From positions 1 through 64,000 of the forward strand of contig JAFGJX010000004.1 in the NCBI GenBank assembly GCA_016928865.1: 64,000 nucleotides of DNA. The letters run 5' to 3'. Both the position numbers and the translations under genes were made by a program. Source of the DNA: Spirochaetota bacterium (GTDB lineage Bacteria; Spirochaetota; UBA4802; UBA5550). The notes below the pieces were generated by a model, which was not told the DNA's origin, ran no database searches, and saw only the letters and a list, made by a program, of their open reading frames with translations. This document shows positions 1 through 64,000 of the stretch, in pieces (positions within the stretch are counted from its first letter, which is position 1; every line of letters starts with the position of its first letter).

Positions 1-13
1 ATTTTTACATTTT

Positions 14-86
14 GAGACGCTAGCTCAGTCGGTAGAGCAACTGCCTTTTAAGCAGTGGGTCCCGAGTTCAATTCTCGGGCGTCTCA
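14..86 (+). tRNA. tRNA-Lys (anticodon TTT)
   Basis: A complete 73-nt cloverleaf. The acceptor arm GAGACGC pairs with GCGTCTC, followed by discriminator A86. The anticodon arm CTGCC/GCAGT holds a CTTTTAA loop, giving anticodon TTT. The T arm is CCGAG-TTCAATT-CTCGG. The 3' CCA is not encoded. It sits 16 nt before tRNA-Glu, so the two are probably cotranscribed. Confidence 0.96.
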
Positions 87-102
87 ATATATTAAATAAC
101 CT

Positions 103-175
<73 letters not shown>

Positions 176-182
176 CAGTGAC

Positions 183-216
183 AAGGGTGATTCGGCAATC
201 GAATCACCCTTTTTTT
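183..216 (+). terminator. Rho-independent terminator after the tRNA pair
   Basis: The stem AGGGTGATTCG/CGAATCACCCT is an 11-bp perfect inverted repeat with a 5-nt loop, followed directly by seven T residues. It closes the tRNA-Lys/tRNA-Glu transcript. Confidence 0.9.
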
Positions 217-299
217 CATACCCATGATGCATTGAGCAAGGCCATGCAATGGCTGAAATGATTTTCCTGCTTGACGGGAATAATTTTTGTAAAAAAAAA

Positions 300-328
300 T
301 TGTTATAGTTACAGGAATGATCTATAAT
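300..328 (+). promoter_or_regulatory. Probable sigma-70 promoter of map
   Basis: TTGTTA, a 17-nt spacer, then a consensus TATAAT. The predicted start near 335 leaves a leader of about 29 nt before the ATG at 364. Seen by eye only. Confidence 0.6.
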
Positions 329-363
329 AAAAAAAGAGAAATATATTTGCGACGGATCTTATA

Positions 364-1230
364 ATGAGAAAGATAGCAAGAAATGATCTCTGCTGGTGCG
401 GCAGCGGGAAAAAATATAAAAAATGCCATCTCGAATCGGATATTGCCAGCGGGACAGTTACACGAGACAGGATTGACGCTCCGCCGGGGGTGGTCATCAA
501 GACTGAACCCCAGCTGGAAGGAATACGGAAAAGCTGCGCGCTCACCCGGGACGTCCTTGACATGGTGGCCGGGCGGATACAGCCCGGTATTACCACAAAT
601 ACCATCAACGAATGGGTGCATGAATATATCGTGGGGCATGGCGCTATACCAGCGCCGTTGAATTACAACGGGTTTCCGAAAAGCGTGTGCGTCTCATTGA
701 ACAATGTTATCTGCCATGGCATCCCGGACGATACAATCGTGCGTGACGGTGATATATTAAATGTCGATGTCACGACCATTCTTGACGGGTATTACGGTGA
801 TGCCGGGAGAATGTTTATGATTGGCGAGGTTTCGAAGGAGGCGCAGCGCCTTGTGACGGTGGCTCGGGAGTGTCTCTCTATCGGGATCGAACAAGTAAAG
901 CCATACCGCGATTTCGGTGAGATCGGGTACGCCATCGAACAGCATGCGATGAAAAATGGATTCACCGTGGTGCGCGATTACGGGGGACACGGGGTCGGGA
1001 TCAAGTTTCATGAAGAGCCGCATGTCCATCATTACGGGAACCGCAAAAGGGGAATCATGATGATGCCGGACATGGTGTTCACCATTGAGCCCATGATCAA
1101 CCAGGGTAGATTCGAGACGAGACTCATGCCGGATTCGTGGACCGCGGTAACAATCGATGGAAAACTCTCGGCGCAGTGGGAGCATACCGTACGGGTCACT
1201 GAAACAGGCGCTGAAATCATGACTGAATAA
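364..1230 (+). CDS. map: Type I methionyl aminopeptidase with SEC-C zinc motif
   Basis: Removes the initiator methionine from nascent proteins in the cytoplasm. The 288-residue protein starts with an SEC-C motif at residues 8-22 (C10, C12, C21, H22), which binds zinc in other proteins and may dock the enzyme on the ribosome or another partner. The catalytic domain keeps all five dinuclear metal ligands by alignment with the E. coli enzyme: D135, D146, H209, E242 and E273, each offset by 38 residues. H216 in the FHEEP motif is also present. It has its own promoter and is followed after 14 nt by the flavin-binding gene. Family assignment is firm; the role of the SEC-C motif is inferred. Confidence 0.95.
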   Translation: MRKIARNDLCWCGSGKKYKKCHLESDIASGTVTRDRIDAPPGVVIKTEPQLEGIRKSCALTRDVLDMVAGRIQPGITTNTINEWVHEYIVGHGAIPAPLNYNGFPKSVCVSLNNVICHGIPDDTIVRDGDILNVDVTTILDGYYGDAGRMFMIGEVSKEAQRLVTVARECLSIGIEQVKPYRDFGEIGYAIEQHAMKNGFTVVRDYGGHGVGIKFHEEPHVHHYGNRKRGIMMMPDMVFTIEPMINQGRFETRLMPDSWTAVTIDGKLSAQWEHTVRVTETGAEIMTE

Positions 1231-1244
1231 CGGGAGGCTGCGCG

Positions 1245-1751
1245 ATGAATTCTCTGTTTGAAATCCAGCCTGAAAAGCTGAATGAAAATGTGTTTCAGCT
1301 CCTGGGAAAAGACTGGATGCTCATCACCGCCGGGACGATTGATGCCTACAATACCATGACGGCATCATGGGGCGGTATGGGGGTCCTCTGGAACAGAAAT
1401 GTCTGTTATATCGTTGTCAGACCGCAGCGCCATACATTTACCTTCCTCGAAAAAAATGATTATTTTACCCTTTCGTTTTTTCATGAAAAATACCGGGATG
1501 TGCTTAAATTCTGCGGAGCGCGCTCGGGACGCGACGTTAACAAGGCGGCTGAAACCGGAATAACCCCCATGGTGACCGGGAATAATGCCGTGTATTTCGC
1601 CGAGGCACGTATCGTAATTGAATGCAAGATCATCTATTATCAGGACATCAATCCGAATAATTTTATTGATCCCTCCATCGCCAAGAATTATCCTCAACAG
1701 GATTATCACCGCATGTATATCGGCGAGATTATCTCGGTAAAGATTGCATAA
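1245..1751 (+). CDS. Flavin reductase-like FMN-binding protein
   Basis: A 168-residue protein of the flavin reductase/DIM6-NTAB split-barrel family, which binds FMN and often reduces flavin with NAD(P)H. The N-terminal half has the typical pattern: a strand reading MLITAGT, then the TMTASWG segment, then a VRPQRHTF segment near residue 65 that contacts the flavin phosphate in relatives. A good Shine-Dalgarno (GGGAGG) precedes the ATG. The gene lies 14 nt after map and 20 nt before the permease, so the three probably form one transcript. The electron acceptor cannot be told from sequence; relatives include flavoredoxin-like proteins and flavin:NAD(P)H reductases. Confidence 0.8.
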   Translation: MNSLFEIQPEKLNENVFQLLGKDWMLITAGTIDAYNTMTASWGGMGVLWNRNVCYIVVRPQRHTFTFLEKNDYFTLSFFHEKYRDVLKFCGARSGRDVNKAAETGITPMVTGNNAVYFAEARIVIECKIIYYQDINPNNFIDPSIAKNYPQQDYHRMYIGEIISVKIA

Positions 1752-1771
1752 CATGCCGAACATACCGCATC

Positions 1772-3208
1772 ATGGAGCCGGGCCGGATGGAACAGCCGAT
1801 AACCTCGGATACATCAGTTTTTGAAGAACGCACGGACTACACGCGGGGTCTTGGCCTGCCCGAGTCCGTTTCCATTGTCATCGGGCGTATCATTGGTTCA
1901 GGAATTTTTCGCACCCCCGGCCCTATCATGGCGCTGGTCTCCTGCACATCGCTGTTCTGGCTTGTCTGGATAATCGGCGGGATTGTAACGATATTTCATG
2001 CGGTTTGTTATGCGGAACTGGTTGCCATGATGCCTCGTTCCGGCGGTCCGTACGTGTATCTGAAATCAGCCTACGGTCCACCGGTGGCGTTCCTGCGCGG
2101 ATGGGCGATGTTCTTCGTTTCAGAAACAGGCGCGATAGCAGCGGTCGCACTGGTATTCGCGGAATATGGCAATGAAATCTGGAAAATATTCTTCAATGTA
2201 CCTCTGGAGCACACCACTGAAATACTGATAGCCGTGGCAATTATATGGGTTCTCACCGCGATTAACCTGTTCGGCGTATTTCTGAGCGGCATGTTCCAGA
2301 ATATATTCAGTATCGCAAAGATTTCAGCGATAGGTGTCATTATCGGAATATCCTTTACCGCCGAGGGAAGTTTCGGCCATTTTTCCAACCCGTTCCTTCC
2401 CTCTCAGGTTTCGTGGGAAACCATTCTTGCGGTCGGTGCGGCGCTCAGGCTTGCATTTTTCGCCTTTAGCGGATGGGAAGGCGCAACCTATATCGCAGAA
2501 GAAGTGAAAAATCCACGGAGGAACCTGCCGCTCTCCCTCCTCTTCGGGATCGGAGGCGTGATGGTACTGTACATTGGGACGAATATGGCCTACCTGTACC
2601 AGCTTCCGGTCGATACCATGATGAAGTCACGCGGCGTTGCGGCGGATGCAATGAAGGCGGCAATCGGCGGTGTCGGCGGGATCATGATCTCGGCGGCGAT
2701 TATGCTTTCAGCGTTCGGAAACGTAAGCACTCAGATACTGGTGAAGGCGCGCTCATGGCAGGCCATGGCGCGTGATAGGCTCTTTTTCGAGCGGCTCGGG
2801 CAGTTGCATAAAACGTATAAGACGCCGAACAATGCGCTTATCGCTCAGGCGCTCTGGGCCTCGGTGCTTCTGCTGGCGATGCTCGGCGTGTATCTCGTAT
2901 TTGACATCAGGTCGGGCACTTCATACGAAACGATCATCGCATTTTTCTCTGCAACCGGGGCAGTATTCAATATTATGACCATATACTCGATTTTTATCTT
3001 CAGGAAAAAATTCCCAGCGGCTCACAGGCCGTACCGTGCCTGGCTCTATCCGTACAGCATAATAATCGTGCTGATTCTCCTGACCGTATATCTTATAATA
3101 ACGATGATAACGGCATTTGTCCCTTCAATGCTTGGATTCGCATTGACTTCGACGGGCATGATATACTATTATCGTAAAATCAGATCATTGAAAGGCGACC
3201 GGGGCTAA
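1772..3208 (+). CDS. APC-superfamily amino acid permease
   Basis: A 478-residue inner-membrane transporter with about twelve hydrophobic segments, probably importing or exchanging an amino acid. Transmembrane segment 1 carries the APC signature IVIGRIIGSGIF near residue 37; in relatives the GSG bend binds substrate. Later segments include the SGWEGATYIAEEVKNPRRNLP loop region near residue 235, typical of L-type amino acid transporters and exchangers. An internal ATG at 1787 is preceded by GGAG and is an equally good start, making the protein five residues shorter. Its stop codon overlaps a possible start of the next frame, and the dsbD-like gene follows closely. Substrate is unknown. Confidence 0.88.
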   Translation: MEPGRMEQPITSDTSVFEERTDYTRGLGLPESVSIVIGRIIGSGIFRTPGPIMALVSCTSLFWLVWIIGGIVTIFHAVCYAELVAMMPRSGGPYVYLKSAYGPPVAFLRGWAMFFVSETGAIAAVALVFAEYGNEIWKIFFNVPLEHTTEILIAVAIIWVLTAINLFGVFLSGMFQNIFSIAKISAIGVIIGISFTAEGSFGHFSNPFLPSQVSWETILAVGAALRLAFFAFSGWEGATYIAEEVKNPRRNLPLSLLFGIGGVMVLYIGTNMAYLYQLPVDTMMKSRGVAADAMKAAIGGVGGIMISAAIMLSAFGNVSTQILVKARSWQAMARDRLFFERLGQLHKTYKTPNNALIAQALWASVLLLAMLGVYLVFDIRSGTSYETIIAFFSATGAVFNIMTIYSIFIFRKKFPAAHRPYRAWLYPYSIIIVLILLTVYLIITMITAFVPSMLGFALTSTGMIYYYRKIRSLKGDRG

Positions 3209-3255
3209 TGTCATGTACACGGCTTGCTGTTCAGGGAACGAAAGAGGAATCGGCA

Positions 3256-5163
3256 ATGAATAAGTTTTTGTTAATCCTGCTAATGCTTTTTGTTTTTGCA
3301 TCATCATGCAAAAAAAATGATTATCAGGAGATGAGGGTCTATCCCGTTCCGGAAGGGGTTACAGCCGTTCAGGGCGGAGAGCAGTTTATTGCTTTACAGG
3401 TGGAACTGCCGCCACGAACGCATATATATGGGAACCCGAAAGGCCCGGGGACCGGCAAGCCGACTGAAGTGACTGTAAAAAAAGAGGACGGTATTGTTTT
3501 CAGAAAGCAGCAATTTTTGCCGCCGGAAAAATTTTTTTTCTCAGGTGAAAAGGAATATACCTGGGGATATGAAAACAATACCAGAATTTTCATCCCCTTC
3601 AGGGTGACCGAGAGCGCGAGAACCGGGGTGCACCGTGTTGAAATAACGTTTGACTCCCTGCTCTGCAGTGATGCCGCAGGTTCTTCCTCCTGCACCCCAA
3701 AGCTGTTTCAAATCGCTTATCCGGTGCGTGTCCTTGACAAAGGGTCTGCGCCTTCGGTTCATGCCGACGATATAATATCAGACTATAAACGATCCGCATC
3801 GCCTGCCGGAGAAAAGAAGAAGGATGATGCGGCTCCTCTCGTGACAATTGCCGATGACGGGGATTTTCCCCGGGACCTTTCGTTTTCACCGCGATATATC
3901 GACCGCGGCGTTTCCGGGATTATTCAGGCGATCTTGTTCGGAATTATAGCGGGCTTTCTGCTGAATTTCATGCCGTGCGTCCTGCCGGTGGTGAGCCTCA
4001 AGGTGATGAGTTTCGTGCAACATGCGGATAAGAGCAGAAAAGAGCTATTACTGCTCGGACTCCTGTTTTCATTCGGCATATTGACCAGCTTTGCAGTTCT
4101 GGCAGTTCTCGCGGCTTTTTTCGGATACGGCTGGGGAGGTCTGTTCCAGAATCGCCTTTTTCTTGTCGTGATGACGGGGATCGTATTCGCACTGGCGCTG
4201 TCGATGTTCGGCGTGTTTGTCATACAGGCGCCGGCTTTTGCCGGCAGAGCCGTTAAGGACAGGGGCAACCATTATGCAGATGCCTATATTAAGGGACTTT
4301 TCGCAACACTCCTCGCAACGCCCTGCAGCGGTCCGTTTCTCGGTGCCACCCTGGCCTGGACCGCAACCAGGCCAGCTCCGGTAATTGTTACGGTCTTCAT
4401 GTGCATCGGCTTCGGGATGGCGCTGCCCTATCTCCTGCTCACCATCCGCCCCGGACTGCTGAAGTATGTTCCCAGGCCTGGCGAATGGCTTGTTACCTTT
4501 GAACGGGTAATGGGGTTCCTGCTTATCTTTACGGTCATTTATCTTCTCACTATTTTTGAGCAATCATCGATATTGCCGATGATAACATTCCTCGGGTTAC
4601 TGTCAGCCGGCTTATGGCTGTATGGACGATACGGCGCGATCTATCAGCCTGCGGCAAAGAGGATCTTTGCAGTGATGATTCTTCTGCTGGTCGCCATCGG
4701 CGGCTATCATGTTTCTTTCTATTACCTCTATGAAGGAAAAAGGACGGCTGGCGCGGTCCAGCATAATGCGTTCAGCATAGCCCGGCTGATGGAAAACAGG
4801 CAAACGGGGAAGATTTCCGTAATAGAATTTACAGCGGACTGGTGTCCTAATTGCAGGCTGGTGGAAAAAATATCCCTGCAGGCGGATGCAGTCAGGGAGG
4901 AGTTCCGAAAGGGTGATATTGATGTTATGGTCGCTGACATTACCGTGAAAAATCCGCATGCGGAGAGGCTCATGGCGCTGTTTCAAAGCAATTCAATCCC
5001 TTTGCTTGCGATTGTGCCGCCGGGGAAATCATTCGATGCCCCGGTAATATTGAGGGATATTTATTCAAAGGATGATATCATGGATGCGCTTGAGATTGCT
5101 CGTGAAGCATTCGGGCAGAAGAACGGTTTCCAGTACCAATTTGATATCCAGAAAGGCCGGTGA
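3256..5163 (+). CDS. dsbD: Thiol:disulfide interchange protein DsbD-like lipoprotein
   Basis: Carries reducing electrons from cytoplasmic thioredoxin across the inner membrane to periplasmic thiols. I chose the ATG at 3256 because AGAGGA lies just upstream and it gives a lipoprotein signal ending in FASSC (C18), unlike the in-frame start 48 nt earlier. Layout of the 635-residue product: signal and lipobox; N-terminal periplasmic domain with two cysteines (about 30-180); eight-helix DsbD/CcdA core with the redox pair C241 (MPCVLP) and C357 (TPCSGP); C-terminal thioredoxin fold with WCPNC (C530, C533). The N-terminal domain ends CSDAAGSSSCTPK and looks diverged from E. coli DsbD-alpha. Lipid anchoring is unusual for DsbD and is inferred from the lipobox. 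Confidence 0.88.
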   Translation: MNKFLLILLMLFVFASSCKKNDYQEMRVYPVPEGVTAVQGGEQFIALQVELPPRTHIYGNPKGPGTGKPTEVTVKKEDGIVFRKQQFLPPEKFFFSGEKEYTWGYENNTRIFIPFRVTESARTGVHRVEITFDSLLCSDAAGSSSCTPKLFQIAYPVRVLDKGSAPSVHADDIISDYKRSASPAGEKKKDDAAPLVTIADDGDFPRDLSFSPRYIDRGVSGIIQAILFGIIAGFLLNFMPCVLPVVSLKVMSFVQHADKSRKELLLLGLLFSFGILTSFAVLAVLAAFFGYGWGGLFQNRLFLVVMTGIVFALALSMFGVFVIQAPAFAGRAVKDRGNHYADAYIKGLFATLLATPCSGPFLGATLAWTATRPAPVIVTVFMCIGFGMALPYLLLTIRPGLLKYVPRPGEWLVTFERVMGFLLIFTVIYLLTIFEQSSILPMITFLGLLSAGLWLYGRYGAIYQPAAKRIFAVMILLLVAIGGYHVSFYYLYEGKRTAGAVQHNAFSIARLMENRQTGKISVIEFTADWCPNCRLVEKISLQADAVREEFRKGDIDVMVADITVKNPHAERLMALFQSNSIPLLAIVPPGKSFDAPVILRDIYSKDDIMDALEIAREAFGQKNGFQYQFDIQKGR

Positions 5164-5175
5164 TGCTCAGCTCCA

Positions 5176-5670
5176 TTATTTTTCCAAAAGAAGGTGTACA
5201 GCGCTTCTGGCAAGGTTTGTATTCGGCCCTGTTTCAATAAGATCGGTATGGGTGTACGATATCTCCTTTACCTTTTTGTTATTAAAATAGGATATCAAGC
5301 TGAGTTCCTTTCTATTTTTCTTCAAGCAGTATCCAATCCTGCAGAATTTGCAATTTGATATGATTATTTTCACTTCGCGTGCAGGCAGGCTGTTCTTGTA
5401 AAGCCATGCTTCAATCTCCCGTAACAGATCGTCGTAAAATTCCCTGACATAATCATCCATGTTATCGTCTGAATGCGTATTTGAATAAATAATCTCCAGT
5501 TCGTCTTTATCCTTATGGAATTTTTTCCTTATCTCTTCAATCGGCATGCCGTAATGCGTGATGCCTTCAAGTTGCTCCAGCGGGGTCGATGTGCGTTTCT
5601 GAGGCGATTCCGCCGTAAAGGCCGGAGCCAGTGATATGATCATGATGATGAAGAGAAATGGTATCTTCAT
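5176..5670 (-). CDS. Secreted protein of unknown function
   Basis: Not recognised. The 164-residue product starts with a clear Sec signal peptide (about residues 1-20, ending AFTAES). The mature part is charged and has a segment with three close cysteines (SNCKFCRIGYC, near residue 108) that could form a disulfide or bind metal. A strong Shine-Dalgarno (GGGAGGA) lies before the ATG. It is transcribed toward dsbD and shares its direction with purD, whose start is about 1.3 kb upstream. Likely periplasmic or outer-membrane associated. Confidence 0.7.
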   Translation of the reverse strand: MKIPFLFIIMIISLAPAFTAESPQKRTSTPLEQLEGITHYGMPIEEIRKKFHKDKDELEIIYSNTHSDDNMDDYVREFYDDLLREIEAWLYKNSLPAREVKIIISNCKFCRIGYCLKKNRKELSLISYFNNKKVKEISYTHTDLIETGPNTNLARSAVHLLLEK

Positions 5671-5729
5671 GTCTTTTTTCCTCCCGCGGATTTGAGGTTG
5701 ATGATCGACCGGAGCGTATTGTAAGGATA

Positions 5730-6974
5730 TTATTCCAATGCCCTGTGGCCTATGTCGGTGCGGTAATACGCTCCGTTGAATCTGATATGATCAATTTCGC
5801 GGTATACGGTGCTGCTCGCTTCCCTGAGTGTTGTGCCGAGTGCGGTGACGTTTAGCACCCTGCCGCCGTTCGTGTAGTATTTGCCGCTTGATCCTGTCGT
5901 CCCCGCGTGGAACACAATTACATTATCGCTTATCAGGTCAAGGCCGGAAATCTCCATACCCTTTTCATACGCTCCGGGGTATCCGCCTGACGCCATGACA
6001 ACGGTAATGGCATGCATGTTCTTGAATGATATGCTGATCCGGTCGAGGGAGCCGTTTACCGAAGCCTGGAAGAGGTCGCCGAGCTTCCCATCAATGAGAG
6101 GAATGATGACCTGCGCCTCCGGATCGCCGAAACGCACATTGAATTCGAGAACATTGATATTATCGCCCTTAACAATTACGCCTGCGTAGAGTATGCCTTT
6201 AAACGGTATTCCCTCCTCCTTCATGCCGTCGATTGTCCTCTGTAAAATATTCTGATGCACGAATTTGAGACGTGCTTCTGTCATGACCGGCGCCGGTGCG
6301 TAGGCGCCCATTCCCCCGGTGTTGGGACCGCGGTCGCCGTCATAGATTCTCTTATGGTCCTGGGCTGCAACAAAAGGAATGATCCGGGTTCCGTCAGAGA
6401 CGCATAAAACAGACGCTTCCTCTCCGTCGATGTAATCCTCGACAAAAACAGTGGTTTCATCCTTAACAGTGGAATGTATGAATTCGACAGCTTCCTCTCT
6501 TGTCTCAGGGATTCCGACACCCTTTCCTGCTGCAAGACCATCAAGTTTGATTACGATTGGAAAGGTTTTAACCTCCTTGACGTATTCCAGAAGGGCTGCT
6601 TTCCCGGTAAAGACCCTGTGGCGCACCGTAGGGATTGAATACTTTTTCATGATGTTTTTAGCGAAAAGCTTGCTTCCCTCAAGCATGGCGGCCTTTTTAG
6701 AGGGACCAAAAGCAGGAATTCTTTTATCATTCAGGTAGTCGACAATACCTTTGACGAGCGGAGCTTCAGGCCCTACAATAACCATATCGATTTTATGGGA
6801 AATGCAGAAGTCCTCAATTGATGGAAAATCATTCACCTCAATATCGGCACGAAACCGCGCATCGGTTCCGCCGTTACCTGGAGCGACAAAAACAGTATCA
6901 GCGCTGCTGTCTTGCATGAGACGCCAGGCGATGGTATGCTCTCTCCCGCCTGACCCGATTATTAAATATCTCAT
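5730..6974 (-). CDS. purD: Phosphoribosylamine-glycine ligase
   Basis: Second step of de novo purine synthesis: ATP-dependent joining of glycine to phosphoribosylamine to give GAR. The 414-residue length is typical. The N-terminal Rossmann-like domain starts IIGSGGREHTIAW, followed by GPEAPLVKGIVD (about residue 69), the ATP-grasp region with KLDGLAAGKGV (about 145) and the GARS signature RFGDPEAQ (about 284). GGAGGGC precedes the start codon. Of the other purine genes in this window, purE and guaA are 46 kb away, so the pathway is scattered here. Confidence 0.97.
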   Translation of the reverse strand: MRYLIIGSGGREHTIAWRLMQDSSADTVFVAPGNGGTDARFRADIEVNDFPSIEDFCISHKIDMVIVGPEAPLVKGIVDYLNDKRIPAFGPSKKAAMLEGSKLFAKNIMKKYSIPTVRHRVFTGKAALLEYVKEVKTFPIVIKLDGLAAGKGVGIPETREEAVEFIHSTVKDETTVFVEDYIDGEEASVLCVSDGTRIIPFVAAQDHKRIYDGDRGPNTGGMGAYAPAPVMTEARLKFVHQNILQRTIDGMKEEGIPFKGILYAGVIVKGDNINVLEFNVRFGDPEAQVIIPLIDGKLGDLFQASVNGSLDRISISFKNMHAITVVMASGGYPGAYEKGMEISGLDLISDNVIVFHAGTTGSSGKYYTNGGRVLNVTALGTTLREASSTVYREIDHIRFNGAYYRTDIGHRALE

Positions 6975-7083
6975 ATGCCCTCCCGCGAAAATAATAATAC
7001 AAGCATATGTATGGGTGCCGAATCTCTGTCAATGAATAATATGATAAATTATTGTAATGTAATTCGGTTTTATAATTTTTAGG

Positions 7084-7111
7084 TTGACTCAATTACCGTG
7101 AAATGTAATTG
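7084..7111 (+). promoter_or_regulatory. Possible promoter of the TonB-dependent receptor gene
   Basis: TTGACT, 16-nt spacer, TAATTG. If used, transcription would begin near 7118, which favours the ATG at 7160 over the one at 7109 as start of the receptor gene. Weak -10 match. Confidence 0.35.
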
Positions 7112-7159
7112 TACGAATGCATTTTATCTTCCTGGTTAATTGCTGAAGTCCATCATTGT

Positions 7160-9727
7160 ATGATATTCCCTAATAAAAGCATATATTCAGGCCTGCTGAC
7201 TGCGGTGCTCTGCATGTATTGTTTCAGCAATCAGCAGAACAGATTGTATGGACAAAAAAATGCTGAGCTTGCCCTTCAGGGAATCGTATATGATGCCATG
7301 ACAAGGGCACCGGTTAATTCCGGTATAGTGCTCATACTTGAGCTGAAAAAAAAGTCAGAGATAAGCAACACCGGCGTATACCGTATTACAGTGCCCAAAC
7401 CGGGAACGTACACGATTGCGGTGAAGTCAGAAGGGCTTAAGTTATTTAAATCAGCTGTCGCAGTTCAAGGCAATACAATAAAGAACATCCCTCTTGAGCC
7501 GTTCAGTGCAAGGGCTTCCGGTATCACCATTACCGGGAAGCGCGACCTTCAAACTGTTTCACGCCATACCATGTCATTGAAAAAAATCAAGGAGGTGCCG
7601 GCTACCTTCGGGGATTCGATGAATGCTATAACCGCGCTTCCCGGTGTCATACGGACCGGGGGTGACCTGTTTGGGCCCATTGTTATACGGGGTGGAGAAT
7701 ATCACGGCATCAGGTATCTCATAGACGATATTCCGATATACAGCCCGCTCCATTATGGAGGACTCCATTCAGTCATAAACAGCAATCTTATTGAAGAGAT
7801 TGACCTGTACTCGTCGGCTTTTCCGGCAGAATTCGGATCGGCTACATCTGCCGTTATAAGCATGAATACAATCGATGAGGTCAAGGAATTCTCCGGATAT
7901 ACTGACCTCTCCATTTTATCCGCCTCGGCACTGGCGCAGACCTGTATCATAAATAATGATGATGGATCGATCGCAATGGGGTCGCCGCTTGAATACGGGA
8001 GAAAGGAACGTAAAACCAGCGGATATATTATTGCTTCTGGAAGGATCAGCTATATCGACCTTATCATACTGCCGCTGGTCGGGCTGCTCACCGGAGAGCG
8101 CCTGAGCGTGGTGCCCAACTACTGGGATTATCAGCTGAAGGCGAAATACTCGTTCAACAGTGCGCACTCACTCACCCTGTTTTGCATGGGAAGCAAGGAT
8201 TACTTCCGGCTTTCAAACAATAAGTGGGCCAACGACGGATCAGACCCGCTCCTGACAGGCCTTAAGGTGAATACGGACCAGATGTCACACGGCCAGGGGA
8301 TCTATTACACGTATCAGCCGTCCGAGCGATTCAGGAATCGATTAACGTTTTATTCGTCGCTGAGGGAAAGCTCGGTGCAAGTCAATTTTCCGGCGCCCGG
8401 CGTTACGATTGCGCTGAGAGATATAAGCCTGTCCTCACGTCCCTACATATTCGGGTTTCTCGATAAATTCAAAATCGAGGCGATAAAAAAGCACCTGGAG
8501 CTGCGGGGCGGCGCGGAGTATAATATATATTATTTTACCGCGAGCGGACAGAGACCGCAGTTTTCGGGACGCGGATTGACGATGGATGTCACGAGTGATG
8601 CCTTAACCCCGGTGTTTATCAAGGAAAAAATAGTGAACCACACAATAGGCGGGTATGTGGAGACAAAATTTACCTATGGGGGGTTTACCTTCGTACCCGG
8701 ATTCCGGAGCGATTATTTCCGACGAATAAATCAGGCAACGTGGGACCCGCGGTGCCTGATAAGCTATGAGTTTCCCAGCAAGACAACGATTTCACTTGCC
8801 GGGGGCAAGTATAGCTATTTTTTTCAGACCAACCCGAATAATTTTGACGGATCGCCGCAATACGCGAAGATCGGAAAATACGCTCCGCCTGAATGGGCAA
8901 TCCATCGCGTGATTGGACTAAAGCAGGAAATAGGGCTTTTCACCCTGCAGGTCGAAGGCTACTGGAATGAGTTTAACGATCTTGCACAGCAGTACGTGCA
9001 CATCGGACCGGACGGCCATGTCAGACAGACGATGAGTTCTGGAAAAATCCGCGCCTATGGCGCGGAGATCATGCTGGAAATGGATCGCCGGGAAGGAGAG
9101 GACGGGGTCTTTGGATGGGTGAGTTACACGTATACGAGATCCAGATTCAGGTCCGGATTACCGCATTATCCAGGAAGTTACGGAGTTGCATTCGATTCCT
9201 CGGGAGGTCTCCCGACCACGCTTGATGACGTGGTTTTTAATAAAATAGGAGACATCTGGGGTAACCGCTGGCGGAATTACGGGTTTGAGCAAAATCATAA
9301 CTTCAAGCTGATTCTTGGCTATGCATACAAAAAGCACATGATTACCGGTAAATTCATGTTATATACATCGACCCCGTATACGCCGATAGTTTATTCCCAG
9401 GAAGACACGGAATACCATGCCACTACCGGGATGTACAGGTATATACCGGTATATGGGCGCACCAATTCACGACATTTCCCTCTCTACCATCGCCTGGATG
9501 TGCGATATAGCAATACAACGACATACTCATGGGGGCACGTGAGTTGGTATATTGAAATTATCAATGTATATAATAACCGTCCTATTGTCACGGAGCGGTG
9601 GGATTATCGATTCCCTTACTTCACGTCAGTAAAACAGCTTAACTTCAACAGGAAAAACCCGAAACGGAGTTCTTACAGCGATACCATCGCGTTTATTCCA
9701 AATTTTGGCGTCGAAGTCAAATTCTGA
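7160..9727 (+). CDS. TonB-dependent outer-membrane receptor
   Basis: An outer-membrane gated channel that imports a ligand using TonB energy. The 855-residue product has an N-terminal signal segment (to about residue 35), a carboxypeptidase-regulatory-like beta-sandwich (about 38-115), a plug domain with GPIVIRGGEYHGIRYLIDDIP (split here as GPIVIRGGEY then RYLIDDIP, about 172-195), and a long beta-barrel rich in alternating aromatic residues ending in a hydrophobic strand with terminal F. The ligand is unknown; nothing nearby names iron, cobalamin or a glycan. An upstream in-frame ATG at 7109 would add 17 residues that spoil the signal peptide. Two small lipoprotein genes follow at once, suggesting a functional unit at the cell surface. 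Confidence 0.85.
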   Translation: MIFPNKSIYSGLLTAVLCMYCFSNQQNRLYGQKNAELALQGIVYDAMTRAPVNSGIVLILELKKKSEISNTGVYRITVPKPGTYTIAVKSEGLKLFKSAVAVQGNTIKNIPLEPFSARASGITITGKRDLQTVSRHTMSLKKIKEVPATFGDSMNAITALPGVIRTGGDLFGPIVIRGGEYHGIRYLIDDIPIYSPLHYGGLHSVINSNLIEEIDLYSSAFPAEFGSATSAVISMNTIDEVKEFSGYTDLSILSASALAQTCIINNDDGSIAMGSPLEYGRKERKTSGYIIASGRISYIDLIILPLVGLLTGERLSVVPNYWDYQLKAKYSFNSAHSLTLFCMGSKDYFRLSNNKWANDGSDPLLTGLKVNTDQMSHGQGIYYTYQPSERFRNRLTFYSSLRESSVQVNFPAPGVTIALRDISLSSRPYIFGFLDKFKIEAIKKHLELRGGAEYNIYYFTASGQRPQFSGRGLTMDVTSDALTPVFIKEKIVNHTIGGYVETKFTYGGFTFVPGFRSDYFRRINQATWDPRCLISYEFPSKTTISLAGGKYSYFFQTNPNNFDGSPQYAKIGKYAPPEWAIHRVIGLKQEIGLFTLQVEGYWNEFNDLAQQYVHIGPDGHVRQTMSSGKIRAYGAEIMLEMDRREGEDGVFGWVSYTYTRSRFRSGLPHYPGSYGVAFDSSGGLPTTLDDVVFNKIGDIWGNRWRNYGFEQNHNFKLILGYAYKKHMITGKFMLYTSTPYTPIVYSQEDTEYHATTGMYRYIPVYGRTNSRHFPLYHRLDVRYSNTTTYSWGHVSWYIEIINVYNNRPIVTERWDYRFPYFTSVKQLNFNRKNPKRSSYSDTIAFIPNFGVEVKF

Positions 9728-9738
9728 AAAGGAGTACT

Positions 9739-10143
9739 ATGATGAAGAACAGGTCAGTATGTAGTCTATCGCTGATTGTATTCACGATTCTGCTTAACAC
9801 GCAGTGCATAACCACGCCGGTTGGGCTGACGTCATCATCGACCCCGGTACAAGAAAAAAAAATAATAGAGAATTACGGACCGGTTCAGGGATCGGACCGC
9901 GTCTGGTCAGTATTTGGCCTGTGGATGATCGGTAGACCGGATATTGACCGTGCGATCCAGGATGCCTTAAAACAGAAGGGGGGTGACGCCCTCATAAATG
10001 TCACCTGTTATGAAAAATCAGCCTGGTTCTTTTTTGTCTCGTCGCATAGGGTGATTGTACAGGGAGAGGCAATACGCTTCGAAAAAGGCAGCGGGGACAG
10101 CAACAGCGAAGGCGGAAAGACCAGAACAAAGATTAAACGATAG
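9739..10143 (+). CDS. Small lipoprotein, paralogue of the next gene
   Basis: Function unknown. The 134-residue product has a signal peptide with lipobox LNTQC (C23) and a mature domain with the pattern DRAIQDALKQKGGDALINV followed by an aromatic stretch (WFFFVSS) and VIVQGEAIRFEK. The next gene repeats this pattern with limited identity, so the two arose by duplication. AAGGAG lies before the ATG and the gene starts 11 nt after the receptor stop, so it is cotranscribed with it. The last 20 residues are a charged, low-complexity tail. Fold resembles short TRL-type lipoproteins, but I do not claim membership. Confidence 0.75.
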   Translation: MMKNRSVCSLSLIVFTILLNTQCITTPVGLTSSSTPVQEKKIIENYGPVQGSDRVWSVFGLWMIGRPDIDRAIQDALKQKGGDALINVTCYEKSAWFFFVSSHRVIVQGEAIRFEKGSGDSNSEGGKTRTKIKR

Positions 10144-10562
10144 TGAGTGTCGGCATAATGCAGCGAAGTAGCAATAGAAATAGAAGAGTGATTGGAAGGA
10201 ATTCCTTGTCGGCTCTGTTTGTTGTGAAATTAAGCATAGGCATTATCTGTTTTCACTTCATGACTGGCTGTCTGTATAAAGGCGTGCGGGTGGCTGGAAT
10301 TGAGCCGCAGGCGGGGCAGATTGAATCTAGCCTTTACAGGATACTGGGCGAATCGGAGGGTATGAGCAGCAGTTTTAATCTTTTTTGGATAATCCCGGTG
10401 ACTCCGCAGGCCAGATATGATCGCGCCGTGCATGACGCAATAAGCGGACTAAAAGGGGATTCGTTGATTGATGTCCGGATATGGTTAGAGCGTCAAATTT
10501 GGATTGTAGGCATGGTAGAAATACTGCACGTGAAGGGCAAGGTTATCCAGTATGAGAAATAA
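10143..10562 (+). CDS. Small lipoprotein, tandem paralogue
   Basis: Function unknown. It begins with GTG overlapping the stop of the preceding gene by one base (an ATG at 10158 is possible). The 139-residue product has a long n-region, a hydrophobic stretch and lipobox FMTGC (C43). The mature part carries YDRAVHDAISGLKGDSLIDV, aligning with DRAIQDALKQKGGDALINV of its neighbour, then an aromatic and hydrophobic stretch and VKGKVIQYEK at the end. Together with the receptor it forms a three-gene unit; the pair may be surface or periplasmic accessory proteins of that receptor, which is inference. Confidence 0.75.
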   Translation: MSVGIMQRSSNRNRRVIGRNSLSALFVVKLSIGIICFHFMTGCLYKGVRVAGIEPQAGQIESSLYRILGESEGMSSSFNLFWIIPVTPQARYDRAVHDAISGLKGDSLIDVRIWLERQIWIVGMVEILHVKGKVIQYEK

Positions 10563-10706
10563 TATCTTGCTGGTTGCATTGCTTCCTGGCTATGACATTA
10601 TTTCCCACACCGGATCTTTCCCCCCTGGATGAATCAAAAAGCTTGTTGTTTTGTTTCACTCTTTTTTTTTCTGGCTATTGCATTTTTAAAGTATTTCAGT
10701 TTTAAG

Positions 10707-10778
10707 TCAGAAGGGCAATAAAACAATTAATGCAATTGCAGCAATAACCATCCCCAATACCACTATTGTTTGTTTCAT
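10707..10778 (-). CDS. 23-residue hydrophobic microprotein
   Basis: An ATG with a near-perfect Shine-Dalgarno (AAGGAGGAGG at 10783-10792, 4 to 7 nt upstream) opens a 23-codon frame ending in TGA. The product starts MKQTIVVLGMVIAA and continues ALIVLLPF: one lysine, then an uninterrupted transmembrane helix. Nothing else in this AT-rich 770-bp gap looks coding. The shape fits membrane-inserting type I toxins of the Ibs/TisB kind or small membrane-complex subunits; sequence alone cannot decide. No promoter or terminator could be fixed with confidence. Confidence 0.6.
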   Translation of the reverse strand: MKQTIVVLGMVIAAIALIVLLPF

Positions 10779-11335
10779 TATACCTCCTCCTTGAAATTTA
10801 AATAATATATTTATATGAATCCAAAAAAATCCGCCCGTGTGGGCTATATTATTTATATAATATAATTAACATTTTTTGTTTTGTCTCGTTAATTCCTGAT
10901 TAATCAGATCTTAACACATTTTAAACAGCATTAATTCAGGAATGTATTACACCCATATTATGTCTGTTAATTTTATGTGAATGTGTAAATAATTTAATTT
11001 ATGTATTGAAATAAGGCAAAAAAAAACAAGAATATTTTTAATGATTATTGAATTTTTTATTTGTTTTGCATAGCATATGATTTTCAGATTGCTCAGGTTC
11101 ATGAAGTCAATAGAATTGAGAATGAGATCGCACATAATCAGGGTAAAAAATATAAGAAAAGTTTGAGCCTGGTGCATTTATTACATAATGATCTGGATGG
11201 TGCTATGCAACGATCACCCAAACAGAGTATTGAAACTGTATAGCAGTTATAAGATAGTAACCAGGTCACTTGATATCAGGGTTCAGGCTGTGTCGACTTT
11301 CCAGGCCCTCAGATGTGTGATCCTAGTATTGAAAT
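10779..11335. other. AT-rich intergenic region without a convincing protein gene
   Basis: About 560 bp, very AT-rich. It contains the leader of the microprotein, a small GCCC-GTGT-GGGC hairpin at 10833-10844, AT palindromes around 10845-10866, and a long imperfect inverted repeat at 10892-10943. Two short frames (about 60 and 76 codons, near 10947-11243) lack ribosome sites and are not called. The right half (11050-11330) has more even composition and may be gene debris. Confidence 0.5.
10892..10943. repeat. Inverted repeat upstream of the microprotein
   Basis: Arms ATTCCTGATTAAT (10892-10904) and ATTAATTCAGGAAT (10930-10943) match over 13 of 14 bases with one bulged base and enclose 25 nt. 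It lies about 110 bp upstream of the microprotein start, on the promoter side. It could be an operator, a structured RNA or the relic of a small mobile element. Confidence 0.5.
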
Positions 11336-12286
11336 GTGGTGCCAATGGAATTTTTAACAGACTATAAAATTTCGGCAAAATACTCCCGTATGCGTATTGA
11401 CCGCCTGCTGTCAATGCGCTACAGCTACCTCAGCAGGTCTGAATGGCAAAAAGAGATTTCGCGCGGCAAACTGTCATGCAACGGAAATGTGGTGACAAAG
11501 CTTGACATGAAGATCAAAACCGGGGATGTTCTGTCGTATGCAGGGAGAGATGCTGCTGAACCGGATGTGAATGAGAATTTTTCAGTGCTATATGAAGACG
11601 AATACCTGCTGGGAATCAACAAGCCGGGAAACCTGCCTGTCCATCCTGCGGGAATCTTTTACCATAACACACTCCTATCGTTTCTCAGGAAAAGCTATCC
11701 TATGACGCTGCACCTTCTGCACCGGCTTGACAGGGAAACCTCGGGCGTGGTTCTTATTGCGAAAGACGCCCGTGTCGCTTCCCATATACAGAAAAATTTC
11801 AGTGCAATTGAAAAAAAATACATTGCCCTTGTGCATGGAATGCCTGATAATGATGAATTCATGATTGATATGCCTATTGATTGTGATGCGTCATCCGGCA
11901 TTGAGCATAAACGCGCGGCATTTGAAGGAGCGCGGCAAAAGGCATGCACTGAATTTGTCAGGCTCGCTTCATTTAACGGAGTCAGCCTGATGAAGGCAAT
12001 GCCGCGTACAGGCAGGCAGCATCAGATACGGGTCCACCTTAAGCATGCAGGGTTCCCGATCGTGGGAGACAAGCTGTACGGCCCTGACGAATCTGTCTTC
12101 AGGGAGTTTGTGAAGAACGGTTTTACCGATGATTTGATGGGTAGGCTCGGGTTCAGGAGAAGCGCGCTGCATTCCAGGTCTATACTTCTCCACCACCCGG
12201 TGTTACAGAAAAAAATTTTAATAAAGGCACCCCTTGCGGAAGATATGCGCCAGTTTATAATCGACAAGCGGAATTCTGATGTCTGA
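11336..12286 (+). CDS. RluA-family pseudouridine synthase
   Basis: Converts uridines in RNA to pseudouridine. The 316-residue product has an N-terminal S4 RNA-binding domain (about residues 15-75), then the RluA catalytic domain with the signature HRLDRETSGVVLIAKD near residue 130 (catalytic Asp in HRLD), and RTGRQHQIRVHL near 225. Which RNA position it modifies (rRNA or tRNA) cannot be told. Start is uncertain: GTG at 11336 or ATG at 11345, neither with a clear Shine-Dalgarno. It overlaps the next gene by 8 nt, so the two are translationally coupled. Confidence 0.9.
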   Translation: MVPMEFLTDYKISAKYSRMRIDRLLSMRYSYLSRSEWQKEISRGKLSCNGNVVTKLDMKIKTGDVLSYAGRDAAEPDVNENFSVLYEDEYLLGINKPGNLPVHPAGIFYHNTLLSFLRKSYPMTLHLLHRLDRETSGVVLIAKDARVASHIQKNFSAIEKKYIALVHGMPDNDEFMIDMPIDCDASSGIEHKRAAFEGARQKACTEFVRLASFNGVSLMKAMPRTGRQHQIRVHLKHAGFPIVGDKLYGPDESVFREFVKNGFTDDLMGRLGFRRSALHSRSILLHHPVLQKKILIKAPLAEDMRQFIIDKRNSDV

Positions 12287-12800
12287 ACCGAACATACCTC
12301 AGCGCGCGAAACTTTTTATCGCAATCATCTTCAGTTCGGAAGAGGCTCTTGCGGCTGTGGAAAAAATACTCCTTAAAAAATTCGGGGAGATTGATTTCCG
12401 TTCAAAGACGATGCCGTTCGTGCAAACAAAGCAATCCAGCGATATGATTCGTGCCCGGTACATGGTCATTCTTTCATACAGGAACCTGATCAGGCGCGAA
12501 GATATTGTTGAAATAAAGCTGTATACGAACAGGATTGAGAAGCGCTTTTCTGAAAAGAAAATACGAATGCTGAATATAGACCCGGGATACCTGACGCTCT
12601 CCAACGTATTTCGTGCCACCTGCAAGGATTATTTTCACCGCGCATACCTGAGAAAGGGCGTGTATCTGGAAAATGAATACCGCTATGTCGCGCGAAGATA
12701 TCAGCCGTGGGAATGGACAACACAGGATTATCACAAGCCTGAGCATCTCTATTTTTTTCACGAACTGCGAAGGATCTACCATAATCAGATCAGAGGATAA
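12279..12800 (+). CDS. DUF4416 family protein
   Basis: A 173-residue cytoplasmic protein of a family of unknown function (DUF4416). Family hallmarks seen: the start PQRAKLFIAIIFSSE, the middle segment with IKLYTNRIEKRF, and NIDPGYLTLSNVFRATCKD near residue 107 followed by HRAYLRKGVYLENEYRY. The start codon lies within the end of the pseudouridine synthase gene. A role in RNA or nucleotide metabolism would be guesswork based on that neighbour. Confidence 0.78.
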   Translation: MSEPNIPQRAKLFIAIIFSSEEALAAVEKILLKKFGEIDFRSKTMPFVQTKQSSDMIRARYMVILSYRNLIRREDIVEIKLYTNRIEKRFSEKKIRMLNIDPGYLTLSNVFRATCKDYFHRAYLRKGVYLENEYRYVARRYQPWEWTTQDYHKPEHLYFFHELRRIYHNQIRG

Positions 12801-12802
12801 TG

Positions 12803-13234
12803 CTACACGTCCACAACGACCGTGGCACGCCATTCGTCGCCCATGAGAGCAACGGCAAGATTGTGCATGGTAATTGCCTTGATATCCGCGATGAAGACAT
12901 GCCGTGATCTGTCTATTTTTTCCCCCATTGCTTTGCATGAGAGAGAATACCCTTGATCCGTATGAGATATTTCAACAGTTGCCGGCATAAGGATAAGCCT
13001 GTGGGTGTCCTTGAAGAATATGAATTCTGAAAGGAAGTCATAATAGAGCAGATCTGGATCGGGTGATGCGGCGTTGAAGGTCACTGATTCAATCGGACGC
13101 ACCGATTCCGGGTTTTCAAGCATTATGGAAATAAGGGCACACGCGCCATTGATGAACAGGTCGACAAGATTGCTTCCGCGAACGCGATAGGCGATATCGG
13201 CCATGCTGATGCTGTCAAGAAGCTCGTAGGCCAT
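12803..13234 (-). CDS. Archease, RtcB cofactor
   Basis: A 143-residue protein of the archease family, which helps RtcB become guanylylated and turn over repeatedly. It begins MAYELLDSISMADIAYRVRG, matching the archease pattern in which an early Asp/His region binds metal, and ends GDEWRATVVVDV where the family has a conserved metal-binding aspartate. I chose ATG 13234, four bases past the rtcB stop, over a TTG one codon earlier; AAGGG in the rtcB end serves as ribosome site. Its place directly after rtcB supports the call. The usual His and Lys spacing is diverged. Confidence 0.85.
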   Translation of the reverse strand: MAYELLDSISMADIAYRVRGSNLVDLFINGACALISIMLENPESVRPIESVTFNAASPDPDLLYYDFLSEFIFFKDTHRLILMPATVEISHTDQGYSLSCKAMGEKIDRSRHVFIADIKAITMHNLAVALMGDEWRATVVVDV

Positions 13235-13238
13235 CAAG

Positions 13239-14693
13239 CTAACCCTTGATATTCCCTATCGGGATAAGTCGAGCGACTGTTTTACTGAGGCCTGCCTTGT
13301 CTGTTGATTTGACAACTGCGTCGATATTTTTATATGCGCCGCCAGCTTCTTCAGCCAACCCGGGAAACGACGAGGTCAGTATATAAATATCCCTGTCTTC
13401 CAGCTGCTTCTGGAGATCCCTGCCGTTGAACGTACTCCTTGCCTGATGCCGCGACATGACTCGGCCGCTGCCATGACATGTGGAATAGAATGATTCCCCG
13501 CCAGAGGGAACCCCGGCAAGGAGATACGACCCTGTCTCCATGCTTCCGCCGATAAGAACCGGCTGCCCAGTATCACGGTATCGATCGGGGAGACCTTCCA
13601 TGCCGGGCGCGAACGCGCGTGTCGCGCCTTTGCGGTGAATGAGAACACGGCGGGCGGTTCCATCAATCATCTGAGTTTCAAGCTTTGCGGTGTTATGACA
13701 GACGTCATACACCAGACGAAATCCGCAATCCGAGGGGCTTTTTTTCATGATGTCACAGAATACATTTTTTACGGTATGCATGATCATCTGCCGGTTGAGA
13801 AAAGCGTAGTTGATAGCGCAGTTCATGGCTCGGTAGTAGTCCTGGCCGTCTTCAGACGAGAAAGGCGCACAGGCGAGCTCCCGGTCTGGCATGGACAAAC
13901 CGTATCTGCTCTGCATAACGGAAAGAAACCTTTTAAGATAATCGGTTGCTATCTGGTGTCCGAAGCCGCGGCTGCCCGAGTGGATCATGACCATGACCTG
14001 GTTGTCGCGATCGATTCCGAACTTTTGCGCGAGACCGGCGTCGAAAATATTGCCCTTTGCAGCCACTTGAATCTCGCAGTAGTGGTTTCCGGAACCCAGG
14101 CTGCCTATCTGCTCCCTGCCCCGATCCCGCGCTCGATCTGAAACCGCGTCAGGATCTGCATTCTTCATGCAGCCCCCTTCCTCTATGAACTCAAGATCGG
14201 AAGAATCGCCATACCCGTTTTCAACAGCCCAGCGCGCCCCCATGAGCATGGCTTCATCAAGCTTGTTTTTGTTGAAGCGTACAACACCATCGGATCCGAC
14301 GCCCGAGGGAACGCGGTTGAAAAGCGCGCGCACCAGGTCTTTCAGCACCGGTTTAACCTCATCAAAAGTCAATGAAGTGGCCATCAGGCGTACACCGCAA
14401 TTTATATCGAAGCCGATACCGCCGGGGGATATTACCCCGTGTTCAGGATCGATCGCTGCAACGCCGCCAATAGGGAAACCATACCCGGAATGGCCATCGG
14501 GCATGCATATCGCGTGCTTGATAATGCCGGGAAGAAAACAGACGTTGGTGAGTTGGTCAAGAACCGCGTCATCCATGTCCCGTAAAAGAGCTTCCGACGC
14601 GTAGATACGCGCGGGTACACGCATCCCCTTTTTATAGCTCGCCGGGATTTCATACAGATGGTCGTGAATTCTGGTAATACCCGCGGTCTTCAT
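13239..14693 (-). CDS. rtcB: RNA-splicing/repair ligase RtcB
   Basis: GTP-dependent ligase that joins RNA 2',3'-cyclic phosphate or 3'-phosphate ends to 5'-OH ends, for RNA repair. The 484-residue product has the usual length. Metal-site residues are in place: D96 and C99 in FDINCGVR, H204 in GNHYCE, H238 in IHSGSRGFGHQ, and the CHGSGR segment near residue 405 containing the histidine that accepts GMP. The start lies 4 nt from the stop of an MCP-like receptor gene and archease follows, so the three form one leftward operon. No RtcR-type sigma-54 activator gene or RtcA cyclase is visible nearby. Confidence 0.95.
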   Translation of the reverse strand: MKTAGITRIHDHLYEIPASYKKGMRVPARIYASEALLRDMDDAVLDQLTNVCFLPGIIKHAICMPDGHSGYGFPIGGVAAIDPEHGVISPGGIGFDINCGVRLMATSLTFDEVKPVLKDLVRALFNRVPSGVGSDGVVRFNKNKLDEAMLMGARWAVENGYGDSSDLEFIEEGGCMKNADPDAVSDRARDRGREQIGSLGSGNHYCEIQVAAKGNIFDAGLAQKFGIDRDNQVMVMIHSGSRGFGHQIATDYLKRFLSVMQSRYGLSMPDRELACAPFSSEDGQDYYRAMNCAINYAFLNRQMIMHTVKNVFCDIMKKSPSDCGFRLVYDVCHNTAKLETQMIDGTARRVLIHRKGATRAFAPGMEGLPDRYRDTGQPVLIGGSMETGSYLLAGVPSGGESFYSTCHGSGRVMSRHQARSTFNGRDLQKQLEDRDIYILTSSFPGLAEEAGGAYKNIDAVVKSTDKAGLSKTVARLIPIGNIKG

Positions 14694-14697
14694 GGCG

Positions 14698-16260
14698 CTA
14701 CTGGATTGTCTTCTTCAAATTCTCCACATAGTCGGTCAGACTGTTGGCGATATCCATAAGGCGGTCTGACATGTCTGCGAGATTTAAGTAAAACACGTCG
14801 ATTTTCACGATAATGTCCTGGGAAAGACCAACCTCATTTACGCTTTTTTCAGCAAGATCATCAATCAGAGAGGAGAATGTATGAAATCCCTCAATGTGTC
14901 CTATCAGGGTCTCGACGTCCTTATCCTCGGTCATGATAAGCGCCTCAAGCATGGTCAGAAAATTTCTGTTCTGGTCGAGAAAATCTATTATACCCTTGAG
15001 GGTCTCGGACGTTTCGGCTATGCGGTCAGATGCGTCGTGTATCCTGCTTACCGAAAGACGTATGATATCTCCAATTTCTTTTGCGGATTTAATGCTGGTA
15101 TCGGCGAGCTTTGATATTTCGTCTGCCACAACGGCGAATCCCCTGCCGTGCTCGCCCGCCCTGGCCGATTCAATTGATGCATTCAGGGACAGGAGATTTG
15201 TCTTGTCGGCTATCTCATTGATGGTGTTTGAAATTTCCTCGATGCGGGTCGATTCCTCGCGCAATCGATCGATAACCGCTGACGTGTTATCCAGATTTGT
15301 GCTGCACTGGTCTGAGAGCGACCTGAATTTTTTTGCGTCTTCCCGCGCGATTTTGCTGGAATCCACTGTTTGCCTGAATTCATTTCTGATACGGGCAATG
15401 AGGTCCATGCCGAGTGAGGTCGTATCGAGCTGGTGCTTTGTTTTCTGCTTGATGTCATGAAAGGAGGTCAGGAGGTCGATCCCGACAGTTTTACTCTGCT
15501 CGAACAGATCGGATTGCTGGGATATGGTTGTGCTTATTTTTTTTGAAAAATCACCAATGACTGCTGAGGCTTCAGTCAGTCGGGCTGACAGGGAGCGGGC
15601 CTCGGATATGATATGATCGGTCTTGTCCTTTTCATCCTGGATGTCCAGCTTTTGATCGATAACGACCCGGGATTTTTTCCAGTTCTGGTATCGGACGCGA
15701 TCAAGGAGATAGCTGAAAAAGAGGGTAAAACAGGCTGCTACCGCAAGATTCATAAACGAATACTGGTCCTGCAAGGTTGAAATCGTCATTCCGCGGGAAA
15801 AGCCGGAAGCGAGAAAAAATGCGAGAGATATCGGAACTATTAACCAGATAAATATCTTTCGAATAGGAGCGACGATGGGGACAAGAAGCACAAGGTTGTA
15901 TCCACCCATGTAGGCAGGGTCCGCCTTTGTGAGCCCGGTTATTATACCCACGGCAATCTCTAGATAGATGCCAAGCAGGCATAATAGCCACATGCTGCGC
16001 TTCTTGAAAAACGGGAATAAATACAGGATTATGACGATAAGGGAAGCAACGGTTAATCCGCAGCGAAGATATATAAGTGAGGGAAGATCTGGAAACAGCT
16101 TTGAATCGGTCGGAATATAAGTGAGCCAGGCGAACAGGCACACGACCCCGGCCGGAATGACGATCCTGGATGACTGGAAATGGAGTTCTCCTTCATATGA
16201 GCCGGGATATAATTCACGGTCGGGAAAAAGGATCGTCTTCAGCATTGAAATCATTGCCAT
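14698..16260 (-). CDS. Membrane MCP-like chemoreceptor with multi-helix sensor
   Basis: The 520-residue product has about six hydrophobic segments in residues 30-200 and then a cytoplasmic methyl-accepting chemotaxis signalling domain. The hairpin tip reads [33 protein letters not shown] (written here as [15 protein letters not shown] and [13 protein letters not shown], about residues 345-380), the CheA/CheW contact region. No periplasmic Cache or four-helix sensor and no obvious HAMP domain is present, so it probably senses through its membrane helices, or responds to membrane state. An ATG two codons in (16254) has better spacing to GCGAGG. It is the first gene of the rtcB-archease operon, an unusual partner for a chemoreceptor. 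Confidence 0.85.
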
Positions 16261-16278
16261 GACCTCGCCGGCTTGAGG

Positions 16279-16300
16279 ATAGTATGCGCCTGTATACTAT
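16279..16300. repeat. Inverted repeat in the MCP-like gene leader
   Basis: ATAGTAT and ATACTAT arms (7 bp) around GCGCCTGT, followed on the + strand by six T. It could act as a hairpin or operator in the 5' region of the receptor gene on the minus strand; nothing on the + strand needs a terminator here. Confidence 0.35.
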
Positions 16301-16455
16301 TTTTTAATGAGGTACAGGCCATCTGTCAAGAGTTTTCATGATTATAAATTTATTATTGACGCGATTGCTTGATGCATGATTAGTAAAAAAGGATGTTCGC
16401 AATGCATTCGTATGCTGAATATTTATATCCCATGTTAAGGTTTTAGGGGGCTCAT

Positions 16456-17634
16456 ATGTCTATAGCAGCCTATATCAGTGCATCAATGGAAAAATCGTCA
16501 TGGATACGAAAGATGTTTGAAGAAGGGATAAGCCTGAAAACCAAGTTCGGCGCTGATAATGTGTTTGATTTCAGCCTGGGTAATCCCGATCTTGATCCGC
16601 CGGCAAAGTTTTTCGATGTTCTGAAAAAGTTCTCCGGTGAAACCGTACAGGGTGCGCATGGCTATATGCCGAATGCGGGGTATCCGCATGTCCTGAAGGC
16701 AATTGCCGCCAAAGTATCACGGGAGCACGGCGTTTCCATATCTGCGGATACCATAATAATGACCTGCGGCGCTGCCGGCGGGCTTAACGTTGTCCTCAAA
16801 ACGCTGCTCGATCACGGAGACGAGGTCATCGTCACAAAACCCTATTTCATGGAGTATAATTTCTATATTGCCAACCATCATGGGGTGATCAGGCTTGCAG
16901 AGAGCAACCCTGACTTTTCACTCAATATCGACAATATAAAAAAGGCGATCACGGCAAAAACAAAGGCGGTTCTTATCAATTCACCGAACAATCCAACAGG
17001 AAGGGTGTATGCCGATCAACAGATCGAGGAGCTGTCACGTATGCTTGAGGACTATCGGGGGAAGGGACATATAATTTACCTCGTCTCCGATGAACCGTAC
17101 AAAGAGATCGTGTACAACGATATTGAAGTCCCGAGTATTCTCAGGCATTATAGCCAGTCGATAGTCGTAAATTCATACTCGAAGTCGCTTTCAATACCAG
17201 GCGAGCGGATCGGGTATATTGCGGCGAACCCGTCATGCGATTCAATTGACCAGCTTATGGCGGGTATGATTCTGTGCAACAGAATACTCGGGTACGTAAA
17301 CGCGCCGGCGCTTATGCAGAGGATCGTGGGAGAGCTTACCGATGTGTCGGTGGATGTCACACCCTACCGGAGGAGGCGCGATCTGCTTGCGGATGGCCTG
17401 AAAGGAGCAGGATACACCTTCCCTATGCCGGAGGGGGCCTTTTATATATTTTGCAAATCGCCGATTGACGATGATGTGAAGTTCGTACAGCATCTGCTGA
17501 AGTTCAATATTCTCGCGGTGCCGGGATCCGGATTCGGCGGTCCCGGCTACTTCAGGATGGCGTATTGCGTTCCCGAGGACGTTATTAAACGATCGATACC
17601 GAAATTCAAAGAGGCGCTTGAAAAGCTCGATTAA
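16456..17634 (+). CDS. Class I/II PLP-dependent aminotransferase
   Basis: Transfers an amino group between an amino acid and a 2-oxoacid. The 392-residue product shows fold-type I landmarks: FDFSLGNPDLDPP near residue 36, NSPNNPTGRVY near 176 (substrate Asn), SDEPYKEIVY near 212 (Asp and Tyr contacting PLP), and SYSKSLSIPGERIGY with Schiff-base lysine K243. AGGGGG precedes the ATG. It stands alone between divergent and convergent neighbours, overlapping the TPR gene by 4 nt at its end. The substrate is unknown; aspartate- or aromatic-type relatives are both possible. Confidence 0.9.
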   Translation: MSIAAYISASMEKSSWIRKMFEEGISLKTKFGADNVFDFSLGNPDLDPPAKFFDVLKKFSGETVQGAHGYMPNAGYPHVLKAIAAKVSREHGVSISADTIIMTCGAAGGLNVVLKTLLDHGDEVIVTKPYFMEYNFYIANHHGVIRLAESNPDFSLNIDNIKKAITAKTKAVLINSPNNPTGRVYADQQIEELSRMLEDYRGKGHIIYLVSDEPYKEIVYNDIEVPSILRHYSQSIVVNSYSKSLSIPGERIGYIAANPSCDSIDQLMAGMILCNRILGYVNAPALMQRIVGELTDVSVDVTPYRRRRDLLADGLKGAGYTFPMPEGAFYIFCKSPIDDDVKFVQHLLKFNILAVPGSGFGGPGYFRMAYCVPEDVIKRSIPKFKEALEKLD

Positions 17635-18359
17635 TTATCCAGCTTCGCCCTGACCCTTTCAAGATTAGCGGCGACAGTGCTGTTCTGCGTACTGAGGGAA
17701 GCCGCTTTCTGGTACCATTCATATGCCTCTTTGTTTTTACCCAGCTTTTCATAGCTCATGCCGAGGTTGTTGATTATTTCCGCGGACTTCGGTTTTATGG
17801 CATTGGCTGCGGAAAAGGCGGTATTGGCCTCGCTGTATTTTTTCAGCTTCATGAGGGTAATGCCGAGTGCATTATATGAATAATAGAGATCGGGGTCGAT
17901 AGAGTTCGCTTTTTCCAGCATCTCTTTGGCCCGCCAGTAGTTTCCCCTTCTCATTGAAGAAACACCCAGAATATAATAGAGCATGGATGATTTTTGAATC
18001 TGAAGACCCCTGCGAGCGGTATTGTCCGCATCAGCGTATTTTTTAAGCTCGAGCTGAAGCAATGACAGATCAATATAAGCGGCGATATCCGCTTTTTTTA
18101 TTTCAATACAGCGGGTAAAATGGGAGATGGCGGAACTCGTGCTGCCCAGCTTCCAGTGGTTGTGGGCGGCCAGTAAACGGAGCTCGTAGTTGGGTGATTC
18201 GGGTTTGAAATCGTCGGCAATCACAAGCTCATCGGCGATCATGTTCAATGATGTCCGGTACTCCTTTTTTTCAAAGAGCTTGAGGGCCTCCTTGTAGGAC
18301 GCGACGAGCGATGTTCCGGAGAAAAGTATCAAACCAATGAACAGACAACATGTTTTCAT
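17631..18359 (-). CDS. Exported TPR-repeat protein
   Basis: A 242-residue protein with a short signal peptide (about 1-20) followed by at least five tetratricopeptide repeats covering residues 24-235, for example YIDLSLLQLELKKYADADNT and YNALGITLMKLKKYSEANTA. TPR units form scaffolds for protein complexes; in diderm bacteria such exported forms often serve envelope assembly. The partner is unknown. The gene lies 45 nt downstream of ppdK in the same direction, separated by a hairpin, and its stop overlaps the convergent aminotransferase gene. Confidence 0.8.
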   Translation of the reverse strand: MKTCCLFIGLILFSGTSLVASYKEALKLFEKKEYRTSLNMIADELVIADDFKPESPNYELRLLAAHNHWKLGSTSSAISHFTRCIEIKKADIAAYIDLSLLQLELKKYADADNTARRGLQIQKSSMLYYILGVSSMRRGNYWRAKEMLEKANSIDPDLYYSYNALGITLMKLKKYSEANTAFSAANAIKPKSAEIINNLGMSYEKLGKNKEAYEWYQKAASLSTQNSTVAANLERVRAKLDN

Positions 18360-18391
18360 GTGTCCCCTCCCTTTGTTCGAAGTGTTAAGCG

Positions 18392-18420
18392 GTCCTCAAC
18401 CGCGTTATGCGGTCGAGGAC
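18392..18420 (-). terminator. Stem-loop spanning the ppdK stop codon
   Basis: GTCCTC-A-ACCGC pairs with GCGGT-C-GAGGAC around GTTAT: 11 paired bases with one mismatch. It covers the last codons and stop of ppdK. No T-run follows on the minus strand, so it may be an RNA 3'-end stabiliser or partial terminator ahead of the TPR gene. Confidence 0.45.
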
Positions 18421-21143
18421 ACCCTGACGTTCGCATTGCCCTTGATCGCGGCCTGGGCGGCCGCCAGTCGGGCGATCGGCACGCGGTACGGTGAACAGCT
18501 GACGTAGTTCAGCCCTACGAGATGGCAGAATTCCACCGAGCTGGGCTCTCCGCCGTGCTCGCCGCAGATACCTACCTTGAGATCCTTTCGTGTTTTTCTG
18601 CCTTTCTCTACCGCTGATTTTACAAGCTGGCCCACGCCGTCGCGGTCAAGCACGCGGAAAGGATCGACGGGCAGTATCTTTTTCTCGACATACTCCGGGA
18701 GGAATTTGCCGGCGTCGTCACGGCTGAATCCGAATGTCATCTGGGTGAGGTCGTTTGTTCCGAAGGAGAAGAACTGCGCCTCGCCCGCGATCAGATCGGC
18801 GGTCACCGCGGCGCGTGGAACTTCGATCATCGTACCGACCAGATAGTCGACCTTAACCTTTTTCTCCCTCATGACCTTTTCGGCTGTTTCAATTATTATA
18901 TTCTTTTGCATTTTCAGCTCGTTAACGTGGCCAACGAGCGGAACCATTACCTCGGGCTTTACGTTGACTCCTTCCTTTTTGAGCTGACATGCGGCCTCGA
19001 AAATCGCCCGGGCCTGCATTTCAGTTATTTCCGGATAGGTAATGCCGAGCCGGCATCCACGATGGCCCAGCATCGGATTGAATTCGTGGAGCGATTCAAC
19101 CTTGGCCTTTATTTCACTCACCGGTATCTTCAGCTGGCGCGCCATCTCTTTCTGGTTCTTTTCCTCATGCGGAACGAATTCATGGAGGGGCGGATCAAGA
19201 AGGCGTATGGTGACACCGAAGCCCTTCATGGCCTTGAGGATGCCGTAGAAATCTTTTCTCTGCATAGCGAGGAGTTTCGCGAGGGCCTTCTTCCTGCCTG
19301 CGAGATCGTTTGCCAGGATCATTTCACGCATGGCCTTTATCCGGTCGCCTTCGAAAAACATGTGCTCTGTGCGGCAGAGACCGATGCCCTCGGCGCCGAA
19401 ATTACGGGCGACCTCGGCATCGTGAGGAGTGTCGGCATTCGTGCGTACGCCAAGCTTGCGGGATTCGTCCGCCCATTTCATGATGGTCCCGAAATTCCCG
19501 GAGAGCTGCGCGTCAATTGTCGGGACCTTGCCGAGCATCACTTCGCCGGATGAGCCGTCGAGGGAGATGTAATCACCCTGCTTGACGGTAAGGTTCTTGA
19601 TCTTGAATATTCGTTTCTTGTAGTCGACTTCAAGCTCGCTGCAGCCGGAAACGCAGCATTTCCCCATGCCGCGCGCAACGACTGCCGCGTGTGACGTCAT
19701 GCCGCCGCGTGCGGTCAGAATGCCCTGCGCGGCTGACATCCCTTTCAGGTCTTCAGGTGATGTTTCGACCCGCACCAGCACTACCTTTTCCCCTCTGGCG
19801 TTCCATGCCTCGGCATCGTCAGCATTAAAGACAACTCTGCCCACGCCGGCGCCGGGTGATGCGGGAAGACCGCGGGTGATAACGGTGCGTTTCGCTTTCG
19901 GATCGAGCGTCGGGTGCAGGAGCTGGTCAAGCGAAGCGGGATCGATCCGCATGATGGCCTCATTCTTTGTAATGAGACCCTGCTTGACCATATCCACCGC
20001 AATTTTAACCGCGGCTGCTGCGGTACGCTTGCCATTCCTGGTCTGAAGCATCCAGAGCTTCTGGTTCTGGATGGTGAATTCAATATCCTGCATGTCGCGG
20101 TAGTGCTTTTCGAGCTTGTTGTAAATATCATCGAGCTGGCGGTAGGCTTTCGGCATATACTCTTCAAGAGATGGATATTTCTTCTTTCGATCGCCTTCGG
20201 ATATCTTGTTCTCCTTCGCCCATTTTTTTGACCCGACAACCGTTACCTGCTGCGGTGTCCTGATCCCGGCAACGACGTCTTCTCCCTGAGCGTTGATCAG
20301 GTATTCACCGTAGAAGCGGTTGTCCCCGGTCGACGGATCGCGCGTGAAGGCGACGCCGGTGGCGCAGTCTTCGCCCATGTTCCCGAAGACCATAGCCTGG
20401 ATGTTAACGGCGGTCCCCCAGCTGTCCTCAATGCCGTTCATCTTGCGGTACAGAATCGCGCGTTCGTTCATCCATGATCCGAAAACGGCGCCGATCGCTC
20501 CCCAGAGTTGCTCGTAGGGATCGGAAGGGAAGTCCTTTTTCAGTTTTTTCTTGATAAGCGCCTTGAACTGGGCGACCAGCTCCTTCAGATCGTCAACCGT
20601 GAGGTCAAGGTCCATCTTTATTTTACGCTTTTTCTTGAGGTTATCCATCACTTCTTCGAACGGGTCGTGCTCATCCTTGGATTCAGGCTTGAGCCCCATG
20701 ACCACGTCTCCGTACATGGCTATAAAACGCCGGTATGAATCCCAGCCGAAGCGCTCGTTACCAGATTTTTTTATAATACCCTGGATTGTTTTATCGTTCA
20801 GTCCGAGATTGAGTACCGTGTCCATCATGCCGGGCATTGAAGCCCGGGCTCCGGAGCGGACCGATACCAGCAGAGGATTGCTGACATCGCCGAATTTCGC
20901 TCCCATGATCTGTTCCACTTTTTTCATTGCGTTTCTGACTTCATCGGTCAGACCCGGAGGGTACTTTCTGTTGTTTTTATAGAATTCAGTACATACATCA
21001 GTTGTTATGGTAAACCCGGCCGGAACGGGGATACCAAGATTTGACATTTCAGCGAGATTGGCTCCTTTGCCGCCGAGAAGGTTTTTCATATCAGCTTTGC
21101 CTTCGGAAGACCCTCCTCCGAACAAATACACTCGTTTGGTCAT
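18405..21143 (-). CDS. ppdK: Pyruvate, phosphate dikinase
   Basis: Interconverts PEP, AMP and pyrophosphate with pyruvate, ATP and phosphate, working in glycolysis or gluconeogenesis. At 912 residues it is full length. The N-terminal ATP-grasp domain opens [21 protein letters not shown]; the swivelling domain carries [15 protein letters not shown] with phospho-histidine H485; the PEP/pyruvate TIM barrel ends with [10 protein letters not shown] and catalytic C860. AAGGAG lies before the ATG. The 200-bp upstream leader contains alternative hairpins. A PPi-linked enzyme suits energy-limited fermentative or anaerobic metabolism. Confidence 0.97.
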
Positions 21144-21259
21144 ACTGATTCTCCTTGTGTAGGTATTTTTAGAAAAAATTAGATCAGTTATATTCAGTTG
21201 TAAAACTATTCACGCGCCCGCGCGGAATAATAAAAAAATGTATTACTTGGACTCCCTCT

Positions 21260-21285
21260 GGATCAATACTGATCCGCTGGTATTG
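21260..21285 (-). other. Mutually exclusive hairpins in the ppdK leader
   Basis: GGATCA-ATAC-TGATCC (21260-21275) and CAATAC...GTATTG (21264-21285) share bases, so only one can form at a time. They lie about 120 nt upstream of the ppdK start in its 5' region. No T-run or known riboswitch consensus is seen. Confidence 0.3.
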
Positions 21286-21343
21286 AATATTGAAAATGGC
21301 CGCGTACTTGTAAAGATTAATTTTTCTCCCGGATTAAAAACAG

Positions 21344-22285
21344 TTACATGAGCTTCAGTATTCTCCGCAATAAACACGCCTCTACATTGGGGCATTTTTT
21401 GCAAAAGTCGTCATCAGAATTAAAATCATCCTCGGCGCAGAGGTCTTTTGAATCCTGGGTCATGATCTCCTTGAACTTGATGTACTGGTATTCGTCATCA
21501 GTAAGCGAGGCGGGTCCTGAGGACTCGATCTTTTTCAAAATATTTTCAAGCAGTATCTCTTCCGTGGATTCCTTACGGGCTGTTTTTACCTGGCGGCGGT
21601 CAATTTCACGGCTGAGACGAGCCTTTATAATTTTTGATTTAAAGGTGATGCCGCGCTTACGAACAATGAGAAAATATATTATACCGAATAGAAGGCCGCC
21701 GAGATGGCCGGCGTGAGAGACCGGGCTCTGGGCTCCGGATGCGATAAGTGAATAGAGCTCTATACTTCCGTAGAGGATCACGAGAAATTTTGCCTTCATG
21801 GGAATGATAAAGAAAAGAAGGATTTCCGCGTTGGGAAAAAGCATTCCGAAAGCAAGCAGGAGCCCAAAAACCGCACCTGAGGCCCCGATAGTCGGAATCG
21901 GGTAGTCTATGCCTCCGAGTATGGTGTTGATCGTCAGGATGGTTATGCCTGCGCCTATTCCGGTAAACAGATAGTATATCAGGAATCGCCTGCCGCCCCA
22001 TGCCTGTTCAACAGGTATCCCGAAGATCAGCAATGCATACATGTTTAAAAAAAGATGTAAAAAACCGCCATGGAGGAACATGTAAGTGAATAGCTGCCAG
22101 ATATAATACCGTCCAAGCGCCAGTGCCGGGCTCAGCCCGAAATAAATGGTAAGATTCTCACTAAATGATCCCCCCGGGGCTTCTGGGGGGCCCATTGAAA
22201 ACAGTATCTGCACGAAAAAAACCGCAACATTGAGCATGATGAGACGCATTACCCAGCTTTTTGTATATGTTTCGGTACCGTTCAT
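21344..22285 (-). CDS. Rhomboid-family intramembrane serine protease
   Basis: Cuts transmembrane helices inside the inner membrane. The 313-residue product has six to seven membrane helices in residues 15-200. The nucleophile lies in GASGAVFG (near residue 139) and the catalytic histidine in SHAGHLGGLLFG (near 192); the helix-2 HGGFLHLFLNMYAL motif is also present. The C-terminal 110 residues are soluble and charged and end with CKKCPNVEACLLRR, a possible zinc-binding group not typical of simple rhomboids. I chose the ATG at 22285, six bases after GGAAGG, over one five codons upstream. Confidence 0.9.
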   Translation of the reverse strand: MNGTETYTKSWVMRLIMLNVAVFFVQILFSMGPPEAPGGSFSENLTIYFGLSPALALGRYYIWQLFTYMFLHGGFLHLFLNMYALLIFGIPVEQAWGGRRFLIYYLFTGIGAGITILTINTILGGIDYPIPTIGASGAVFGLLLAFGMLFPNAEILLFFIIPMKAKFLVILYGSIELYSLIASGAQSPVSHAGHLGGLLFGIIYFLIVRKRGITFKSKIIKARLSREIDRRQVKTARKESTEEILLENILKKIESSGPASLTDDEYQYIKFKEIMTQDSKDLCAEDDFNSDDDFCKKCPNVEACLLRRILKLM

Positions 22286-22415
22286 TCTATATCCTTCCAT
22301 CCGGCTTGGTGCAGTCTACTTAGTATCGGCAATTTCAGTAAAGTCATTTTTTTCTAGGAGCTTGAATAGAGGGGGCAGAGGTCAGAGGATCCGAGGGCAT
22401 AATCCCGAGCGAGAT

Positions 22416-22943
22416 TCATGTATCGGTCCGGGCGATGACGTCCCGAGCAAAATTCATGGCATTTCTCTCGTCATCTGCACCGGGATGCTCGTTCATTTCA
22501 GCGACCATGCGGTTCCACTCATCATCACTGATTTTTTTTGATTTTTTTATAAAATCATGCAGCTGTGGAGCAAGTTTTCCCTGACATTCAAAACAGCCGT
22601 GATAGGTGATCCTCTTTTTTTTACAGAGCGAATCGAGATAGATCATGCACTGTTCGTAATCTGACTTGCTGTATGCGGCTGAAGCATGGGTGATAAATCC
22701 TGCCAGTTGAAAATACGGCTTATCGGGAAGGGATGTGAGCACTCGACGCACAGGTTCCGAGATTGTCCCTGCATGACAGGGCGATCCGATAAAAACAAGA
22801 TCGAAATTGCCAAAGGATATTGTGTCGAGCGCATCGTTCTTTAATATTGTCGCTGTATGTGCGTCGGAGATTCCCTTGTGTATGGTCCGCGCTATTTGTT
22901 CGGTGTTGCCAGTCTGGGTGTAATAGGCGATTAATATTCTCAT
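22416..22943 (-). CDS. Flavodoxin-family protein
   Basis: A 175-residue FMN-binding electron-transfer or NAD(P)H-quinone-oxidoreductase-like protein. The phosphate loop YYTQTGNTEQIARTI (residues 7-21) is the classic flavodoxin signature, and FIGSPCHAGTISEPVRR near 53 lies where the isoalloxazine-binding loop is expected. It ends three bases from the start of the previous gene in the same direction, so the two are cotranscribed. A short CFECQGKLAPQL stretch near 137 adds two cysteines. Partner proteins are unknown. Confidence 0.85.
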   Translation of the reverse strand: MRILIAYYTQTGNTEQIARTIHKGISDAHTATILKNDALDTISFGNFDLVFIGSPCHAGTISEPVRRVLTSLPDKPYFQLAGFITHASAAYSKSDYEQCMIYLDSLCKKKRITYHGCFECQGKLAPQLHDFIKKSKKISDDEWNRMVAEMNEHPGADDERNAMNFARDVIARTDT

Positions 22944-22946
22944 CGT

Positions 22947-23744
22947 TTATTCGAAATCGGTATACAGTTTGTCGTTGTAATCGAAGGAAGTGAGCGGTTC
23001 GGCGCCGCCGTGCGATATAGAGATCATAATGAGATATTTCATGATGCCGCGGTCCGGCCGAAGGCCGGCAGCTGTTTCAAGAGACGCCACTGAGTGGTCC
23101 AGATCAAGTCCATAGAGGTACCGGTAGCAGAGCTGATATGACAGCGGGAGGGATATTTTGTAGAGTCCCGTCGTCTTGTTGTCAATCGACATCATCAGTC
23201 CCGCCGGCACGGTTGCCGCGTATGTGTAGGGCATCCAGCTGTTCCAGGTGTGCGGGTGGCTGCCGATAATGGACTCGACCGTTGAGGGGAAAGCCATACC
23301 GCAGATTGGATCATAATCGTACAGCAGTAGACTCGCGTGGGAAGCGGTCGATGTAAGCTTTTTGATCCGGTTTTTGTTCAGGCTTGAGAAGGTGTTCTTT
23401 CCGGGATCCTTCAGTGCAGTATCCAGGAGCGCCGCGCCACGGACAACCTGCCCGTCATGGTATGCAATCTGGACGAGGAAGGCAATGTCTCCAAGAATTT
23501 TTTCCGGATCAGTTTTCAGTCTTTTAATACGCCATGATGTCTGTATGGCGTTTCCCGGCGTCCTGATTATCTTGTTGTCAAAGAGCTGCTTCATGCCTGA
23601 AAAAAGCGAGCGCGTTACTGCACCGCTGTCCCAGTTCACGGGATACTGCGCGCTGATGACCGTATAAATAAGTGATTCAAGTTCCATGGTGAGGCTTTTC
23701 ATGCTGTTTTTACCGGAAGGAGCGATTTGCTTGATAATTTTCAT
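22947..23744 (-). CDS. Protein of unknown function
   Basis: Not recognised. A 265-residue, apparently soluble protein without signal peptide. It contains repeated serine/leucine-rich stretches and a central region HASLLLYDYDPICGMAFPST. Composition (W, Y, H rich with few charges at the C terminus) suggests an all-helical fold. The start is uncertain: no Shine-Dalgarno before the ATG at 23744, and an internal ATG at 23702 is possible. It is followed after 3 nt by the flavodoxin gene. Confidence 0.6.
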   Translation of the reverse strand: MKIIKQIAPSGKNSMKSLTMELESLIYTVISAQYPVNWDSGAVTRSLFSGMKQLFDNKIIRTPGNAIQTSWRIKRLKTDPEKILGDIAFLVQIAYHDGQVVRGAALLDTALKDPGKNTFSSLNKNRIKKLTSTASHASLLLYDYDPICGMAFPSTVESIIGSHPHTWNSWMPYTYAATVPAGLMMSIDNKTTGLYKISLPLSYQLCYRYLYGLDLDHSVASLETAAGLRPDRGIMKYLIMISISHGGAEPLTSFDYNDKLYTDFE

Positions 23745-23849
23745 GATGCAAGCATATATAGTTTTACGAAAATAACAAGTAATTTTTTATTAAAAAAAAT
23801 CTATAACATGTGCGTTCCCTGGAGGGTGAATGGAAAAGCTGAAGCTGTT

Positions 23850-24635
23850 TTATCTTTTTTGCCTGAAGAGCCACTCGAACAGGGCGGGATCATTGAATGC
23901 CATGCCCCATGAGAAATGATTGATATCCGGGTATTCGGTATATCGCGGGAATCCGCCCGCTTTCACGAGGGCGTTGATCATATTTCGGGAGCGTGCGACT
24001 TTAACCAGGGGATCGAGCGCGCCATGAAAGGCCCAGATGGGTATCATGGCGATACGGGATGCCTGCGTTTCATCGCCGCCGCCGCACACCGGGACCGCGG
24101 CGGCGAAAAGATCAGGCCATCGCTGGATTGCCTCCCATGCTCCAAATCCGCCCATTGAGTAGCCGGCGACATAGACCCGCGAGACATCAATTGAAAATTC
24201 TTTCGGCAGTTGTCTGGCTAATTCAATCGAAGCGGCGAGCGCCTCTGTCGGTTTTTCCTGCATGGTGTGGCGATCGGATTTCCAGTCCACATCCGCCCAT
24301 TTCATATCAACGGGGCACTGCGGCGCGATAATGAAGCAGGGATATCGGTCCATATTCTGTTCTGCGGCGAATATATTGAGACCGACATATAATTGTTTGC
24401 GGTTATCCGTACCGCGCTCGTCAGAGCCATGAAGAAAGAGGATGAGCGGGTATTTCAGTAAAGGGTTGTACTTTTTTGGCTTCAAGAGACGATAGGGTAG
24501 GGAAAAATCATGGATGCTGAAGAGCCGAGCCTGAAAGCGGCGGGCCATATCGTCAGCATGAGCTGGGTTTCCCGGAATTAATAAAAATATTGATGCGATA
24601 ATGCATGCGGGCAGGGATGCCTTGGTTCGCTTCAT
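23850..24635 (-). CDS. Exported alpha/beta hydrolase (esterase family)
   Basis: A 261-residue hydrolase with a signal peptide (about 1-27, ending PAHADD), so it acts outside the cytoplasm. The nucleophile elbow is GYSMGGFGAWEA (serine near residue 160), the oxyanion region is FLHGSDERGTDN near 68, and likely acid and base residues are in HGALDPLVKV and the final NHFSWGMAF (H near 242). The family includes feruloyl-esterase-like and PHB-depolymerase-like enzymes; substrate is unknown. It lies seven bases downstream of the MORN lipoprotein gene, in one transcript. Confidence 0.82.
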   Translation of the reverse strand: MKRTKASLPACIIASIFLLIPGNPAHADDMARRFQARLFSIHDFSLPYRLLKPKKYNPLLKYPLILFLHGSDERGTDNRKQLYVGLNIFAAEQNMDRYPCFIIAPQCPVDMKWADVDWKSDRHTMQEKPTEALAASIELARQLPKEFSIDVSRVYVAGYSMGGFGAWEAIQRWPDLFAAAVPVCGGGDETQASRIAMIPIWAFHGALDPLVKVARSRNMINALVKAGGFPRYTEYPDINHFSWGMAFNDPALFEWLFRQKR

Positions 24636-24641
24636 ATACTG

Positions 24642-25214
24642 TTATTTTCCGACAAAGACATCATTTAAAAACAAACCTTTTTCAACGGTTCCGTCCGGGC
24701 CGGTCATAACGCCCTGGCCGTGCCGTTTCCCGTCTTTGAATACTCCTTCATATTTTGATCCATCGGGCCAGGTATACACGCCGGTTCCGTTCTTTTCTCC
24801 ATTTTTCCATTCACCGGTATAGGTCTCGCCGTTGTCTTTTGTCAGGGTGCCCTGTCCGCTTCGTTTATTATCCTCCCAGTTTCCATCGTAGCGGGACCCG
24901 TCTTTATCTGTCTCCACTCCATTTCCGTTGCGCTTGCTTTTAGCCCACATGCCTTCGTAGCGTTTGCCGTCGGCTCCGGTAAATACGCCTTTCCCCTGCA
25001 TCGCGTCGTATTCCCAATAGCCGTCATACTGATTGCCGTTGGGCCAGCTCATTTTTCCGTATCCATGCTTCATGCCGTCTTTTACTTCCCCAACGTATTT
25101 TGAGCCGTCGTCAAAATGCACGGTCCTGATATTACCCTGCTTGATAAAACAGCTCGTCAAGAAAAGCGCGGTTGTTATGATGAATGTGGTTGCCTGAAAC
25201 ATACGTGTTTTCAT
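24642..25214 (-). CDS. MORN-repeat lipoprotein
   Basis: A 190-residue lipoprotein; lipobox LTSC with C20. I chose ATG 25214 because AGGAG lies seven bases upstream and it gives a clean signal peptide, unlike the start 66 nt earlier. The mature part is almost entirely MORN repeats, about six, each like YVGEVKDGMKHGYGKMSWPNG, forming an elongated beta meander. Bacterial MORN proteins bind lipids or other proteins at the envelope; function here is unknown. It follows the PseG-like gene by 62 nt. Confidence 0.85.
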   Translation of the reverse strand: MKTRMFQATTFIITTALFLTSCFIKQGNIRTVHFDDGSKYVGEVKDGMKHGYGKMSWPNGNQYDGYWEYDAMQGKGVFTGADGKRYEGMWAKSKRNGNGVETDKDGSRYDGNWEDNKRSGQGTLTKDNGETYTGEWKNGEKNGTGVYTWPDGSKYEGVFKDGKRHGQGVMTGPDGTVEKGLFLNDVFVGK

Positions 25215-25276
25215 AGGACTTCTCCTCAATATGTTATTCGATGATGGTCCATAGGATGATAATTGCAATACATTTT

Positions 25277-26203
25277 TCACTTTTTTACGGGCCAGTCATC
25301 TGCAAGATAGGGCGCTATTTTTGAATAAAACAGCTCCATTCTCTTTTCGATATGGGCCAGAACAAGCGCAGGATCTATTCTGTCCGCCTGGTTTTCGAGG
25401 CATGCGGCCGTTATGGTTTGCCGTGCCCGATCAGGATCCAGGCCTTCCCTGGTGCCCAGGTTGATGACGCCAAGGTCATCTTTAGCCTTGTCCGCGAGCA
25501 TTGAATGATATTCTGTCGGATTGAGTGAAATAAGGCGGCATCCGGCCGCGCGGCCCTCATAAAGGGTAATGCCGAAATGGGAAATCAGAACCCGCGAGGA
25601 AAGAAGCGCTTCTGCGTACGGCATGGCCAGGTCCGACAATGTCCTTTCCTTGAAGAGAAATGATTTCTCGCCGCAAAGAAGAGCGCAGGTGGCATTATCC
25701 GGTATGAGGGAGAGGAGAAAATCGACCGTGTCTGCGGGAGGATTATATCCGGTGTAAATAGCGCAATCAATGGTCCTTTTTACGCTCCTGTTATGGATGA
25801 GCTGCATTGAATTGATAAAGTTATAGCCGAAAATGAATGCTTTTTTTGATCTCAGCGGATAGTTCAGGTTCGGTAAAAGGTCAATGGCAAGGTCGGCGAA
25901 ATCACGGCCCGGCCCGCAATCGTCGATCGTGATGACTCTGCAGTATCGCTTGAGGCGGAGCATTTCCTCAACCGATGAGTCCCGCATGTCCCTGATAAGG
26001 CATGAGCTTCCGGGCTGAATATACGGCAGGGCCCTGCATGGAAGTGAGAGCGGGGGTTCCTCGATGCACGTATCATTTATGATGAAGGGACGCATGTTTT
26101 TTTTTCGTTCGAGAAAATCGACAAGCGCGGCCATTCTCTGGATATGTCCGGCGCCGAAACGGGTCCCCCATCCGGTGACGATTGATACAATTTCGCGTCT
26201 CAT
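25277..26203 (-). CDS. PseG-like nucleotide-sugar processing protein
   Basis: A 308-residue protein resembling PseG, the GT-B-fold hydrolase that removes UDP from a sugar in pseudaminic acid synthesis. Seen: the start GWGTRFGAGHIQRMAAL (family GxGHxxR nucleotide loop), TIDDCGPGRDFADLAIDLLPN near residue 92, and SHFGITLYEGRAAGCRLISL near 208, where the family binds UDP. Histidine of GAGH is kept. It overlaps the SpsF-like gene by four bases, so they are translated together. The sugar product is unknown, and glycosyltransferase activity is an alternative. Confidence 0.7.
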   Translation of the reverse strand: MRREIVSIVTGWGTRFGAGHIQRMAALVDFLERKKNMRPFIINDTCIEEPPLSLPCRALPYIQPGSSCLIRDMRDSSVEEMLRLKRYCRVITIDDCGPGRDFADLAIDLLPNLNYPLRSKKAFIFGYNFINSMQLIHNRSVKRTIDCAIYTGYNPPADTVDFLLSLIPDNATCALLCGEKSFLFKERTLSDLAMPYAEALLSSRVLISHFGITLYEGRAAGCRLISLNPTEYHSMLADKAKDDLGVINLGTREGLDPDRARQTITAACLENQADRIDPALVLAHIEKRMELFYSKIAPYLADDWPVKK

Positions 26204-26943
26204 TGGCTGCTTGAATGTGTCATGGGTCGCTGCTTGATGCTGCTGTTAATGGCAGCGATACCCGGATTCTGTTCAAGGAACGAGATAACATCCCGGAGCG
26301 GAAAAGGCTTACCGCGATACAGGTGCCGGTAGAGAATGTCAGCCAGTTGAAAATCCTCAGGCGTATCAACGGTGAGCCGCAGCTCCGGAAAAGGATTGTA
26401 TATCTCTATTTCACCGATTTCAATTTTAAACTCCTCGGGGTGCTCCCTGATATACGGCGTTACGTGCTCATGCTGGTGGGGCTTATCGCTTTTCCGGTAG
26501 GCGGTATCGAGAGCCGATCGTTTAACCATGCCGACGCCGGTGCCCAGGGGAAGGTTTGAAAAATAACAGAGATCAGATCCTGTTTTCAAGATGGCGTCGA
26601 TGCTCATTGCGGCGTAATCGGGATCCGTGAATGGGTTGTCGCCTGTCACCCGCATGATATAATCACCGCCAAACTCCTGAGCGGCTAGGTAGAAGCGCTC
26701 CAGCACGTTATCCTCCGGGCCGATAAACGCCGGGATCCCCATCGATTCTGCCAGGCTGATAATAACGCTGTTTTCGTCGCCGCCACACGTGGCAAGCACA
26801 ACGCGATCCACGCCCCGGGTGAGCTGTATACGCTCAAAAACATGCCCGAGAAGCGGCCTGCCGGCGAGGGGCATCATTCCCTTGCCGGGGAGCCGGGTTG
26901 ATCCCATGCGCGCCTGAATGATGGCTGTGATCTGTGGTTTCAT
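26200..26943 (-). CDS. SpsF-like cytidylyltransferase
   Basis: A 247-residue nucleotidyltransferase related to SpsF and CMP-sugar synthetases, which activates a sugar with CTP. It opens with IIQARMGSTRLPGKGMMPLAGRPLL (split: IIQARMGSTRLPGKG, then PLAGRPLL), the CTP-binding loop, and has MRVTGDNPFTDPD near residue 97 for metal and sugar binding. A downstream PseG-like protein and an upstream radical SAM protein share its operon, forming a sugar-modification unit. The sugar is unknown. Confidence 0.83.
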   Translation of the reverse strand: MKPQITAIIQARMGSTRLPGKGMMPLAGRPLLGHVFERIQLTRGVDRVVLATCGGDENSVIISLAESMGIPAFIGPEDNVLERFYLAAQEFGGDYIMRVTGDNPFTDPDYAAMSIDAILKTGSDLCYFSNLPLGTGVGMVKRSALDTAYRKSDKPHQHEHVTPYIREHPEEFKIEIGEIEIYNPFPELRLTVDTPEDFQLADILYRHLYRGKPFPLRDVISFLEQNPGIAAINSSIKQRPMTHSSSQ

Positions 26944-26982
26944 GATGTTATTAACGGTTCGGGGGGCCGCCTGTTGAACTGT

Positions 26983-28482
26983 CTAGAAGTTGAAGGTATA
27001 CCATTCGTCGCAGGATTTGCAATCGGGTTGCGCCGGATAGTCTTTTACGTATTCCTGTATGAATGCCTGCTTCCTTCTTTTCCAAATTTCCACAAGCGAG
27101 GCATCTTTAATATTCCCACAGGCATAAACGGCGTCCACGTCCTGCTTGCAGAATGTAATGGTTCCGTCAGCGGTGATGTACAGATCGCGCTGAAGATGCC
27201 AGCAGGGAATCCGGTCCAGGGGCGAAAGGTCGGAATAACGCCGGTCCTGGATCCTCCCCAGAAAGGTGTTCTGCTTCTGCAGAATGATGGGGACCTTCTT
27301 CTGCTCCCAGTAATCATAAAAGGCGTCCAGGTGGGGCTCCGTTTCATTGATCTTCATTATCTGTATATGCAGGCGGTCTTCAGCCGCATTCCTGAGGGCG
27401 TCAATGTTTCGCTGCACAAGCTCGAACCGGTCTATGCCATGGAGCTGTTCGTAGGTCTCGCGGTTCATCCCGTTCATGTTCACGATTGTCCTGGCCTTGG
27501 TCGCTTTCTCCGCGATAGCGGTACAATAGTTCGTATCGCAATAGATGCCGTTTGTTTCAATGATAATCGATTCTACAAGGGGCTCGTTCTGTGTCATGAC
27601 CAGAATTTCATAGAAATGGGGATGCATGAGCGGTTCCCCGGAACCGCCAAAGCACACGGTATAGGGAAGGCTGAAAGAACGCATCTGCCCGAGGATGCGC
27701 TCATACAGCGAAACATCCATCACGCCATTCGTTTTTGTCAGGGTCTTGCGGTAACAGAACAGACAGTCGCAGTCGCATTCACCCGTGAGTTCAATTTCCA
27801 GATAGGAAGGACCGACATAGAGCACTTCCGGATTGCGTTCAATTATCTCTTTCAATTTTTCATACGGCGGGACCGCATTGCCGGCTCGGTAGATGTTTTC
27901 CATGATACGGGCATCGCGCTTCCGGGAGGAGAGGAATGAAAGCCGCTTGTCCCTGATGTCAGGATCCCTGTAATATATTTCTATATCGAAATTGTTGATG
28001 TTAGACTTAATCACCTGTGACAGGGGCAGCGTCTTCTGGTCAAAGACCGGTATCGCATCAACGAGTTCTTTTGATACAATTTCGCAGGATAAGCCGGCGG
28101 GCAGGTTCTCAGAGTAGGTGAACTCGGCAAGATATGCGAGGTGAAGGTCCATCATCTCATTTATAATTGAAAGATCCATGAACGGAGCGTCGGCGCGGAT
28201 TTTACAGAGATGTGAAGACCCGGTACGGGCGAAAAGGTTTTTCCAGAAATCGACATCATCAGGACCGGATCGCACAAGGCAGGAGCTGGATCCACTCAGC
28301 CTGCCACTATACTGGACAGGAACAGAAAAGAAGATGGTGCCGGCATTTTCAATGGAGCGACATCGTTTATCGAAACTGTCAGGAAGATAGGTGTCGGCAA
28401 AAAAGAGGTCGTCTTCAGAGACTCCCTCGTCGATGTAGATCAGAATATCAATTTTCAACAGTTGCCCCGCCGTATCCTTCAA
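26983..28482 (-). CDS. Spiro-SPASM radical SAM protein
   Basis: A 499-residue radical SAM enzyme. The cluster-binding motif CDCDCLFC (CxxxCxxC, about residues 233-240) lies after a 200-residue N-terminal domain of unknown fold. The C-terminal SPASM region has further cysteines in CWHLQRDL, TFCKQDVDAVYACGN and CKSCDEW for auxiliary iron-sulfur clusters. This layout matches the spiro-SPASM family known from spirochetes; its substrate is unknown. Starts with TTG, coupled to the end of the chaperone gene (GGAG seven bases upstream), a rare start choice here. Shares an operon with SpsF-like and PseG-like genes. Confidence 0.82.
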   Translation of the reverse strand: MKDTAGQLLKIDILIYIDEGVSEDDLFFADTYLPDSFDKRCRSIENAGTIFFSVPVQYSGRLSGSSSCLVRSGPDDVDFWKNLFARTGSSHLCKIRADAPFMDLSIINEMMDLHLAYLAEFTYSENLPAGLSCEIVSKELVDAIPVFDQKTLPLSQVIKSNINNFDIEIYYRDPDIRDKRLSFLSSRKRDARIMENIYRAGNAVPPYEKLKEIIERNPEVLYVGPSYLEIELTGECDCDCLFCYRKTLTKTNGVMDVSLYERILGQMRSFSLPYTVCFGGSGEPLMHPHFYEILVMTQNEPLVESIIIETNGIYCDTNYCTAIAEKATKARTIVNMNGMNRETYEQLHGIDRFELVQRNIDALRNAAEDRLHIQIMKINETEPHLDAFYDYWEQKKVPIILQKQNTFLGRIQDRRYSDLSPLDRIPCWHLQRDLYITADGTITFCKQDVDAVYACGNIKDASLVEIWKRRKQAFIQEYVKDYPAQPDCKSCDEWYTFNF

Positions 28483-29553
28483 TCAGGTCTCCATATAATT
28501 TTTCATGAAAATCTGTATTTCGGATTCCTTCTTTCTCCTGTTGACCCATTTCTTGAATTGTTCGGACATGTTCTCATTATAAAGCTTGAACATGATGAGA
28601 CGCTCAACTTTTTCGAAGGTGATCTGCCGCCGTCCCATAAGTTTTACGATATGATAGCCCTGGCTTGACTTGAATGGGGTCGAAAGCTGACCCGCGATGC
28701 GGAGATTGTTCACGAATCCGGCGAAGTAGGGGTCCATCTCCGCGAGCATCTGCCATCCGAGATCCCCCCCCCTGGCCGCGGATCCGGAGTCCTGGGAATA
28801 CGTGCGCGCCACTTTATCAAAGGATTCGCCGGCGTTGATTCTGTTTCGAAGCTCAGTCAACTTCTGATTGGCGTCGCGTTCGGCAGTGAAAGAGGAGCCC
28901 TCGGGCCTGATCAAAATGTGTTTGACCCATACCTCATCCCCGAGCCTGTTCTTGTTTTTTCTGTACCAGTCCATGGCCTCTTCCTTTGAGGGCGGAGATA
29001 CGCCGATCGCGATCGACATGACCTGTTCCCGCATTATCTGGGAGCGGATCTCCTCAAAATACTCCTGAAAACTGATATGGAAGCGATTCTCCATGAATTT
29101 CGTGAACGAGTCAATCCGGGCGTCAAGCTCCTTGTCCTCGAGTAATGGCTCATCATTGATCTTCTTTTCAAGCCGGCCGGACAGCTTCTTCACAAGCTTG
29201 TCGAGCTTTTTATTGTCCTGGATCTGTGCCGAGAAGAACTGCTTCATCATTTCTTCTATCTGGTTGATAACACGGCGATCCCCGACCACTATTGCTTCCT
29301 CACTGGCGGCTTCCATGACCAGCGCGTCCTCGATAAACTTGTCGAGTATCTTGCTCTTTTCAGCGGAGTATTTTCTCCGCGGTATGTTTTTAAATTTCAA
29401 AAGCTGGTTGAACTTGTTATCTATCTCGCTTTCAATTATGGATATGTCATTGACGACCGCGATAATTCCGTCATAGGGTTCCCATGAATACGCGGGCATG
29501 ACGGACATCAGAATGGGCAGGCATAGTACGAAAAATATTTTGGAATGTTTCAT
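28483..29553 (-). CDS. SurA-like peptidyl-prolyl isomerase
   Basis: A 356-residue periplasmic chaperone that folds outer-membrane proteins. It has a signal peptide (about 1-23), a SurA N-terminal helical domain beginning DGIIAVVNDISIIESEID, and one parvulin domain (about 205-305) with WVKHILIRPEG and GYHIVKLMGR. E. coli SurA has two parvulin domains; this form has one. It is followed without a gap by the radical SAM gene. An envelope folding factor fits a diderm cell with TonB receptors. Confidence 0.87.
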   Translation of the reverse strand: MKHSKIFFVLCLPILMSVMPAYSWEPYDGIIAVVNDISIIESEIDNKFNQLLKFKNIPRRKYSAEKSKILDKFIEDALVMEAASEEAIVVGDRRVINQIEEMMKQFFSAQIQDNKKLDKLVKKLSGRLEKKINDEPLLEDKELDARIDSFTKFMENRFHISFQEYFEEIRSQIMREQVMSIAIGVSPPSKEEAMDWYRKNKNRLGDEVWVKHILIRPEGSSFTAERDANQKLTELRNRINAGESFDKVARTYSQDSGSAARGGDLGWQMLAEMDPYFAGFVNNLRIAGQLSTPFKSSQGYHIVKLMGRRQITFEKVERLIMFKLYNENMSEQFKKWVNRRKKESEIQIFMKNYMET

Positions 29554-29696
29554 ATGTTAGGCCATTTGCATAGTATATTTTTTTGATACCCGTGACGCGA
29601 ATGGGCGGTGCATGTTCGTTCTCTTCTTCCCTATTTATCCGATTCGGTTATAATTGCAAGATTTTTTTATTGTATGGATCGATATGGTACGGTGAA

Positions 29697-31268
29697 CTAT
29701 TTTTTGTTTTTCAGGAGCATGTACTCAATCCCGTCGACCAGCGCCTGCCATGAGGCCTCGATGATATCGGTTGATACGCCGACCGTCCCCCAATGCTCGG
29801 TTTTTCTCCGCTGGTCGATAAGCACACGGACGGCGGCGGCTGTTCCACTTTTTTCATTCAAGACGCGTACTTTGTAATCAGAGAGATGTATCTCCTTGAT
29901 CTCGGGATAAAATTTTTCCAGTGCCTTGCGGAGCGCATTGTCCAGGGCCTCGACCGGCCCGTATCCGACGGCCGCGGTATGCTCGATCTTCCCGTCCACC
30001 TCGACCTTAATGGTCGCTTCGCACATGAGCTTTTTTGTGCCTTCCATCTCGCTGATGACGCGAAACCCCTTCAGCTTAAAAAAGGGCCGGTAATCGCCCG
30101 TGGCTTCGCGTATCAGGAGCTCGAAGGACCCTTCCGCGGCTTCGAACTGGAAACCCTGATCTTCAAGCTTCTTGATCTTCTGTAGCAATTCGGCCGGAAG
30201 TGTTACCCTGTTTTTCAGTTCGATCCCCATTTCCTTTGCTTTGAACAGAATATTGCTCTTTCCCGAAAGCTCTGAAACGAGAACCTTGCGCCGGTTGCCC
30301 ACCGTTTCGGGGTTAACGTGCTCGTAAGTCCGCGTGTCCTTCTGCAGCCCGGAAACGTGTACGCCGCCCTTGTGGGCGAAAGAGTTGTCCCCGACGTAAG
30401 GCGCCCGCTCGTCATGAGCGAGATTCGCGGTTTCGCTGATATACCTGCTCATCTCAGTCAGATGGATAAGCGAACGCTCAGCGGCGCACCGACGCCTCAT
30501 CTTGAGAACCAGGTTGGGAATGAGGGTCATCAGGTTGGTGTTGCCGCACCGTTCGCCGTACCCGTTTGCCGTCCCCTGCACTGATATGGCGCCTGCAGCA
30601 ACGCTTGCGAGTGAATTGGCGATCGCCAGGCCGGCGTCGTTGTGAAAATGGACGCCGATGGGAAGCAGGTTCTCACGGACGACCCTGGCAGTAATTTCTT
30701 GCGCTTCATTCGGCATGGCTCCACCGTTCGTGTCGCAGAATACGATCATGTCAGCGCCGGCATCCCGGGACTTCCTGATGACCTCGAAGGAATACTCTTC
30801 ATTCGACTTGAACCCGTCAAAGAAATGCTCGGCGTCAAGGAAAACATGGAGGCCCCTGTCCTTGAGATAGGCGATGGTGTCATAGATCAGCCTGAGGTTG
30901 TCCTTCAGGGTTATGTTAAGGGCGCTGGTGACGTGGAAGTCCCAGGTTTTGGCCACAATGGTGATGATCCGGGCGCGCGATGCAATCAGTGCCTGAATGA
31001 ATGGATCGTTTTTACAGGAGACGTTTTTTCGCTTGGTTGAGCCGAACGCGACGATTTTTGAATGGCGCAGCCGAACCTTTCGTATCTCTTTGAAAAACTG
31101 GTCGTCCTTGGGATTTGAGCCGGGCCAGCCGCCTTCAATATAATCGACATTAAGACGGTCCAGAGCGCCGGCAATGAGCAGCTTGTCGTGGAGGGAAAAG
31201 GATATCCCCACGGTCTGGGCGCCGTCCCTGAGGGTTGTGTCATATATGGTAATTCTGTTGTGTTTCAT
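29697..31268 (-). CDS. cimA: (R)-citramalate synthase
   Basis: Condenses acetyl-CoA with pyruvate to (R)-citramalate, the threonine-independent entry to isoleucine, a route known in Leptospira. The 523-residue product has the length of the CimA family rather than of 2-isopropylmalate synthase. Seen: YDTTLRDGAQ at residues 9-18 (catalytic Arg and metal Asp), HFHNDAGLAIANSLA near 201 (metal His pair), and a regulatory LeuA dimer domain in the last 130 residues, where isoleucine should inhibit. A hairpin lies in the leader about 50 nt upstream. Confidence 0.9.
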   Translation of the reverse strand: MKHNRITIYDTTLRDGAQTVGISFSLHDKLLIAGALDRLNVDYIEGGWPGSNPKDDQFFKEIRKVRLRHSKIVAFGSTKRKNVSCKNDPFIQALIASRARIITIVAKTWDFHVTSALNITLKDNLRLIYDTIAYLKDRGLHVFLDAEHFFDGFKSNEEYSFEVIRKSRDAGADMIVFCDTNGGAMPNEAQEITARVVRENLLPIGVHFHNDAGLAIANSLASVAAGAISVQGTANGYGERCGNTNLMTLIPNLVLKMRRRCAAERSLIHLTEMSRYISETANLAHDERAPYVGDNSFAHKGGVHVSGLQKDTRTYEHVNPETVGNRRKVLVSELSGKSNILFKAKEMGIELKNRVTLPAELLQKIKKLEDQGFQFEAAEGSFELLIREATGDYRPFFKLKGFRVISEMEGTKKLMCEATIKVEVDGKIEHTAAVGYGPVEALDNALRKALEKFYPEIKEIHLSDYKVRVLNEKSGTAAAVRVLIDQRRKTEHWGTVGVSTDIIEASWQALVDGIEYMLLKNKK

Positions 31269-31320
31269 GGCATTGTTCCCACGCGGGTTCCGTCAATACT
31301 GAAGCATGGTTGGTACGGCG

Positions 31321-31357
31321 CAATGATATTGCAAGAAATTTTTCTCTTGCGTCATTG
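31321..31357 (-). other. Stem-loop in the cimA leader
   Basis: CAATGA and GCAAGA pair with TCTTGC and TCATTG, interrupted by a TATT bulge, around an AT loop. It lies 53-89 nt upstream of the cimA start on the minus strand. A possible regulatory hairpin; no leader peptide rich in isoleucine codons was found. Confidence 0.35.
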
Positions 31358-31558
31358 GAAGAGCGTATGATAAGAACGGCAGAGCCGGTATTGAAGCGGA
31401 ATATTGTCATTTTTAATAATAAATCATTGCAAAATCAGGATGGGATGCTTATTGTAATTCTTCAAGGGTAGATGGGAAAAAGATTGCTCTGATATCCAGT
31501 AACCGAAAAGCTTTCCGAAATTGTATTATGCATTTTCATGCGAGGAGGGAACATCGCT

Positions 31559-33133
31559 ATGAACAGAGTATCGGTTCCTGTTGCCATGATGGCCGCGGTC
31601 TGCCTGTATGTAGGAATATACTATCTATGGATCTTCATCCGCCGGCGCAAGGAGATTGAAAATCTCGCGTTTTCAATGCTCAGCATATCGATCGCACTGT
31701 ATGATATATTCTGCGTCGGGCTCTACAACGCGGGCTCGCCGGCGGAGGGCATGTTCTGGCAGCGTTTCCAGTTCGCCAGCCTCGACCTGTTCAGCATATC
31801 GATACTCTGGTTTGCCTACCATATCACCGACCTAAAATTCAGGCGTGTCTATCAGGTGTTCGGGGCGATTGCCGCCCTCCTGTTTGTCCTGATGCTTTCC
31901 GTGTCGGGGGAGCTGACCTTTTCCCTGGCAAAGCCCCTGCCCAGGCGCATCCAGCTCTGGGATTTTATCGACGTCACGTATAACGAGGTGGAGCCGGGGC
32001 TGCTCTGCACGGTCCAGTATGTGGTCATGATGGCCGGCTTCGTCTGGATACTTGCCCGCCTTATCATAAATTTCCGGCAGGGACATCGCATCGTGCGGCC
32101 CGTGATGGTCTCCTTCATCATTTTTTTCTTCGCCGCGGCGAATGATGTGCTCGTGGGAGCGGGAGTCTACCCGTTCATCTATGTGCTCGAATACGTGTAC
32201 CTGCTCATCGTCCTGTCGATGGCCTACCTGCTCCTGAACAAGTTCGTCGATCTCCATGAACGGGTGGAGGACCTGAACGTGAATCTCGAGCAGCGGGTAC
32301 GGGAGCGTACCGAAGAATTGCAGTCAGCCATGGAGGAGCTTGAGGCGATGAACCAGCGGCTTTCCGAGACAAAGGACGCGCTCTGGGGGGAGATGCAGCT
32401 TGCCAAGAAGATCCAGACGGTCCTGCTTCCCCGCAGGCCCGCCATCGCTGGATACGAAATCGCCGCTCACATGGAGCCGGCGGGCGAGGTTGGCGGTGAC
32501 TATTACGACATAATAAACGTCGACGGAGGCGACTGGGTGGTCGTGGGAGATGTATCGGGCCACGGTGTGTCGGCCGGACTTGTCATGATGATGGTGCAGA
32601 CGTCCATACATGTCGCCCTGGACCAGAATCCCGATATGAACCCCGCGCAGCTCCTGACGCTGATCAACCGCACGATAGCTGACAATATCAGCAGACTCGG
32701 AGAGGACAAGTACATGACGATCACCGTTATGGCGCTGCATCAGAAGGAGATGTTCTTCTTTTCCGGGCTCCACCAGGACATCATGGTGTATCGCGCTAAG
32801 ACAAAGCGCGTGGACATGGTGGAGACGCGGGGCATGTGGATCGGGCTCGTGGACAACGTATCCGGCATGATGGAGAACGATACTCTTTCTGTCGGACCGG
32901 GAGACGTGATCCTGGTGTATACGGACGGCATTACCGAGGCGTGGAAAATTGAAGGCGGCGAAACGCGCCATGATAATTCATCGGAAATGTTCGGGCAGGA
33001 GCGTCTGGCTCATATCCTGGCGGAAACCGGCATGCTTCAACCGGAACAGATAAAAAGCAGGATAATGGAGGAACTGAAGCAATACCGGTGCGATGACGAC
33101 GTGACCTTTGTGATAGCGAAAAAATTTGAATAA
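31559..33133 (+). CDS. Membrane SpoIIE/RsbU-type serine phosphatase
   Basis: A 524-residue PP2C-type phosphatase that likely controls a partner-switching anti-sigma system. I chose ATG 31559, nine bases after AGGAGGG, over an ATG seven codons upstream. Residues 1-230 hold about seven membrane helices of the histidine-kinase N-terminal type; a coiled coil follows (about 230-285, ending near AMEELEAMNQRLSETKDAL); the phosphatase domain starts near 300 with metal-site motifs GEVGGDYYDI and VGDVSGHGVSAGLVM and ends DDVTFVIAKKF. The signal sensed and the target are unknown; no anti-anti-sigma gene lies nearby. Confidence 0.85.
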   Translation: MNRVSVPVAMMAAVCLYVGIYYLWIFIRRRKEIENLAFSMLSISIALYDIFCVGLYNAGSPAEGMFWQRFQFASLDLFSISILWFAYHITDLKFRRVYQVFGAIAALLFVLMLSVSGELTFSLAKPLPRRIQLWDFIDVTYNEVEPGLLCTVQYVVMMAGFVWILARLIINFRQGHRIVRPVMVSFIIFFFAAANDVLVGAGVYPFIYVLEYVYLLIVLSMAYLLLNKFVDLHERVEDLNVNLEQRVRERTEELQSAMEELEAMNQRLSETKDALWGEMQLAKKIQTVLLPRRPAIAGYEIAAHMEPAGEVGGDYYDIINVDGGDWVVVGDVSGHGVSAGLVMMMVQTSIHVALDQNPDMNPAQLLTLINRTIADNISRLGEDKYMTITVMALHQKEMFFFSGLHQDIMVYRAKTKRVDMVETRGMWIGLVDNVSGMMENDTLSVGPGDVILVYTDGITEAWKIEGGETRHDNSSEMFGQERLAHILAETGMLQPEQIKSRIMEELKQYRCDDDVTFVIAKKFE

Positions 33134-33276
33134 GCTTATTCGCATCCGGTCTTATACGTATAGGTTGTTGCGTCACCTATGGTTGCTTTACCTGATATTC
33201 CGGCCATGCAAACAGGGTCAAATAACGGGCGGACCATCCACTCGTCAGGGCAGTCCTCTCTGCTTAGCAGGGTTGA

Positions 33277-34245
33277 TTATCTTTTTTTAGCGTGCTTTTC
33301 TATCAGGAGAGGAAGAAAAACAGTCAGGTCCTCCACGATTATATAATCGGCTATAGAGAATATCGCGGCATGCGGGTCTTTATTGACGGCCACGACAGTC
33401 TGCGATCCCTTCATGCCTGCAATATGCTGCTGCGCGCCAGATATGCCGCAGGCCATGTAGAGCTTCGGCGCAACGGTCCTGCCGGTGACTCCGATCTGAT
33501 GGGCGTACGGCAGCCATTTCTGGTCAACGACGGTGCGCGAGGCGCCGACCGCGGCATTGGGAAAAAGCCTGGCAACGGCGCGGATGAGGTCAAGATTCTC
33601 TTTCGTTCCGATACCCCTGCCGGCGGCGATGATGACATCCGATTCCTCCAGCCTCACCTCCCCGCCCGCTGATTCCCGGATACCGAGCGGTCTGCAATGA
33701 GAAGGGCCGCCGGCGGGTGTGCGGTGAAGCACCTGTCCGGGCACACGGTGTCCGGCTGTGATGTCCGGCACCCGAAACGCGCCGGGAAGCACCGTGAACG
33801 CGGCCCGCTCTCCTCCGGGGACAAGTCCAACGGTGATTTTCCCATTGATTATCGACTTGCAAAATACAACGCTGTCTCCGTCGTGTATGAAAGATTCCAC
33901 CCCGGTGATGCAGGGGAAGCCTCCCGCTGCAGAGATACGGGAGGCTATCTGGCATCCCCGCATTGTGTGCTGGATTATAACATAGCGGGGTTTGATTTCA
34001 TCAACTAGCCGTATTGCTTCGTCAGCAAAAAAATCGGGATTTGGAAAGCGCAGGTCGGGGTGTTCGAGCGCGATAACGTCATGGCCGAACCGGGCGGCTT
34101 TGCGCGAGATATCGGCGACGTTCTCTCCGGCGATGATTACCCGTATTCGCGATTGCTCTGTGCCGGCAAGCATTTCTGCAAAGCTGATCAGCTCGAATAT
34201 CGAATCGGCCGTCGTGTTGTTTATGGTATCAATGAGTATGAGCAT
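33277..34245 (-). CDS. etfA: Electron transfer flavoprotein alpha subunit
   Basis: Takes electrons from acyl-CoA dehydrogenases to the quinone pool through ETF-quinone oxidoreductase. The 322-residue product has the C-terminal FAD-binding domain: AAGRGIGTKENLDLI near residue 212, then GASRTVVDQKWLP and QIGVTGRTVAPKLYMACGIS (about 240-280), and VAVNKDPHAAIFSIADY at the end. It follows etfB by 17 nt. Divergent to the acyl-CoA dehydrogenase operon under one control region, so it should serve those enzymes. Confidence 0.95.
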   Translation of the reverse strand: MLILIDTINNTTADSIFELISFAEMLAGTEQSRIRVIIAGENVADISRKAARFGHDVIALEHPDLRFPNPDFFADEAIRLVDEIKPRYVIIQHTMRGCQIASRISAAGGFPCITGVESFIHDGDSVVFCKSIINGKITVGLVPGGERAAFTVLPGAFRVPDITAGHRVPGQVLHRTPAGGPSHCRPLGIRESAGGEVRLEESDVIIAAGRGIGTKENLDLIRAVARLFPNAAVGASRTVVDQKWLPYAHQIGVTGRTVAPKLYMACGISGAQQHIAGMKGSQTVVAVNKDPHAAIFSIADYIIVEDLTVFLPLLIEKHAKKR

Positions 34246-34262
34246 CAGGCGCGCATTTCCTT

Positions 34263-35036
34263 TTATAAAAGTGATTTTTCATGCAGAATATCCAGGAGCT
34301 TCTCCGCCTTCTGCTCCGGCGTTCCTTTAATTATCGTGCCCTTGACCGCGGATTCCGGATAGCAAATGGATACAACCGTTTCAACCTGACCAGACAGGAC
34401 GGTACCGGCGGACAGCATGGTCAGCGCCTGCTCTTTTGCGCGCAGCACATTGGAAAGAGAAGGATAGCGCGGACGGTTGATGCCGGACTGGATTGTGAGC
34501 AGGCAGGGGAGAGGAAGGATAAGGGTCTCGTTCACTCCCCCTTCAAGCTCGCAATCAACGTCTATTTCCGATCTGTTGTCACCAATTTTTTCCCTGACAA
34601 CCGAAACCGCGCAGGGCAGGCCGAGGTATGAGGCGATAAGGGGGCCCACCTGACACTGCATGTCGTCTTCAGCCATCACGCCCGCAAGGATAAGGTCATA
34701 GCCCCTGTCCCGGGCGTAATCCGCGATGAGCCTGGCGATAAGACCGGGTGAACGATAGCGATCCCTATCAAGAATTATGTGGATGCCATTGGTGGCGCCC
34801 TTTTCAATCCCTTTTTTAAGAACCGCGGCCGCCCGTTCGGACCCTACCGATATCACGTCAACCGAGGCATCACCGAGGGATTCGCGTATGAGGACCGCTT
34901 CTTCAAGGGCGTACTCATCGTACAGGTTCATACGATAGGCAATCCCGTCACTCTCGCAGATCCAGCCGCGTGTGCTGTCAATTTCGATGTTTGCTTCCGG
35001 GTCTGGAACCTGCTTCAGGCATACCAGTATCTTCAT
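34263..35036 (-). CDS. etfB: Electron transfer flavoprotein beta subunit
   Basis: AMP-binding partner of EtfA. The 257-residue product begins MKILVCLKQVPDPEANI and has the DLILAGVMAEDDMQCQVGP segment near residue 115 (the recognition and AMP region), both typical. The last residues carry the alpha-subunit contact. There is no Shine-Dalgarno and the predicted transcript starts at or within a base or two of the ATG, so the mRNA is probably leaderless. First gene of etfBA. Confidence 0.95.
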   Translation of the reverse strand: MKILVCLKQVPDPEANIEIDSTRGWICESDGIAYRMNLYDEYALEEAVLIRESLGDASVDVISVGSERAAAVLKKGIEKGATNGIHIILDRDRYRSPGLIARLIADYARDRGYDLILAGVMAEDDMQCQVGPLIASYLGLPCAVSVVREKIGDNRSEIDVDCELEGGVNETLILPLPCLLTIQSGINRPRYPSLSNVLRAKEQALTMLSAGTVLSGQVETVVSICYPESAVKGTIIKGTPEQKAEKLLDILHEKSLL

Positions 35037-35042
35037 GGGAGT

Positions 35043-35072
35043 ATAATATCAAGAGGGAAGTCAGGGTGTCAA
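35043..35072 (-). promoter_or_regulatory. Promoter of etfBA (minus strand)
   Basis: TTGACA (minus strand, 35072-35067), 18-nt spacer, TATTAT (35048-35043). The ATG of etfB at 35036 sits where transcription should begin, so the leader is essentially absent. The -35 box is embedded in the large inverted repeat of the divergent region. Confidence 0.65.
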
Positions 35073-35109
35073 GAAAAAAAGCGAACGTTCGCTCGATTTT
35101 TTCTTGACA
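35067..35109. promoter_or_regulatory. Divergent operator region: 14-bp palindrome in 13-bp inverted arms
   Basis: TGTCAAGAAAAAA (35067-35079) and its exact reverse complement (35097-35109) flank the perfect 14-bp palindrome AGCGAACGTTCGCT (35080-35093), with three extra bases on one side. The arms hold the TTGACA boxes of both divergent promoters, and the palindrome sits between them, where one bound dimer could block both. The TetR gene in the rightward operon is the natural candidate regulator. Confidence 0.7.
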
Positions 35110-35131
35110 GAATTGTGCGTTTCAGTACCGT
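35104..35131 (+). promoter_or_regulatory. Promoter of the rightward acyl-CoA operon
   Basis: TTGACA, 16-nt spacer, TACCGT (keeps the key T, A and T). Transcription would start near 35138, a few bases before AGAGGAAA and the ATG at 35150. Confidence 0.55.
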
Positions 35132-35149
35132 GCCATATGAGAGGAAACA

Positions 35150-35860
35150 ATGAGCACGATATTCTTTCTGCGTCATGGCCAGGCGTCATTCGGCAAGGAC
35201 AATTACGACGAGCTTTCGGAAACAGGAGTTCGTCAGTCAAAGCTCCTTGCCCGGTACCTGGCGGAAAAAAAGGGGTGCTTCGACGCTGTGTACACCGGCA
35301 CGCTCGAGCGCCAGCGTAAAACAGCGGATGAATTGCTAAAATTGCTCGGGGAAAAGGGGGAGCAGGTTCCAGAGGTTTGCAGGATGGAAGGACTAGACGA
35401 ATATCCAACCGAGAATATATTCCGTGCGCTCGGACCAATAGCCGTGGAAGCGAATCCTTCCCTCAAGGAACATATCGGCAGGCTCATGACTGACCGTCGA
35501 TCCTTCCAGAAGGTGTTCGAGGCCCTCATGTCCATGTGGGCCTCCGGCAGGTATGACCAATCGGGCCTTGTGTCCTGGAATGATTTTACCGCTGGCGTGA
35601 ACAGGGCCATCGACGAGATACTCGCGCGCGACGGAGCTGGAAAAAACGTGGCGGTCTTTACCTCGGGCGGGAGCATATCGGTCGCGGTCAGGCGCACCCT
35701 GAACCTGTCCAACGACGACACCATGCGCGTGGCGGAGCAGATAGTGAATTCATCCATCACCAGGTTCAAGAGCACCACGGACCGTATCATGCTTTTTACC
35801 TTCAATGAATATCCGCATCTCGAGCGCGAGAATGACGAGAAGCTGATTACCTATAGATAA
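35150..35860 (+). CDS. Histidine phosphatase family protein
   Basis: A 236-residue member of the phosphoglycerate mutase-like histidine phosphatases. The phospho-accepting histidine is in FLRHGQAS (H9) and the ETGVRQSKLLARYL helix follows; Arg and a second His are expected near YTGTLERQRKTAD and FTSGGSISVAV. It is the first gene of the acyl-CoA dehydrogenase operon. Such phosphatases recur in operons of APH-type kinases and acyl-CoA dehydrogenases, which suggests it acts on a phosphorylated acyl or CoA intermediate; this is inference. GAGAGGAA precedes the ATG. Confidence 0.85.
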   Translation: MSTIFFLRHGQASFGKDNYDELSETGVRQSKLLARYLAEKKGCFDAVYTGTLERQRKTADELLKLLGEKGEQVPEVCRMEGLDEYPTENIFRALGPIAVEANPSLKEHIGRLMTDRRSFQKVFEALMSMWASGRYDQSGLVSWNDFTAGVNRAIDEILARDGAGKNVAVFTSGGSISVAVRRTLNLSNDDTMRVAEQIVNSSITRFKSTTDRIMLFTFNEYPHLERENDEKLITYR

Positions 35861-35880
35861 TAATTATTCAGGAGGATACC

Positions 35881-37101
35881 ATGGATTTCACCATATCAGA
35901 AAAAATGAAGACCGTCCTGGGGATGATCAACGAATTTATCGATAAAGAGCTGATTCCTATGGAACCCGAATTCGTGACCACTGAATTCAGGGACATGGTC
36001 CCAGTCCTCGAAGAAAAGCGGAAGATGGTGCGGCAGATGGAGCTGTGGGGGCCGAACCACCCGAAAGATCTGGGCGGGATGGGCCTCACCATGCTGGAGC
36101 ACGGGCTCGTGTCCGAGGCCCTGGGACGCACACCGCTCGGGCATTACGTGTTCGGGTGCCAGGCGCCGGACGCCGGGAACATCGAAATCCTTCACATGCA
36201 CGGAACAAAGGAGCAGAAGGAGCAGTACCTGAAGCCGCTCGCGGCCGGCACAATCAGGAGCTGCTTTTCAATGACCGAAGTGGACATGCCGGGGTCGAAC
36301 CCGGTGATGCTCGAGACTACGGCGGTCAAGGACGGCGATGATTACGTTATCAACGGCCACAAGTGGTACAGCACGGCCGCGGACGGGTCGAAGTTCAGTA
36401 TCGTCATGGCGGTGACGAACCCGGATGCGCCCACCTACATGCAGGCAAGCATGATCATCGTCCCGACGGAAAACCCGGGATTTAACCTGGTGAGGAACAT
36501 CCCGGTAATGGGCCATGAAGGCAGCGACTACGCGAGCCATGGCGAGATCCTTTTCCAGAACTGCCGCGTGCCGCAGAAGAACCTGCTTGGTCCCGAGGGA
36601 CACGGATTTATCATCGCGCAGGACCGGCTCGGGCCGGGGCGGATTCACCACTGCATGCGGTGGCTCGGGATCTGTAAACGGTCGTTCGATCTGCTGTGCA
36701 ACCGGGCGAACGAGCGCATAATCGCGCCGGGCGGCAAGACCCTGGCGACACGTCAGACCGTGCAGAACTGGGTCGCGGAATCGGCGGCGGAGATACAGGC
36801 GGCGCGACTCATGACGCTTTACGCGGCCTGGCGCATCGACACCGTGGGCGCAAAGGAGGCGCGGGACGACGTCTCCGTCATCAAGTGGGTGGTGGCCAAC
36901 ACCATGAATGCGGTTGTCGACCGCGCCCTCCAGGTGCACGGCGGCCTCGGCATGACCGACGATACGATCCTGGCGTATTTCTACCGCCACGAGCGCGCGG
37001 CCCGCATCTACGACGGAGCGGACGAGGTGCATAAAACGTCATTTGCAACGAGGACCCTTCGCCGGTACGATGAGGCCGCGAAAAAGGGGAAGAAGCAGTG
37101 A
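35881..37101 (+). CDS. Acyl-CoA dehydrogenase, ACAD10/11-like (copy 1)
   Basis: A 406-residue FAD-dependent acyl-CoA dehydrogenase. Seen: N-terminal helical domain; middle beta domain with CFSMTEVDMPGSNP near residue 131 (FAD contact); C-terminal domain with QVHGGLGMTDD near 352 and the end motif ARIYDGADEVHK with D378. Most acyl-CoA dehydrogenases use Glu in a YEGT motif at this place; the DG-x-DE-V/I-H form is that of mammalian ACAD10/ACAD11 and bacterial partners of APH-type kinases. AGGAGG lies before the ATG. Its stop overlaps the TetR start. Copy 2 lies 5.3 kb downstream. Confidence 0.92.
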   Translation: MDFTISEKMKTVLGMINEFIDKELIPMEPEFVTTEFRDMVPVLEEKRKMVRQMELWGPNHPKDLGGMGLTMLEHGLVSEALGRTPLGHYVFGCQAPDAGNIEILHMHGTKEQKEQYLKPLAAGTIRSCFSMTEVDMPGSNPVMLETTAVKDGDDYVINGHKWYSTAADGSKFSIVMAVTNPDAPTYMQASMIIVPTENPGFNLVRNIPVMGHEGSDYASHGEILFQNCRVPQKNLLGPEGHGFIIAQDRLGPGRIHHCMRWLGICKRSFDLLCNRANERIIAPGGKTLATRQTVQNWVAESAAEIQAARLMTLYAAWRIDTVGAKEARDDVSVIKWVVANTMNAVVDRALQVHGGLGMTDDTILAYFYRHERAARIYDGADEVHKTSFATRTLRRYDEAAKKGKKQ

Positions 37102-37805
37102 CCTTCAAAGACTTCAGCAAGCGGGTGATGGTGACGGTGGAAGACCTCTGCCGCGATTTTTACCGGGAGAACCGTTCCCAGTTCAGGATCAAGAAAGAGG
37201 ATACGGCTGTGAAGAACCTGGCCGCCATCGTCAACGCCACCCTGAAGCTGAGCTTTAAAAAGGGCTTCGACGCAATGAGCCTGCGCGACCTCTCCGGCCA
37301 GTCGGGCCTTTCGATGGGCGCGCTCTATACCTATTTTTCAAGCAAGGACGAGCTTCTCGGCATGATCCAGCGCCAGGGCCAGATTGCCGTGGAGAGGATA
37401 CTGACCGAGTATATCGGCTCCGGCAAAGAAATACGCGAGAAGCTCCGGGACGCGATACGCGCACACCTGTACCTGAGCGAAATGATGAAGGGCTGGTTTT
37501 ATTTTTTTTTCATGGAGACGAAGAACCTGAACGAAAAATACCGGAACATTTCGGTGAAGAGCGAGCTCATGACAGAGCGCTTCATTACCGACATTCTCGA
37601 AGAGGGCGTGAAGAGCGGGACGTTCGTTCTTGACAATGTGCCCTTGATGGGATCGATAATCAAGGCCATGATGCAGGACTGGTATCTCAAGCAGTGGAAG
37701 TATGCGCAGCGGAACATATCCGTCGAGGAATACGCGAAGTTTGTCATACGCGTGGTTGAATCATATATAATCAACAATCAGCAAGCGGGCAGCGCCCCGC
37801 AATAA
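37098..37805 (+). CDS. TetR-family transcription regulator
   Basis: A 235-residue regulator, starting with GTG overlapping the dehydrogenase stop (GTGA). The helix-turn-helix is at about residues 38-85, with FKKGFDAMSLRDLSGQSGLSMGALYTYFSSKDELL (split: DAMSLRDLSGQSGLSMGALY then TYFSSKDELL), and a ligand-binding domain follows. It lies inside the operon it most likely controls. The 14-bp palindrome in the etfB/histidine-phosphatase gap is the obvious target. Acyl-CoA ligands are usual for such TetR proteins but the ligand is unknown here. Confidence 0.9.
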   Translation: MTFKDFSKRVMVTVEDLCRDFYRENRSQFRIKKEDTAVKNLAAIVNATLKLSFKKGFDAMSLRDLSGQSGLSMGALYTYFSSKDELLGMIQRQGQIAVERILTEYIGSGKEIREKLRDAIRAHLYLSEMMKGWFYFFFMETKNLNEKYRNISVKSELMTERFITDILEEGVKSGTFVLDNVPLMGSIIKAMMQDWYLKQWKYAQRNISVEEYAKFVIRVVESYIINNQQAGSAPQ

Positions 37806-37838
37806 GCGCCGGCGCTTTCATGTGCAGAGGAGGAAACA

Positions 37839-38906
37839 ATGGCACGAAAAGACGAACCGATAGATATACGGAGCGGTGAAGAGCTCGATCTTGTCAAGGT
37901 GGGAACGTATTTGAAGGATACGATCCCGGGCCTGGAAGGGGAACTCTCGGTCAAGCAGTTTCCCAGCGGTTTTTCCAATCTCACGTATCTGATAAAGGCG
38001 GGGAACCGCGAGATGATACTCAGAAGGCCCCCGTTCGGGAAAAAGCCGAAATCGGGCCACGACATGCTGCGTGAATACAGGATACTCAAGGCACTGAAGC
38101 CAGTGTTCAGGTACTGCCCGGAGCCGCTGGCGTATACGGAAGACCCGGACGTTATGGGGTGTCCGTTCTACGTGATGGAGCGGATACACGGCCTCATTAT
38201 ACGGAGGAGCCTGCCGGAGGGATTGGTCCTTTCGAAAGAAGACGCGCGCACGCTTTCCGAAAACCTGATAAAAGTCCTGTGCGAGCTTCATTCCATTGAC
38301 TATATCAAGGCGGGCCTTGGGGATTTCGGAAAGCCTGAGGGGTACGTGAAGCGTCAGGTGGATGGCTGGATCGGCAGGTACCGGGACGCGCGCACACCGG
38401 ATGCCCCGGATTACGAGGAGATCATGAAGTGGCTCACTGAAAAAATGCCGGCCGATACAGATGTTCCCTGCGTCATTCACAACGATTATAAGTACGATAA
38501 CGTTGTCCTCCACCCGGACAGGCCGCTCGAGATCGTCGGGATTCTTGACTGGGAGATGGCGACCATCGGAGATCCTCTGATGGACCTCGGGAACTCGCTG
38601 GCCTACTGGGTCGAGAAGGACGATCCGCCCGCGGTACAGCTGGTCAGGATGATGGCGACCAATGTCGAGGGGATGCTCACCCGCAGGGAGCAGGTCGAGC
38701 TGTACGGAAAAATCATGGGGCGCACGATTAATGATTTCGATTTTTACTTCTGCTTCGGGGTGTTCAGGCTCGCGGTCATCGCGCAGCAGATCTATTATCG
38801 CTATTACCACGGCCAGACCAGGGACGAGCGCTTCAAGATGCTGATCGGCGCGGTGAAGATACTGGAGACGGTCGCAAAGGACGTGACCGTGACGTCAAAG
38901 CTATAA
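37839..38906 (+). CDS. APH-family phosphotransferase (ACAD10/11-type kinase)
   Basis: A 355-residue protein of the aminoglycoside-phosphotransferase fold, close to the kinase halves of ACAD10/ACAD11 and to LvaA, which phosphorylates 4-hydroxyacyl-CoA. Seen: QFPSGFSNLTYLI (glycine-rich region), ILRRPPFGKK (ATP lysine region), FYVMERIHG hinge, catalytic loop HNDYKYDN (H214, D216, N221) and ILDWEMATIGDP (metal Asp D237). GAGGAGG precedes the ATG. It lies between the TetR and the SDR genes. Substrate is inferred from the family and neighbours; aminoglycoside resistance is unlikely. Confidence 0.88.
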   Translation: MARKDEPIDIRSGEELDLVKVGTYLKDTIPGLEGELSVKQFPSGFSNLTYLIKAGNREMILRRPPFGKKPKSGHDMLREYRILKALKPVFRYCPEPLAYTEDPDVMGCPFYVMERIHGLIIRRSLPEGLVLSKEDARTLSENLIKVLCELHSIDYIKAGLGDFGKPEGYVKRQVDGWIGRYRDARTPDAPDYEEIMKWLTEKMPADTDVPCVIHNDYKYDNVVLHPDRPLEIVGILDWEMATIGDPLMDLGNSLAYWVEKDDPPAVQLVRMMATNVEGMLTRREQVELYGKIMGRTINDFDFYFCFGVFRLAVIAQQIYYRYYHGQTRDERFKMLIGAVKILETVAKDVTVTSKL

Positions 38907-38928
38907 TCATGAAGGAAGGAGTCAATCA

Positions 38929-39711
38929 ATGAAAATGGATAATTCATTTTTGAAGCAGGTGGACTTTACCGGGAAGAAAGCCCTCATCACCGGCGCAAGC
39001 AGGGGTATCGGCGAATCGATAGCGGTGACGCTCGCATCACTGGGCGCGGAAGTGATCCTGGTGAGCAGGAAGCTCGAGGGGCTGAAAGAGGTGGAAGATA
39101 AGATCACCGCCGAAGGCGGAAAGGCGGAGTCGATTCCGTGCAATATCGGGAACATGAACGATATAGATGACCTCTTCAAACAGGTCAGGGGAAAGTATGA
39201 TGCCCTTGATATCCTGGTGAACAACTCTGCCACCAATCCGTTTTTCGGGAGCAACCTGGACGCGCCTGAATCAGCGTGGGACAAGACCTTTTCCGTGAAC
39301 CTGAAGGGCTTTTTCTTCATGACCCAGCACGCGGCGAAGATCATGAAAGAAAAGGGCGGAGGATCAATCGTGAACATCAGCTCAGTCAACGGCATAAAAC
39401 CGGCGCTGATGCAGGGAATGTACTCGATTACCAAGGCCGGCGTCATTTCCATGACCAAGTCCTTCGCCAAGGAGCTTGCGCCCTTTCATATCCGTGTCAA
39501 CGCGGTACTGCCGGGCATGACCGACACGAAGTTTTCCGCCGCGATAACGAAGAATCCGGACATCCTGGACAAGGTGGTGTTGCCGACAATACCGATGGCC
39601 AGAGTGGCCCAGCCGGATGAAATGGCCGGTGCCGTGATCTACCTGGTTTCCGATGCGGCGTCCTATACCACCGGCGCCTGTATTATTGTCGATGGCGGGA
39701 TGCTTGCGTAA
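38929..39711 (+). CDS. Short-chain dehydrogenase/reductase (SDR)
   Basis: A 260-residue NAD(P)-dependent oxidoreductase of classical SDR type. Seen: cofactor loop GASRGIGESIAVTLA (about residues 22-36), NNSATNPFF near 99, catalytic serine in NISSVNGIKPALMQGMYSITKAG (S near 153, Tyr and Lys in the YSITKAG part near 165) and the end TTGACIIVDGGMLA. In the lva pathway a comparable SDR (LvaD) reduces a 4-keto-acyl-CoA to 4-hydroxyacyl-CoA; a 3-hydroxyacyl role is the other option. It follows the kinase gene by 22 nt. Confidence 0.9.
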   Translation: MKMDNSFLKQVDFTGKKALITGASRGIGESIAVTLASLGAEVILVSRKLEGLKEVEDKITAEGGKAESIPCNIGNMNDIDDLFKQVRGKYDALDILVNNSATNPFFGSNLDAPESAWDKTFSVNLKGFFFMTQHAAKIMKEKGGGSIVNISSVNGIKPALMQGMYSITKAGVISMTKSFAKELAPFHIRVNAVLPGMTDTKFSAAITKNPDILDKVVLPTIPMARVAQPDEMAGAVIYLVSDAASYTTGACIIVDGGMLA

Positions 39712-39782
39712 GTAAGACCCCACCCCCCGGCAGGGGGCCTGGCGTAAAGCCGTAAAGGGGAAAAGAAAACGAGGGGGACTAT

Positions 39783-40685
39783 ATGAACATTGATGATGTA
39801 AAAAAAGTGCTTGTCGTGGGCTCGGGAACCATGGGGCAGCAGATTGCGACAGTGTGCATCATGCACGGGATGGCGGTCAATCTGTATGACGTGAAAAAGG
39901 AATTGCTCGATGCCGGCATGGAAAGAATTGACAGGCTGCTTGGATTTTTCGTCAAGCACCGCGCGATTTCTGAACAGGACAGGGCCACGGCATTTGCACG
40001 CGTTTCCGCTGTCACCTCGATTGAGGAGGCAGGGGCCGATGTTGACCTGGTGAGCGAGTCGATACCGGAAGATCCGAAGCTAAAGGGCCAGTTGTTCTCT
40101 CAGCTGAATACCATCTGCCCCGAGCGAACGATTTTCACGACAAACACCTCGACGCTGCTGCCCTCCATGTTTGCGGCGAACACGGGGCGTCCTGACCGTT
40201 TTGTGGCGTTTCATTTTCATGATGTGCGTACCACGACGATCGTTGACGTGATGCCGCATCCGGGCACTTCGAAAGAGACCGTCGGTCTCGTGCGAGATTT
40301 TGCCGTGCGCATCGGCCAGACTCCCATCGTGATGGAGCGGGAGAGCGTGGGCTACGTGTTTAACTTCATGCTGGTAAGCCTGTTCGAGTCCGCGCTGACG
40401 CTCGCCTCCAATAATGTTGCATCTATCGAGGACATCGATCGTTCATGGATGGGTGTGATGGGCACGATGTCCGGGCCGTTCGGCATCATGGACAGCGTCG
40501 GGCTGCAGACCGTGTGGAAAGTGAACGATTTCTGGGCACGCGCCCTGAAAGATCCTCAAAAAATTCGCAATGCGGAATTTGTTAAAGCCTATGTCGACCA
40601 GGGCCGTCTCGGGGTGAAAACCCGGAAGGGTTTTTACGAATATCCACATCCAAAATTCAGGAACCCTGACTTTATACGGGGATAG
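39783..40685 (+). CDS. 3-hydroxyacyl-CoA dehydrogenase
   Basis: A 300-residue NAD-dependent dehydrogenase of beta-oxidation. The Rossmann loop VVGSGTMGQQIATVC is at residues 10-24; NTSTLLPSMFA is near 122; HFHDVRTTTIVDVMPHPGTS near 140 includes the catalytic His; the C-terminal dimer domain includes VGYVFNFMLVSLFESALTLA and GPFGIMDSVGLQTVW. GAGGGGGA lies before the ATG. A GC-rich hairpin (CCCCC-GGCA-GGGGG near 39725) lies in the 71-bp gap before it. This enzyme would finish oxidation of the acyl chain. Confidence 0.92.
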   Translation: MNIDDVKKVLVVGSGTMGQQIATVCIMHGMAVNLYDVKKELLDAGMERIDRLLGFFVKHRAISEQDRATAFARVSAVTSIEEAGADVDLVSESIPEDPKLKGQLFSQLNTICPERTIFTTNTSTLLPSMFAANTGRPDRFVAFHFHDVRTTTIVDVMPHPGTSKETVGLVRDFAVRIGQTPIVMERESVGYVFNFMLVSLFESALTLASNNVASIEDIDRSWMGVMGTMSGPFGIMDSVGLQTVWKVNDFWARALKDPQKIRNAEFVKAYVDQGRLGVKTRKGFYEYPHPKFRNPDFIRG

Positions 40686-40709
40686 GACAGCGCGTCAAGC
40701 GTCTTGCGG

Positions 40710-42278
40710 ATGAAACTCCTGGTCGACAACGTGGTCCTTGATCCCGGCGATACTATCGAACGGATCAGGGATATACTGATAAAGCGCTTTGGCGTTGATT
40801 GTCCGTATTCAATTGAGAGAAAATCGCTCGATGCCCGCAAAAAGAAGGAGATCGTGTACCGGTACCGCGTGGTCATTGAGGTGCCTGACGACAGGGCAGC
40901 TGCGCTGCTGGCACATAAAGACATTTCCTTGTACACGAGGAAGGAATTTCCTGCACCGGCGCGCGTGCGGCACCCGGTCACCGTGCACATCGCCGGGACC
41001 GGGCCGGCAGGACTCTTCTGCGGCCTCAGGCTCATCCGTGCCGGCGCTCGCGTCGAGATCTTCGAGCGCGGAAAGCCGATTGAGGAGCGCATGAAGGATA
41101 TCGAGGTCCTGGAGCTGCAGGGCATCCTTGACGAGAGAAGCAATGTTCTCTATGGCGAAGGCGGCGCAGGCACCTATTCAGACGGCAAGCTGACCACCCG
41201 CATACGAAAGCCGGAAATCGACTGGTTGTTCGGGACGCTTGTTGATTGCGGCGCGCCATCCACCATCCTCTATGAAGCGAAGCCGCACCTGGGAACGGAC
41301 CGGCTGCGGGGCATTGTGAAGCGGATCCGGGAAGAAATACTCTCTTCCGGATCGCAGATTAATTTCAATGAATCAATCGATGATCTGATCATAAGCGATG
41401 GATCTCTCGCGGGATTTGTCACATCGAAGGGAAGGGAGATTGTGAGCTCCCGGCTGGTGCTGGCAATTGGCCATTCAGCGCGTGATACCTATGCAATGCT
41501 TGAAAGACAAGGCGTTCGGCTGGAAAAAAAAGGCTTTGCCATGGGGATCCGCATAGAGCACCCGGCCGAGCTCATTGATGATATCCAGTATGGCAAATCA
41601 CGGTATCGGGACCGGCTTCCCGTTGCTGATTACATGCTCACATATGCGAATCGGGCGACCGGCAGGGGCGTCTATTCCTTCTGCATGTGCCCGGGAGGCA
41701 GGGTTATCAATTCATCGTCGGAGCAGGGCAGACTCTGCACCAACGGGATGAGCTTTTCAAAACGAGACCATCCTTTTTCGAACGCGGCTATTGTCGTAAC
41801 GGTGACGCCGGAAGACTTCAGCGATATGGTGCTCGGCGGAATCCTGTTCCAGCGGGATATTGAACAGGCGGCCTACGATGCGGGCGGCGGTATGTTTACC
41901 GCCCCTGCGCAGCGGGTGACGAGCTTTCTCCAGGGGAAGGCCGATACGGAGCTCCCCCCCGCATCATACAGGCCCGGCGTATTTCCCGCCGGGCTGGACC
42001 GTCTGTTCCCGGCATGGCTTGTCGATGAGCTAAAGGAGGGAATCAGGCAATTTGACCGAAAAATGAAGGGGTTCGCGAGCGAGCAGGCGCTTCTCATCGG
42101 CGTGGAAACGAGGACCTCTTCACCCGTGCGTATTACCCGCGGCCCGGACGGCCAGTCAGTCGGTGTCAGGGGCCTGTATCCGGTAGGCGAGGGTGCCGGG
42201 TACGCGGGCGGGATCGTCAGCTCCGCGGTTGACGGGATCCGGTGTGCTGACTGCATTATTGAAGAATCAAATGACTGA
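40710..42278 (+). CDS. FAD-dependent oxidoreductase (COG2509-like)
   Basis: A 522-residue flavoprotein. An N-terminal domain of about 90 residues precedes the FAD motif GTGPAGLFCGLRLIRAGARVEIFERG (split: GTGPAGLFCGLRLIRAGARV then EIFERG). The middle has NVLYGEGGAGTYSDGKLTTR near residue 145 and the end reads YPVGEGAGYAGGIVSSAVDG, both typical of the uncharacterised COG2509 family. I chose ATG 40710 over a TTG two codons earlier. It is not an expected part of a beta-oxidation operon; the family usually stands elsewhere, so its role here is unknown. Confidence 0.85.
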   Translation: MKLLVDNVVLDPGDTIERIRDILIKRFGVDCPYSIERKSLDARKKKEIVYRYRVVIEVPDDRAAALLAHKDISLYTRKEFPAPARVRHPVTVHIAGTGPAGLFCGLRLIRAGARVEIFERGKPIEERMKDIEVLELQGILDERSNVLYGEGGAGTYSDGKLTTRIRKPEIDWLFGTLVDCGAPSTILYEAKPHLGTDRLRGIVKRIREEILSSGSQINFNESIDDLIISDGSLAGFVTSKGREIVSSRLVLAIGHSARDTYAMLERQGVRLEKKGFAMGIRIEHPAELIDDIQYGKSRYRDRLPVADYMLTYANRATGRGVYSFCMCPGGRVINSSSEQGRLCTNGMSFSKRDHPFSNAAIVVTVTPEDFSDMVLGGILFQRDIEQAAYDAGGGMFTAPAQRVTSFLQGKADTELPPASYRPGVFPAGLDRLFPAWLVDELKEGIRQFDRKMKGFASEQALLIGVETRTSSPVRITRGPDGQSVGVRGLYPVGEGAGYAGGIVSSAVDGIRCADCIIEESND

Positions 42279-42352
42279 TGTTTTGGATGTCCCCTGAACA
42301 TGGAGCGGAGCTTCCAGGATTATTTCACTATGAGATATAAAAGGAGCCAGAC

Positions 42353-43570
42353 ATGGAATTTGAAATATCTGATCGCATGAAGACTGTTCTCAAGATGATC
42401 GATGATTTTATGATCAAGGAGATCGTACCGCTCGAGCCAGAGTTCCTGAACAGGGAGTTCAAGGAGATGCTTCCCGTGCTCGAGGAGAAACGGAACATGG
42501 TAAAACAGATGGAACTCTGGGCGCCGAACCATCCAAAGGAGTATGGCGGCATGGGTCTCGGCCTCATGGAACATGCACTGGTGTCGGAAGCGCTCGGGTA
42601 CTCGCCCCTGGGCCATTATATTTTCGGATGCCAGGCGCCGGACGCGGGCAACGTGGAGCTTCTGTACCACTACGGCACAGAGGATCAGAAGGCACAATAC
42701 CTCGCGCCGCTTGTTGAAGGCAAAATCAGAAGCTGTTTCGCAATGACCGAGCCTGAAGTGGCGGGATCGAACCCGATCATGCTCCAGGCGACCGCGGAGA
42801 AAGACGGCGATGACTACGTCATCAACGGGCACAAGTGGTTTGCGAGCTCCGCCGAGGGAGCGGCATTCGCCATCGCGATGCTGGTAACGGACACGGGCCC
42901 GAATGCGAACCCCTATCTGAAGGCGAGTATGATTATCGTCCCGACCGACACGCCTGGGTTCAACCTGGTGCGAAACATCCCGGTAATGGGCCACAGAGGC
43001 AGCGATTACGCCAGCCACGGCGAGATACTCTTCCAGAACTGCAGGGTGCCGAGAACGAACCTGCTCGGCCCTGAAGGGCACGGGTTTATCATGGCGCAGG
43101 AGCGGCTTGGCCCGGGGAGGATACACCATTGCATGCGGTGGCTCGGGGTGTGCAGGCGTTCGATGGAGCTCATGATCAATTTTGCGCTCGAGCGTGTTAT
43201 CGCGCCGGGCAACAAGACGCTTTCCACCAGGCAGATAATACAGCTCTGGGCGGCTGAATGCGAGGCCGATGTGCTGGCCGCCCGACTGATGACGCTCCAT
43301 GCCGCATGGAAGGCTGAGAAGTTGGGCCAGAAAGAGGCCCGGTATGACATATCATTCCTGAAGTTCTTCGTGGCCAATGTCATGCAGAAGGTGGTTGATC
43401 GTGCGATGCAGGTGCATGGCGGGATCGGCGTGAGCGATTATTCGATTTTGTCGTTTTTCTACCGTCAGGAGCGCGCTGCCCGGGTGTACGACGGCACGGA
43501 CGAAATACACAAGTTTGCCGCCTCGAGGCGGGTGTTTGAAAAATACAAAGGGCGAAAAACACTCTGGTAA
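42353..43570 (+). CDS. Acyl-CoA dehydrogenase, ACAD10/11-like (copy 2)
   Basis: A 405-residue paralogue of the dehydrogenase at 35881, alike over its whole length (for example EFKEMLPVLEEKRNMVKQME against EFRDMVPVLEEKRKMVRQME). It keeps CFAMTEPEVAGSNP, QVHGGIGVSDY and the end motif ARVYDGTDEIHK with D380, the ACAD10/11 variant. AAAAGGAG lies before the ATG. The two copies differ most near the substrate end, so they may act on different chain lengths or successive steps, or form a heteromer. Last gene of the block. Confidence 0.92.
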   Translation: MEFEISDRMKTVLKMIDDFMIKEIVPLEPEFLNREFKEMLPVLEEKRNMVKQMELWAPNHPKEYGGMGLGLMEHALVSEALGYSPLGHYIFGCQAPDAGNVELLYHYGTEDQKAQYLAPLVEGKIRSCFAMTEPEVAGSNPIMLQATAEKDGDDYVINGHKWFASSAEGAAFAIAMLVTDTGPNANPYLKASMIIVPTDTPGFNLVRNIPVMGHRGSDYASHGEILFQNCRVPRTNLLGPEGHGFIMAQERLGPGRIHHCMRWLGVCRRSMELMINFALERVIAPGNKTLSTRQIIQLWAAECEADVLAARLMTLHAAWKAEKLGQKEARYDISFLKFFVANVMQKVVDRAMQVHGGIGVSDYSILSFFYRQERAARVYDGTDEIHKFAASRRVFEKYKGRKTLW

Positions 43571-43681
43571 TGGGCTGTTGAAGGACGTGTCCGGAGGTAA
43601 AATGCCGCGCACGACGGTATTAATCTTGACGTCCCGGTCGCCCGTGTAGCATCGTTGCCGGTACGTGCGAGGAGCGATCGA

Positions 43682-44140
43682 ATGCCGGATACCTACATAG
43701 AAATAGCCAGAAACAAGAAGGCGCGCTTCGATTACGAGATTGTCGAGACCTTCGAGGCGGGAATTGTTCTGGCCGGGAGCGAGGTGAAATCGATGCGTCA
43801 GAAAAAGGCGAGTATCCAGGAGGCATACGCGCGCGTTAAGAACAACGAAATATACCTGACCGGGATGAACGTCGCCGTCTATGAGATGGCGAATCGCTTT
43901 AACCACGAGCCGGTGCACGACCGGAAGCTCCTCATGCACCGGCACGAGATCAAGAGGCTCATCGGCAAGGTGCAGGAAAAGGGGTTTACCCTGGTCCCGC
44001 TCAAGCTCTATTTCAAGAACGGCAAGGTAAAGGTGGAGATAGGCCTGGCGCGTGGCAAGGCAAAGTACGATAAGCGTCATTCGATACAGAAGCGGGAAGT
44101 CGAGCGCGAGCTCCAGCGTGAATGGAAGAACTACCGATGA
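43682..44140 (+). CDS. smpB: SsrA-binding protein SmpB
   Basis: Binds tmRNA and delivers it to stalled ribosomes for trans-translation. The 152-residue product opens MPDTYIEIARNKKARFDYEI, with the beta-barrel and KSMRQKKASIQEAYARVK and FNHEPVHDRKLLMHRHEIKRL near residue 80 (tmRNA-binding loops), and ends with a basic C-terminal tail GKAKYDKRHSIQKREVEREL, which becomes the decoding-centre helix. I chose ATG 43682 because AGGAG lies nine bases upstream; an earlier in-frame ATG adds nine unneeded residues. No tmRNA gene was found next to it. Confidence 0.96.
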   Translation: MPDTYIEIARNKKARFDYEIVETFEAGIVLAGSEVKSMRQKKASIQEAYARVKNNEIYLTGMNVAVYEMANRFNHEPVHDRKLLMHRHEIKRLIGKVQEKGFTLVPLKLYFKNGKVKVEIGLARGKAKYDKRHSIQKREVERELQREWKNYR

Positions 44141-44271
44141 TGCAATAAAATTGTTGACAGGAGGCATCGTCGCAAACAAGGTACCCGATACGCGCGGGCG
44201 CCGTGGATAATCAATAAACGGCGCGATGTTTCTGACAGGCAACAAACTATTTTCACTGCGAGGGAATAACC

Positions 44272-44481
44272 ATGGCTGAAGAAGTACAAGCAGATCAACC
44301 GGCAGAGGCGGCAGCGTCTCCCGAGGGCGCCCAGTCAGCTGGAACGAACAAGACGAAGAAGGTCAACAGGTTGAACGCGAAGGAACTGGCGGCAAAGATT
44401 GAAGAGATTGAAAATACCAGAATGACCAGCTCCAAATACTACAAACACCTTCTCCAGAGAAAAAAAGAGCTGGGCATATAA
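44272..44481 (+). CDS. Small charged protein of unknown function
   Basis: A 69-residue soluble protein with an acidic, alanine-rich disordered N-terminal half (residues 1-30) and a basic coiled-coil-like end: NAKELAAKIEEIE then SSKYYKHLLQRKKELGI. GAGGGAA lies before the ATG. A hairpin lies 48-74 nt upstream (44198-44224) and another follows the stop. It may be a nucleic acid-binding or ribosome-associated factor, suggested only by charge and by smpB upstream. Confidence 0.68.
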   Translation: MAEEVQADQPAEAAASPEGAQSAGTNKTKKVNRLNAKELAAKIEEIENTRMTSSKYYKHLLQRKKELGI

Positions 44482-44491
44482 CGCTCGCCGG

Positions 44492-44514
44492 GCCGGCTGC
44501 GTGCGGCGGCCGGC
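44492..44514 (+). terminator. GC-rich stem-loop after the small charged protein gene
   Basis: GCCGGCTGC pairs with GCGGCCGGC (one G-T pair) around GTGCG, 11 nt past the stop codon. No T-run follows, so it is a terminator of weak type or an RNA 3'-end structure. It also lies at the end of the convergent methyltransferase gene. Confidence 0.45.
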
Positions 44515-44516
44515 AA

Positions 44517-45458
44517 TCAATCCCGCATCAGCACTAGATATTCGTATTTATACAGATCCTCGACAAACTGACGAATTATTTCATGCTCGTCTTTCTGCGA
44601 ATTTGATGTCAGGATGAAGTTCAGCTTTCCGGAGCGCACGGGGGCAATAAATTCCTTATACTGGCCCCTCGCCGTCCTGTATCCGAACGAACGTGCCACC
44701 TGTTCGAGATATGAAAATTTTATCGTGTATTCGTCATGTCCCCTGAGGGGGATCCTCTCCGGGTTCCCCGGCCCTGAGACTTGGAGAATTTCCTTCAAAT
44801 CATCCTGCACCGACGCTTCACAGCTATGCTCGCTCAGGTAGGCGAATCTCACTCGTGAAGAACAGAGCTTTTCCACTGCTTGAATGGCCCCAATGTTGAA
44901 ATTAAATGGCTCTTTCGGAAGAGCGAATCCGTAGGTCGAAACGATTCGTCTTATGTTTGATAAAGTTGGATCGGAACAGGCGGGGGTAACGGCATAGATT
45001 ACAGCAGGATCAACATCGCATGCAGTGGCAAAGTCTCCGATAATTTCATTCATCAAGACCAGGTCAAATCCAGCATAGAAATTACTGTCGTAGTAAAAAA
45101 AATCATCATGATAAAACTGCACCGGCATGCCGGCAAGGGTTGTCCGCTGACGTTCCAGCAGCAGCGGCGACAGATCTAACATCGAGGCCCGGGTGTCCGG
45201 GTATCTGGCAAGGAGATCACGCATGACGTACCCGTATCCCCCGCCGATTTCAATGAAATGTCTCAACTGCTCCATGGGGATGAGACCGGCAAGAAAATCG
45301 ATAAGCAATTCACCGAAGCTCGCCGGGTTATGTATGATGCCGCGACATGGATTCTCTGCGCCTTCAAGTGCGTTGCACACGGTGAGCTCCCACCCGAGCG
45401 TGTCAAGATGGTCGCGATGATAGGATGTTGTATCGTTGATATGATATGGTTGTGCCAT
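44517..45458 (-). CDS. SAM-dependent methyltransferase-like protein
   Basis: A 313-residue protein with Rossmann motif I FIEIGGGYGYVMRDLL near residue 66 and an acidic loop LDLSPLLLERQR near 93, as in class I SAM methyltransferases; the family resembles putative sugar O-methyltransferases. The N terminus HINDTTSYHRDHLDTLGWE does not match a known catalytic pattern. Substrate is unknown. It follows the zinc-ribbon gene by 34 nt and closes the leftward cheD cluster. Confidence 0.7.
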   Translation of the reverse strand: MAQPYHINDTTSYHRDHLDTLGWELTVCNALEGAENPCRGIIHNPASFGELLIDFLAGLIPMEQLRHFIEIGGGYGYVMRDLLARYPDTRASMLDLSPLLLERQRTTLAGMPVQFYHDDFFYYDSNFYAGFDLVLMNEIIGDFATACDVDPAVIYAVTPACSDPTLSNIRRIVSTYGFALPKEPFNFNIGAIQAVEKLCSSRVRFAYLSEHSCEASVQDDLKEILQVSGPGNPERIPLRGHDEYTIKFSYLEQVARSFGYRTARGQYKEFIAPVRSGKLNFILTSNSQKDEHEIIRQFVEDLYKYEYLVLMRD

Positions 45459-45492
45459 GACGCTGGTACGTCTTGAAGGTATGCTTGCCTTC

Positions 45493-45909
45493 TTATATAA
45501 TTATTTTTTCGCCGGATGCGGGGGGGCCGCCGGACAGCAGGTAGATGGCTATAATAATGAACGTTATCGCCGCGCATGCGAGAATAAAAGCGGCAATTAT
45601 TTTTTTCTTCTCGGCGTCAGGAAGGAGCTTGAAATTCAGCAGCTTGTATTTTATGCTAAGGGCCCTGGTGATTATGAACGGCATGGCCTGGCTGAGACTG
45701 ATACTGTTTTTTGCGCTTGCCAGCGTGGAATTTTTTTTCTGATTGCGCGAAGACGGACTCAGATCAAACGATGCATGCTTGTAGAGTCCAGTATCGTCAG
45801 GATCCGCAATGAAGCTGTAGCCGCAGGAACACTTGACACGTATAATCCCCTTGTCGATGGGAAAACGAAGCCGCGCTTGGCACCCGGGACATGTCTTGAT
45901 CAGATACAT
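45493..45909 (-). CDS. Zinc-ribbon membrane protein (MJ0042-like)
   Basis: A 138-residue protein that starts with a zinc ribbon, TCPGCQARLRFP then VKCSCGYSF (CxxC at residues 7-10 and 27-29 region), as in MJ0042-type domains. Residues about 60-100 are basic; one transmembrane helix lies at about 105-128 (AAFILACAAITFIIIAIYLL). The C terminus is short and outside. Function is unknown. It follows the HDOD gene by four bases, so it belongs to the cheD-HDOD transcript. Confidence 0.75.
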   Translation of the reverse strand: MYLIKTCPGCQARLRFPIDKGIIRVKCSCGYSFIADPDDTGLYKHASFDLSPSSRNQKKNSTLASAKNSISLSQAMPFIITRALSIKYKLLNFKLLPDAEKKKIIAAFILACAAITFIIIAIYLLSGGPPASGEKIII

Positions 45910-45913
45910 CTGG

Positions 45914-46774
45914 CTACTGGATATCCCGGATCTGTTTTAAAATTTCAGGGACTCGTGAAAACAGGCCTTCAAGCTCCTGCTGCGACAGGGCGACTTTCTT
46001 TATGGCTTCGTCACGTATTTCATGGAAAAGGCCGTCACTGCCGATGCCGATGCCGCCCATGAGGCATATGGCGTTTGCTATATGCACAATTGAAACTGCA
46101 AGGGAGTGCTCGGCAGGCGCATTGCCAGGTTCCTGGTAGTAACGCACGATGGAACGAAGCACCTGGGGGAAGTTCCATTTTTCAAGAATCTTTTCCCCGA
46201 TTTCCTGGTGGTTATATCCCATGATTTCTTTTTCTGCCTGGTGAAACGCTATATTCTGCGCCTGCACCAGTGCGAGTATGTCTCTGAATGCCTGCTGCAC
46301 GAACAGGGCGATGACCACTTTGCCCACGTTGTGAATTATACCGCCGGTGAAAACCACATCGGCGAGTTCTTTCTTTTTTTTCGAAATGGCGATATCCCGC
46401 GACATGGTTGCAACGGCCAGTCCCTGAGTCCAGAGATCGCCCTGCGCGAGATCATAGCCGATGACCGGCTTTACCATGAGCGGTTTTGCCGCGACGAGAA
46501 ATACGATATCCTTGACCTCCTTGAGGCCCAGGGTCACTATGGCACGGTCGATTGAGGTAATTTCCTTTCCCTTGCTGAAGAAAGCGGAATTGCACAGCTT
46601 TAAAATATTAGCTGTCATGGCCTGGTTCTTCGAAATTTCCTGGGCAACCTGCTTGAAGGAGACGTCGGGGTCGTTCACCATGTTTATCACTTTACCGGCA
46701 ACCTCCGGAAGCGGGGGCAGCCGGTCAATATTTGTTATAATGGCATCAATTTGCTTTTTAATATTCTGGTCCAT
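45914..46774 (-). CDS. HDOD-domain signalling protein
   Basis: A 286-residue protein consisting of an HDOD domain, a degenerate HD hydrolase used for signalling. It opens IDAIITNIDRLPPLPEVAGKVINM, with VAQEISKNQAMTANILKLCNSAFF near residue 40 and HNVGKVVIALFVQQAFRD near 150, where the catalytic HD residues of true phosphohydrolases are not kept as a pair. HDOD proteins often work with chemotaxis or c-di-GMP circuits. GGAG lies nine bases before the ATG. It follows cheD by 23 nt, consistent with a chemotaxis role. Confidence 0.88.
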   Translation of the reverse strand: MDQNIKKQIDAIITNIDRLPPLPEVAGKVINMVNDPDVSFKQVAQEISKNQAMTANILKLCNSAFFSKGKEITSIDRAIVTLGLKEVKDIVFLVAAKPLMVKPVIGYDLAQGDLWTQGLAVATMSRDIAISKKKKELADVVFTGGIIHNVGKVVIALFVQQAFRDILALVQAQNIAFHQAEKEIMGYNHQEIGEKILEKWNFPQVLRSIVRYYQEPGNAPAEHSLAVSIVHIANAICLMGGIGIGSDGLFHEIRDEAIKKVALSQQELEGLFSRVPEILKQIRDIQ

Positions 46775-46797
46775 ACATAATCTCCGGACGACCGAAA

Positions 46798-47280
46798 TTA
46801 AACTTTATAGTAAATTTTTTCCTGTCCGCCGGCTTTGACCTTCATGCGTCCGTCTTCCAGGTAAAAATCGATGACTCTTCCCATATTCCCGCCGACTTCC
46901 TCAACGAGAATTGCTATGCCAAGCTTTTCCAGCTCCGTCCTGGTCTGCTCTATGTTTCGGTCCCCGATCTGCCCGAGCAGGACGTTTGCGCCAAATTTGA
47001 ACATCGACGCGCCGCCGGTTATTTTCGCGGAAAGATTTTCTTTTTTTGCCCCCTGCCGCAGCAATTCTTTTACGAGGAGAGGTATTGCGGTATCGGCGTA
47101 CTTTTCCGGGTTCGGATTGGTCTTCTGGCTTGTCGGAAGCAGAACGTGGGCCATGCCGCCGATTTTTTTCACCCGGTCATAAATACAGATCCCGACACAG
47201 CTCCCGAGAATTGTCCGAAGTACTGCGGGAGACGTTGAACATCGTATCTGTGCGACACCCACGGTAATTATTTCACTCAT
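46798..47280 (-). CDS. cheD: Chemoreceptor glutamine deamidase CheD
   Basis: Deamidates glutamines of methyl-accepting chemotaxis proteins to adjust sensitivity. The 160-residue product has the catalytic cysteine in ILGSCVGICIYD (C near 30) and the histidine in GGMAHVLLP (near 44), plus KITGGASMFKFG. I chose ATG 47280 over a TTG two codons upstream. A strong promoter lies 50-80 nt upstream on the minus strand. With HDOD and zinc-ribbon genes it forms one leftward transcript. The MCP-like receptor at 14698 is a possible substrate. Confidence 0.94.
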   Translation of the reverse strand: MSEIITVGVAQIRCSTSPAVLRTILGSCVGICIYDRVKKIGGMAHVLLPTSQKTNPNPEKYADTAIPLLVKELLRQGAKKENLSAKITGGASMFKFGANVLLGQIGDRNIEQTRTELEKLGIAILVEEVGGNMGRVIDFYLEDGRMKVKAGGQEKIYYKV

Positions 47281-47331
47281 GTCCAATACTCTGTATGATA
47301 AAGATTATTCATGTGTAATATTTAAAACATG

Positions 47332-47360
47332 ACTATAATATATAATAATAAATTTGTCAA
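47332..47360 (-). promoter_or_regulatory. Promoter of the cheD transcript
   Basis: Minus-strand TTGACA (47360-47355), 17-nt spacer, TATAGT (47337-47332): the best sigma-70 match in the window, 52 nt upstream of the cheD ATG. Confidence 0.65.
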
Positions 47361-47417
47361 GATCAATAGATGTGTCTCGCAAGCGTTCCCCGGTTTTATG
47401 GGTATTTAGGAATATTC

Positions 47418-47446
47418 TTGACTAACCGGTGCGTTTTTAGTAATTA
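47418..47446 (+). promoter_or_regulatory. Promoter of the 7TMR/AraC regulator gene
   Basis: TTGACT, 17-nt spacer, TAATTA. Predicted start near 47453 leaves a leader of about 165 nt. Confidence 0.5.
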
Positions 47447-47617
47447 ATTATATGACACGATGTCTGGTGACGTTTGGCGTTATGCCGCATGTACCCCGCG
47501 ATAGTGGCAAGATTTCTCTTTCTGACAGAGCTCATTCTTGCGGAGACGGTATGGACCCGTGATGATTTGCCTTTGGGAAAACGATTAATGATACGAGTGA
47601 TTCGATAGAGGGCGGTA

Positions 47618-49882
47618 ATGCTTGCACGAATAGTCTACGTCTCCATGACGATGACGGAGATCCCAGTGAAAAGGAAACAGTCGGTTTTTGCATTGGCACT
47701 TATTCTCTTGCTGTCAGCAACGGCGTATGCCAGCACAGTTAGAGTTGATGATGGCCTTGCCGAGCGGCCGATTGGACAGAGTGTCGAGTTTCTCGAGGAT
47801 GAAAAGGGGACATTGTCAATTGAAAACATTTTAGGAAGGAATCTCAAAAGCCGATGGGTGGCATCGAACGATACAAGCCCGGGATTTGGATTTACCGAAT
47901 CGGTATTCTGGGTAAGGCTTACGGTTTCAAATGATACAGGGAATGATATTCCCTTCTTTTTTGAGCACGGGTATCCTCTCGTTGATTATCTTGAGTTGTA
48001 TGTCCCGCAAAAAAAAGGAACATATCAGGTAATCAAAACAGGTGATCGGTATGTTTTTTCGGAACGACCCGTTGAATATCGTAATTTTGTCTTTCCTCTT
48101 GTCTGTGAAGCCAGAACAACGAAGACACTCTACCTCAGGCAGAAAACCTCGAGCGCGATGAATTTTCCTCTCACACTCTGGTCTCCGGCGGAGTTTAGAA
48201 AAATGTCAGCGAATCAGGATCGCCTGCTCATGTTTTACTACGGGATGATGGCTATCATGGTTGTCAATTACATCTTTATCTATCTGCTGATTCGCCACCT
48301 TATCTATCTCAATTTTTCCCTGTTTATCCTTTCGATATTTCTTTTTATCATGACACAGATGGGAGGCACTTTTCAGTTTTTAATGCCGAATAATCCGGAG
48401 CTTGCAAGCATCTGCCCACCGTTTTTTTTATGCATGGCAAACCTGTTTGGCAACCGGTCCATTGCGATATTTATGCAGCTGAAAAAAAATGCCCCGATCT
48501 TCAAGAGGGCTGTCGATGTCCTCGCGGTTGTCTTTCTTGTCGCCCTTGCTTCTGTTATTACCATTCCTCTTTTCGGCCAGTACAAGATAATCATGACCGC
48601 CACATCCTACCTGTCTGTCGTGACAATACTTCTTGCCTTCAGCATCGGCCTGTATCTCACAGCACGAAAACAGCGGAGCGCCTACATTTTTACGCTGATA
48701 AGCCTCGGCTTTCTGTGCGGGTCTGTGCTGTACCTCTTGAAAACCTTCGGATTTCTACCGGGCAATTTTCTCACCACCTGGTCCATCGTTATCGGTTCAG
48801 CCACTCTCCTGGTATTTCTTTCGATAGCAATGGTTGACCGTATCAACACCATGAGGAAGGGGCTGAAAATAGTGTCGCAAAACCTGGAAAAACAGGTAAA
48901 GGCGAGGAGTATTGAGCTGCTGCTGACTGAGACAGCCGCGAAAATTATTGAAGAAATTGAGGGCACGAAGAGGGACAAGGGTGTTGATAAAATCCAGTCG
49001 GAGTCGATTAAGGACCTGATAAATTACCAGAGAAACCTGACAATTACCAAACTCAGCCAGGACATGCGCATCGTTTCTAATATGGATGAATTCCTCGCAA
49101 AGGCGGCATCAAAAATATTGGAGATCGTCAATGCCGGCAAAATCTATATCTTTATGGAAAATGATGGCGCCCTGGAGATGCGGTCTTATATCGATACACT
49201 AGATGATGACTCTCAGGGATATTCAGCGGTCATTGTCGATGATGCGTGCAAAGGGGAGGGGGCAGTATTTGCCCTGATCGACGGAGACGGCAGGGTGGTC
49301 TTAGATGGTGATAAACGGGTTGATAATAACAGATCGGTTATGGCGGTTCCAATGGTATCGGCGGGCAGTATAATCGGCGCGTGCTACTGTGAACGGGGAC
49401 CAAGCCAGATTCCGTTCTCCGACAAGGATATCAGGATGGTCTCGGCATTTCTTGAATCCATTTTACCGGTGTTCGAGAATGCCCTGTCTTACAGGGAAAA
49501 GATGCTCAGCGTTGACGACAAGTATAAGTATTCGATTACTTCCCAGACAGAGGAAAAAATCAAGCAGGCTCTGGCATATATTGAAATGAACTACACCAGC
49601 GATATATCCCGTGAAAACCTTGCTGCATCGCTGGATATCAGCCCGAATCACCTTGGGAAATTCTTCAAAGTTCACACCGGCAAGAAAATAAATGAGTACA
49701 TAAATGAGCTCCGCATCAGCGATGCCGCAAGGATGCTGAGGGAGCAGAGCGATGAAAATATCATCAACATAGCATTTTCAGTGGGGTTTGAGAGCCTGAG
49801 CACGTTTAACCGCGCGTTTCTGAAGGTAATGGGTGTAACCCCGACTGAGTACAAAGAGAAGAACAGGTCGCCATTGAGCTGA
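47618..49882 (+). CDS. Membrane regulator: 7TMR-DISM, GAF and AraC HTH
   Basis: A 754-residue one-protein sensor-regulator. Layout: signal region (about 1-39), extracytoplasmic 7TMR-DISMED2 beta domain (about 50-195; contains WVRLTVSNDTGNDIPF), seven membrane helices (about 205-405), coiled coil (about 410-440), GAF domain (about 490-640) and C-terminal AraC helix-turn-helix pair (about 650-750; DISPNHLGKFFKVHTGKK and IAFSVGFESLSTFNRAFLK). The DNA-binding end is thus tied to the membrane, so it must reach its DNA site from there. ATG 47618 has GAGG upstream; GTG 47666 with GGAGA is an alternative start. Ligand and target are unknown. Confidence 0.85.
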   Translation: MLARIVYVSMTMTEIPVKRKQSVFALALILLLSATAYASTVRVDDGLAERPIGQSVEFLEDEKGTLSIENILGRNLKSRWVASNDTSPGFGFTESVFWVRLTVSNDTGNDIPFFFEHGYPLVDYLELYVPQKKGTYQVIKTGDRYVFSERPVEYRNFVFPLVCEARTTKTLYLRQKTSSAMNFPLTLWSPAEFRKMSANQDRLLMFYYGMMAIMVVNYIFIYLLIRHLIYLNFSLFILSIFLFIMTQMGGTFQFLMPNNPELASICPPFFLCMANLFGNRSIAIFMQLKKNAPIFKRAVDVLAVVFLVALASVITIPLFGQYKIIMTATSYLSVVTILLAFSIGLYLTARKQRSAYIFTLISLGFLCGSVLYLLKTFGFLPGNFLTTWSIVIGSATLLVFLSIAMVDRINTMRKGLKIVSQNLEKQVKARSIELLLTETAAKIIEEIEGTKRDKGVDKIQSESIKDLINYQRNLTITKLSQDMRIVSNMDEFLAKAASKILEIVNAGKIYIFMENDGALEMRSYIDTLDDDSQGYSAVIVDDACKGEGAVFALIDGDGRVVLDGDKRVDNNRSVMAVPMVSAGSIIGACYCERGPSQIPFSDKDIRMVSAFLESILPVFENALSYREKMLSVDDKYKYSITSQTEEKIKQALAYIEMNYTSDISRENLAASLDISPNHLGKFFKVHTGKKINEYINELRISDAARMLREQSDENIINIAFSVGFESLSTFNRAFLKVMGVTPTEYKEKNRSPLS

Positions 49883-49903
49883 AGCAACGCATGTACTGCC
49901 GTA

Positions 49904-50938
49904 TTATTCCGCATCCCACAAACCGGAAGCTTTGTCCTTCAGGACGGCCAGTGCGCCCAGCATTTTATCCATCTGAATGAAGTGGTAGGTCTTTCCATAC
50001 TGCAAGAGAATCCTTCCCTTGTATTTGCCGGCAATGATATAGGTAAAAGGAACGCGCGTTTCTTCTTTACCGTATTCGGCGGCCCAGAGGCCGTCGCTGT
50101 TTTCCCACAGGCACCCTGTTGCGGTGAGCTCTATATCTTTGATATCGCTGAATTTTCTGATTGTTTTTTTATTCTTCGCCCCTCGTGAAAATCGTATCAG
50201 CTCCCAGTTGCCGGAGCTTCCTGCGATATAGAATATGGCATCGGCGCCGGCATGATGCTTTGACGACGACATCTTCAGGTTCTTCAGGTCGATGGAACCG
50301 GCTGAAGGATTCACGATGCTGAAATAGTAGGAGCCGGCGATTCCGGCCAGAATGCATAATCGATCGTTAATCGCGTAGAGCTGCACTGTGTAATAACTCA
50401 GATAGGGCGGCGGAAAGGTTTCATCGATAAGTGTGCTCGTAGTCATGTCATTGATGCGGTACCGGTAGAGATGGGAATTTTTATAGTAGATCAGATCGCT
50501 ACCGTCAATGACCAGGGCCCGGACGGGGTTTTTGTCATCGCCGACGGTTTCTTCGCGCAGGAGACCGCCGTCTTCGCCAAATATGCAGAATTTCAGGCCA
50601 TCGTGCATGGCGAAATATGCTTCACTCATGTCTATCTGGCGTATTTCGGAACCGCCGGGGAAGGTCATGGATATTTCCACCGGATAAACAACCTCGATTT
50701 CGTTTTCTTCGATGGAATAAATGATCTTTCCGTTTGATTCCAGGTTCTCCCCTTCTATCGAATCAATTGAGATGTATTCCATAACTGTATCAGCGAGGTC
50801 CCGCTCCGCGTCGGGAGCTTTTGCGACATAGCGATCGATGGCCTTGTTCAGGCGCCTTTCCGGGTCCAGGGAACAGCCCAGACCGTATGGAAGGAGGGCA
50901 GAGGCAATGACCAGAAATAAAATTTGGTATGATTTCAT
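49904..50938 (-). CDS. Lipoprotein of unknown function
   Basis: A 344-residue lipoprotein, lipobox GLGC with C22. The mature part has an early helical stretch (about residues 27-60), then mainly short hydrophobic strands separated by polar turns, as in beta-propeller or repeat proteins; examples are IYSIEENEIEVVYPVE and LRIRY-type turns. It shares no clear motif with known families. It lies 4 nt downstream of the TPR/nuclease-like gene in the same direction, so the two are cotranscribed. GPxG-like end motif is absent. Confidence 0.7.
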   Translation of the reverse strand: MKSYQILFLVIASALLPYGLGCSLDPERRLNKAIDRYVAKAPDAERDLADTVMEYISIDSIEGENLESNGKIIYSIEENEIEVVYPVEISMTFPGGSEIRQIDMSEAYFAMHDGLKFCIFGEDGGLLREETVGDDKNPVRALVIDGSDLIYYKNSHLYRYRINDMTTSTLIDETFPPPYLSYYTVQLYAINDRLCILAGIAGSYYFSIVNPSAGSIDLKNLKMSSSKHHAGADAIFYIAGSSGNWELIRFSRGAKNKKTIRKFSDIKDIELTATGCLWENSDGLWAAEYGKEETRVPFTYIIAGKYKGRILLQYGKTYHFIQMDKMLGALAVLKDKASGLWDAE

Positions 50939-50942
50939 GGGG

Positions 50943-52295
50943 CTATTTTATCTTCTTTCTGGATTGAATTTTCTCTATTGTTCGTTTGACGTAATCGGCA
51001 TCATACAGCTCGATTGTTTTTGATTGCGCGACAGTTTTTGCGCGTAAACTGAATTTGGACGTTGCGATATACATTCCGTTTTTGCATTTTTCACTTGCTA
51101 TATGTTTCTGGAATTCATTGACGGCGTCTTCCGTTATTTCACGCGTGGTGCGGTGAAAATAGATCAGGATGGGCGGGTCATTGATCCGCTTGATATTATA
51201 GGCCTTGTACTGGTATTCGTTCGGGCTGAGGCGTTCTTTGGAAATGATGTTGTAATTCAGACCGGATATCATCTCGACGATGGTTGGCTGCAGCGCCTCG
51301 AGAGATGATGTGAACAGGGTCATCAGGCTCTCGTTTCCGAGAATACCTTCGTATGATTCCAGCTTGATGCGCGTGCCCCGGAACGCGGGATTGTCTTCCG
51401 CAATCTTTGACCAGTGATGATACGCTTCCTTGATTTTGTTCTGGTGCTCATAGCATTCGGCCAGCAGGTAACGATATTCATTCGATTCGTCTCCTTTATC
51501 CTTCAGGTTGACGAGGCCCTGCTCCAGGACCTCGACCGCATTGTCGTATTCTTCAAGATGAAAGTATATCTCGCCGATTTGATAGAGCGATTTTAAAAAA
51601 TATTTACGATCGTGCTTGGCCTTATTGAACATGTCGATCGCGCCGGAATATTCTTTTTTCATCTGGTAGATGCATCCGAGATAATACTGGGCATCGCTGT
51701 TTTCCCCCGTGGTGCTCAGGGCCTTGATCAGGTATTCCTCGCCTTTGTCGTAATCTGAAATATTGTAGCATGATATTCCCAGGGGAAGATATACGTCATT
51801 GAGATTCGGGTCGATGCTGATTGCCTTGGTTAGGTGCTCGCGGGCCTTTTTATATTCTTTCTTTTTATAGAGAGCGTGGCCGATCCTGTGGTTGGCGGTA
51901 AGATCTTCGGGATTAAATGTAAGGATTGCCCGGTATTCATCAATTTCCTTGATATAATTCTTGGTCTCACTGTACAGCCTGGCAAGATGATAATGGATGT
52001 CGATTTCGTTTATGAATTTCTTGAAATTGGGCAGGCCCAGTACCGTATTGAATTCGGAAATGGCAAGAAGGTACTGGTTCTGTTTCATGAGAATAAGCGC
52101 CCGGAGATAGCGGGCGGGCACGTACTCGCTTTTCTGATCGAGTATTTTTTTTATAATTTCATTAGCCTTGCTCGTGTCATCACTCTCGAGATATTCCTCG
52201 GCTTTTCGTATTTTTGCTTGAAAAGATGTTGATTTTAATATTATGAATATGATAATGATGAGCAGGAAGAAAAATGCAATAATGGCATATCTCAT
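50943..52295 (-). CDS. TPR protein with degenerate Mrr-like nuclease domain
   Basis: A 450-residue protein with one N-terminal membrane helix (about 2-20), at least six TPR repeats (about 30-320, such as IGHALYKKKEYKKAREHLTK) and a C-terminal domain (about 345-440). That domain resembles the Mrr/restriction-endonuclease-like fold: a core strand PILIYFHRTTREITEDAVNEF, then GMYIATSKFSLRAKTVAQ and IELYDADYVKRTI. In active relatives the core strand carries QxK; here it reads YFHR, so catalysis is probably lost. The TPR part may hold a partner. It precedes a lipoprotein gene. Confidence 0.7.
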   Translation of the reverse strand: MRYAIIAFFFLLIIIIFIILKSTSFQAKIRKAEEYLESDDTSKANEIIKKILDQKSEYVPARYLRALILMKQNQYLLAISEFNTVLGLPNFKKFINEIDIHYHLARLYSETKNYIKEIDEYRAILTFNPEDLTANHRIGHALYKKKEYKKAREHLTKAISIDPNLNDVYLPLGISCYNISDYDKGEEYLIKALSTTGENSDAQYYLGCIYQMKKEYSGAIDMFNKAKHDRKYFLKSLYQIGEIYFHLEEYDNAVEVLEQGLVNLKDKGDESNEYRYLLAECYEHQNKIKEAYHHWSKIAEDNPAFRGTRIKLESYEGILGNESLMTLFTSSLEALQPTIVEMISGLNYNIISKERLSPNEYQYKAYNIKRINDPPILIYFHRTTREITEDAVNEFQKHIASEKCKNGMYIATSKFSLRAKTVAQSKTIELYDADYVKRTIEKIQSRKKIK

Positions 52296-52484
52296 TACGG
52301 TTGATCAATTTTCCATAATTTATTTTTCACATTTCAAGGATACGACAGCCGGCTATGTGCTTCTCGGCTGGCCATATCACCAGTATCGTATATAGCGTTA
52401 AATAAACGGTTTAGTCAAGCAGATTATCAATCTATTCCATACATTGTGTTGTATAAAAGATTTGTTGCAATACTGAATTTTAAA

Positions 52485-52556
52485 GGGGGTCATCCGGACA
52501 AAGACCCTATAAAGCTCCCCGCCGGGGTTTCCCGGCGAGAGCGAGACGAACTTTCG
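52485..52556. other. Cluster of three stem-loops
   Basis: GGGTC/GACCC (about 52486-52508), CGCCGGG-GTTT-CCCGGCG (52521-52538, 7-bp perfect stem) and GCGA/TCGC (about 52542-52557) lie in a row. No T-run and no known RNA family matched. It could be an intergenic repeat element or a structured RNA on either strand. Confidence 0.4.
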
Positions 52557-52620
52557 CATGAAGCCTAAAATTCATTATTGACAAAAAAAAACAATATAGA
52601 TTTCTGTATTTTTCTCTGAT

Positions 52621-52638
52621 TAATATTTTAAAATATTA
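52621..52638. repeat. 18-bp perfect AT palindrome upstream of purE
   Basis: TAATATTTTAAAATATTA, a perfect 18-bp palindrome, 70 nt before the purE start. It could be an operator or a promoter element. Confidence 0.5.
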
Positions 52639-52708
52639 GATATATTAAGGCCGCTCTGCACTGTGGAGCGACCTATGGAACGAATCATTATCAGTGAGGA
52701 AGGACAGC

Positions 52709-53239
52709 ATGGCTGAAGTTGGAATTATCCTGGGGAGCGATTCTGATCTGCCCAAGATCAGGGAATGTTTCGACATACTTGAGCGGTTCCAGATCCCATA
52801 TGAAACAATAATTTCTTCGGCGCACCGATCACCCGTCCAAACAGTGGAATGGGCGAGTACTGCAGCCGGGAGGGGGATACGGGTCATTATAGCAGTGGCG
52901 GGAGGCGCGGCGCATCTCCCCGGCGTAGTTGCGGCGAACACAACGATACCGGTTATCGGCGTGCCGGTGGAGACCGGCATCGCCGGCGGGCTGGATTCGA
53001 TTCTTTCGATCATCCAGATGCCTGCTGGCGTCCCGGTTGCCGCCATGCCGGCGGGCAAGGCCGGCGGGGCCAACGCCGCCCTTTTTGCCGCGAGCATTCT
53101 CGCCCTGAACAATGCGGCGTATGCCGGCAGAATCGATGCATTCAGGAAAGAGACGGCAGAAAAAATATCGGGCCGCAATCAGGAGCTGAAGCGACTGGGG
53201 CCGCACGAGTACATCAGACAGAAAGAGGCCGGCAGATGA
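52709..53239 (+). CDS. purE: N5-carboxyaminoimidazole ribonucleotide mutase
   Basis: Class I PurE, converting N5-CAIR to CAIR in purine synthesis. The 176-residue product has [13 protein letters not shown] (residues 6-18), [13 protein letters not shown] near 41 and [11 protein letters not shown] near 71 (catalytic His in AHLPG). I chose ATG 52709 because GAGGAAGG lies directly upstream; a GTG five codons earlier is itself part of that ribosome site. PurK, usually its partner, is not in this window. It overlaps guaA by four bases. Confidence 0.94.
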
Positions 53240-54801
53240 TTGAGCATTCCGTACAGATACCGAATGAGCGTATCGTCATCCTGGATTTTGGTTCGCAGTA
53301 TACCCAGCTGATCGCCCGTCGAATCAGGGAGCTGCAGATATACGCGGAGATCGTGCCGTACTACTATCCTTTTGCGGAGATCATCAAGGAGCGGCCCGCC
53401 GCGGTCATTCTGTCGGGCGGTCCGTCATCCACGTATGACAAAAATGCGCCGAAGGCCGCGCCTGAAATTTTTGATCTGAACATACCGATCCTGGGTATCT
53501 GCTACGGACTCTACCAGGTGGTGGAAGCCTTCCGGGGAAAAACGGAATCCGCGAGTTCAAAGGAATACGGACGGGCCATCATCAATCTGCAGGGCCGGTC
53601 CCCGCTTTTCGCGGGCCTGTCTGATCGCGAGCAGGTCTGGATGAGCCACGGCGACAAGGTGGTGGCCGTGCCGCCGGGCTTTTCGGTAATCGCCTCGTCT
53701 GAAAACGCTGAGATAGCGGCTATTGAGGACCGGGAGCGGAAGATCTACGGAGTACAGTTCCATCCCGAAGTATATCATACCGTAAACGGTAAGAAGGTCC
53801 TCCACAATTTTTTATTCGAAATCTGCCGACTCAGGCCGTCATGGAACATGACATCGTTCATCGAGTCGTCGGTTGAATCGATCAGGAAGGAAGTCGGTGA
53901 TGGCACCGTCCTCCTCGGCCTGTCGGGGGGTGTAGATTCGTCGGTCACGGCCGTGCTTCTGGAAAAAGCGATCGGCGACCGCTGCTACTGCGTGTTCGTG
54001 AACAATGGCGTGCTGAGGAAGGACGAGCATATCCAGGTTGTCGAGCGCTTCAAAAAAAACATGAATCTGAACCTCATCTATGCCGACGCATCGGCGCGTT
54101 TTTTAAAAAGGCTCAGGGGCGTGGATGATCCAGAAAAAAAACGTGCCATCATTGGAAGGGAGTTTATCAGGGTGTTCATGGACGAGGCGAAAAGAATCGG
54201 CAGGTTCGATTTCCTCGCGCAGGGGACCCTCTATCCTGACGTTATTGAATCGGTATCCACGCGGGGACCTTCTGACACGATCAAGAGTCACCATAACAGG
54301 GTGCCCGAGGTGCTCAAGCTGATCAAGTCGGGGAAGGTAATTGAGCCGTTGAAGGAGCTGTTCAAGGATGAGGTGCGGGAGCTCGGCAGGGTCCTCGGAA
54401 TGAGCGAGGAGCTTATCAACAGACAGCCTTTTCCAGGTCCGGGGCTGGCGATCCGCATCATCGGCGAGGTGACCCCGGAACGGATCCGCATCCTTCAGGA
54501 GGCTGACGATATTGTGGTCAGGGAAATTAAGGAGGCGGGCCTGTACAATGATCTCTGGCAGATTTTTGCGGTGTACCTGCCGGTAAAATCGGTCGGCGTC
54601 ATGGGAGACAGTCGAACCTATGAAAATGTCATCGCTATCCGCGGGGTAACATCGGTTGATGCGATGACCGCAGACTGGGCATATCTTCCGGAAGGTCTGC
54701 TCCGTAAAATTTCGAACCGGATTATTAATGAAATCAAGGGTATCAACCGGGTGGTATACGATATTTCCTCGAAGCCTCCCAGTACCATCGAGTGGGAATA
54801 A
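53236..54801 (+). CDS. guaA: GMP synthase (glutamine-hydrolysing)
   Basis: Converts XMP to GMP with glutamine nitrogen. The 521-residue product has a class I glutaminase domain with LGICYGLY (Cys near residue 85) and VQFHPEVYH (His and Glu near 172), then the PP-loop ATPase [15 protein letters not shown] near 230 and the C-terminal dimer domain ending [10 protein letters not shown]. Start ATG 53236 overlaps the purE stop (ATGA), with AGAGG upstream. A longer open frame reaching 52849 is an artefact of reading across purE. Confidence 0.96.
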
Positions 54802-54803
54802 GT

Positions 54804-55196
54804 TCAGACTGAACGCTCGAGTTGATGGCGCTTGAGGGCCGTATGTATAGTCCAGTCAAGATCGATGCCGCTGACCGGCTTCAATAGATAGCCATAGTAA
54901 TGGCTGGCTCCCTTTGCCCGCTGAATCACTTCATGGTCGGTATTTGCGGTTAGATAGACAATCGGTATCTTTTTATTTTTATTAATGAGCGTTGCCGCCT
55001 CAATGCCGTCAATCTGTCCTGACAGGGTTATGTCCATAATGATGAGATCAGGATTCAGTTTTTCGATCTTACCGAGGGCCTCTTCCCCTGATTGAAGGAT
55101 ATCGCTTACCAGGTATCCCAGGTTTTCTAGCATTTTTTTAATAGAAAGGGCCGTTATCTGCTCGTCTTCAATGATTAATATTCGTGCATGTTCCAT
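54804..55196 (-). CDS. Single-domain response regulator
   Basis: A 130-residue CheY-like receiver without output domain. Acidic residues are at IIEDEQ (E10, D11), the phospho-accepting Asp is D55 in LIIMDITLSG, and Thr/Lys are at YLTANTDHE and LLKPVSG. The DGIEAATLI helix after D55 is the form found in receivers that pair with PAS-type kinases. No histidine kinase gene lies nearby, so the partner is elsewhere. AGGATA lies before the ATG. Converges on guaA. Confidence 0.9.
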   Translation of the reverse strand: MEHARILIIEDEQITALSIKKMLENLGYLVSDILQSGEEALGKIEKLNPDLIIMDITLSGQIDGIEAATLINKNKKIPIVYLTANTDHEVIQRAKGASHYYGYLLKPVSGIDLDWTIHTALKRHQLERSV

Positions 55197-55355
55197 GATT
55201 ATCCTGAATATTCATTTATAAATATACAGTTAATCCCGTAATGTTCCTGTATATATCATTAATATAGTGATGATATATTGCATAAAATGACAAAAAATTT
55301 TCAATTAAAAAATTAATATTTTTGGCGGACAGCATCGTCTACACCACAATTCGCA

Positions 55356-56297
55356 TCACTCACTATAGTCGGCAAACAGGTCAAGCGCGGTACATTTATC
55401 CTTTTCAATCTGTTCCACAAGCTCTGACCCTGATTCAAATTTGATTTCACCGCGAATATGAGAATGGAATTCAACGGTCAATACTGAGTCATAAATGGCC
55501 TCATTGAAATCAAATATGTGCACCTCAATTGAATGTGAATCTTCGGCAAATGTGGGGTTGGTGCCAATATTGAGCATTCCCTTTTTCCGAGTGCCGTCCT
55601 GGAAGATAACCTGAACCGCGTATACTCCGTCTCCCGGGAGTATCTTGTCCTGATGGATCGGGCGTATATTGGCAGTGGGGAACCCGAGGGTCCTTCCCCG
55701 GCCCTTTCCCCTGACAACCGTGCCGGAAAGGGTGTATCGCCAGCCAAGTAGCGTGTTGGCCTTGCTGATGTTGCCACTTTCAATTTCGCTCCGTATCCAG
55801 GTTGAGGATATCGCGTGGTGGAACCGGTCTTCCTCTTCGATTCTGGTAATTTCCACACCGCTTGATGCGGCGAGCTCTGTCAGAAAATCGAAATTGCCTT
55901 CCCGATTCTTTCCGAAGGCGTGGTCATAGCCGATGACGAGATACTTCGCATCCAGCTTGCCGATCAGGATTTCGTTGTAGAAATCAATGGCATGCATCTG
56001 TGCCATCTGCGGGGTAAAGTGGAGCAGAATTATGTTCGGGACACCGAAATTATAGATTTCATTCACTTTCTCATCCGTGGAGGTGATAATCTTTATCGGC
56101 AGTTCCGGGTTCAATATTTTCCGGGGGTGGTTTGAGAAGGTTATAACCACGGGATCTCCAGAAACGGCAGAGGCTTTTTTGATGAGCGCCGACAGGATCT
56201 TGCGATGGCCCAGATGTACACCGTCGAAATTTCCGATCGTGACCACCGGATTTACAAACAGGTCCTTGTGCTCCGGTATGTGGTGGTATATTTTCAT
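55356..56297 (-). CDS. ribF: Bifunctional riboflavin kinase/FAD synthetase
   Basis: Makes FMN and then FAD from riboflavin and ATP. The 313-residue product has the N-terminal nucleotidyltransferase with GNFDGVHLGHRKIL (residues 23-36) and the HxGH-like site, and the C-terminal kinase with VVRGKGRGRTLGFPTANI near residue 195. Usual length. It lies 21 nt downstream of the aroC-like gene in the same direction. The flavin supply fits the many flavoproteins of the window. Confidence 0.95.
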   Translation of the reverse strand: MKIYHHIPEHKDLFVNPVVTIGNFDGVHLGHRKILSALIKKASAVSGDPVVITFSNHPRKILNPELPIKIITSTDEKVNEIYNFGVPNIILLHFTPQMAQMHAIDFYNEILIGKLDAKYLVIGYDHAFGKNREGNFDFLTELAASSGVEITRIEEEDRFHHAISSTWIRSEIESGNISKANTLLGWRYTLSGTVVRGKGRGRTLGFPTANIRPIHQDKILPGDGVYAVQVIFQDGTRKKGMLNIGTNPTFAEDSHSIEVHIFDFNEAIYDSVLTVEFHSHIRGEIKFESGSELVEQIEKDKCTALDLFADYSE

Positions 56298-56318
56298 GCT
56301 GATCCCGGGTTAGTCGGT

Positions 56319-57662
56319 TTACAGTGTGTATTTTTTTCTCATCTCCTGGTGTGCGGCATTTATTATATACTGGTCAAGGATCACCATGGCAGTGAAGGCC
56401 TCGGCGACCGGCCATACGCGGGACACGATAGTCGGATCGCGCCGGGTGACCGCCGCGAGCTGGGCATCCTTCATCGAAACCTTATCGATGGTCTTTTGCG
56501 GTTTTGCTATGGTCGGTGTCGGCTTGATGGCGAGCCGCACCACGATGTCCTGGGCTGTTGAGAGGCCCCCGGTTATCCCGCCGCTGTTATTTCCCGAAAA
56601 TGCAACAGCACCGTCTTTAATCGACATCTGGTCATTACACTGGCTCCCTGTCATGTCTTTAACCCTGAGCCCCGCGCCGATCTCGACGGATTTCACCGTA
56701 CCGATGCTCATCATCCGTCCCAGCTCGCCGTCGAGCTTGCTGAAGACCGGCTCGCCGATGCCCGCCGGCACTCCGCGCGCTACAACCTCGACAATGCCGC
56801 CGCTTGAATCGCCGCTGTCCCGGATCGCGAGTATCTTTTCATACATGGCCTTTGCGCTTTCGAGGTGCGGGCAGTTCAGGACCGGATGCAGCCCGTTTTC
56901 GGCGAGCCGCGCGGTCTCCTGCTCGGAGAGAGGGGCGCGCTTGATGTCGGGCACCATCTTCTCTATCTCGGCGAGGACGGCGATCTTCTCCACAAAGCGC
57001 ATGCCCGGCCGGATTCTGCCTTCGCGGTACACGAGGTTGTAGATCGGGTCCATGTCGCGCCGGATCTCCTTGAATGACCGCACGCGGTCACGAATGATAT
57101 CGTATTCCATATCCTCCATGGGGATGCCCGCCGCTTCGCGCACGAAGGAGAAAATTTCGATGCCGTGGTCGGAAAGGATCTTTTTCGCTATCGCCCCGGC
57201 AGCGACGATCGTGGAGGTGTACCGGCCGCTGAATATGCCCGCGCCAATCGAGTCGTCCCAGACCCCGTACTTCTGGTATGACGCGTACGATGCGTGACCG
57301 GGCCGCGGTGTACGGTTGGTGACGCGGTATTGCTCGATATGCTCAAAATGACGGTCAAGGTTGGGAATTAATATCGTGAGCGGGGTCCCGTTGGTATATC
57401 CCTCGTTTGCGAATCCGGTCATTGTATCGGCGGCGTTGACGCCGGTGTAGATAACCGGGATGTCGGGCTCGCGCCGCGGCGAGGAAAGCTCGCCCTGGCC
57501 GGGTTTTCTCTGGAGGAGATCGAAATATATCTCCTCTTCATTCAGATGTATTCCCGCAGGAACGCCCTGGAGGTGTGATACCAGCCCTTCCTGGTATGAG
57601 CCGCCCGCGACGGTTACCTGGAAAAATGTACCATATGTGCATCCTATCATCTCTGTTACCAT
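56319..57662 (-). CDS. Divergent chorismate synthase homologue
   Basis: A 447-residue AroC homologue; usual length is 350-400. It keeps GVPAGIHLNEEEIY and RKPGQGELSSPRREPDIP, RPGHASY (His kept), VAAGAIAKKIL, FSGNNSGGITGGLSTAQDI then PTPTIAKPQKT, and RRDPTIVSRVWPVAEAF. The active-site GESHG, with its catalytic His, reads GGSYQ here, and the RDYRGGGRSSARET segment is replaced by WDDSIGAGIFSGRYTST. FMN and EPSP binding may therefore differ, and the product may not be chorismate. No other aro gene lies near. Either a fast-evolving AroC or a paralogue with a new task. Confidence 0.75.
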   Translation of the reverse strand: MVTEMIGCTYGTFFQVTVAGGSYQEGLVSHLQGVPAGIHLNEEEIYFDLLQRKPGQGELSSPRREPDIPVIYTGVNAADTMTGFANEGYTNGTPLTILIPNLDRHFEHIEQYRVTNRTPRPGHASYASYQKYGVWDDSIGAGIFSGRYTSTIVAAGAIAKKILSDHGIEIFSFVREAAGIPMEDMEYDIIRDRVRSFKEIRRDMDPIYNLVYREGRIRPGMRFVEKIAVLAEIEKMVPDIKRAPLSEQETARLAENGLHPVLNCPHLESAKAMYEKILAIRDSGDSSGGIVEVVARGVPAGIGEPVFSKLDGELGRMMSIGTVKSVEIGAGLRVKDMTGSQCNDQMSIKDGAVAFSGNNSGGITGGLSTAQDIVVRLAIKPTPTIAKPQKTIDKVSMKDAQLAAVTRRDPTIVSRVWPVAEAFTAMVILDQYIINAAHQEMRKKYTL

Positions 57663-57723
57663 TCTCTATTATCGATAGATTATGTCGGCAAAGAAGCTTC
57701 TCACAGGCCGAACGTTTCACAGA

Positions 57724-57752
57724 CAGATACGGGTTAGGGATATCCGTGTCAA
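57724..57752 (-). promoter_or_regulatory. Possible promoter of the aroC-like/ribF transcript
   Basis: Minus-strand TTGACA (57752-57747), 17-nt spacer, TATCTG (57729-57724), 62 nt before the aroC-like start. The -10 box is weak. Confidence 0.4.
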
Positions 57753-57805
57753 GTTTTTAATGGAAGATTTGGTCTGATACGTGCCATATCGAGTTTATGT
57801 CAGAT

Positions 57806-58624
57806 TCATGATGATCGGTTCTTCATCGAAAAATATAGTTTCTTTATCAGAGGATACGTTGATGGACGGGAAATCATTTTTATAAAGATTGATTGAAATT
57901 TACCAAAAATACCGGGTGTTACCCGCGCAGCACCCCTGAACATGGCATTGATGCCAATTCCCGCGCAGGTTTCAGGTGAAAGAAGGGTTCGGCGTATCAG
58001 CGCAGGAATGTATACGCTGTTGGCTTTGAAAAAATTGGTTTTAATACCGCCGGGCGTGAGACAGGTCACGGTGACGTTGCTGCCCTTCCATTCGCAATGA
58101 AGCGCTTCGGAGAGCGAGAGAATGTATCGCTTCGTCGGGCCATAGGTAAGTGAGGCTGGATCCGGGAACTCCGCGGCGATTGATGATACGGTAAGGATAT
58201 GGCCGCGACGTCGTTCGATCATACTCCTGCCGAACAGGAAACAGAGTTTTGTCACCGCCATGACATGGAGATTGATCACGTTTTCTATCGTACCGAGATC
58301 GCGCATTTCACGATCGATGGTGGGGAATATGCCGGCGCAGTTCACCAGTATGCCGACCGGTATCCGGTTCTTTTCGCAGAAGGAGAATATCTTTTCCGCA
58401 GCATCGGGCCTGAAGAGATCCATTTCTAGGATCATGACGGCCGGCGCGGAGTCTGATGATTCAATATCGTTTTTGACCCGTTCAAGCTCTTTCCTGTTTT
58501 CGCTGACTATGATCAGGTCATGACCCCGCAGGGCAATGTTTTTCGCCATGGCTTCACCGAGCCCGGAGGAGGCCCCGGTAATGAGCGCTGTTTCTTTCTT
58601 CGCTGCTTCGATATTTCCGATCAC
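57806..58624 (-). CDS. Short-chain dehydrogenase (SDR)
   Basis: A 272-residue NAD(P)-dependent reductase of the classical type. Seen: GASSGLGEAMAKNIALRG (residues 18-35, cofactor loop), NCAGIFP near 98, SSIAAEFPDPASLTYGPTKRYIL near 147 (catalytic Ser, Tyr and Lys). A hydrophobic C-terminal end FIKMISRPSTYPLIKKLYF may contact the membrane. Substrate is unknown; relatives act on sterol-, fatty acyl- or sugar-type molecules. It follows ispD by 11 nt. Confidence 0.85.
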   Translation of the reverse strand: MIGNIEAAKKETALITGASSGLGEAMAKNIALRGHDLIIVSENRKELERVKNDIESSDSAPAVMILEMDLFRPDAAEKIFSFCEKNRIPVGILVNCAGIFPTIDREMRDLGTIENVINLHVMAVTKLCFLFGRSMIERRRGHILTVSSIAAEFPDPASLTYGPTKRYILSLSEALHCEWKGSNVTVTCLTPGGIKTNFFKANSVYIPALIRRTLLSPETCAGIGINAMFRGAARVTPGIFGKFQSIFIKMISRPSTYPLIKKLYFSMKNRSS

Positions 58625-58635
58625 GATAATCCTCG

Positions 58636-59334
58636 CTATTCCTCTGTCTTCAGTTCATCCGCAATGCTGCACGCGATCTGATAATCCAGGTCTGTGGTGA
58701 TCTTGAAATTTGAGTGGTCTCCTTCAATTACTTTGACGTTGAAACCAGCCTCCAAAGCCAGCGACACGTCATCGGTGACCGAAAGGGAGTTTCTCCTGGA
58801 GGCATTATGAGCCCTGCTGATGATGGAGAACTGAAACGCCTGGGGCGTCTGGGCGCAAAACAGGGTCTCGCGGGGTGGAATGGAACGGACAAAGCCGTCC
58901 CTGATCTCCGCGATCGTGTCGTGCACCGGGACGTAGACCGCGGCCGCGCCGTGACGGTCCGCTTCATCGATGCATTGCAGCAGTAAATCCGGACGGAGAA
59001 ACGGCCGCGCCACATCATGAAAGACGAGGATATCATCATCGGCAAACGGGAGTGCGGTAAGGGAGCGATAGGCCGATTCCTGCCTCGTCTCACCGCCGGG
59101 GACGCATTTGACGATTTTACGTATACCGCGCGCGGCGGCAATTTTTTCGGCTTCAGGGATATACTCTTCGGGCACGACGGCCAGAATATGGTCTACGGCG
59201 TCGAGTGATTCACACAGATCCAATGACCAGGCGATTACCGGCTTTCCTCCCAGGGGAAGAAATTGCTTCGGCGTTCGAGGGTCAAGGCGAAGTCCCCTTC
59301 CCCCGGCGAGAAGTATGGCGCAAGCGTGTTTCAT
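58636..59334 (-). CDS. ispD: 2-C-methyl-D-erythritol 4-phosphate cytidylyltransferase
   Basis: Third step of the MEP isoprenoid pathway, joining CTP and MEP. The 232-residue product opens ILLAGGRGLRLDPRTPKQFLPLGGKP (split: ILLAGGRGLRLD then PKQFLPLGGKP), the CTP loop, with FHDVARPFLRPDLL near residue 104, DTIAEI near 138 and SVTDDVSLALEAGFNVKVIEGD near 185. It is 15 nt from the CysN-like gene in the same direction. IspF is not in the window. Confidence 0.93.
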   Translation of the reverse strand: MKHACAILLAGGRGLRLDPRTPKQFLPLGGKPVIAWSLDLCESLDAVDHILAVVPEEYIPEAEKIAAARGIRKIVKCVPGGETRQESAYRSLTALPFADDDILVFHDVARPFLRPDLLLQCIDEADRHGAAAVYVPVHDTIAEIRDGFVRSIPPRETLFCAQTPQAFQFSIISRAHNASRRNSLSVTDDVSLALEAGFNVKVIEGDHSNFKITTDLDYQIACSIADELKTEE

Positions 59335-59349
59335 GGCTTCAAGCAGGGA

Positions 59350-61170
59350 TCATGGTCTGAATATGATCTGCTTCTCCTGCAAAATTTCTTTGATCATATT
59401 TACCGTGTTGTCGGTATTCTCTATGGCCGCGATATACTGGTCGCATACCAGATCGGTGGACATATCTTCACCGATCCAGATTGTTTCAATCCTGTCAGGG
59501 CTCACGATGGTCTTGATCAGGTCAAGGTCAGCCTGGCGGAGTTCGATGGCCGTCACGATGAGAATAATGCCGGCCTCCATCATGATGTGGGCAATTTCAG
59601 CGAGGCGCCTGATATGCTCGGTATTTTCATTCTCGAGTATGGACCTGCCCTTGATGTCTGCGTCGACACCGTAGAGGACATTGCCGATTCCGAGAAAATA
59701 GACGATTTTCCCATCGTCGAATAGCTTCTTTTCCAGTGCCCGGGCGATTGTTTTTTTTCCCGTGTCCTTTCCGCCTGTGATAAGCACGAGCGCGGAGCGC
59801 TGGCTGTAACGTTCAGCCCGATGTTCCTCCGGGATGCCGCTTTTTTCCCACTTGTAGTTTCTGAGGTATACGTTGTCGCGTATATGCGACCGGGTGTCGT
59901 CGAGGTCCTGGTAAATTATCCCGCCACCTGAAATTTCGTAGTCGTCGATAATGACGAAACGGCTGGTCAGGGGATTCTCCGCCGCAATATCAAAGGAGAT
60001 GGGGACGGGAAGGCGGAGCACGCATTCGGCGACATCGTGCCGGTCGACGGCATCCTTTGAGTCGACCCAGAGCAGGGTGTCCGCATTCAGGACCCGGGAG
60101 ATGCGCTCGATACGCACGGGAACCTTTGCGCTGCCGATCTTGAGAAAGTAGTCCTTATTCATGGTCATTTGTTTTTTGCCCAGCCAGAAGATACCCGCAT
60201 TGATACGCGACGTGATGCGCGGCTTTTGCTCCGATGCCTTTACCGCCATCTCGCCGCGGGTCACGTAGATCTGCTCGGTGAGGGTAAAGCCTGCCGTGCA
60301 GGGCGCGGAGAGTTCCGTTTTCGGCCGCGCATTGAAGACCTCGATGCTTTTAACCACCGCCTTTTTCCCTGATGGGAAAAAAAGTATATCGTCGCCGGCG
60401 GAAATTGATCCTGACAGAATGGTTCCCGCGATAATTCTCCTGTTGTCGCCGAAGCGGGTGAACTTGTACACGTCCTGGACGGGCATGCGGAAGGGCTTGT
60501 CTTCAATCTCGTTGGCTGACTGGAAGTTTTCCAGGGCGTCAAGCACCGTCGCGCCGGTATACCAGGGGATCGTCTGGTTTCCCCGGGTGATATTGACTCC
60601 CAGCGTGCCGCTCACCGGAATAAAGCATGACGGCAGCACCTTTATCTGGTCCAGAAACGCGCGGTATTCCCGTTCGATATCAGAGAATATTTTCTCGCTA
60701 TAATTGACAAGGTCCATCTTGTTGACCAGCACGGCGATCTGCCTGATGCCGAGCATCGAGAGCATGTAGCCGTGCCGCCGGGAGTTCTCGCGCACCCCCT
60801 CGCTTGCGTCGATTACCAGAAGAGCCGCCTCGGCGTGGGCCGCTCCGGTTATCATGTTTTTAAGAAATTCGATGTGGCCGGGAGCGTCGATGATGATGTA
60901 ATCCCGCTGTTCCGTATTAAAAAACACCCTGGCGGAATCGATGGTGATACCCTGCGCCTGCTCGTCCTTCAGCGCATCGATGAGAAAGGCGTATTCAAAG
61001 GGTTTCGAGGTGCGCTCGCAGTTTTCCCTCACCTGGTCGAGCTTGCCCTCAGGAAGAGAGCCGGTGTCGGCGAGGAGCCGCCCGATAACGGTGCTCTTGC
61101 CGTGGTCCACATGGCCCACGATCACGATGTTCATTTTTTCCCTGTGCCGAGTGCCGGTACGCATGCTCAT
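59350..61170 (-). CDS. cysN: Sulfate adenylyltransferase large subunit with degenerate APS-kinase tail
   Basis: GTPase subunit that drives sulfate activation with CysD. The 606-residue product has GTPase motifs GHVDHGKST (19-27), DAPGHIEF (95-102) and NKMD (150-153), two beta-barrel domains (about 230-430) and a C-terminal APS-kinase-like tail (about 455-606). In the tail the P-loop reads GGKDTGKKT where APS kinase has GLSGSGKST, the DGDNVR motif reads GIGNVLYGVD, and FISPY reads VTAIEL, so kinase activity is doubtful. An ATG two codons in is a possible start. A separate intact cysC follows, which supports loss in this tail. Confidence 0.9.
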   Translation of the reverse strand: MSMRTGTRHREKMNIVIVGHVDHGKSTVIGRLLADTGSLPEGKLDQVRENCERTSKPFEYAFLIDALKDEQAQGITIDSARVFFNTEQRDYIIIDAPGHIEFLKNMITGAAHAEAALLVIDASEGVRENSRRHGYMLSMLGIRQIAVLVNKMDLVNYSEKIFSDIEREYRAFLDQIKVLPSCFIPVSGTLGVNITRGNQTIPWYTGATVLDALENFQSANEIEDKPFRMPVQDVYKFTRFGDNRRIIAGTILSGSISAGDDILFFPSGKKAVVKSIEVFNARPKTELSAPCTAGFTLTEQIYVTRGEMAVKASEQKPRITSRINAGIFWLGKKQMTMNKDYFLKIGSAKVPVRIERISRVLNADTLLWVDSKDAVDRHDVAECVLRLPVPISFDIAAENPLTSRFVIIDDYEISGGGIIYQDLDDTRSHIRDNVYLRNYKWEKSGIPEEHRAERYSQRSALVLITGGKDTGKKTIARALEKKLFDDGKIVYFLGIGNVLYGVDADIKGRSILENENTEHIRRLAEIAHIMMEAGIILIVTAIELRQADLDLIKTIVSPDRIETIWIGEDMSTDLVCDQYIAAIENTDNTVNMIKEILQEKQIIFRP

Positions 61171-61181
61171 TGTCCTTTTTC

Positions 61182-62063
61182 CTACATGTATCCTTCGCGG
61201 CGGAGGGTTTCTAGGCCCCCGCCATCGTCCTTGTCCTGCGCCCGCCCCGAACGTTCCGCGATATTCCTAAGACGGCCGCTCTTCAACTCTTCAATGATTT
61301 CCGCGACGGTGCGGGATTCGGATTCGATCGGGTTCGTGCAGGGCCAGCAGCCGAGCGAGCGATAGCGTTTCCCGTCACCGTGATTGTAATACAGGGATAC
61401 GGTGGGAATCTTTTCCCGCTCGATGTATTCCCATATGTTGAGCTCGGTCCAGTCCAGGAGGGGATGTATCCGGAGGTGGGTCCCGGGAGCGAAGTCTGTC
61501 TTGAACTGGTTCCAGAATTCTGGCGGCTGATCGCCGACATCCCATTCGCTGTAGGTATCGCGTGGTGAAAAGTAACGCTCTTTGGAACGGGATCCTTCTT
61601 CATCCGCGCGGGCGCCCACGATGACGCCGGTATACGGCTCAATGTTGCTGTCCACCTCGTAGCGGTCTGTGCGGTGGCTGTATCGCATACGTTTCCACGA
61701 GCCGTTAAGGGTGTTGATAAGGGCTTTGGTCTTCAGGTTTTTGCAGCAGGTGATGCGGTCCACCGCGCCGTCCGGAAATGTCTGCTTATTTTCAAGCGCT
61801 TCCTCGTTTTTACCCACGATCATCATGAGCTTCCATTCACGGGTCAGACGGTCGCGATATTCGATCATTTCGGGGATTTTAAAATTCGTATCAATGTGGA
61901 CGAGCGGAAAGGGAACATGGCCGAAAAATGCCTTGCGGGTAAGCCAGAGCAGCACGGTCGAGTCCTTGCCGATCGACCAGAGCATGCAGAGGTTCTTAAA
62001 GCTCGCGTATGCCTCGCGCAGTATGTGCACGCTGATATTCTCAAGCCGGTCAAGGTGATCCAT
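61182..62063 (-). CDS. cysD: Sulfate adenylyltransferase small subunit
   Basis: ATP-sulfurylase subunit of the PP-loop type that makes APS from ATP and sulfate. The 293-residue product has [14 protein letters not shown] near residue 30 (PP-loop SGKDS variant), [16 protein letters not shown] near 57, [17 protein letters not shown] near 148 and [12 protein letters not shown] near 240. GAGGA lies before the ATG. With CysN and CysC it forms a complete sulfate activation cluster in one leftward operon. Confidence 0.96.
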
Positions 62064-62085
62064 CGTGTCCTCTATTCAATAAATA

Positions 62086-62883
62086 TTACAGATATGATCG
62101 TATATATGACAGAACCGTCGCAGACGATTCCTCGATTGTGTTGCATCTGGTGTGAATCACAATCTCGGGCGATGCCGGTGGCTCATAGGGATCGTCGATT
62201 CCCGTGAAGGAGGTTATCTCCCCGGCCCGCGCTTTTTTATACAGACCCTTGACATCGCGACGCTCGCATTCTTCAAGGGGCGTATCGACAAAGACCTCGA
62301 TAAATTGTGAGCACAGCTTCCTGACAAAATTCCTCGATTCCGCGTAAGGTGAAACGAATGATGCTATCACGATGACCCCGTTTTTTTCAAGAACTGATGC
62401 CAGGTAGCCGACGCGTTTGATGTGTTCATTCCGCTCGCTTCTGCTGAATCCCGTATTGGGTAAAATTGACCGCACCATATCCCCGTCGAGACGGGCGACC
62501 GCGTATCCGGATTTTTCGAGCGCGGCGCCGACGCTTTCCGCTATGGTGCTTTTACCCGATCCAGATAGGCCGGTGAACCAGAGTACAAACGGTCTGGGCG
62601 GGCGACGGACTGCAATCCGGCGGTTCGTGAGCCGCAGGTACATGGCGTAGAGAATCGGCTTTATCAGCATCCCGAGCCCGCAAACAATGAGGGCAATTGA
62701 CGTGTAGCCGGATACTGAATAAATCAGGACGAATGTCACTGTCGCATCGAGTATGAGCCAGATTGCCGGATGAAGCATGGAACGAATGTTCTTCTTTTTT
62801 TTCACAATAATTTTCAGTAATATGTCAGTATAAGATTTTAACAAGTGATCGGCTTTCAGCTTGAACGGCAAAGAGACATGCAA
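62086..62883 (-). CDS. cysC: Membrane-anchored adenylylsulfate kinase (DUF2061-CysC)
   Basis: Phosphorylates APS to PAPS. The 265-residue product has an N-terminal region (about 33-90) with two membrane helices that resembles DUF2061, then the kinase with GLSGSGKST (G105-T113), RLDGDMVRSI (D133, D135), and ASFVSPYAESRN with S178 of the SPY motif, and GLYKKARAGEITSFTGIDDPYE near 215. All catalytic motifs are intact. The start is unsure: TTG at 62883 or GTG at 62805, both without Shine-Dalgarno. The anchor would put PAPS production at the membrane. Confidence 0.88.
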   Translation of the reverse strand: MHVSLPFKLKADHLLKSYTDILLKIIVKKKKNIRSMLHPAIWLILDATVTFVLIYSVSGYTSIALIVCGLGMLIKPILYAMYLRLTNRRIAVRRPPRPFVLWFTGLSGSGKSTIAESVGAALEKSGYAVARLDGDMVRSILPNTGFSRSERNEHIKRVGYLASVLEKNGVIVIASFVSPYAESRNFVRKLCSQFIEVFVDTPLEECERRDVKGLYKKARAGEITSFTGIDDPYEPPASPEIVIHTRCNTIEESSATVLSYIRSYL

Positions 62884-62976
62884 TGATCACGCAACCTGTT
62901 TCACTCTGTGGCTCTTTCATTTAAAGAGTTTATAAAAATGTCAAGAATATTTATTTTTGCGCGAAAACCGGAGCCG

Positions 62977-64000
62977 TTATTTGAGCGAATTGAGGCTTGC
63001 GAGCAGCATGCGGGCAGAGGTCTCCCATGAAAAGAGAGCTGCGCGCCTGATTCCTCTTGTTGAAAGATTTTTCCTTGTTGTAGGACTATTTAAGAGGGTT
63101 TCCATGCCTGCCGCAAGAGCATTCGTATCGTTCGGATCGACCATGATTGCCGCGTCGCCGGCGACCTCGGGAATCGACGAGGTGTTTGACGTGATCACCG
63201 GGCACCCGCACTGCATGGCTTCCAGGACGGGCAGGCCGAACCCCTCGTAAAATGTCGGAAAGACAAAGATTTCCGCGCCGCTGTAAATGGGCGCGAGTTC
63301 CGCGCTGGGAATGTATCCGGTAAAGATAACATTGTCGCCGACGTCAGAGGTTTCGATTTCCCTGAAAAATTCGGCATTGCTCCATCCTGCCATTCCGACC
63401 AGCACAAGCTGATAATTTCGACGGCTGGGCATTTTCTGGTAGGCGGCAAGGAGCGCTTTCAAGTTTTTTCTCGGTTCGAGAGTGCATACGGTCAGTATGT
63501 ATTTCTTGCCTATCCCGTATCTTTTTTTCGCGGCTGCAACAGATGAGGCGCCTGCCAGGTAAAATATTTCTGGGTCTGCGGCCAGGGGTATCGCTTCAAT
63601 TCTCGTTTTAAGGCGGAGGATATCACGGGCGTCCTTTGCGGTGTTCTCGGATATCGAAATCAACAGGTCAATTTTTTTCATGTTCCTGAGCGTGAAGAGC
63701 GTCATTCTCACCCTGTTCCCGAATTCCATGGTCCCGGGATAGAGCTTCCAGACAAGATCGTACAGGATGCCGACCTTCCTGACCGGGGAGAGAAAAAAAT
63801 AGGGATAGTAATATGTCGAGGTGCCTATATAAATATCAACGCGGTTCTTTTTTAATGATGATGCGAGTTTGTATGTGAAAATAATCTCGTCAGGTATTTC
63901 AAGCATGATTTTTGCGATACGAAATAGCATCGTCTCTACGGAGAGCATAACGCCCGGATGTCTCTTCGTTTCATCTTTCAAATGAAGCCACCGACGGCGT
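62977..64000 (-). CDS. Glycosyltransferase family 4 protein, 5' end outside the window
   Basis: A partial gene: the frame is open to the window edge, so the true start lies beyond 64000 (a TTG at 63981 is not necessarily the start). About 340 residues are visible. The C-terminal GT-B half has LTVCTLEPRKNLKALLAAY (donor-binding region), NVIFTGYIPSAELAPIYSGAEIFVFPTFYEGFGLPVLEAM (split: FTGYIPSAELAPIYSGAEIF and PTFYEGFGLPVLEAM), with the catalytic EGFGLPVLEA glutamate pattern, and CPVITSNTSSIPEVAGDAAI. It transfers an activated sugar, probably in envelope polysaccharide synthesis. Confidence 0.88.
   Translation of the reverse strand, partial: RRRWLHLKDETKRHPGVMLSVETMLFRIAKIMLEIPDEIIFTYKLASSLKKNRVDIYIGTSTYYYPYFFLSPVRKVGILYDLVWKLYPGTMEFGNRVRMTLFTLRNMKKIDLLISISENTAKDARDILRLKTRIEAIPLAADPEIFYLAGASSVAAAKKRYGIGKKYILTVCTLEPRKNLKALLAAYQKMPSRRNYQLVLVGMAGWSNAEFFREIETSDVGDNVIFTGYIPSAELAPIYSGAEIFVFPTFYEGFGLPVLEAMQCGCPVITSNTSSIPEVAGDAAIMVDPNDTNALAAGMETLLNSPTTRKNLSTRGIRRAALFSWETSARMLLASLNSLK

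Follow-up and report, generated by a model that had tools for sequence, protein, structure and literature searches.

The segment at 35043-35131 separates two divergent transcription units (Table 1), and all positions refer to the window, the whole 64-kb stretch of DNA that was analysed. The leftward unit consists of etfB and etfA, the former being one of 3 EtfB-like genes in this genome. The rightward operon begins with a histidine phosphatase gene and includes two acyl-CoA dehydrogenase genes, acad1 and acad2. A TetR gene had been placed in this operon by the initial annotation, and it is the third gene. The same-strand run is closed by a gene named smpB from its sequence (43655-44140), which also follows the cluster in the genus relatives L050-L053.

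Table 1. Coordinates of genes and predicted control elements around the divergent promoter region.
Feature	Position	Strand	Remarks
etfA, electron transfer flavoprotein alpha subunit	33277..34245	-	
etfB, electron transfer flavoprotein beta subunit	34263..35036	-	
Leftward -10 box TATTAT	35043..35048	-	extended (TG before), spacer 18; promoter scan
Leftward -35 box TTGACA (etfBA promoter)	35067..35072 (read 35072-35067)	-	sequence and promoter scan
Left arm TGTCAAGAAAAAA	35067..35079	.	A tract and leftward -35
Predicted operator core AGCGAACGTTCGCT	35080..35093	.	perfect 14-bp palindrome; family consensus ANCGARCGYTCGYT
Right arm TTTTTTCTTGACA	35097..35109	.	T tract and rightward -35
Rightward -35 box TTGACA	35104..35109	+	sequence
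Weak candidate rightward -10 TACCGT	35126..35131	+	3/6 matches, spacer 16
Histidine phosphatase (phosphoglycerate-mutase-like)	35150..35860	+	first gene of rightward operon
acad1, ACAD10/11-like acyl-CoA dehydrogenase	35881..37101	+	catalytic Asp
TetR regulator	37098..37805	+	GTG start, 4-nt overlap with preceding gene; predicted operator binder
APH-fold kinase	37839..38906	+	resembles ACAD11 kinase domain
Short-chain dehydrogenase (SDR)	38929..39711	+	
3-hydroxyacyl-CoA dehydrogenase	39783..40685	+	
FAD-dependent protein		rightward	between 3-hydroxyacyl-CoA dehydrogenase and second acyl-CoA dehydrogenase
acad2, second ACAD10/11-like dehydrogenase	42353..43570	+	no operator of its own here

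From its predicted products, the rightward operon is of the ACAD10/11 type. The closest PDB match of the acad1 product is ACAD11 (E = 2e-85), and its DG.DEVH motif aligns with that of ACAD11, with the catalytic Asp replacing the usual Glu as in the ACAD10/11 (LvaC) enzymes. Residues 8-334 of the kinase align with 8v3v (E = 2e-47), which places it with the ACAD10/11 (LvaA) kinases. In mammalian ACAD10 a HAD phosphatase-like domain accompanies the kinase and ACAD domains, and a phosphatase beside a kinase and an ACAD recurs here with a different fold, that of the histidine phosphatase. Both ACAD10/11 and the bacterial pair LvaA/LvaC act on 4-hydroxyacyl-CoAs by phosphorylating them and then removing the phosphate (PMC11342911, PMC12440821). 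The presence of an ACAD10/11-like dehydrogenase with an ACAD11-like kinase therefore suggests that 4-hydroxy acids or related acyl-CoAs are the probable substrates of this operon.

The perfect 14-bp palindrome, the 13-nt arms and the two outward TTGACA boxes listed in the initial annotation are all present in the sequence, and the inverted arms are 100% complementary. The array had also been called symmetrical, which holds for the arms and the palindrome separately, as each is perfect, but not for the two together. Their axes are 1.5 bp apart, with the arm centre (35088) to the right of the palindrome centre (35086.5), because an extra CGA (35094-35096) is found on the right side only. Perfect 13-nt inverted arms no more than 40 bp apart occur once in the 64 kb, as does an outward TTGACA pair with a separation of 10-60 bp. 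The palindrome by itself is no evidence, because the window includes 10 perfect palindromes of at least 14 bp. Judged by comparison of sequences, the non-randomness of the segment comes from its conservation, described below.

The leftward promoter, TTGACA-18-TATTAT, is good, with 11 of 12 hexamer positions matching in the promoter scan. Between the end of its -10 box and the etfB ATG (35036) there are 6 nt and no obvious ribosome-binding site, and the etfB mRNA may therefore be leaderless in this genome. No rightward promoter passes the promoter scan of the window, TACCGT being the best -10. At the rightward -35 position, at least 5 of 6 bases match in 40 of 43 homologous sites. The leftward box, a perfect TTGACA in this genome and its genus, is more variable than the rightward TTGAC box and, as the leftward -35 of relatives is often merely TTGAT, etfBA is less securely placed under this control than the rightward operon.

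The TetR protein is present in 34 of 148 relatives, all from one order of Spirochaetota. The conserved arrangement is etfA-etfB facing phosphatase-acad-tetR-kinase, and in most relatives the gene pair opposite the operon is etfBA. In several, the divergent gene at the site is of the CoA synthetase, flavin reductase or nitroreductase type and not etfB, and at L060, L119 and L120 another gene or none lies to the left. A ANCGARCGYTCGYT-type site flanked by A and T tracts is present in every promoter region examined, and in almost all of them a TTGAC box follows 5-12 nt to its right; conservation extends to the exact bases CGA..TCG, beyond mere pairing. A search of the 148 relatives for the exact 14-mer AGCGAACGTTCGCT gave matches in this genome only, because the motif is degenerate, and a degenerate pattern was then used. 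Motif models trained on other families recovered the same site in every one of the 43 regions, a comparison that is not wholly blind because a consensus taken from these very sequences had guided the initial choice of sites. In 41 of these regions the site score was reached by at most 3 of 300 shuffled sequences. Weaker sites of this kind precede homologous clusters in Pseudomonadota (an Aeromonadales MAG, a Burkholderiaceae MAG and two Advenella genomes). At L035, L038, L040 and L047, which belong to one genus, the sites are symmetrical about an axis displaced by 2 bp (GAACGATCGTTC) and the recognition helix is unchanged.

Where the regulator gene has moved, the site has moved with it. At L056, L061 and L066, tetR is apart from the acyl-CoA operon and faces an enoyl-CoA-hydratase-like gene (named from its sequence), with the site at its own promoter region, and at L053 a second tetR-acad pair also has the site at its own promoter region. 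This second pair, in the genus relative G005 (L053:14057-15966), has the perfect operator AACGAACGTTCGTT. This genome keeps acad2, of similar divergence (67%), but no second tetR; a second operator was looked for at acad2 (42353) and none was found. Among the 12 relatives in the order that lack this TetR, 11 also lack a close acad1. The twelfth, G008, retains etfBA and acad1 in divergent orientation and the site is absent, the best site score being -1.3 bits, a value reached by 144 of 300 shuffles. The initial annotation had tied the shared site of the divergent etfBA and acyl-CoA operons to TetR, a link supported by their being conserved, relocated and lost together over about 35 genomes. The site at 35080-35093 is very probably bound by the operon-encoded TetR, because in dozens of bacteria the two stay, move and disappear together.

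The pattern AAANCGARCGYTCGNT matches once in this genome. In 45 genomes of the order it gave 25 matches against 1 control match, and in a sample of 250 genomes from other orders of the phylum 25 matches against 32 in controls, which is no excess. Of the matches examined away from the locus, two precede relocated acad1 genes and the others lie within genes. This genome also has weaker matches to the palindrome, which were dismissed because they are in genes or at gene ends. A genome scan for the 14-bp palindrome had been expected to define a regulon, and it returned one site and no wider regulon. With a single site in the genome, the predicted regulator is local and not global.

Both domains of the regulator are those of the TetR family. 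The N-terminal helix-turn-helix (HTH) scores 42 bits for PF00440 (curated cut-off 24) and the ligand-binding C-terminal domain 37.1 for TetR_C_24, PF17932 (cut-off 26.4), and the predicted model (pLDDT 88) has the all-helical TetR fold, with TM-scores of up to 0.86 on TetR structures. The nearest solved folds include the acyl-CoA-binding TetRs PfmR, FadR of Bacillus and of Thermus, and KstR2. The protein falls well short of the Bacillus-type FadR equivalog NF053878 (33.5 bits, cut-off 200). Members of this TetR group have a conserved extension of about 32 residues before the HTH (37098-37220 here), with two predicted helices and a KKE motif.

Taken together, it is highly probable that the segment is a single operator of the operon's TetR, where a dimer would repress both promoters and be released by acyl-CoA. 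The dimer would sit on the 14-bp core between the back-to-back promoters. Measured from its centre, the core is about 50 bp ahead of each predicted start (near 35036 to the left and 35138 to the right), and it overlaps the hexamers of neither promoter. A single repressor closing both promoters, as the initial annotation envisaged, would thus act from about -50, a predicted position immediately upstream of the two -35 boxes. The footprint, including the A and T tracts, would span -40 to -60 at each promoter and reach the inner ends of the -35 boxes. Exclusion of sigma region 4 and of the alpha C-terminal domains would keep RNA polymerase off both etfBA and the phosphatase-acad-tetR-kinase operon, and tetR would be autoregulated through the promoter of its own operon. 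An acyl-CoA of the pathway would free TetR and bring about joint induction of ETF and the enzymes.

The most likely mode of action is repression at both promoters with relief by an acyl-CoA. The same TetR on the same operator might activate one or both promoters from -50, a position used by activators, and the weak rightward -10 would be consistent with this. However, the gap between core and -35 ranges from 5 to 12 nt among relatives, which a contact-dependent activator could hardly tolerate, and the nearest characterised relatives, of the FadR type, are repressors (PMC5597230), making activation quite improbable. The variable spacing is evidence against an activator and suggests steric exclusion, which it suits better than a phased activator. 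Control confined to the rightward operon, with tetR autoregulated and the adjacent etfBA controlled separately, is unlikely, though with a real chance of being correct. It would account for the rightward TTGAC being kept in nearly all sites while the leftward box varies, and for the three loci with another gene or none on the left. Against this stand the etfBA genes facing the operon in most relatives, the perfect leftward TTGACA of this genome and genus, and, for the 12 loci with two strong -35 boxes, a distance of 28-31 bp between them.

The binding of this TetR to the site is a prediction, and relatives that lack it still carry other TetR-family genes, so another regulator could be imagined at the site. 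This is very unlikely, since the site accompanies this TetR to unrelated loci and is missing where this TetR is absent, and since in other orders its pattern occurs no more often than expected by chance. That the segment is an RNA element such as a terminator-like hairpin, and not a protein site, has almost no probability. The segment includes a short hairpin with T runs on both strands and passes a simple terminator scan, but both transcription units begin downstream of it, so that no transcript end is needed there, the exact bases CGA..TCG are conserved and not pairing alone, and there is no Rfam match. The terminator and structured-RNA readings were rejected for these reasons.

Control of etfBA together with acyl-CoA dehydrogenase genes by a TetR protein is already known, for example from Thermus thermophilus FadR. 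The Bacillus subtilis FadR operon also contains etfB and etfA. That protein (PDB 3whb, 3whc) likewise has a TetR fold and acyl-CoA as its ligand, but it controls a multi-operon beta-oxidation regulon, and the TetR here adds the N-terminal two-helix extension. The best PDB sequence match of the TetR here, also among its best fold matches, is PfmR of T. thermophilus (PDB 3vpr), which shares about 25% identity and is without the extension. T. thermophilus FadR regulates the acyl-CoA dehydrogenase and etfB-etfA genes TTHA1144-1146 (PMC5597230). The target genes and the palindromic form of its operator are as here, and its ligand is acyl-CoA; however, its site TTRNACYNRGTNYAA is unrelated in letters to ANCGARCGYTCGYT, and it controls several operons where one site is found here (PMC5597230). 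FadP and PsrA of Proteobacteria are likewise TetR regulators of fatty acid degradation, with about 18 genes per genome on average for FadP (PMC5343134). PA3973 of Pseudomonas aeruginosa is a TetR repressor of the adjoining acyl-CoA dehydrogenase gene, with an AidB-type target, more than 300 sites and the motif SAAGRNMTGAACG (PMC9736018). FadP, PsrA and PA3973 were set aside as named relatives of the TetR here, no match being shown and the motif differing where one is given.

The lva operon (LvaA, LvaC) and mammalian ACAD10/11 combine a kinase with a catalytic-Asp dehydrogenase, as in the rightward operon, and these papers, in the parts searched, make no mention of an ETF partner or of such a TetR switch (PMC11342911, PMC12440821). 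The literature searched held no paper on this operator, and among the papers listed for its letters none dealt with a bacterial operator. The two-helix extension and the operator ANCGARCGYTCGYT might mark a distinct TetR subfamily forming a dedicated switch for bacterial 4-hydroxy-acid catabolism of the ACAD10/11 type, coupled to its own ETF, a reading put forward only tentatively and rather doubtful. If it is true, ETF would receive electrons from the bacterial ACAD10/11 enzymes, in contrast to the mammalian ones studied so far. Most interesting is that ETF and an ACAD10/11-type enzyme are paired repeatedly. ACAD10/11 activity is reported without an external electron acceptor (PMC11342911), and the constant tie to etfBA raises a biochemical question for this reason. 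For ACAD10/11-like genes in bacteria, here in a lineage seen chiefly through metagenomes, an exact operator is predicted together with its regulator; the mammalian counterparts of these genes were not explained until 2024-2025. Small, specific and local, the regulator-operator pair could potentially be used as an acyl-CoA sensor once the ligand is identified.

At L034 (5685-8535), Met73 in the recognition helix is replaced by Arg, and this coincides with a symmetric change of the operator to CGGACGTCCG, in one event only. The two changes are a possible specificity-switch pair, in which case Met-to-Arg would be expected to shift the preference from CGAACGTTCG to CGGACGTCCG.
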